In this document: positions 1 to 22,388 of the stretch, piece by piece
Numbering within the stretch: the stretch's first letter is position 1
Layout of the letters: each line of letters opens with the position of its first letter
Notes under the pieces: generated by a model
Database searches by the model: none
Told to the model about the DNA's origin: nothing
The model's input: the letters and a program-made list of their open reading frames with translations, nothing else
Position numbers and translations under genes: made by a program
Origin: a virus
Virus record (IMG/VR): IMGVR_UViG_3300023184_000561
Span: 1 to 22,388 of that record
DNA: 22,388 nt
Reading direction: 5' to 3' (one strand)

Positions 1-2
1 TG

Positions 3-281
3 ACCCGTCAAATGATTTGCACCAAAAGTGAAGATCTTTTGAATTCACAAAATGGAAAACTATCACTGAACTATGCACCACCGAGAGGTCCAAGGATTGA
101 TGAGAGGAAATACAATATGCTCGTTGTGTGGGATATATTCATGCAAGACTTTAGAAATGTTTCGATGGAGGCGTGTTACTTGTTGAGAAAAACTCCGACA
201 AATGATGAATTCTGGAAATATTATAATGAAGTTTTGTTGCATATGGATGCAACAGATAAGCTCCAATATATGGACTATTGA
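3..281 (+). CDS. Unknown small protein, probably 5'-partial
   Basis: I do not recognise this protein. The frame is open to the left edge, and the first ATG lies at 12, so the true start may be outside the window. From that ATG it has 89 residues. The C-terminal two thirds are rich in aromatic residues and methionine (VVWDIFMQDF, EACYLL, EFWKYYNEVLLHMD) and look helical and globular. No signal peptide or membrane segment is visible. Its TGA stop overlaps the -35-like box of the next gene. It sits with small unknown and replication-type genes rather than structural ones. A compact phage regulatory or accessory protein is plausible but not shown. Confidence 0.65.
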   Translation, partial: TRQMICTKSEDLLNSQNGKLSLNYAPPRGPRIDERKYNMLVVWDIFMQDFRNVSMEACYLLRKTPTNDEFWKYYNEVLLHMDATDKLQYMDY

Positions 282-305
282 TTTTTAAGAAATTCATTTT
301 AAATA
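278..305 (+). promoter_or_regulatory. TTGATT-N16-TAAATA promoter-like element
   Basis: TTGATT lies at 278-283 and TAAATA at 300-305, separated by 16 nt. The TAAATA ends 6 nt before the ATG at 312. The -35-like half overlaps the stop of the upstream gene. Confidence 0.5.
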
Positions 306-311
306 CTGTCG

Positions 312-647
312 ATGATAAATCTCGAAAATGATCTTAAGGCACTTATGTTGAAAACAGTTGATTTTCAACTGGATGGTAAATCTTTAAGAAAGGGAAAGAT
401 CAAGGTTTACAACACCAAACAATTCCACATTAAATTTAATGTGGAAAACGGTGACGATATGAAAGAATTTGAATTACCCTATCCATTTCGAATTACAAAA
501 ATTCCAGAGGGATATCTTTTTAATTACGCTTTATCCGCATTTATCCCAAGAACTGAGGAGATTTATTGGAAACTCAAGTGCATAAACAAGTCAGAAGCAT
601 CCAAGCTCCACGATAATTTCTTGTATGTCATGACACTTTCGGCTTGA
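312..647 (+). CDS. Unknown small protein
   Basis: This is a 111-residue protein that I do not recognise. The composition is mixed and globular, with many Lys and Phe and alternating beta-like stretches (GKIKVYNTKQFHIKFNV, FELPYPFRITKIPEGYLF). This suggests a small beta-rich fold. No cysteine cluster, signal peptide or membrane helix is seen. The ATG at 312 is preferred because TAAATA ends 6 nt upstream. The gene lies between another small unknown gene and the helicase gene, 31 nt from each. Its function cannot be assigned. Confidence 0.65.
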   Translation: MINLENDLKALMLKTVDFQLDGKSLRKGKIKVYNTKQFHIKFNVENGDDMKEFELPYPFRITKIPEGYLFNYALSAFIPRTEEIYWKLKCINKSEASKLHDNFLYVMTLSA

Positions 648-678
648 TTTTTTGAAATTGGGGGGTATGATCCGGTAA

Positions 679-2292
679 ATGAGTCAACTTCTAATCAACT
701 TCCCCGAAAATTACACACCTAATAAAAATCAAGTATCGATTTTGAAACAGCTTGAGAAAGCGGTAGATGATAAGAAAAAATTTATTGTCATTCATGCTCC
801 AACTGGCGCGGGTAAATCATTTCTGCCAAAGACAATGGCGAATTATGCTTCCGATCCTTCGGATTACTTTAAAAGTATTGTGGATGATTATAAAATCTTT
901 ACCGAAGATGGTCCAGACTTGGTTGCAAACGAACCAGCATTTGGTTGTTACGCTTTAACAATCACCAAAGCTCTCCAAGATCAGTATAAGAATACTTTCG
1001 ACGATACTGGTATTTTGAAGGGTCAGGGGAATTATCAATGCAAGGTTGACGAAGAGGTCACTGTTGATATTGCTCCTTGTCTTTATGTGAAGGGTCTTAA
1101 GAATGATTGTTGGAAAGCTAATAAATGCCCCTATTACAATCAAAGAAATAATATGCTCAAGAGTAAGTTTTCTGCTCTGAATTATAGTATGTTCTTCTCA
1201 TTACCAAATCATTTGAAGAAGAGAAAATTTATTGTGTGTGATGAAGGTTCCGAATTGGAAGAGCAATTGGTGAGTCAATTTACGTGTGAAATTGATATTC
1301 CAATGCTTGTTAAGCTTGATGTGGAGATGACATCATTTCCTTCTCAAGAAACACCCAAGAAAGTTCTTGAATGGTTGTCAGGATTGATGAGAGGAGTATC
1401 TGAAAAGGTTGAGTATTATTTGGAATTCTTTAAAAATTCTAAGGATAAGATTGAAAACTCTAAAAAGCGTTCAGAATACACCAAAGTTCTAAACCTTCAA
1501 GGTAAACTCGCAATTCTCATTGACACATTTGATGAATCTGAATATCTTATTGAGAGAATTGATAAGATCATCAAATTCATTCCTCTTAAAGTTGACAAAC
1601 TTTCGAGGTATATCTTTGATTATGCTGATCATGTAATCATTATGTCTGCAACGATTATCGATCCTCCGAATTTCTGTAAGAATTTGGGAATCAAAGATTA
1701 TGAATATATTTCAGTTGATTCGTCATTTGATCCTTTGAAGTCTCCGATTCACATCATGGCAAAACAAAAGATTAATTTTGCTAATATGAAAGAGATGCTT
1801 CCAAAATTGGCAAAACAAGTTAAGGAAATTTTGGATGAACATCCAGATGAAAAAGGAATCATCCACACCCATACACAATACATTGCCGACTATATCAGGA
1901 ATAACGTGAAGTCTGATCGTCTACTCTGTAGAGAAGCTGGGGTGCGTAATGAAGAACTTCTGGATACTCATGAGCGGAGTAGTGAACCAACCGTTCTGGT
2001 GAGTCCTAGTATGACTTATGGAGTGGATTTGAAGGGTGATCTTGGAAGGTTTACTGTCATGTTGAAGGCACCTTGGCTACCAACAAAAGAAACCAGAGTG
2101 GAAAAGATGATGAAGATCGACAAAGCTTGGTATTCTAATAAGATGCTTGCCACTTTGGTTCAGGCTTGTGGTCGATGTGTCCGAGATGAAAAGGATGAAT
2201 GTGTGACTTACATCCTTGACGGGAGCATTTTTGATGCTATACTCCGTAATAAGAGCAAGTTGCCGAAATACTTTATCGACAGAATACAATAA
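679..2292 (+). CDS. DinG/XPD-like superfamily 2 DNA helicase with Fe-S cysteines
   Basis: This is probably an ATP-dependent DNA helicase of the DinG/XPD type, acting in replication, repair or recombination of phage DNA. At 537 residues it has Walker A APTGAGKS (residues 40-47), a motif II reading DEGS (188-191) instead of DEAH, a motif III-like MSAT, and motif VI QACGRCVR (495-502). Between motifs I and II, Cys121, Cys134, Cys144 and Cys150 are placed like the 4Fe-4S ligands of XPD/DinG enzymes. The segment VSPSMTYGVDLKGD followed by LKAPWLP matches the usual DinG C-terminal motor. It is shorter than E. coli DinG (about 700 residues). The start has no Shine-Dalgarno and no TAAATA. The AAA+ gene follows after 5 nt, suggesting co-transcription. 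Confidence 0.85.
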   Translation: MSQLLINFPENYTPNKNQVSILKQLEKAVDDKKKFIVIHAPTGAGKSFLPKTMANYASDPSDYFKSIVDDYKIFTEDGPDLVANEPAFGCYALTITKALQDQYKNTFDDTGILKGQGNYQCKVDEEVTVDIAPCLYVKGLKNDCWKANKCPYYNQRNNMLKSKFSALNYSMFFSLPNHLKKRKFIVCDEGSELEEQLVSQFTCEIDIPMLVKLDVEMTSFPSQETPKKVLEWLSGLMRGVSEKVEYYLEFFKNSKDKIENSKKRSEYTKVLNLQGKLAILIDTFDESEYLIERIDKIIKFIPLKVDKLSRYIFDYADHVIIMSATIIDPPNFCKNLGIKDYEYISVDSSFDPLKSPIHIMAKQKINFANMKEMLPKLAKQVKEILDEHPDEKGIIHTHTQYIADYIRNNVKSDRLLCREAGVRNEELLDTHERSSEPTVLVSPSMTYGVDLKGDLGRFTVMLKAPWLPTKETRVEKMMKIDKAWYSNKMLATLVQACGRCVRDEKDECVTYILDGSIFDAILRNKSKLPKYFIDRIQ

Positions 2293-2297
2293 TTTTA

Positions 2298-3392
2298 ATG
2301 AAATATAATAAAAAAATAATCGATGACATCATCAATGATGGTGTATGGCTTGAGGAAGATATGGTTTTGGATGTTCGTTTAGGATTTCATCCTGATGATT
2401 TTGAAAAATATTTCAAGACTCCATTCAGATCTTATGATTTTGATGATGTGAACTTTGATAATAAGATTTTTAAATTATCTGAGATTGGTTTCATTTTGGT
2501 TAAATCCATTAATGGTCAACTAACATTTGTTGATGATGATAGTAAGATTGTGATTGTTGCATCATCACCGACCAAACTGGACTTAGAATTGTTCAAGTTT
2601 TCAGATATACATCATACTAAAAATGTGGAAATTTCGTTCTACCATCATGAGAAAAATAAGAAGAGGGTTGAAGACATTTTACATTTTCTGTTTAAAGAAA
2701 TTTTCAAGAAGCCGAAAAAAGAAAACAATTTTTACATGATTGCTCAAGGACCAGAAGGGTTATACAATCAAAGGGCAACATTTAAACCAACAACCATCAA
2801 GAATAATGACTTTGAGAAATACTATGGGAAGGGGTTTCCGCATGAAAAAATGTTAGAATTTGTAATAGATGATGATACCGATAATTTAATGATTATTCAC
2901 GGACCTCCCGGAACTGGAAAATCCGAATACCTAAAACATTTATTCGAAAAGTGTGAAAAAGATATCATTTATGTTCCACCTTCAATGTTGGCGATGATTT
3001 CTACTCCCGGATTCATCACATACATGATCGAAAATAAAAATTCTTTAATTGTGATTGAAGATGCCGAAGAGATTCTTTCGGAAAATAGAAATGCGGCAAC
3101 TCAAAACCTATTAGGTATGTGTTCGGGTCTATTGAAAGATGTTTTGGAGATCAAGTGTATCTGCACAATTAATTGTGATATTGGTAAAATAGACCCTGCA
3201 TTGTTGAGGAAAGGTCGGCTACATTTTGAGCATCTTTTTAGAAAATTAACAATAGAAGAAGGCAGAGAATTAGCTAAATTTGTGGGGGTTGATGTAGATA
3301 TCAATGAAGATATCACATTGAGTGAAATTTTTAACAATGCTCCGACAAGCGTCAAAGATTCATTCGAGACTAGAAAAATTGGATTCTTTTAA
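2298..3392 (+). CDS. AAA+ ATPase, BCS1/FtsH-like core
   Basis: This is an ATPase of the AAA+ superfamily whose substrate is unknown. The 364-residue protein has an unrecognised N-terminal region (residues 1 to about 190) followed by Walker A GPPGTGKS (202-209). Walker B is the hydrophobic run LIVIED with E254 and D255. A later segment, DPALLRKGRLHFEHLF, corresponds to the sensor/arginine-finger region (the RPGR motif of BCS1, FtsH and proteasomal AAA proteins). The N-terminal part is very acidic (repeated Asp-Asp). It starts 5 nt after the helicase stop, so the two may act together, for example in remodelling replication or packaging complexes, but that is inference. A short inverted repeat follows its stop codon. 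Confidence 0.8.
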   Translation: MKYNKKIIDDIINDGVWLEEDMVLDVRLGFHPDDFEKYFKTPFRSYDFDDVNFDNKIFKLSEIGFILVKSINGQLTFVDDDSKIVIVASSPTKLDLELFKFSDIHHTKNVEISFYHHEKNKKRVEDILHFLFKEIFKKPKKENNFYMIAQGPEGLYNQRATFKPTTIKNNDFEKYYGKGFPHEKMLEFVIDDDTDNLMIIHGPPGTGKSEYLKHLFEKCEKDIIYVPPSMLAMISTPGFITYMIENKNSLIVIEDAEEILSENRNAATQNLLGMCSGLLKDVLEIKCICTINCDIGKIDPALLRKGRLHFEHLFRKLTIEEGRELAKFVGVDVDINEDITLSEIFNNAPTSVKDSFETRKIGFF

Positions 3393-3420
3393 AAGCTTTC
3401 TCTTAGCATGTGAAGCTTTT
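3391..3420 (+). other. Inverted repeat at the end of the AAA+ gene
   Basis: AAAAGCTT (3391-3398) and AAGCTTTT (3413-3420) are perfect reverse complements around a 14-nt centre, overlapping the AAA+ stop codon. The stem is AT-rich and followed by only a short T stretch. It could be a weak terminator or an RNA-processing hairpin. Confidence 0.35.
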
Positions 3421-3455
3421 AACCCCTCAGTTTGCTATGTGATATAATTTAAATT

Positions 3456-3830
3456 ATGAGAGAGATTAAATTTAGAGTTTGGGATAAAACAAAGAATAGA
3501 TGGGATCAACCATCATTATTAGAGGTTTTTAGTGATGATGGAATCCTTGGTCATCTGTATGATTCAAAAAAGGAATATACAGTTATTCAACAATATACTG
3601 GTCTGAAAGATAAGAATGAAAAAGATATCTATGAAGGTGATTACATCAAATATGCAAAACCTTCAGATGAAGATTGTTTAAAAAGAAATAGTTCTAATAT
3701 TGTATTGGTTCGTCAGACGGAACCACATGAGGATAATCATCCCGGATTTAGGATTGTCGATTTATGGGGGCAATATGGTGAAATTGAAATTATCGGAAAT
3801 ATCTTCGAAAATCCTGAGCTTCTTAAATAA
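3456..3830 (+). CDS. YopX-family protein
   Basis: This is a 124-residue member of the YopX family, which is common in phages and prophages and has no settled function. Hallmarks are the N-terminal REIKFRVWDK, the central QYTGLKDKNEKDIYEGDYIK, and the C-terminal EIIGNIFENPELL. The length is typical for the family. It stands alone between the helicase/AAA pair and the structural genes. A TATAAT at 3443-3448 lies 7 nt before the ATG. Its stop codon overlaps the TAAATA element of the gp15 gene, so the boundary between accessory and structural genes is very tight. Confidence 0.88.
   Translation: MREIKFRVWDKTKNRWDQPSLLEVFSDDGILGHLYDSKKEYTVIQQYTGLKDKNEKDIYEGDYIKYAKPSDEDCLKRNSSNIVLVRQTEPHEDNHPGFRIVDLWGQYGEIEIIGNIFENPELLK
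3823..3829 (+). promoter_or_regulatory. TTAAATA start-proximal element (gp15)
   Basis: TTAAATA ends 6 nt before the GTG at 3836 and overlaps the YopX stop codon. It supports the GTG as the real start. No TTG box is seen at -35. Confidence 0.45.
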
Positions 3831-3835
3831 GATTA

Positions 3836-4915
3836 GTGGTAAAATATTCCTATCATAAAGAGACGATTTCGACACTCACACAAGTGGTTGCGGCATTTGA
3901 TGATTGTTTTGTCTGGAGATTCACCAAGGATGGGCAGAAGAAAGAAAAGATCAAGGTTCGATATGTCTTTGGACCTAAGCAAAGAGTTCTTTATGATATT
4001 GTAGATCAGGCTAAGAATATTACATTACCTGCATGTTCAATTGAACAAAAGAATATTAAGAGGGATTCATCAAGGGTTCAGTTTAAAGATCAAAATATTC
4101 ATAGACAGCATATTGGGTCTAATAATATTTCCAAAATTCCATCACCGATTCCTGTATCTTATGACTTGGAGATATCTTTTATTTGCGCTTATAAAGAAGA
4201 TGCTGATCAGATAGCAAACAATATCATATGCTATATGAATCCATATCTGGTAATTTCTTGGAAGGTTCCAGAAGAATTTGGATTGGATTTTATTGATGAA
4301 TTGAGAACTGAAGTAACTTGGTCTGGAGATATCTCTTATGAGAATCCGACCAATATTGATAAGCAGGATAAATATAAGATCGTTGCAAATACTTCGTTCA
4401 ATGTCAAAGGTTGGATATTCCCATCAGCAACACAAAATGTTGCACCAATTTATGTCGTAAGACCAAATTTTTATGCTGTTGACACAGGGGCAGAGATTTA
4501 CACCTACGACTATCCGACACTTTCTGCCAATGAATACCCTACAGACTATTTGGCCATTTCTGCTTATCCAGAATTTACAAATACTTTCTATAAAGGAATA
4601 CCGATTACAGAAGATCTGACAATCAACTCTCATATTGATCACTTATTCACTTTCTATGGAAAGAGATTTGATTTCAATAATTATTGGTATCTTTCTGGTA
4701 ATTTCGGATCAACCTTAACTTTGAAAGAGATTGACACGGCAAAATCCACCACAATCTCAGCATATAGAATTCCTGACGGATTGGTCACAACTTATAATGA
4801 TAACATTGTGTCAATAAATTTGAGTTCAAATTACCTGAGTTCAGGGAATTTTACATTTGTGACAGCAAATAGTGCAGCTTGGGCTAAAATTGAGAACAAT
4901 GTAATTGTAATCTGA
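3836..4915 (+). CDS. 15: Tail sheath stabiliser and completion protein (T4 gp15-like) with extra C-terminal domain
   Basis: This homologue of T4 gp15 caps the contracted or assembled tail tube and sheath, where it meets the head neck. Residues 105-197 (IPVSYDLEISFICAYKEDAD, MNPYLVISW, NVKGWIFP) match T4 gp15 stretches recalled as IYELSIFTRYEDD, LPYFQPHFN and EVNGWMYPP. At 359 residues it exceeds T4 gp15 (about 270). Residues 245-359 form an added beta-rich domain resembling an IPT/TIG Ig-like fold (FTFYGKRF, YWYLSGNF, SGNFTFVTANSAAWAKI). The GTG start is chosen because of the TAAATA element just upstream. The portal gene follows after 22 nt. Confidence 0.85.
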   Translation: MVKYSYHKETISTLTQVVAAFDDCFVWRFTKDGQKKEKIKVRYVFGPKQRVLYDIVDQAKNITLPACSIEQKNIKRDSSRVQFKDQNIHRQHIGSNNISKIPSPIPVSYDLEISFICAYKEDADQIANNIICYMNPYLVISWKVPEEFGLDFIDELRTEVTWSGDISYENPTNIDKQDKYKIVANTSFNVKGWIFPSATQNVAPIYVVRPNFYAVDTGAEIYTYDYPTLSANEYPTDYLAISAYPEFTNTFYKGIPITEDLTINSHIDHLFTFYGKRFDFNNYWYLSGNFGSTLTLKEIDTAKSTTISAYRIPDGLVTTYNDNIVSINLSSNYLSSGNFTFVTANSAAWAKIENNVIVI

Positions 4916-4932
4916 CGAATCATGCTTAAATA
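4905..4932 (+). promoter_or_regulatory. TTGTAA-N16-TAAATA promoter-like element (portal)
   Basis: TTGTAA lies at 4905-4910 and TAAATA at 4927-4932, 5 nt before the portal ATG. The -35-like half is inside the end of the gp15 gene. Confidence 0.5.
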
Positions 4933-4937
4933 TCATT

Positions 4938-6728
4938 ATGGCATTTTCGGGTTCTTCAGGCGATTCATCAAAACCAAAGGGTTATGAAGGTTCATTATCT
5001 CAAAATTTAAGGGGTAAACTTCCCTATAACTATAATGTGGTAGATACTGCCGAATCGAAAAATACGAAATATAAGTATTTCCAAAAGGTCGGAATGCGTA
5101 GACCAGAAGCTCTTTCCAAGAACTCTGTAAGTCTTAATAATGATTACAACAATACAGCTTTCTCTTCAATTGAAAGGGATAAATCCTTCACTGATGTCAT
5201 GTATGCTACGGCTAATGAAGATAAGCCAGCACGCATCAGAGATTATAGAATGATGGCAGGGTTCTCAGAGGTTGCTGATGCTCTTGATGAGATTTGTGAC
5301 GAGACAATTAATCCTGACGAAAATGACGAAGTTGTAATTCTTAAATTTAAAAACGTTGATTTGGAATCTGACAAGAAAGATGATCTTCAAAAAGAATGGT
5401 CAAAATATATTGAGCATTATGATCTGCACAATAATGGGTGGCAATATTTTCGACAATACTTAATTGAGGGGGAATTATTCTTCGAACAAATTATTCATGA
5501 TGAATACACCAACGAAGGAGTTCTCGGCGTAATCAACATTCCTTCTGATGTGATTGATCCTGTTTATGGTAACATCCAGAACATGTTAGTCAAGGGTTTC
5601 TTATACCAGAAACCAATTTTTGATGCCAATGATCCTAAGAAAATTGAAAAATATGAACCAATTCCATTTGAAGAAAATCAAATTGTTTATATTAGCAGTG
5701 GTGCTTATAATGATTCTAAAGATTATGTAATTCCATTTGTTGAGAATTGTCGTAGAGCTTATAGGCAGTTGAGCATGATTGAAGACGCGATTGTCATTCA
5801 TAGAATGGTGCATGCACCCTTGAGATTTGTGTTCAACGTTGATGTGGGTCGTCTCCCCGTTCCCCAAGCCGAAGCATATCTTCGTAAATTACAGCAACAA
5901 TATTGGTCCACAAAAACATTTGATGTTGACCAAAATGATATTGTCAAAAAGTATAGTCCTCAATCAACTCTAGATAGTTATTGGTTTGCTAAGAGACAAG
6001 GACAAGAAGCGACTACTGTCAGTGAAATTGGTGGGACTCCGGGTCTTGGAGAACTTGCCGACTTGATGTTCTTCATTAAAAAACTTTATAGATCTCTTAA
6101 AGTTCCAGCTTCTCGTTTAGACCCTGAAGATTCTTTCAGAGATGGGACTGATATTCTTAGAGAAGAATTAAAATTTTCGGTGATGGTTAAGAGACACCAG
6201 AAGAGATTCGCTTCTGGTTTGAAGAGAGGATTCGTTACACATTTGAAACTTCGTCATATGTTTGACGAGAATGAGTTAACTGAACAGAATATTTCTATTG
6301 TGTTCAACGAACCTTCAAATTTTGCAGAAATGCGAAATAATCAGAAGACCGAAATGAAGATGGGAACATTTAGCAATGCTATTGGAAGTGGTAAGATTTC
6401 CGAAAGCTTTGCGATGAAGAAATATTTAAATTGGAATGATAAGGAAATTCTGGCTAACCGCGCATTGAGAAAGAGCGATGCTGCTTGTGAGTGGGAACTT
6501 CAAATGGTGTTGGCAAATGGCCCAGATTATAAAAATATTTTATTGGCCCAAGCAAATGCGGGACAGCCAGTCGGTGGAGATGAAATACCGTCTGGAGGAA
6601 TTCCAAGTGGTGGTGGTCTACCACCCGAATTCGGAGGGGGGGAGGCAGCTATAGGCGGGGAAGACATGCCCCCCAATGCGGGAGTCCCACCAGAACAGCC
6701 AGCAGTGGGTGAGGAACCTCCAGTTTAA
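4938..6728 (+). CDS. 20: Portal vertex protein (T4 gp20-like)
   Basis: The portal forms the dodecameric ring at one capsid vertex, nucleates prohead assembly and is the DNA channel for packaging. Conserved T4-portal stretches include QAEAYLRKLQQQYWSTKTFD, DSYWFAKRQGQEATTVSEIGG, ADLMFFIKKLYRSLKVPASRL and DGTDILREELKFSVMVKRHQ, roughly residues 305-430. The last 50 or so residues are a low-complexity Gly/Pro/Glu tail (SGGIPSGGGLPPEFGGG and similar). That tail makes the protein 596 residues long, against 524 in T4, and the nucleotide sequence there becomes noticeably G-rich. The ATG is fixed by a TAAATA 5 nt upstream. The gene ends only 10 nt from a convergent minus-strand gene. Confidence 0.95.
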   Translation: MAFSGSSGDSSKPKGYEGSLSQNLRGKLPYNYNVVDTAESKNTKYKYFQKVGMRRPEALSKNSVSLNNDYNNTAFSSIERDKSFTDVMYATANEDKPARIRDYRMMAGFSEVADALDEICDETINPDENDEVVILKFKNVDLESDKKDDLQKEWSKYIEHYDLHNNGWQYFRQYLIEGELFFEQIIHDEYTNEGVLGVINIPSDVIDPVYGNIQNMLVKGFLYQKPIFDANDPKKIEKYEPIPFEENQIVYISSGAYNDSKDYVIPFVENCRRAYRQLSMIEDAIVIHRMVHAPLRFVFNVDVGRLPVPQAEAYLRKLQQQYWSTKTFDVDQNDIVKKYSPQSTLDSYWFAKRQGQEATTVSEIGGTPGLGELADLMFFIKKLYRSLKVPASRLDPEDSFRDGTDILREELKFSVMVKRHQKRFASGLKRGFVTHLKLRHMFDENELTEQNISIVFNEPSNFAEMRNNQKTEMKMGTFSNAIGSGKISESFAMKKYLNWNDKEILANRALRKSDAACEWELQMVLANGPDYKNILLAQANAGQPVGGDEIPSGGIPSGGGLPPEFGGGEAAIGGEDMPPNAGVPPEQPAVGEEPPV

Positions 6729-6738
6729 ATTATAAAGT

Positions 6739-7374
6739 TCATTTGAAAATATTATTCATTGCCAGAACATTGACTGGTCTTTGTGAAGCTTTCATCAATG
6801 GTGGTCTGTGTGTAATAATCGCAACACAGTCATGCATCATCGCGCCGTGAAATTCTCCGGGTTCCAAAATCCAAACATCACCAGCGATGTATCTTTTCCC
6901 GGTTTTTAGACAAGTCATATAACCCTCTTCAATTCTAACTTCTTCGGAAGTTGATTCATGGCAATGTTCTGGAAAATTTCCAAATCCATTACAAACCAGT
7001 GATAATTTTGTGCTATTTTTTGTATGACTGATGACCGTCATCGATACATTTTCTAAAAAACATAATGCCACATTGGGTATCATTGGAACATGTAGGAAAT
7101 TTCCATCAGGAAATTTTAAATCTAGTGTATAATAATCTTCTGGATTTAGATCTTGGGTCGCTTTTGTTAATTGTTTAGCTATTAATTTTTGGACAGAATT
7201 GGTATTAGCCTCTATTAATTTATCGGTCTGTTGATCCGTTATTTTTTTGAAAATCCAACTACATGCACCAATGGTTGGGACCACTATAGCTGCCACATAT
7301 CCTAATATAACTCCAATATGTTTTAATATCTGTTCTACATTTTCTATAGGAGGTAAAACGGAGAATATGGTCAT
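6739..7374 (-). CDS. Membrane-anchored cupin-domain protein
   Basis: This 211-residue protein is encoded against the structural genes. Residues 19-43 form a hydrophobic segment (IGVILGYVAAIVVPTIGACSW) that should be a membrane anchor. A Lys/Gln-rich helical linker follows. The C-terminal part is a cupin-like beta barrel: motif 1 has H137, H139, E144 and G151 in the standard HxH-x4-E-x6-G spacing, and motif 2 has G165, P172-G173 and H176. A bound metal ion is therefore likely, with H137, H139, E144 and H176 as ligands. The substrate is unknown; cupins include dioxygenases, isomerases and sugar or small-molecule sensors. ATTAAATA precedes the ATG by 5 nt, suggesting expression with the structural genes. 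It may act in the host envelope. Confidence 0.7.
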   Translation of the reverse strand: MTIFSVLPPIENVEQILKHIGVILGYVAAIVVPTIGACSWIFKKITDQQTDKLIEANTNSVQKLIAKQLTKATQDLNPEDYYTLDLKFPDGNFLHVPMIPNVALCFLENVSMTVISHTKNSTKLSLVCNGFGNFPEHCHESTSEEVRIEEGYMTCLKTGKRYIAGDVWILEPGEFHGAMMHDCVAIITHRPPLMKASQRPVNVLAMNNIFK

Positions 7375-7379
7375 TATAA

Positions 7380-7387
7380 TATTTAAT
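7380..7387 (-). promoter_or_regulatory. ATTAAATA element (cupin gene)
   Basis: On the minus strand ATTAAATA ends 5 nt before the ATG at 7374. A weaker TTGCAT lies 18 nt upstream (7409-7404). The element fills the 19-nt gap between the two minus-strand genes. Confidence 0.45.
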
Positions 7388-7393
7388 AATCAA

Positions 7394-7684
7394 TCAAAAA
7401 CTGATGCAATTAAATGCGGAAGAGTAATAATATTTGGTTCCATTATTTGCGGATAATGAAAGACCTGCATCAGAACTCACCGAGCATGTGTAAAAATAAT
7501 ATTTCGTGGGACCATTATTTGCAGAAGGTGCTACATATCTTGTGGGTTGACCCCAAAGAATGAAATCATTACTCGATAACCAATAATAAGAAGTTCCGTT
7601 ATTAGAACTCAAATTTGGGGACACTGATGCGACTCCAGTGGGTTTTCTGTAATATTGAGTTCCATTATTGTCGGTGAGTGCCAC
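7394..7684 (-). CDS. Small NNGTxYY-repeat protein
   Basis: I do not recognise this 96-residue protein. It contains four copies of a short motif: NNGTQYY (residues 6-12), NNGTSYY (28-34), NNGPTKYY (56-63) and NNGTKYY (80-86), spaced 22 to 28 residues apart. The composition is rich in Ser, Asn, Tyr and Gly with few charges, as in beta-structured extracellular or fibre repeats. There is no signal peptide. The GTG start is selected because GTTAAATA ends 6 nt upstream; no in-frame ATG fits better. It is 19 nt upstream of the cupin gene on the same strand and divergent from gp13. A minor virion or surface-binding role is possible but unproven. Confidence 0.6.
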   Translation of the reverse strand: MALTDNNGTQYYRKPTGVASVSPNLSSNNGTSYYWLSSNDFILWGQPTRYVAPSANNGPTKYYFYTCSVSSDAGLSLSANNGTKYYYSSAFNCISF

Positions 7685-7690
7685 AACAAT

Positions 7691-7707
7691 TATTTAACAT
7701 CTAAATA
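7691..7707. promoter_or_regulatory. Divergent back-to-back TAAATA elements
   Basis: GTTAAATA on the minus strand (7698-7691) and CTAAATA on the plus strand (7701-7707) abut. They form the inverted repeat TATTTA-N5-TAAATA. The minus copy serves the GTG at 7684 (6 nt) and the plus copy the ATG at 7713 (5 nt). Neither has a TTG -35 box at the usual distance. Confidence 0.5.
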
Positions 7708-7712
7708 TTGAT

Positions 7713-8858
7713 ATGTCTCAGCTTTGTGTAATTCAACCAATTTCTGCTTTTCAAAACACTAACCTGAATTCACATATTGAATGTATTCAAGGATTGGGTC
7801 AAAGAATTTTGAGAATGTTGGGACATCCGATGATCAATGTTGAATTACACCCTGATCAATTATATGATGCAATTTCAATGGCTTGTGAATTTTTCACAGT
7901 CTATTCGGGATATACGAAAGAATATATTATATTCGATAGTAAAATTTATGAACCGCATAAAGGATTGAGGCTTGATCATTTGTATACGGTCGCTAATACT
8001 AATTTTACATTGAGTCAAAAACTTACACAACCACAAGATCCAAACGCTGATACTAATATTGAGTTTCGTGGAAACTTATATATTTCATTGTCTGAAATTC
8101 CTCAAAGTTATTTTATCTCATCATCTTCTTTGAGTTCCGCAGTCCCAGAAGTCGGAATCACAAAAATGCAGATTCTAGATCAGACATCATTTTCAGAATT
8201 GACAGCATTTAATTCTGGATTGCGTAGACTATTTTTACAATCCCCTCAGAAATCATTCACTATGTCTTGCGAAGATGTCACAGGTGTCACACAAATCAAT
8301 AACATGTTTGATTATGATATCATGGATTACAGAAAAGTTATTGATGTTGTGAACTTCGAGGAGGGTTCCAGTAATGGATTCACATCACTCTTTACGACTG
8401 AAAGTTTGATGGCTCAACAATTAAACAGTTTAAACATGGGATCATTTGGGTTCGATTTATTATCTTGGCACACCACTAAAGATTGGATCGACACAAGAGA
8501 AAAAGTTTTGGCTACTCGAAGAGATTTTTCATTCGACCCAAGAACCCAATATCTAAGATTTTTTCCACAACCAAAAACAGGAACACATTTCTATGGAATA
8601 TTGGAATGTTATGTGGAAAGACCATTTAGAGATGTGGTGAAAGAAAAATGGGTGTTGGAGTATGCGACGGCATTATCAAAAATAATGTGGGCAAGAATAC
8701 TCACTAAGGTGTCTGGTGTTCAGCTTCTTGGTGGTGGTAATTTGAACGGTTCCGATGTCCTTCAAGAAGGTAATGCTGATAAGTTAAGACTTGAAGAATT
8801 GCTGATTGAAGGTGGTTACGGCTCAACACCTCCTATGATGACAATGGGAATGTATTAA
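7713..8858 (+). CDS. 13: Neck / head completion protein (T4 gp13-like)
   Basis: This homologue of T4 gp13 sits below the portal after DNA packaging and helps join the tail. The N-terminal segment RMLGHPMINVELHPDQLYDAI (residues 34-54) aligns with T4 gp13, recalled as [21 protein letters not shown]. It is followed by the expected helical stretch containing EFFTVYSGYTKEYIIF. The C-terminal region includes FRDVVKEKWVLEYATALSKIMWARIL, typical of the family, and ends in a Gly/Met-rich tail. It has 381 residues against about 309 in T4. The ATG is supported by TAAATA 5 nt upstream. No gp14 homologue follows it; the long fibre gene begins 40 nt later. Confidence 0.9.
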   Translation: MSQLCVIQPISAFQNTNLNSHIECIQGLGQRILRMLGHPMINVELHPDQLYDAISMACEFFTVYSGYTKEYIIFDSKIYEPHKGLRLDHLYTVANTNFTLSQKLTQPQDPNADTNIEFRGNLYISLSEIPQSYFISSSSLSSAVPEVGITKMQILDQTSFSELTAFNSGLRRLFLQSPQKSFTMSCEDVTGVTQINNMFDYDIMDYRKVIDVVNFEEGSSNGFTSLFTTESLMAQQLNSLNMGSFGFDLLSWHTTKDWIDTREKVLATRRDFSFDPRTQYLRFFPQPKTGTHFYGILECYVERPFRDVVKEKWVLEYATALSKIMWARILTKVSGVQLLGGGNLNGSDVLQEGNADKLRLEELLIEGGYGSTPPMMTMGMY

Positions 8859-8863
8859 TTTTA

Positions 8864-8891
8864 TTGACTTAAAAAGCGTTGACATTAAATA
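8864..8891 (+). promoter_or_regulatory. TTGACT-N16-TAAATA promoter-like element (fibre)
   Basis: TTGACT lies at 8864-8869 and TAAATA at 8886-8891, with 16 nt between. The -10-like box ends 7 nt before the ATG at 8899. A second TTGACA at 8879-8884 is too close to pair with it. Confidence 0.55.
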
Positions 8892-8898
8892 GATTAAC

Positions 8899-11800
8899 AT
8901 GCAAGTTTTTTCAGAAAAGGTTAACCACACCTCTACGAATGGCTTTCTAAACATCTTACAAACCGAATCGTTTGAGGAAATTTTTTATGATGTTTTTGAA
9001 GTTCAGATTAACGGCAACAAATACCCACTGGAAAAAATCTCTGAATATAAGGGATCTCCAGTGGTTTCTGTTCCTGTTTTAGTAGAGGATCAAGAAGTAT
9101 TCTTCCCCTTTGTTTTAGTCAAAGGAAAGCAAGAGATTATTTTCAATGAAAATAATACCTTAGATACACTTTCTCTGGACGGAGATGTCGATCTGATTAA
9201 AGAAAAAATTATCGTTCCTGTTGTGGAGGAAACGAAGGAGGTGGTTATAATTGAACAAACTCCAACTATTCAATATCAAAATGATAAAAGGTCTGAGATT
9301 TTAGAAGAAATTGCACAATCTAAAAAGGAAGCTCTCGAATATGCTAATTTTGTCAAAGATGAGAAAATTAAAGAAGCTAATAAGGTTATCAAAAGAGATA
9401 ACAAACTTTTAGAAAAAACTCTGGATGACGCAAGATCTGGATTGGTTGAGGACTTCTTGAATATTTCAAAGAAAATCAAGGATGACTTATTCGATTTCTC
9501 AAATGATTCAGAATCCAAATTATCTGAAAAAATTGATAATCGGATAAGTATCATATCAGAAGATCTTAAAAGATCCCTCTCCAATAATTTTGATGAATCA
9601 TCCAAACATTTTGACAAAAATGTAAAAGAAGTAATCAAGGAACTTTATAAATCGATTGTAATTCCTAAAGTTGATTCGGAACTTAAATCGATTTCTACTG
9701 ATATTGTGGAAAAAGTTTCCGAAATTGAAACTGAGCTATATAACAAACTTGACGAGACTCTTGCATCAAAGGCAGATAAAACTTTAATCGAAAGTATAAA
9801 TGAAGAAGTTCAGAACATACAGAAATTAAATGTCGAACTGAATGATAACATCAACAAAGGATTAAGCAAGGCTTTGTCTAGGGTTGGTAAGGTTTCTAAA
9901 GAATTTGAAACTTTTTCAGAAGAGATTGATAAAAAAATTGATCAATCAGCTCAAGAAATTTCCGATTATTATACTCAACGAGTAGAGTTACTTGAGACAC
10001 AAGCTTTTGATTTAAATGATAAAACCAGACAATATTTTATCGGTCTTATTGAAGAGAGTCGTGATAATCTAATTGAAGAAATTAGAAGAACCAAAGAAGA
10101 GTCTCCTGTCGAATATCTTGTTGAAGCAATGGGTAAAAAAGACCCGGAAGTTGTAAGTATTGATAAGCTAAAGAAAGAGTATGATAAGATTATCCATGAT
10201 AAGTTTGAAAATTATAAGGTAGATCTTCGAAAGTATATCACCGTATATGGTGGTGGCGGTTCTGGAACCGTCGCTATGCAGTTTGCTGATGGTGGAACTA
10301 TGAATGGCGATTTGAATGTAACCTCTCGAATATTGAGTGGTGGTGTTGATCTTGCTACATTGTTCTCTGGTGGGGGAGGTGGTGCAACTGGTGCATATCT
10401 CCCACTATCTGGGGGAACTATGACAGGTAGTGTAACTGCAAATTCTTTTGTAACACTAAACGGTCTTTCTTCACAGTTTGTTAAAGGTGATGGATCTCTT
10501 GATGATACTCAATATCTTACATCAGAATCATTAAATTCTAATGTTATTTTATATCCTACAACTGCTGTATCAGATCTTAGTGCAACATACAAATTAGTTG
10601 CTTCACTAACTGATCCTGATTATGATCAACCTGCTGTTGATATTTCAACCGGATCAATTAATGCTGATGAAAAATTAGTAGGAACCTTGGCATCCGCCGC
10701 TGGAATAATTGTAGGTCATCCGGGAGTTATTAATGTTACAGTTTTGGGTAACATTCGTAAAACCGCTGGATCTAGTAGTTCTTCTGCAACTTTTCATTTC
10801 CATGTATACAAAAGAAGTTCTAGTGGAACACTAACTCTAATTGGCATTAGTGATAATACATTACCATCTACAAATGCAGTATATGCACAGTTTTCAACTT
10901 CGCTTGTAGCTAATTTTGGTGATTGGGTTGCAACTGATAGAATCGTTGTTGAATTTTATGCACAACGCGTTGTTGGTGGAGGAAATCCAACGTATGATTT
11001 TGAATACGGTGGTGAAACTCCTGTTCGTATTTTGCTACCTCTTCCAACAAATGTTTTATTATCTGAGTATGTTCCTTATACGGGTGCTACTACTAATTTA
11101 AATTTAGGTAGTAATGCTATGATCGCAACTAACATCTTAGTATATAATGATATTGATGCATCAACAGGTAATATTTATGGAAAATTTTCAAGGCTTCAAC
11201 CTGTTGGATATTCTTCAAATATTGCATTAGAGGTAGATGATATAGATGCTAATACAAGATTTACTGTTACTGGTAATGGAGATGTTTCTACTCAAGGTAA
11301 TATAGAGTCTGCTGGACTTATAGCAGGTAATTCATTAAGTGTTGGTGGTGATTCTGCTTTTGGTGTTGATACAACATTTACATATTCTGGACCTTCTGCT
11401 TTAACGCACAGAACCGCTTTGGGTCTTGGAACAGGTAATAGTCCCACATTTAATAGTGTAGGATCTGGAAACTTGGTTTATAGAGGTGGTAATACTAATG
11501 CTGCTGCATTAACAATCGGAACCAATGATGCGTATGCATTAAATTTTGAGACAAATGGTGTTACAAGAATGTCTATATTGAGTTCTGGTAATGTTGGTAT
11601 TGGGACAATAACACCAACAGCTAAATTAGAAATCACAGATACTACTCTTGCTGGTGGTGCTGGGTTAAGTGGTTCTGCTTTAATTGTAAACCAAACTTGG
11701 AATACTAATTTAACACCAACCGCTTTTTCGGTAAAGGTAACTGACTTATCTAGTAATGCTTCATCATTATTAATGGATTTACAGGTTGGTGGAAGTAGTA

Positions 11801-13953
11801 AGTTTAAAGTTGACAAAAATGGACTAATTACCACTACTAATGGATTGATGTCAAATTCAATTCTTTATCTTGGATCATACAATAATCAGTATGCCGCAGG
11901 ATTATATTCGAATGGTGATTTAAGAGCTTCCATCATTCGCGCCGGGTTGGGAAATAACAGTCCTTCCTTTACAGCAGATGCTAATGATATCATGGCACAA
12001 CGTAACGGTTTAACATCACAAACCTTCAACCTTTACAACACTTACACATCTGCAACATCAGCAGAACGTGCTACATTTAAGTTTGTTAATAATGATTTTG
12101 TTATTGGTGCTGAAACACTGCCATTGTCAGGTCCACAAAGAAGCATGTTGTTTCAAACTGGAAGTGCTACAAGGATGAGTATTCTAAGTAGTGGTAATGT
12201 TGGTATTGGAACAACAACTTCACCAGAAAAACTTACTGTAGTTGGAAATATAAGTGCTACTGGAAACATCTTTTCAAACTTTCTAAGTCCTAATACGTCT
12301 TTCACACCTCAGTATATTGGAGGTACAAGTGTTAGTACTGCTGCTCTCAAAGTCCAACAAGGTTCTGGGGGATATGCTAGAATTTCGGATGTTGAATCTT
12401 TTCAGTGGTCATCAACTGGCAACTTAGATAACGCGGCTGACTTATCATTATCGAGAGATCTAGCGAATACATTAGCACAACGTAACGGTTTAAACGCTCA
12501 AGAATTTAGACTCTATAACACTTACACTTCGGCAACATCCGCAGAACGTGCAACATTTAAGTTTGTTAATAATGATTTTGTAATTGGTGCTGAGACACTA
12601 CCATTATCAGGTCCACAACGTAGCATGTTGTTTCAAACAAATAGTGCTACAAGAATGTCATTACTAAGCACAGGTGAAGTTAATTTCTCGGGAAATGGAA
12701 ACTTGACCATGCCTTACACTAAGAAAGTATTGGCAACGGGTGGACCTATGTTTATTGGATCTAATGAAGGTTATTCAGTCAATATTGTAGGTGGTTCTGC
12801 TGGAAATTGGTATTCTGGAATATTTACAAATAATTCGACAAATGATAATAGATTATATGTTGGAGGTGGTATTGGATTCGGTTTGCTTAATTCAGGTTCA
12901 CTTGCAAATAATGATGTATCATTAATTCGTAGTTTATCAGGAACACTTGACCAACGTTCTGGTACAACATCACAAACCTTCAACCTTTACAACACATACA
13001 CATCTGCAACATCAGCAGAACGTGCTACATTTAAGTTTGATTCTAATAATAATTTTGTAATTGGTGCTGAAACACTTCCATTGTCAGGTCCACAAAGAAG
13101 CATGTTGTTTCAAACAAATAATGCTACAAGGATGACAATTCTAAGTAGCGGTAATGTTGGTATTGGTGTAGCAAACCCAACAGGTAAACTTGTAATTGAT
13201 GCCCCTAATAGCATAACTAATAGAAATTTAGTATTTGAGCAAAGCACTGGTTCATCCGCGCAGGTTAATGAAATTGTTTGGCGTTCTTCGTCTGGATCTA
13301 TTTTTGATTACGCTAAGATTAAAACTTCTTATGGAACTTCTTACCTTAACAGTTATTTCACAATTCAGGTAGCAAGTTCTGCCCAAGTATTACAAGATAG
13401 ATTTCATATTAATACAGTTGGTAATGTTGGTATTGGAACAATTTTACCATCAGAAGCACTTACTGTAGTTGGGAATATAAGTGCAACTGGAGCTGTAACA
13501 GCAGGAGGTGCAACCTATTCTTCTGTTATTGGGTATAATGCAACAGTAGGTGGATATTTTCAATGTGGTGCAAATTCAACATTAGTTGGTTTATGTAGCC
13601 CCAACACTGATAACCTTACGCCAATTATTAACGGTGTAACATCTAATAATACAGTAGATTTAGGCAAATCTGCAACAAGATTTAGAAAACTTTACGTTGG
13701 AGGTGTTGATCTCACTGGAGATTCTACTTATGGTGCTGCCGCAACATTCACCTACAATGCTGCTGCTGTAACAACGCATAGAAATGCTTTGGGTCTTGGT
13801 GTCGCACAAACTCCAACTTTTGGTGGTTTAAGTTCAACGGGTGATATTGAAATCACTGATTCGACCAAAGGTATTATCCTAAAATCTCCAAACGGAGCAA
13901 GATGGAGAATAACTATAAATGATGCTGGATTATTAACACCAACATCAATCTAA
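8899..13953 (+). CDS. Large virion fibre protein with coiled coil and internal repeats
   Basis: This 1684-residue protein is a probable neck or tail fibre or whisker involved in host contact. Residues 1 to about 95 form a beta-rich attachment-like domain. Residues of about 110-440 are a long charged coiled coil (many Lys/Glu heptads). A Gly-rich hinge begins at residue 451, followed by the phage-fibre motif LPLSGGTMTG (501-510). A beta domain lies at about 535-715, then VPYTGATTNLNLGSN. After that come repeated modules with LYNTYTSATSAERATFKF and NVGIGT. It ends in ILKSPNGARWRITINDAGLL, a common phage-fibre terminus, without an endosialidase-type chaperone domain. Its place next to gp13 resembles that of T4 fibritin (wac), which suggests a neck fibre; a tail fibre is the alternative. 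Confidence 0.85.
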   Translation: MQVFSEKVNHTSTNGFLNILQTESFEEIFYDVFEVQINGNKYPLEKISEYKGSPVVSVPVLVEDQEVFFPFVLVKGKQEIIFNENNTLDTLSLDGDVDLIKEKIIVPVVEETKEVVIIEQTPTIQYQNDKRSEILEEIAQSKKEALEYANFVKDEKIKEANKVIKRDNKLLEKTLDDARSGLVEDFLNISKKIKDDLFDFSNDSESKLSEKIDNRISIISEDLKRSLSNNFDESSKHFDKNVKEVIKELYKSIVIPKVDSELKSISTDIVEKVSEIETELYNKLDETLASKADKTLIESINEEVQNIQKLNVELNDNINKGLSKALSRVGKVSKEFETFSEEIDKKIDQSAQEISDYYTQRVELLETQAFDLNDKTRQYFIGLIEESRDNLIEEIRRTKEESPVEYLVEAMGKKDPEVVSIDKLKKEYDKIIHDKFENYKVDLRKYITVYGGGGSGTVAMQFADGGTMNGDLNVTSRILSGGVDLATLFSGGGGGATGAYLPLSGGTMTGSVTANSFVTLNGLSSQFVKGDGSLDDTQYLTSESLNSNVILYPTTAVSDLSATYKLVASLTDPDYDQPAVDISTGSINADEKLVGTLASAAGIIVGHPGVINVTVLGNIRKTAGSSSSSATFHFHVYKRSSSGTLTLIGISDNTLPSTNAVYAQFSTSLVANFGDWVATDRIVVEFYAQRVVGGGNPTYDFEYGGETPVRILLPLPTNVLLSEYVPYTGATTNLNLGSNAMIATNILVYNDIDASTGNIYGKFSRLQPVGYSSNIALEVDDIDANTRFTVTGNGDVSTQGNIESAGLIAGNSLSVGGDSAFGVDTTFTYSGPSALTHRTALGLGTGNSPTFNSVGSGNLVYRGGNTNAAALTIGTNDAYALNFETNGVTRMSILSSGNVGIGTITPTAKLEITDTTLAGGAGLSGSALIVNQTWNTNLTPTAFSVKVTDLSSNASSLLMDLQVGGSSKFKVDKNGLITTTNGLMSNSILYLGSYNNQYAAGLYSNGDLRASIIRAGLGNNSPSFTADANDIMAQRNGLTSQTFNLYNTYTSATSAERATFKFVNNDFVIGAETLPLSGPQRSMLFQTGSATRMSILSSGNVGIGTTTSPEKLTVVGNISATGNIFSNFLSPNTSFTPQYIGGTSVSTAALKVQQGSGGYARISDVESFQWSSTGNLDNAADLSLSRDLANTLAQRNGLNAQEFRLYNTYTSATSAERATFKFVNNDFVIGAETLPLSGPQRSMLFQTNSATRMSLLSTGEVNFSGNGNLTMPYTKKVLATGGPMFIGSNEGYSVNIVGGSAGNWYSGIFTNNSTNDNRLYVGGGIGFGLLNSGSLANNDVSLIRSLSGTLDQRSGTTSQTFNLYNTYTSATSAERATFKFDSNNNFVIGAETLPLSGPQRSMLFQTNNATRMTILSSGNVGIGVANPTGKLVIDAPNSITNRNLVFEQSTGSSAQVNEIVWRSSSGSIFDYAKIKTSYGTSYLNSYFTIQVASSAQVLQDRFHINTVGNVGIGTILPSEALTVVGNISATGAVTAGGATYSSVIGYNATVGGYFQCGANSTLVGLCSPNTDNLTPIINGVTSNNTVDLGKSATRFRKLYVGGVDLTGDSTYGAAATFTYNAAAVTTHRNALGLGVAQTPTFGGLSSTGDIEITDSTKGIILKSPNGARWRITINDAGLLTPTSI
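11998..12213 (+). repeat. Fibre repeat unit 1
   Basis: This first of three related coding repeats starts at residue 1034 (QRNGLTSQTFNLYNTYTSAT) and runs to NVGIGT. It is closest to unit 3 at the nucleotide level. Confidence 0.8.
12478..12672 (+). repeat. Fibre repeat unit 2
   Basis: This unit starts at residue 1194, 160 residues after unit 1. It shares the core AERATFKFVNNDFVIGAETL and PLSGPQRSMLFQT, but has more synonymous changes and ends TRMSLLSTGEV instead of NVGIGT. Confidence 0.8.
12952..13167 (+). repeat. Fibre repeat unit 3
   Basis: This unit starts at residue 1352, 158 residues after unit 2. Long nucleotide runs are identical to unit 1, including the SQTFNLYNT stretch. A one-codon insertion gives SNNNFVIG instead of NNDFVIG. 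Confidence 0.8.
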
Positions 13954-13961
13954 CCTATAAA
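13933..13961 (+). promoter_or_regulatory. TTAACA-N17-TATAAA promoter-like element
   Basis: TTAACA (13933-13938) and TATAAA (13956-13961) are separated by 17 nt, and the second ends 5 nt before the ATG at 13967. This is a variant of the TAAATA pattern. Confidence 0.4.
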
Positions 13962-13966
13962 ATATT

Positions 13967-14389
13967 ATGTTAATTATAAACACAAAAACAAAACTACAGC
14001 AGAACCTCGAAAACATTGAGGCACCTTTAAACCGTATTGATACAAGAACCAAAGCTAGTGCTGAAGATCTTAATCAATCATTGAATGCTTTCTGGTCATT
14101 ACCTGACAATGAACTGGAAGAAGTTCTAAACTTTCACGGTGTTGAAAAGGTTCAAGCAATCTTCGCAGCACATGAAAAGTATGCGACAGCATTTAATGAA
14201 CTTCTTGTGGATCGTGGATTAAGTGCGATTGCACAAATTGGTGCAAAGAAAGAATTAAGTATTGATAGTAATGGTGTGTTCTCTGTTGTTCCATTGGTAG
14301 TAGTAGAACCTGTAGTAGAAGAACCTATTATTGAAGAACCTATTATCATACCTCAAATAGTCGAAGAGGAAATTATTAGTTTGGAATAA
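13967..14389 (+). CDS. Unknown protein with acidic Val/Pro/Glu tail
   Basis: This is a 140-residue protein that I do not recognise. The N-terminal 100 residues look helical (TKLQQNLENIEAPLNRIDTR, ELEEVLNFHGVEKVQAIFAA). The last 35 residues are a repetitive acidic tail with VVEPVVEEPIIEEPIIIPQI as its core. No signal peptide or membrane helix is present. It starts 13 nt after the fibre stop. Its stop overlaps the ATG of the head-completion nuclease (TAATG), implying translational coupling with that gene. Position suggests a virion-associated or fibre-assembly role, which is inference only. Confidence 0.65.
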   Translation: MLIINTKTKLQQNLENIEAPLNRIDTRTKASAEDLNQSLNAFWSLPDNELEEVLNFHGVEKVQAIFAAHEKYATAFNELLVDRGLSAIAQIGAKKELSIDSNGVFSVVPLVVVEPVVEEPIIEEPIIIPQIVEEEIISLE

Positions 14390-14871
14390 TGTCACTTGGC
14401 TTAAATAAAAATCCAAAATTTCGTCAGGGGTATTATCGTTTAAAAAATCCTTCGAAGTATATTGGAAAAGAAGTCCCGATATATCGATCTGGTATTGAAT
14501 TGAAATTTTTTAATTGGGTTGATAATAATGATAATATTCTGGAGTGGGTCAGTGAAGGTCTTATCATACCATATTGGGACAGTGTGAAAAAATGTAATCG
14601 AAAGTATTACACAGACGCTTATTTGAAAATTAAAGAGGGTAATACTATAAAAAAATATGTTATTGAAATTAAAGATTTGAAAGAAACTGTCAAACCTGAT
14701 CCAAAATCAAAGAAGAAAAAGACCACTTTGATTTATGAACAATTGAAGTTTTGTAATAATTCATCCAAGTGGTTATTCGCTGATGAGTTCTGTAAAAAGA
14801 ATAATATGGAATTTTTATTGCTTGGGTATTCGAAAAAGAATGGTTTTGAGCGTGTTAATCATCTTTTTTAA
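14389..14871 (+). CDS. 4: Head completion nuclease (T4 gp4/50/65-like)
   Basis: This homologue of the T4 gene 4 product is a small nuclease-fold protein needed to finish packaged heads before tail joining. The 160-residue protein closely follows T4 gp4 in pattern: GYYRLKNPSKYIGKEVPIYRSG, LEWVSEGLIIPYW, YYTDAYLKIKEG and YVIEIK. E37, D76 and E93-I-K95 fit a PD-(D/E)xK/TnsA-like active site. A basic stretch (KSKKKKTT) follows. Its ATG overlaps the stop of the upstream gene, so it is probably translationally coupled, and it has no TAAATA of its own. Confidence 0.88.
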   Translation: MSLGLNKNPKFRQGYYRLKNPSKYIGKEVPIYRSGIELKFFNWVDNNDNILEWVSEGLIIPYWDSVKKCNRKYYTDAYLKIKEGNTIKKYVIEIKDLKETVKPDPKSKKKKTTLIYEQLKFCNNSSKWLFADEFCKKNNMEFLLLGYSKKNGFERVNHLF

Positions 14872-14880
14872 ATAATATAC

Positions 14881-14888
14881 ATTAAATA
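14881..14888 (+). promoter_or_regulatory. ATTAAATA element (prohead protease)
   Basis: ATTAAATA ends 5 nt before the ATG at 14894. The position 22 nt upstream reads ATCTTT, so no -35 TTG is visible. Confidence 0.45.
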
Positions 14889-14893
14889 TATTC

Positions 14894-15562
14894 ATGTCAT
14901 TGAAACTTAAGTTGATTGCCGAAAATCCTGATACATTGGATGATTTCGAAATCATTGAAGAACAAAGTAAATTAAATAACCAATCTACATTATATGTAGC
15001 TGGTCCGATGATTGGTTGTAATAGTAAAAATCGTAATGGACGATACTATGATTTTGATAACACTCGGAAAGAAGTGAATCGTTATGTAAATGAAATGGTT
15101 ACTCCGGGTAGAGCTATGGGAGAATTAAATCATCCTGCTAGTGCTGATGTTAATCTTGAAAGAGCTTGTCACTTAGTTACTGAACTTAGAGAAATTGAAG
15201 ATGGTTATTATGGAAAAGCTAAAGTTCTATCAACTCCATGCGGACAAATTTTAAGAGCACTTATAAATGACGGAGTTCGTGTGGGTATGTCAACTAGAGC
15301 ATTGGGATCTATAAGAGAACAGAGCGATTATAATTTGGTTGAAAATATGCATCTCGTTGCAATTGATACAGTAGCTGATCCTAGTCATACCAAAGCTTTT
15401 GTCAATGGTATCATGGAAGGTCGTGAGTGGATTCTCAAAGATGATAATAAATATGAAGAACTTTATGATGGATTTGAAAAATCCATTTCAAAACTTCCGA
15501 AAAAACAACTCGATATTTATCTTCGTGAGCAAATTACAAAGTTTATTTCAAACCTTCATTAA
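14894..15562 (+). CDS. 21: Prohead core protease (T4 gp21-like)
   Basis: This is a serine protease of the herpesvirus-assemblin-like fold (T4 gp21 type). It sits in the prohead core and cleaves scaffold, core and capsid proteins during maturation. At 222 residues it is close to T4 gp21 (212). The catalytic His is likely H80 in GELNHP and the Ser S133 in [10 protein letters not shown]. The segment [11 protein letters not shown] (D158, D162) matches the conserved region after the Ser. [18 protein letters not shown] near residue 35 is also a family hallmark. It heads the order protease, core, scaffold, capsid, similar to T4 21-22-23. Its stop codon lies inside the next gene's ATTAAATA. Confidence 0.93.
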
Positions 15563-15565
15563 ATA
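15558..15565 (+). promoter_or_regulatory. ATTAAATA element (core protein)
   Basis: ATTAAATA overlaps the protease stop codon and ends 8 nt before the ATG at 15574, the longest spacing in the window. Confidence 0.4.
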
Positions 15566-15573
15566 TAATTATT

Positions 15574-16479
15574 ATGCCACTCAAAAAAGGATCATCTCAA
15601 AAAACAATTTCTAAGAATATTGCCACAGAAATTAAAGCTGGTAAACCCCAGAAACAAGCAGTTGCAATTGCTTATTCAAAAGCTGGTAAATCTAAAAAAA
15701 AAGCGGGGGAGGAAGATGAACAATCAATTTCAAAACAAATGAAAAAATCAGGCAAGGCAGTTATTGACGGACCCAAAGTTAAACAACGTAAGAAGTTCGC
15801 TCCAGCTACCAAAGTAGAAAAGCCAGCCAAAGGCGCAGGTTCCTATAATAGAACTAATAAATTTGAAGAAGATGAGGAAGTTGTGAAGGAATCAAATACA
15901 GTTAAGAAGCAAACCGACAAATATCTTAGAAGCCCTAAATCTCAACAAGAAAAAAGAAAATTTGGGAATGCTAAAGATTCGGATGTTCCGGTCAGAGGAA
16001 AAAGAAAACCAGCAAATTTGGGTGATAGATATGATGATAAGCCAATCGGGAGCAATATCACAAAACAAAATAAAACAAAAAAAGTGAAAAAAGATACCAT
16101 TCGTAAAGGCGAAGAAGATGAACAGGGTCTGGGAACTGTCCCCATGAAACCTGATCACTTTAATAAAAAAGAAGATAAATTTCAGACAAGAAAATCAGCC
16201 AAAGAAGCGGGAAAAAATCCTACTCGGAGAACAGCAAAACAAATCAGAGGAGAAGAGGATGAAGAAAAATCTTGTTGGAAAGGTTACAAAAAAGATGGAA
16301 CAAAAATGAAGGGTGGTAAAAAAGTCAATAACTGTATTAAAGAAAATGCTGCTGTTGCTGATTTTGTTGAAGCTGTGATTGAAAAAAGATATGCCGATGC
16401 CCACAAATTCATGAATGATGCCATTGCTCTCAAAATTCAAAACAAGATCGCTCAGGAGTTAAATACTCCTTTGTTCTAA
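15574..16479 (+). CDS. Modular Lys-rich prohead core protein with gp67-like C-terminus
   Basis: This 301-residue, very basic protein lies between protease and scaffold. Residues 6-42 ([19 protein letters not shown], then [11 protein letters not shown]) form a recognisable motif seen in phage proteins. The middle is low-complexity and split by four acidic linkers, EEDE at 46-49, 98-102, 180-183 and 227-231. Residues 234-257 ([20 protein letters not shown] then CIKE) form a small Cys-containing module. The end, [21 protein letters not shown], resembles the start of T4 gp67 (IEAIKSNDLVAARKLFAEAM), an internal prohead core protein. I255-K256-E257 fits the T4 gp21 cleavage rule (L/I-x-E) and would release the gp67-like part. 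A scaffold or DNA-condensing core role is inferred. Confidence 0.75.
16454..16470 (+). other. Small inverted repeat at the core gene end
   Basis: AGGAGT (16454-16459) and ACTCCT (16465-16470) pair around TAAAT inside the last codons of the core protein gene, followed by a T-rich stretch. It could be a weak terminator or RNA-processing hairpin. Confidence 0.3.
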
Positions 16480-16484
16480 TAACA

Positions 16485-16492
16485 ACTAAATA
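16485..16492 (+). promoter_or_regulatory. ACTAAATA element (scaffold)
   Basis: ACTAAATA ends 5 nt before the ATG at 16498. No TTG box lies 16 to 17 nt upstream. Confidence 0.45.
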
Positions 16493-16497
16493 ATCAT

Positions 16498-17349
16498 ATG
16501 GAAGATACCAAAAACATGTTCGCAGAAGAAGTTCAAGAAATTCTAACTGAAGATTCTCTTTCAGTTATCGAAGAAGCAGTTCAATCTAAAGTAAATGAAG
16601 CTCTTGAAAAACAGGATCAAGTCTATGCCGAAAAGCTGGAAGTTCTAATTGATACTCTTGATAAAGACCGTGCTAAGAAAATGAAACGTGTTGTTGAGGC
16701 TGTTGACAAAGGCAATGCTTCCAAACTCGTCAAACTTTCCAACATGTTCAAAAGGGATTCCCTAAAAGAAGCTGTTGGTTTTAAAAAGACTATCGTTGAA
16801 TCAGTAAGTAATTTCCTTGATGAATATATCGAAGAGTCTATTCCAAAAGAAGACTTCGCACAAGCTGTAAAAAATAGAAATGCTTATACTGTCCTAGAAG
16901 GACTTCGCGGTGTTTTGGCAGTTGATTCTATTATGATGAAGGAATCCGTTCGTGGTGCTATGGAAGATGGTCATTCACAAATCGAAACTTTAAAAACCGA
17001 AAATACTGAACTCAAAAAGCAATTCAAAGCACTTTATGAAGCTAATGAGAAAACCAAAGTTGATATGCTTATCGAGAGTAAGACTTCCAAGTTCCCAGAA
17101 GCTAAGAAGAATTTCATCAAAAAGACTTTAGCCGACAAACCACTTAAGTTTATCGAAGAAAACTTTGATTATACCCTTCGTTTATTTGATAAACAAGAAA
17201 CACAAAAACTTAAAGTTCTCAAAGAGGAAGCAGTTTCTCAAAGAGAATTCAAGCCAGATTTCGCTCCAATTCAAAAAGTTGTGACTGAAAAGATAAATAC
17301 TTATAATCCTATGGATGATTTTGTTTCGGAACTCGAAAGGAACCGATAA
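16498..17349 (+). CDS. 22: Prohead scaffolding core protein (T4 gp22-like)
   Basis: This is the major internal scaffold of the prohead, later degraded by gp21. It is 283 residues long (T4 gp22 is 269). Nearly the whole protein is charged and helical with few aromatics, as expected for a scaffold: EEVQEILTEDSLSVIEEAVQ at the start, a long Lys/Glu coiled coil, and a C-terminus with NPMDDFVSELERNR. It lies directly before the major capsid gene as in T4. Several L-x-E and I-x-E triplets could serve as cleavage sites. No similarity search was possible; the call rests on context, size and composition plus the family-like N-terminus. Confidence 0.88.
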   Translation: MEDTKNMFAEEVQEILTEDSLSVIEEAVQSKVNEALEKQDQVYAEKLEVLIDTLDKDRAKKMKRVVEAVDKGNASKLVKLSNMFKRDSLKEAVGFKKTIVESVSNFLDEYIEESIPKEDFAQAVKNRNAYTVLEGLRGVLAVDSIMMKESVRGAMEDGHSQIETLKTENTELKKQFKALYEANEKTKVDMLIESKTSKFPEAKKNFIKKTLADKPLKFIEENFDYTLRLFDKQETQKLKVLKEEAVSQREFKPDFAPIQKVVTEKINTYNPMDDFVSELERNR

Positions 17350-17382
17350 CATTTTCAAAAATAGAAAAGAATTATTAACATG

Positions 17383-17397
17383 AGGTCATCCTGACCT
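17383..17397 (+). promoter_or_regulatory. Hairpin in the major capsid leader
   Basis: AGGTCA and TGACCT form a perfect 6-bp stem with loop TCC, 33 nt before the capsid ATG. A mini-ORF (ATG at 17380, four codons M-R-S-S, then TGA) spans the hairpin. The 81-nt gap before this gene is the longest leader between structural genes here. Confidence 0.4.
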
Positions 17398-17430
17398 GAA
17401 TGCATTGTAGATTACAAACAAATAAAAATT

Positions 17431-18888
17431 ATGAAAACTATTGAAGATCCTAATAAATCGCGCACTGACCAAGCTGTAAAGCGTTGGGAAAAAGTGCTTA
17501 ACTTCGAATCCTCGTCTGTGCCTGCTATCCAAAGCGAGCATGTCAAGAGGGTTACTGCCGTTCTCTTGGAAAACCAAAACAACTGGTGTATCCAAGAATC
17601 CTCAAACAACTCCCAAGGCATCTTCGGTGCTACCTCGGTTGCTAACAGCCCGAATGGTAATACTGATAACTATGCTGCTGGTGATAGTCGTCTCCCTAAA
17701 ATTCTGATCCCAATGATCCGTAGAACATTCCCAGAACTTATCTCACATGAGATCTGCGGTGTTCAACCTATGGGTGGTCCAGTTGGTCTTGCTTTCGCTT
17801 TGCGTTATGCTTATCAATCCGACTTGCTCAACACTGTTGATCGTGTTGGAACTGATGGAACCGCTGGAACTGGTAATGCTGGTGGTATGGGTGGTGGTGC
17901 TTATACTGGTTCTGCTGGTCTAAACGCAACTGAACTTGGTTATCAACTCTTAGACACCCGTTTCACTGGTGTTTCAAGTGGTGCTCTTTCCGGTAACGCT
18001 TCCGAGTGGGCATTTGCTGATCAAGATCGTGGTGTTGCTCAATTGCTTGAGTCCTATGAAGCTACTGGTCGTATTCCACAAATTGAAATGAAGTTTGAAA
18101 AGACTTCAGTTGAAGCTGGAACTCGTAGACTTGCTACCCGCTGGTCAATCGAGCTTGAACAAGACATCAAGAATATGCAAGGTATTGACATTGATGGTGA
18201 ACTCACCAACGCAATGTCCTACGAAATCCAAGCTGAAATCGACCGTGAAGTTCTCATGCGTATGATTCAGTCCGCTTTCAACGCTGGCTACGGTGCTGGT
18301 TTCTCCTTCTGGAGTCCGGTTTCTGCTGATGGTCGTTGGACTGCTGAACGTAATGCTACTTTCTACCAAAAGCTCTTGATTGAGTCTGGTCGTATGGCTG
18401 CTCGTAACCGTAGAGGTGCTGCTAACTTTGTTATCGCCACTCCTCGCGTTTGTTCTATCCTAGAAATGCTTCCTGATTTCAAGACCTTTGAAATCGTCGG
18501 AACTGTCAATACTAACTCTGTTGGTGTTGCTAAGATCGGAACTGTTGGAAGTCGTTGGACTGTCTATCGTGACCTTCGCACTGAAGTTCAAAACCAAACT
18601 CTATATGGTAACAGAGGTTATACTCCTGCCAATACTGCTGGTGTTGAATATGCTCTGCTTGGTTATAAGGGTTCTGAGTATTATGATACTGGGATAATTT
18701 ACTGTCCTTATATTCCGATCATGGTGCAACGTGCCATCGATCCGGTTAACTTCACCCCAAGAGTAGGATTGATGACCCGTTATGGTATCGTTAATAACAT
18801 TTTTGGAGCGAATCTTTACTATCATCTCATCATCGTTAAGGGATTAGGTGTTGCATTTACACCCGGATCAACCAGCGTGTATCTCTAA
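17431..18888 (+). CDS. 23: Major capsid protein (T4 gp23-like)
   Basis: This is the hexameric shell protein of the head. The 485-residue sequence (T4 gp23 is 521) has the hallmark block MIRRTFPELISHEICGVQPM followed by GGPVGLAFALRYAY, matching T4 gp23 after its propeptide. I54-Q55-E56 fits the T4 gp21 cleavage rule and would remove a 56-residue propeptide; L45-L46-E47 is a second option. Codon choice differs from neighbours: C-ending codons (TTC, AAC, ATC) are frequent, consistent with very high expression. The start is preceded by CAAATA 6 nt upstream, one mismatch from TAAATA, plus A-rich sequence. A strong terminator follows. Confidence 0.95.
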   Translation: MKTIEDPNKSRTDQAVKRWEKVLNFESSSVPAIQSEHVKRVTAVLLENQNNWCIQESSNNSQGIFGATSVANSPNGNTDNYAAGDSRLPKILIPMIRRTFPELISHEICGVQPMGGPVGLAFALRYAYQSDLLNTVDRVGTDGTAGTGNAGGMGGGAYTGSAGLNATELGYQLLDTRFTGVSSGALSGNASEWAFADQDRGVAQLLESYEATGRIPQIEMKFEKTSVEAGTRRLATRWSIELEQDIKNMQGIDIDGELTNAMSYEIQAEIDREVLMRMIQSAFNAGYGAGFSFWSPVSADGRWTAERNATFYQKLLIESGRMAARNRRGAANFVIATPRVCSILEMLPDFKTFEIVGTVNTNSVGVAKIGTVGSRWTVYRDLRTEVQNQTLYGNRGYTPANTAGVEYALLGYKGSEYYDTGIIYCPYIPIMVQRAIDPVNFTPRVGLMTRYGIVNNIFGANLYYHLIIVKGLGVAFTPGSTSVYL

Positions 18889-18917
18889 TGGTATCGTTAA
18901 ACTGAAAAGTTAAAATT

Positions 18918-18952
18918 AAACCCGAAGGATGTCAAAGTCCTTCGGGTTTTTT
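18918..18952. terminator. Strong intrinsic terminator after the capsid gene
   Basis: AAACCCGAAGGA (18918-18929) pairs perfectly with TCCTTCGGGTTT (18938-18949) around an 8-nt loop, followed by T residues to 18952. On the minus strand the stem is followed by T-rich sequence, so it may also stop transcription from the convergent endonuclease gene. Confidence 0.9.
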
Positions 18953-19704
18953 CATTTGTTGTAATCATCAAATGTTCTATATTCTGAGACATAGTGTATT
19001 ACAGTATTTTTTGGGAATGGGTGTTTACTCAATTTAGTGACCCTCTTAAAAATATATGATCCATTATTTCTAATCCTCCTAAATATAAAATCATCTGTGT
19101 GATATTTTTCCACAAAATTCTTGAGACAATTAGATTCAATGGTTTCGGTCCCATTAGGATAAACCAATCTATATGTAACCTTAGATCTCCCATGATCTTT
19201 TATAAATTTTACCTTTCTCAATTCTTTATCTGTTTTATTGTTTGTCTCTATTCTTTTTCTAATCGTATCTTTTCTTTTGCTTAAAGATTCATACCAATTA
19301 TTATATTTCTCTGGATCTTTATACATATCAAAAAGACCTTCACTCACACTCTTTTTGAATTCTTTATATTTCTCATCTCCAGCATACTCTAAATAATATC
19401 CACCTCTTCCACCCCTATGAATATTGTAACAATTTTTTCCAAATTTTCGAACTAATCTACGAATCAATTTAATTTCAAGTCGGTTTAAATTTTCAGGTGT
19501 TGTAATTTTCAATTTAAAATATCTCACCGTGAAGTTTTCCTTTCCGTATTTCTTAAATGCTTTCTTCAAATGTGTTCCAGATCCTTTATAAACTTTATTA
19601 GAAACTTTGTAATGCTTACCACCATAAACCTTACCGTTAATCATATTAATCGTAACATATAATAAATATTCAGGAACCTTATTATTGTTTTTAATCTTTC
19701 GCAT
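18952..19704 (-). CDS. GIY-YIG homing endonuclease (Seg-like)
   Basis: This is a free-standing homing endonuclease of the T4 Seg type, which cuts related phage DNA so that its own gene is copied in. The GIY-YIG domain is at the N-terminus: YLLYVTINMINGKVYGGKHY (the GIY and YIG elements read LLY and VYG), then GSGTHLKKAFKKYGKENF, typical of Seg proteins. A catalytic-type Glu is likely in LNRLEIKLIRRL. The C-terminal part is basic and probably DNA-binding. The ATG at 19704 (250 residues) is chosen over an upstream start at 19737 because CTAAATA ends 5 nt before it. It lies opposite to the structural genes between the capsid gene and the next late genes. Confidence 0.9.
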   Translation of the reverse strand: MRKIKNNNKVPEYLLYVTINMINGKVYGGKHYKVSNKVYKGSGTHLKKAFKKYGKENFTVRYFKLKITTPENLNRLEIKLIRRLVRKFGKNCYNIHRGGRGGYYLEYAGDEKYKEFKKSVSEGLFDMYKDPEKYNNWYESLSKRKDTIRKRIETNNKTDKELRKVKFIKDHGRSKVTYRLVYPNGTETIESNCLKNFVEKYHTDDFIFRRIRNNGSYIFKRVTKLSKHPFPKNTVIHYVSEYRTFDDYNK

Positions 19705-19709
19705 AAATA

Positions 19710-19737
19710 TATTTAGCATCTGTATTGGATTTGTCAA
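19710..19737 (-). promoter_or_regulatory. TTGACA-N16-TAAATA promoter (homing endonuclease)
   Basis: On the minus strand TTGACA (19737-19732) is followed after 16 nt by TAAATA (19715-19710), which ends 5 nt before the ATG at 19704. This is the best match to a bacterial -35/-10 layout in the window. Confidence 0.6.
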
Positions 19738-19752
19738 TAGTTCTTGACAAAT
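19729..19752. repeat. Inverted repeat between divergent genes
   Basis: ATTTGTCAA (19729-19737) and TTGACAAAT (19744-19752) are perfect reverse complements around a 6-nt centre. Each arm contains a TTGACA pointing outward. It could be an operator for both promoters. Confidence 0.6.
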
Positions 19753-19771
19753 TATTTTTAGATGATACGAT
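19744..19771 (+). promoter_or_regulatory. TTGACA-N16-TACGAT promoter-like element
   Basis: TTGACA (19744-19749) and TACGAT (19766-19771) are 16 nt apart; the second ends 7 nt before the ATG at 19779. The -10 match is weak. Confidence 0.4.
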
Positions 19772-19778
19772 AACTGGT

Positions 19779-20252
19779 ATGGACAACAAACAAGAAATTA
19801 AGGATAAAATTCAAAATCACATCAATACTAATTACGAGGGATCGCTCAGATTTATGAAAGATAAGGTGACTATCAAATTGTTGGGGGGTGAGATTCTTCA
19901 AGAAATCAAAAGTATTACTGATCATAAATTACATAACCCCATGCCATTGCTTTTGTATTGTTTTCTTAATGACATTACTGAACAACCAAAATGTGTTTGT
20001 GGTAATGATACAAAATATGATAAGGTTCGTAAGAGATTTGGGTTCTTTTGCAGCACAAAATGTAGATATGAAAATAATGAAGAAGAAACCGCAAAAAGGG
20101 TAAATACTTGTTTAGAAAAATATGGAACCAAAACCTACATGGTAAGTGAGGAAGGATTAGAAAGAAATAAACAAATTATGATTGAAAAATATGGTGTTGA
20201 TAATTATGGAAAGACCGAAGAATTCAAGGAACTTAGAAAGAACTGGAAATGA
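19779..20252 (+). CDS. Zinc-finger protein, homing-endonuclease-like, probably truncated
   Basis: This 157-residue protein carries a treble-clef-like Cys cluster: C72-x-C74, then C91-x3-C95 (CVCGNDTKYDKVRKRFGFFC, STKC). Two copies of an EKYG motif follow (CLEKYGTK at 111-118 and IEKYGVDN at 136-142). Zinc finger plus EKYGV repeats is an arrangement I associate with phage homing endonucleases and DUF7487-like proteins, in which a nuclease domain usually follows. Here the frame stops soon after the second repeat, so the nuclease part seems lost. The ATG at 19779 is preferred to the TTG at 19725. It is divergent from the GIY-YIG gene and its stop overlaps the next ATG (ATGA). Confidence 0.65.
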   Translation: MDNKQEIKDKIQNHINTNYEGSLRFMKDKVTIKLLGGEILQEIKSITDHKLHNPMPLLLYCFLNDITEQPKCVCGNDTKYDKVRKRFGFFCSTKCRYENNEEETAKRVNTCLEKYGTKTYMVSEEGLERNKQIMIEKYGVDNYGKTEEFKELRKNWK

Positions 20253-20464
20253 TGAAAGAATACGAAATTCAATTTGAAAAAGTCGAGATTAAAGCAACCA
20301 CAAGAAAATTATCAGGAAATTGGACTTGTGAAATCTCTCCATATATTATTTATGGATTTACAAATGAAGATGGTGATTATGAAGAAATAGAAATCCACAA
20401 AGATGAATTGGTGGATAGATCAGAATTTATGATGCTTTATACAAAAGTTGACAAATCCAACTAA
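20249..20464 (+). CDS. Unknown small protein
   Basis: This 71-residue, acidic protein is unrecognised. It has alternating beta-like segments (YEIQFEKVEIKATTRKL, WTCEISPYIIYGF, YEEIEIHKDELV). No signal peptide or motif is seen. Its ATG overlaps the stop of the zinc-finger gene by 4 nt, so translation is probably coupled and the two may have moved together. It ends 17 nt before the next gene, and that gene's -35-like TTGACA lies in its last codons. Confidence 0.6.
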   Translation: MMKEYEIQFEKVEIKATTRKLSGNWTCEISPYIIYGFTNEDGDYEEIEIHKDELVDRSEFMMLYTKVDKSN

Positions 20465-20476
20465 GTTTACTAAATA
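20448..20476 (+). promoter_or_regulatory. TTGACA-N17-TAAATA promoter-like element
   Basis: TTGACA (20448-20453) and TAAATA (20471-20476) are separated by 17 nt. The TAAATA ends 5 nt before the ATG at 20482. Confidence 0.6.
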
Positions 20477-20481
20477 ATAAT

Positions 20482-20856
20482 ATGCCATACACATTCTCAA
20501 ACACTGTCCTATCTGCTGCAAAATCAATGACACCGGGACAGGCAGCATCTCTGTCAGCCAACGGTATCAACATCATCTCACTATCAACTAATGATGTTGG
20601 GTTGTCTTATAATGCTAACACAACCCTTTCTAATGTCCTTTCAACACTCACTGTTGATGGAAGTGTGTTTAGAATTGACACATCATACAGTGGTCAGAAA
20701 TTCTCTCTGAATAAATTACAAATTAATAATCTATCTCAGCATACTGTATTCACGTATCTTTCAAGTCTTGCGACCACTCCAGTATCCGCCTATGACCAAA
20801 CTACCCAAGTCTCCACCCCCAACCATAGACGTTTGAGACTTCTGGGTTATCGCTAA
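20482..20856 (+). CDS. Unknown small Ser/Thr/Asn-rich protein, possible virion component
   Basis: This 124-residue protein is not recognised. It is rich in Ser, Thr, Asn and Leu with few charges except a basic C-terminus (PNHRRLRLLGYR). The pattern of short hydrophobic beta-like stretches (INIISLSTNDVGLSYN, FRIDTSYSGQKFSL) suggests a beta-structured protein. It has no signal peptide or Cys. It forms its own transcription unit: a good TTGACA/TAAATA pair with 5-nt spacing before the start, and a strong terminator 34 nt after the stop. That layout would suit an abundant small structural protein such as a capsid decoration or tail protein, but this is inference. Confidence 0.7.
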   Translation: MPYTFSNTVLSAAKSMTPGQAASLSANGINIISLSTNDVGLSYNANTTLSNVLSTLTVDGSVFRIDTSYSGQKFSLNKLQINNLSQHTVFTYLSSLATTPVSAYDQTTQVSTPNHRRLRLLGYR

Positions 20857-20889
20857 TCATTCTCATTGTATTATTGTTTCATCATACTT

Positions 20890-20921
20890 AAAACCTCTAG
20901 ATTAATTTCTAGAGGTTTTTT
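20890..20921 (+). terminator. Strong intrinsic terminator
   Basis: AAAACCTCTAGA (20890-20901) pairs perfectly with TCTAGAGGTTTT (20908-20919) around loop TTAATT, followed by a T run to 20921. It ends the unit at 20482-20856. Confidence 0.9.
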
Positions 20922-20925
20922 GTTT

Positions 20926-20933
20926 ATTAAATA
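20926..20933 (+). promoter_or_regulatory. ATTAAATA element (lipoprotein protease)
   Basis: ATTAAATA ends 5 nt before the ATG at 20939 and starts only 4 nt after the terminator T run. No TTG box is available because the terminator stem occupies that position. Confidence 0.5.
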
Positions 20934-20938
20934 ATTAC

Positions 20939-21490
20939 ATGGAAGTCTATAAATTTAATAAACTATTTATGATAGTCCTACTATTTGCGACTATTGTATC
21001 TTGTAAAAAGGTTCCAAAACCATCATCGAGTGATTACCAATATGCTGTTCCCAATATGGTAGGACAAAAACAGGAGAAAGATTTATGGTGTGCTGCGGCT
21101 GCTGCCAGAATGTTAATGAGTCAAAAGACCAATTCTTTACCCACACAATGTCAAATAGTATCTAGAGTGACTGGTAAACCTTGCGAAAATCAAAAGATAG
21201 ATGCCAAACTTGCACTAATTATGTATGGTTATTCCGTTGAGGAATTACCTATATCTTTTGATGCAGTGGTGAATTCTATAAACGAGGATAAACCAGTGAT
21301 CATTTATCATTATAATCGCAAAGGCACATTGGATGAATCGGGACATGCTGTGGTGGCATATGGAACATTTAATACTCAAGAACGAAATTATATTCTAGTA
21401 TATGATCCTTTAACTGACAATACGGTGACAATGGATAGTAGTTATGTCACCGGAAATCTAGAGTGGTATCGAGTTTTAAGAATTAACTAA
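20939..21490 (+). CDS. Lipoprotein papain-like cysteine protease
   Basis: This is probably a lipid-anchored cysteine protease of the C39/AvrRpt2 papain-like type. The 183-residue sequence starts with a signal peptide (FNKLFMIVLLFATIVS) and lipobox IVSC, with Cys22 as the lipidated residue followed by KK, as is common in Bacteroidota lipoproteins. The catalytic set fits papain spacing: Q45 six residues before C51 (DLWCAAAAARML), H136 in SGHAVVAYG and D156 in VYDPLT. Cys71 and Cys82 might form a disulfide. The target is unknown. Being exported and membrane-anchored, it could act in superinfection exclusion, lysis or toxin-like modification of the host envelope. It lies between a terminator and the baseplate hub gene, 3 nt from the latter. 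Confidence 0.8.
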   Translation: MEVYKFNKLFMIVLLFATIVSCKKVPKPSSSDYQYAVPNMVGQKQEKDLWCAAAAARMLMSQKTNSLPTQCQIVSRVTGKPCENQKIDAKLALIMYGYSVEELPISFDAVVNSINEDKPVIIYHYNRKGTLDESGHAVVAYGTFNTQERNYILVYDPLTDNTVTMDSSYVTGNLEWYRVLRIN

Positions 21491-21493
21491 AAT

Positions 21494-22216
21494 ATGTTTA
21501 TCAGAGGCTCAGGAAGTGGTGTAGAATATTCAAGAGTAGATAATGGATTCTACCGTGGAATCGTTGTCAAAAATAACGATCCCTTGAACACTAATAGAGT
21601 TAAAGTATACATACCAGAACTCACAAATCAACCATATGATGAATGGTTTGAAAAGTATGATACATTTAATTTAAATGCTCCGGGTAAAAATAACAAAACA
21701 GATTCTTGGAATGATACCAAGATGTTTGAAGAAATTGCAAAATTGATTCCATGGGCAGAACAATGCTCTCCATTATTTGGAGAATCTGGAAATTTTAGAT
21801 ATTATAAAGATGGCGAAATCTCAACTATTTCTGATTGTAATTATCCAGAAGGTTTTCAAGTAAATGACACAACAACACCAACACTTCAATCTGGATCATT
21901 CTCCCCAGCTTTCTTATATGAAAATGAAGGAACTGTGTTGGGTGACGCATTCAACACACCTCTAGATAATTTTTCAGTGAAATGTAATCCTTACTCATTT
22001 TGCTACAGACCTTCAAAACATGTAAATAAATCAAAAGGTGTCAACGGTGTTCCGGAAGTTGGATCAAATGTTTGGGTATTCCACTATGAAGGAGATCTGA
22101 ACTTCCCTGTTTATTTTGGAGTTGTTGGTCCATCTGTAAGATCAAATTTGGGTATGATTGATGCTGATAATGAAAAACAGATATCACCGACAGGACTTCA
22201 CAACTTTGAGTCTTGA
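21494..22216 (+). CDS. Baseplate hub OB-fold protein (T4 gp5 N-terminal-like)
   Basis: This 240-residue protein is likely part of the baseplate hub and tail spike. The N-terminal stretch GFYRGIVVKNNDPLNTNRVKV followed by YIPEL fits the OB-fold of gp5/VgrG-type hub proteins (T4: VGVVEDRMDPLKLGRVRVRV). The later segments IPWAEQCSPLFG and VPEVGSNVWVFHYEGDLNFP then VYFGVVGP match the second half of that fold. No lysozyme domain is present and there is no obvious beta-helix, so it corresponds only to the N-terminal part of gp5. The remaining function may be in the next gene. The ATG lies 3 nt after the upstream stop; there is no TAAATA. Confidence 0.75.
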   Translation: MFIRGSGSGVEYSRVDNGFYRGIVVKNNDPLNTNRVKVYIPELTNQPYDEWFEKYDTFNLNAPGKNNKTDSWNDTKMFEEIAKLIPWAEQCSPLFGESGNFRYYKDGEISTISDCNYPEGFQVNDTTTPTLQSGSFSPAFLYENEGTVLGDAFNTPLDNFSVKCNPYSFCYRPSKHVNKSKGVNGVPEVGSNVWVFHYEGDLNFPVYFGVVGPSVRSNLGMIDADNEKQISPTGLHNFES

Positions 22217-22240
22217 GATAAACAATTAAAAGTTTAAATA
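22213..22240 (+). promoter_or_regulatory. TTGAGA-N16-TAAATA promoter-like element
   Basis: TTGAGA (22213-22218) and TAAATA (22235-22240) are 16 nt apart. The TAAATA ends 5 nt before the ATG at 22246. The -35-like half overlaps the end of the hub gene. Confidence 0.55.
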
Positions 22241-22245
22241 TCTTT

Positions 22246-22388
22246 ATGAGTTTGGTCTATGCGAATAAATTAGTGATAAATCAGCGAGGAGCGTCTATAG
22301 ATATCGACAACTCAAGCGAACAAGAAAAAATCAAGATTAGCGGGAGAAGCGGATCTAACATATCATTTACAAACGTTGTAAATTCTGA
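22246..22388 (+). CDS. Probable hub-associated protein, 3'-partial
   Basis: An open frame of at least 47 codons begins at this ATG and runs off the window edge. The visible sequence starts MSLVYANKLVINQRGASIDI and continues with KIKISGRSGSNISFTN. The phrase GSNISFTN is familiar from phage baseplate hub proteins that follow the OB-fold region. Start evidence is strong: TAAATA lies exactly 5 nt upstream with a -35-like TTGAGA. It probably continues the hub or spike function of the preceding gene. A frameshifted single gene is unlikely, since a dedicated start signal lies between them. Confidence 0.6.
   Translation, partial: MSLVYANKLVINQRGASIDIDNSSEQEKIKISGRSGSNISFTNVVNS

Follow-up and report, generated by a model that had tools for sequence, protein, structure and literature searches.

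Among described viruses, the group closest to the one analysed here is that of the uncultivated Far-T4 phages, aquatic members of the T4 superfamily presented as sharing a conserved structural module (Roux et al. 2015, PMC4360716); one marine Far-T4-like genome has been linked in silico to Bacteroidetes (PMC7198788). The portal and capsid proteins encoded by our stretch of 22,388 nucleotides (the window) share only about 26–34% identity with their counterparts in cultured T4-like phages, and we refer to its clade provisionally as Far-T4-like. In a keyword look at PMC4360716, neither promoters nor gp13 nor opposite-strand genes came up. The subject of this work is the junction between the portal and gp13 genes, which in the window holds two minus-strand genes. 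One encodes a membrane-anchored cupin protein and the other a small repeat protein, here called NNG, while in related contigs the place of the cupin gene is often taken by a gene for a PAS-like protein. No description of this insertion slot, of NNG or of the PAS and cupin proteins of the slot was found in the open-access literature.

The layout of the junction is given in Table 1. The initial annotation had placed two minus-strand genes between portal and gp13, against the direction of the structural genes, and both reading frames proved to be intact; as they are also intact at the same place in other contigs, they are real genes. It had likewise stated that neither has an obvious T4 counterpart, and none was found. 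The cupin gene is convergent with the portal gene, the two stop codons lying 10 bp apart, and the NNG gene is divergent from gp13, each of the two having its own box. Screening against Rfam gave no match.

Table 1. Coordinates of the portal–gp13 junction in the window, and of the protein found in place of NNG in related loci (L numbers)
Feature	Position	Strand	Evidence or remark
Portal protein, gp20 type, left slot border	4938..6728	+	phrog_213 E=5.6e-94; TAAATA at -11
211-aa membrane-anchored cupin protein, variable cargo gene	6739..7374	-	homologues only L041/L147 and L051/L148
Predicted TM helix of cupin protein, residues 20-38	7261..7317	-	hydropathy and charge count
Cupin motifs 1 and 2, residues 130-176	6847..6987	-	regex, shuffle test, invariance in three homologues
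TAAATA, -11 from cupin gene start; putative late-type promoter box	7380..7385	-	
NNG repeat protein, 96 aa, GTG start	7394..7684	-	relatives in 52 contigs, 41/63 junctions
TAAATA, -12 from NNG gene start	7691..7696	-	
TAAATA, -11 from gp13	7702..7707	+	back to back with NNG box
gp13-like neck protein (head-tail adaptor Ad2), right slot border	7713..8858	+	phrog_211 E=5.4e-23
Alternative ~97-aa protein (CSEV...NKTGQ...LYYR, alignment A6)	L150:3062-3367, L156:5793-6110, L158, L174, L176, L140, L193		replaces NNG

Three other genes of the window deserve mention in their own right. The gene that follows gp13 (8899-13953, plus strand) encodes a 1684-aa protein without significant PHROG match, whose position is conserved in relatives and whose length is variable. 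After the major capsid gene there is a homing-endonuclease-looking reading frame (18952-19737, minus strand), GIY-YIG-like by eye, with distant relatives near the ATPase/gp3 genes in L003, L007 and L014. Finally, a gene sitting between structural genes (20939-21490, plus strand) encodes a putative lipoprotein, recognised by VSCKK behind its hydrophobic beginning, that carries a C39-like cysteine peptidase domain (Peptidase_C39_2, E=3.9e-7), possibly a phage-made envelope protease or exclusion protein.

In T4, late promoters carry a −10 box, TATAAATA, at roughly −13 to −6. The full TATAAATA occurs nowhere in the window, where TAAATA stands at a fixed place instead: 12 of the 23 genes have it at −11 to −14, where chance alone would give 0.07, and the two minus-strand genes are among those that have it, as had been noted before. 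The box has the same place in the relatives. It lies within −15 to −5 of the portal genes in all 56 distinct upstream regions (loci L001–L213), nearly always starting at −11 or −12, and at −11/−12 in 19 of 19 PAS genes, one of them at −14, while NNG genes have TAARTA at the place of the box in 31 of 35 distinct upstream regions; the cupin genes of L041 and L051 and the NNG genes of these two loci are exceptions without the box. Near the start codons of the window, no Shine-Dalgarno-like site was found. The position of the box supports the late-type start signal proposed in the initial annotation, its function as a promoter being putative. Taken together with the geometry of the T4 late promoter, the spacing of TAAATA would place the start of transcription on the A of the AUG or right beside it, which suggests that late mRNAs are leaderless if TAAATA is indeed the late −10 box; the rival reading is that TAAATA is a signal for translation. 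The PAS genes retain a box of their own even where it falls within, or at the end of, the NNG gene, which makes separate transcription of cargo and NNG probable.

The content of the junction was surveyed by a census seeded by the flanking gene, so that contigs without NNG count too: among the best 80 portal relatives in IMG/VR, the 63 showing both portal and gp13 were classified. These relatives were picked by identity, and the counts therefore describe the clade only, the contigs not being independent samples. NNG was present with a PAS-like protein in 21 junctions, with a cupin protein in 2, and alone or with other cargo in 18; the alternative protein of ~97 aa was present in 7 (once with PAS), and 15 junctions, mostly of more distant relatives, were empty. 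NNG thus occupies 41 of the 63 junctions, on the minus strand each time, and 39 of these 41 lack the cupin gene, which is known from the window and two contigs only; a PAS-like protein takes its place in 22 of the 63. These data contradict the proposal that the two genes form a self-contained cargo pair. By the refuting condition of the initial annotation, conservation throughout as part of the morphogenesis cluster, NNG, a near-constant of the junction, is refuted as cargo and the cupin gene stands.

On the portal tree of 42 rows (one contig, L196/L002, with the portal ORF in two pieces, was left out) the deepest fork within a clade of 35 rows has NNG on either side, a pattern consistent with early presence followed by several replacements or losses; in the outermost clade the portal gene abuts gp13. 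PAS forms occur in one clade plus one isolated contig, and on the tree they are restricted to a single well-supported clade, in 13 of its 13 sampled rows. The cupin forms are limited to three contigs including the window. The rows L147 and L148 group together and the window is close to them (89/87, an unstarred branch, the window itself having a long end branch), but rows without cupin lie in between, and both a single gain with loss and two separate gains are possible. In the contig L196/L002 the PAS gene stands on the opposite side of NNG and the portal protein is about 72% identical to that of the window, which indicates that the PAS gene has probably moved. Long contigs without PAS or cupin cargo have no copy of it elsewhere in the record, and this cargo should therefore be regarded as accessory.

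Like phage morons, the genes of the slot are small, stand on the opposite strand between structural genes, have their own start signal and are present or absent in relatives. They differ from morons in that NNG is a clade-wide fixture, NNG and cupin are not gained or lost together, a different gene with the same plan takes over the place of the inserted one, and no intrinsic-terminator-like site was found around the pair (positions 6600-7800 of the window). The junction might also be viewed as a passive hot spot where cargo genes share no common role and the likeness of the PAS and cupin proteins is coincidental. The 10 changes of label that slot content needs on the portal tree agree with this, as does the variety of other cargo in the slot, where DUF285 and BspA-type leucine-rich repeat proteins, other large proteins and weak HNH-like endonucleases were seen (L001:6626-8278, L043:6402-7505, L149:5739-6266, L140:1872-2489). 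A passive hot spot is poorly compatible, however, with the persistence of PAS throughout the sampled rows of one clade, with the strong conservation of its sequence and with the box kept before every one of the 19 PAS genes, and we consider this explanation very unlikely.

The NNG protein contains four NNG-x2/3-YY units that form a two-fold repeat. Among 100,000 shuffles of the 96-aa reading frame more than one unit was never obtained, and alignment of the two halves to each other scores 67, whereas shuffles reached 46 at most. Searching with the single sequence brought up relatives in 49 contigs, and searching with the alignment (A3) in 52; where the flanks were readable, they always lay on the minus strand at the portal–gp13 junction. 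An A3 search over the whole of 12 longer records (42–212 kb) found NNG exactly once in 11 of them, and in the twelfth (locus L109, which shares its contig with L193) the alternative protein stands in its place. The latter, for which L150 and L140 use the plus strand, has no detectable homology to NNG, and its identification as DUF3992 was dismissed, the PDB profile match (E=0.9) being too weak. The relatives of NNG have four conserved cysteines, two of which are kept in the window; the joint loss of C16 and the last cysteine, a single case, would be in line with these two forming a disulfide or metal pair. In L001, L043 and L044 the protein has C-terminal extensions of the NGEVLYYNG type, and these extensions, together with the replacement of NNG by the ~97-aa protein, make a role at the virion surface plausible. 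We infer that NNG is a late, beta-rich and possibly virion-associated protein.

Attempts to assign NNG to a known family were unsuccessful. The AF2 model (pLDDT 39) was useless, the PDB profiles returned only antibody chains, an unreliable result, and a spanin-like match (phrog_9385, E=0.005) was set aside because it concerned one member only and no membrane or lipoprotein signal was seen in the sequence. Searches of GenBank phages with NNG, as with the PAS slot protein and the alternative protein, gave nothing. NNG is a conserved late-type protein, apparently undescribed, and a marker for this uncultured clade.

The cupin protein has a single hydrophobic N-terminal helix with a mean hydropathy of 2.19, followed by the signature G132-x4-H137-x-H139-x4-E144-x6-G151 ... 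G165-x5-E-P-G-x2-H176, which is intact in both homologues and was reproduced in none of 60,000 shuffles. Motif 1 of the cupins, G(X)5HXH(X)3-4E(X)6G, is present in the window and likewise in L041 and L051, with one residue fewer ahead of HxH, and the match to motif 2, G(X)5PXG(X)2H(X)3N, is a loose one, with P or G substituted (G-x5-P-P-Q-x2-H in the relatives) and the final N not conserved. The putative metal ligands H137, H139, E144 and H176 are invariant across the three copies, and the residues around them are highly conserved. The Pfam model Cupin_2 (PF07883) gave E=0.045 for the window and 2.2e-4 for L041, with 13.9, 21.3 and 16.8 bits for the window, L041 and L051, all below the cut-off of 27.2. 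The two-part motif, the HxH, E and H ligands and the short inter-motif distance are those of the Cupin superfamily, from which the protein differs by the added transmembrane helix and helical linker and by its sub-threshold score. An AF2 model made from three sequences showed an N-terminal helix (13-73) and then 8 strands at a mean pLDDT of 54, and Foldseek with this weak model found no confident PDB match, the hits not being meaningful. Of the membrane cupin proposed initially, the motif and the membrane helix hold, while structure prediction was too weak to confirm the fold; the assignment is made from the motif and weak HMM evidence. The two homologues in IMG/VR, 49–51% identical, both lie between NNG and the portal gene, the three proteins being 203–211 aa long; GenBank phages gave no match, and one pattern scan of genome_contigs with the cupin profile no relative.

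The PAS-type proteins of the slot are 224–231 aa long and strongly conserved in sequence. Their plan is that of the cupin protein, with one transmembrane helix among the first 40 residues, then a helical linker and one C-terminal domain, and homology between the two types is undetectable (hhalign probability 0.5%). PAS_9 was found in 7 of 8 members, and the best values for PAS_3 and TIGR00229 were E=7e-4 and E=8e-4, all below cut-offs; the PDB profile search gave nothing reliable. An invariant CxxC in the PAS-like domain (alignment A2: L003, L010, L011, L032, L037, L038, L045, L047) is a possible redox or metal site. Sensors with a membrane-anchored PAS domain are known in the Aer-like arrangement. 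In the slot relatives, though not in the window protein, there is a PAS-like domain that resembles such PAS_3/PAS_9 sensors in being predicted cytoplasmic with one membrane anchor, and differs in that it comes without HAMP, kinase or other output domain, belongs to a late-type phage gene, carries the CxxC and scores below the cut-offs.

It had been suggested that the cupin protein senses or modifies an envelope compound. Its N-terminus is acidic or neutral, with KK soon after the helix and K/R following. In both protein types 0–1 K/R residues precede the helix, and the 25 residues after it contain 6–9 in the PAS and 3–4 in the cupin proteins. This pattern predicts an N-out/C-in orientation with the soluble domain in the cytoplasm, less firmly for cupin, and a domain placed inside the cell argues against modification of an envelope compound. 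The cupin could instead be a membrane-tethered metalloenzyme (a dioxygenase, an isomerase or similar) encoded by an auxiliary metabolic gene that occupies the slot by chance, with the PAS protein as an unrelated insertion. The ligand set, of the 3His-1Glu type, is intact in conserved surroundings, and the quercetin dioxygenase-like cupins are nearest by profile among solved sequences, though not significantly (E=0.14). Architecture, strand and slot, however, are all shared with the PAS-like protein of the sister clade, PAS domains are normally non-enzymatic and the window has no metabolic neighbour genes, so that we regard the enzyme as rather unlikely.

The T4 holin T is a late gene product of about 210–220 aa with a single N-terminal transmembrane segment, and its topology is opposite to N-out/C-in. 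The slot proteins are of similar size (about 205–230 aa), with one N-terminal transmembrane helix and a late-type box, and might be holins or antiholins in which the cytosolic PAS or cupin domain adjusts the moment of lysis to the cell's metabolic state. Identity with holin T was rejected, as the Phage_holin_T profile (PF11031) matched none of 14 records, the window among them, at E<=0.1. The same failure to find a T4-type holin speaks for an alternative lysis protein in the slot, as does the coiled-coil/TM-type protein found there in L139. The predicted topology is nevertheless the reverse of that of gpT, no lysis gene was recognised beside the slot protein, and since 18 of the 41 NNG junctions are without it, with no copy elsewhere in the long contigs checked, it is not essential. 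A holin or antiholin function appears improbable to us, and markedly so.

The reading we prefer, to which we would give slightly less than an even chance, is that the portal–gp13 junction is a small insertion slot anchored by NNG and usually filled by a membrane-tethered cytosolic sensor of the PAS or cupin type. The minus-strand NNG gene is the conserved anchor, and the gene behind it differs between lineages, most often encoding an N-terminal transmembrane helix, a helical linker and a small domain of ligand-binding type. Such a protein would be made late in infection, its soluble domain lying under the membrane in the cytoplasm. The occurrence of a PAS-like domain and a metal-type cupin in the same plan and place makes sensing of a small molecule, a metal or the redox state a likelier shared job than one specific catalysis. 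The sensed state may be reported to a membrane-linked late event, such as the timing of lysis, the exclusion of other phages or keeping the host membrane energised until assembly ends. Weighing against this reading are the PAS and cupin Pfam scores below the curated cut-offs, the low pLDDT of the cupin model, the missing box of the cupin genes in L041 and L051, the chance that the cupin is an enzyme, and the occurrence in the slot of cargo unrelated to sensing, namely HNH-like endonucleases and BspA/DUF285 repeat proteins. It is doubtful, if conceivable, that the protein acts as a late membrane-tethered cytosolic sensor without an output domain of its own, having an exchangeable module (PAS-like or metal cupin) and gating lysis or exclusion.

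From this point of view, the data suggest a virus-made membrane sensor that is used late in infection. If this is true, phage genomes carry orphan membrane sensors that are swapped as modules at one fixed place, and whether phages read the metal, redox or metabolite state of the host before a late decision would become a testable question.

Follow-up and report, generated by a model that had tools for sequence, protein, structure and literature searches.

The late promoters of T4 are not known to have a -35 box. The passages published on the T4-type late box give CTAAATA as the form of Aeh1, with the start of the box at -12. In T4, the accounts we drew upon describe segD as a GIY-YIG homing gene located between genes 23 and 24; the sections of PMC2988022 that deal with this family term seg43 of Aeromonas phage 25 segD-like and report unsuccessful searches for a promoter specific to segD. 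For I-TevI, the source passages describe an enzyme that represses its own late promoter by means of an operator, which overlaps the promoter and resembles the homing site at 15 of 20 nt. In the pelagimyophages a published attempt at late-promoter prediction failed, as stated in the relevant part of PMC7029224. Leaderless T4-type late mRNAs did not appear in the portions of the literature searched, which comprised few subscription journals.

In the present study we have analysed a locus that can be compared with these systems. The window, by which we mean the whole stretch of DNA analysed, is the entire 22,388-base virus record and represents a genome fragment. It encodes the T4-type portal, gp13, gp14, sheath stabiliser and gp23. 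The latter shows less than 60% identity to gp23 of named phages (the cyanophages heading the list are at about 33%), and in a comparison with genome records only two matched, with 48-49% identity; these are filed under Lachnospiraceae and Paludibacteraceae. The relatives used below are 80 IMG/VR loci whose gp23 is 73-79% identical to that of the window. The features around the region of interest are the following.

17431-18888, plus strand: gene for the major capsid protein gp23 (PF07068, E 1.2e-83), left border of the hotspot
18918-18949, plus strand: intrinsic terminator behind gp23, from a terminator scan, with a similar hairpin in the empty sites inspected
18952-19704, minus strand: GIY-YIG homing endonuclease gene, 250 aa (phrog_314, E 8.8e-20; invariant motif residues)
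19710-19716, minus strand: CTAAATA, putative T4-late-type -10 of the GIY-YIG gene, at the positional peak seen in relatives
19732-19737, minus strand: TTGACA, putative -35 box of the GIY-YIG gene; a -35 matching at least 5/6 is also found at 7/10 homologous homing genes with TAAATA
19729-19752, no strand: 9-bp inverted repeat with perfect arms, assessed by shuffling
19744-19749, plus strand: TTGACA, putative -35 box of the zinc-ribbon gene, compared with homologue upstreams
19766-19771, plus strand: TACGAT, putative sigma-70-like -10, which ends 7 nt short of the ATG and is preceded at a distance of one base by TG
19779-20252, plus strand: zinc-ribbon homing endonuclease, N-terminal form, 157 aa, with a DUF7487 stretch (phrog_3339, PF24308)
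20249-20464, plus strand: 71-aa ORF that overlaps the 3' end of the zinc-ribbon gene, without a homologue in the fetched loci
20448-20476, plus strand: TTGACAAATCCAA...CTAAATA, putative promoter of the phage gene that follows, with the same 13 nt at its beginning as in the GIY-YIG promoter
20482-20856, plus strand: conserved phage gene, 124 aa, which closes the hotspot; TAAATA lies 5-7 nt before the ATG in 30/30 non-redundant homologues

The original prediction regarded the two divergent genes as homing-type, and this label broadly holds for both. The product of the minus-strand gene is a homologue of phrog_314, and the residues Y16, Y27, G29, R61, E77 and N94 of its GIY-YIG-like motif are invariant across 7 homologues; we take these positions to be the motif and candidate catalytic residues. 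A Pfam search with this product gave no GIY-YIG match at E 0.1, and no relative was found among solved structures. The plus-strand gene is a zinc-ribbon homologue limited to the first 157 residues: its product matches positions 17-190 of the 536 of phrog_3339, while the full-length homologues at the same place have 516-531 aa (about 520) and align to position 535, the nuclease part, which follows residue ~220, thus being absent from the window. A second nuclease-less short form, of 158 aa, is located in the relative L011 (12835-13311) behind a full-length copy; both short forms are 50% identical and end in a similar way at the C-terminus. The short version may represent a separate gene, but two examples are not enough to tell; a search for further short forms returned only the L011 contig again and two partial relatives. 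The 71-aa ORF that follows in the window shows a weak match to a stretch of gp23 (E 0.013), which is below the cut-off.

Both genes lie in a hotspot for insertions. In 68 of the 80 relatives both gp23 and the 124-aa gene are present, the homologues of the latter in the capsid loci being found by local tblastn (an IMG/VR search with this gene gave no relatives). The gap between them is short, of 108-197 bp, in 24 of the 68; a GIY-YIG homologue, always on the minus strand, occupies it in 12, a zinc-ribbon homologue in 16 (15 on the plus strand and one on the minus strand) and other inserts in the remaining 16. The presence of 24 empty and 12 filled sites marks the GIY-YIG gene as mobile. The divergent GIY-YIG/zinc-ribbon pair was found in none of the 68 relatives with a complete gap. 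In one of them, L078, the short gap (9243-9405) keeps a zinc-ribbon-type promoter and start codon with the gene absent, which is likely the deletion scar of a lost homing gene. Elsewhere in the window, a C39-type peptidase with a lipoprotein-like signal (20939-21490), flanked by the 124-aa gene and a baseplate gene, is without homologue among the 80 capsid loci, and a minus-strand gene beside the portal gene (6739-7374), with a weak cupin match, is without homologue in the fetched loci.

The 74-nt stretch between the two genes had been described as holding a perfect 9-bp inverted repeat with TTGACA boxes facing both ways, one leading to TAAATA ahead of the GIY-YIG gene and the other to TACGAT ahead of the zinc-finger gene, and our analysis bears out this description. 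The sequence at 19729-19752 is ATTTGTCAA-TAGTTC-TTGACAAAT, in which two arms (19729-19737 and 19744-19752), exact reverse complements of each other, surround a loop of 6 nt; ungapped extension of the arms gives 24 nt at 71% match. On the minus strand TTGACA (19737-19732) is followed after 16 nt by TAAATA (19715-19710) and after a further 5 nt by the ATG at 19704. The plus-strand TTGACA (19744-19749) is separated by 16 nt from TACGAT (19766-19771), and 7 nt lie between the latter and the ATG at 19779. A TATA-like -10 of the form TATAAATA or CTAAATA is present on the minus strand as CTAAATA (19710-19716). TAAATA is absent from the zinc-ribbon promoter of the window and present at most of its full-length homologues.

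When the intergenic stretch is shuffled 20,000 times with its dinucleotides preserved, a perfect 9-bp repeat with a loop of up to 20 nt arises in 0.9% of the shuffles. The whole window contains 22 such seeds, at about 11 places, versus 3.9 seeds expected, and terminator hairpins account for two of the remaining places. The repeat is thus unusual for its immediate surroundings and not unique in the window. These recurrent repeats, together with the fragmentary state of the zinc-ribbon gene and its poor -10, would fit a chance origin, in which the symmetry outside the TTGACA hexamers has no meaning and one of the promoters is unused. We consider this very unlikely, however, in view of the shuffling result, the proper spacing at both boxes and the enrichment of -35 elements at homologous homing genes described below. 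The 9-bp stem also folds as RNA on both strands, at -10.5 and -8.6 kcal/mol (z -2.6 and -4.2), and a T-rich tract follows it on the plus strand, as would be expected of a hairpin acting, for example, as a weak terminator that insulates both genes from read-through. Yet the stem contains only 2 G-C pairs, whereas the threshold of the terminator scan is 3, and it was not called; a strong terminator is already present behind gp23, and if the mRNAs begin at the ATGs the hairpin would be part of neither. A terminator was rejected on account of the few G-C pairs, and a role as RNA hairpin is to our mind the least probable of the explanations weighed here.

In order to place the boxes in context, we examined the positions of TAAATA and TTGACA in the window and the 80 T4-like contigs. 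TAAATA lies 5 nt before an ATG in 379 cases, as compared with 60 at 6 nt, 52 at 7 nt and about 5-10 at other distances, every open-frame ATG being counted and the loci being partly redundant. TTGACA ends 27, 28 and 29 nt before the ATG in 19, 39 and 23 cases, respectively. When both strands are searched for YTAAATA, an ATG follows 5 nt downstream in 306 of 882 occurrences, versus 1.1% of 892 for the control YTAATAA. Removal of near-identical upstreams leaves 229 promoters, 158 of them with the box at 5 nt; in this set a -35 of at least 5/6 is found 33 times at spacings of 15-18, versus 19 times in total over the ten spacings 20-29. The spacings of both TTGACA boxes of the repeat to their -10 and ATG fit this pattern, which supports the part of the original prediction that saw in them promoter elements directed toward both genes.

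The TAAATA box is present at 26/28 homologues of gp21, 14/14 of gene 8899 and 11/12 of gp13, and is rare at those of gp23 (0/20) and gp14 (3/28), the gp14 start of the window overlapping the preceding gene. Shine-Dalgarno-like 4-mers were found at 3 of 219 homologous starts, summed over genes. Because gp23 and gp14 mostly lack the box and Shine-Dalgarno-like sites are rare, we read TAAATA as the probable promoter of first genes rather than as a general translation signal. A purely translational signal is unlikely given the missing boxes at gp23 and gp14 and the occurrence of TTGACA at promoter spacing. A second divergent promoter was noticed at 7685-7712, where two TAAATA facing apart within 28 bp serve gene 7394 (minus strand) and gp13 (plus strand); these boxes are kept in 7/8 and 11/12 non-redundant homologues of the two genes, respectively.

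If the start of CTAAATA is placed at -12, the A of the ATG becomes +1 and the mRNAs would therefore be leaderless. The late mRNAs of this lineage thus look leaderless, as judged from sequence only. A late sigma factor of the gp55 family (phrog_234) is encoded in 10 of 12 long relatives, the window itself being only a fragment; a gp33-type coactivator (PF16805) was detected in 0 of the 12, and in none of the controls either. In T4, used as control, TAAATA lies at 20-32 nt in 10 of 42 annotated starts and at 4-7 nt in 0, in a start list that omits repEA, repEB, the internal starts of genes 17 and 21 and the cut gene uvsY. In the Pelagibacter phage HTVC008M (L143) 9 of the 58 annotated starts have TAAATA 4-7 nt upstream, and leaderless late mRNAs may extend to this cultured pelagiphage; Syn1 shows no TAAATA peak at 5 nt. 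A late box so close to the start codon might explain why late-promoter prediction failed in the pelagimyophages.

The promoters of the homing genes differ from this general picture. A -35 of at least 5/6 is found at 8 of 11 TAAATA promoters of GIY-YIG and zinc-ribbon homologues, versus 25 of 219 others (Fisher 1e-5), the latter being unscreened for further homing-gene families; 194 of these 219 have no such element. With the window left out, the enrichment stands at 7/10 homing-gene promoters (Fisher 5e-5). The homing set comprised 24 non-redundant upstreams, of which the 13 without TAAATA were left unscored; TTGACA is present in three of the 13, namely those of L011, L066 and the zinc-ribbon gene of the window. 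Homing genes of two families thus tend to carry what appears to be a host-like -35 beside a late-type -10. At the GIY-YIG gene such an element is present (TTGACA, 16 nt upstream of TAAATA), unlike in a plain late promoter, and its promoter is for this reason best described as late-like.

From the boxes and their spacing, the positional peaks, the hotspot, the -35 enrichment and the gp55-type gene of the long relatives, all of them features read in the sequence, we propose that the repeat most probably represents the -35 boxes of two divergent promoters, each belonging to one of the two homing genes that share a hotspot after gp23, and not a dedicated operator. In this mechanism the two homing endonuclease genes would have been inserted at the same hotspot with their promoters abutting. 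The GIY-YIG gene would be transcribed from TTGACA-16-(C)TAAATA-5-ATG, a T4-late-type box with an added -35, and the zinc-ribbon gene from the sigma-70-like TTGACA-16-TACGAT-7-ATG, both mRNAs starting at the start codon or within 1-2 nt of it. Host polymerase would read the -35/-10 pair early and the gp55-polymerase would read TAAATA late, and the symmetry of the repeat would be a by-product. The agreement of the arms over 9 rather than 6 bp is unexplained by -35 boxes alone, and the extra AAT on each side may be chance.

The same palindrome in other viruses is consistent with two divergent promoters. Within IMG/VR, 19 stretches carry the identical 24-mer pattern, versus 6 for a single control palindrome, which is weak evidence either way, and none of the 19 has a GIY-YIG/zinc-ribbon pairing at the palindrome. 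These stretches (L115-L133) carry the exact palindrome in unrelated viruses, some with a near-consensus TATAAT on one side. They reduce to 14 families after L116, L117, L124, L130 and L133 were dropped by eye as homologous duplicates; in these families a -10 of at least 4/6 lies at 16-18 nt from 13 of 28 arms, and at control spacings from 2 and 3 of the same arms. The palindrome elsewhere thus tends to be, by its sequence context, two divergent -35 boxes.

The original prediction had further supposed that one protein, binding the palindrome as an operator, co-regulates both genes. This is not supported: the pair is not found in any of the 68 relatives, the GIY-YIG homologues have different upstream regions in which no palindrome is present, and elsewhere the palindrome appears as divergent -35 boxes. 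A palindromic operator conserved with the genes was rejected as a lead for the same reason, the homologues being without palindrome. In a related form, one of the homing proteins, either the GIY-YIG enzyme or the zinc-ribbon protein without nuclease part, would bind the site, cover both -35 boxes and repress one or both genes as I-TevI does. The autorepression by I-TevI, with its operator like the homing site (15/20 nt), provides a precedent; the zinc-ribbon ORF lacks the nuclease part, and so does the second short form, in L011, with its similar end; and TTGACAAATCCAA, 13 identical nt, is common to the promoters of the GIY-YIG gene and of the 124-aa gene at the far edge of the hotspot, where only 17 of 26,106 promoter pairs share at least 13 nt. 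However, the palindrome is absent at both GIY-YIG and zinc-ribbon homologues, the source passages make no mention of a palindrome in the I-TevI operator, the within-locus promoter pairs of L048, L012, L022 and L077 share the promoter box only, and the 13-nt match may be a copied promoter instead of a binding site. We regard repression through the repeat as unlikely. The recurrence of TTGACAAATCCAA could reflect a copied promoter or, by analogy with the I-TevI operator, a look-alike of the homing site. One of the homing genes may be repressed by the protein it encodes, in the manner of I-TevI, and the zinc-ribbon protein, here without its nuclease part, may bind the site.

A wider scenario, which we offer tentatively and hold to be somewhat doubtful, is that throughout a T4-like lineage the gp55-type late promoters have shifted to the start codon, leaving most first genes of late operons leaderless. 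Homing genes would invade with composite promoters, formed by a host -35 and a late TAAATA and read both early and late, and the palindrome would be two such promoters abutting. The rule YTAAATA, 5 nt, ATG offers a simple means to find late genes and to correct start codons across a large T4-like group of uncultivated phages, and is probably usable in pelagiphages too. If the messages are leaderless, a T4-type late programme would bypass Shine-Dalgarno leaders. Furthermore, the homing genes illustrate how a capsid operon can acquire a parasitic gene together with the promoter that it carries.

The locus resembles the T4 late system in the CTAAATA form of the box, known from Aeh1, and in the gp55 homologue of 10 of the 12 long relatives. 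It differs in that TAAATA lies mostly 23-28 nt before annotated starts in T4 and 5 nt before the ATG here, which would place the ATG at +1, and in that the GIY-YIG promoter carries TTGACA whereas T4 late promoters are not known to have a -35. The likeness to segD, as far as the published passages describe that gene, is that a GIY-YIG gene follows immediately upon gene 23, runs antisense to the genes on either side and has terminators around it; in contrast to segD, the gene is here equipped with a TTGACA/TAAATA promoter of its own, and another homing gene lies back to back with it. What recalls I-TevI is a homing gene whose late-type promoter has a sequence counterpart at another place in the phage (here 13 nt, in the neighbouring promoter), whereas the palindrome is a feature of the present locus.
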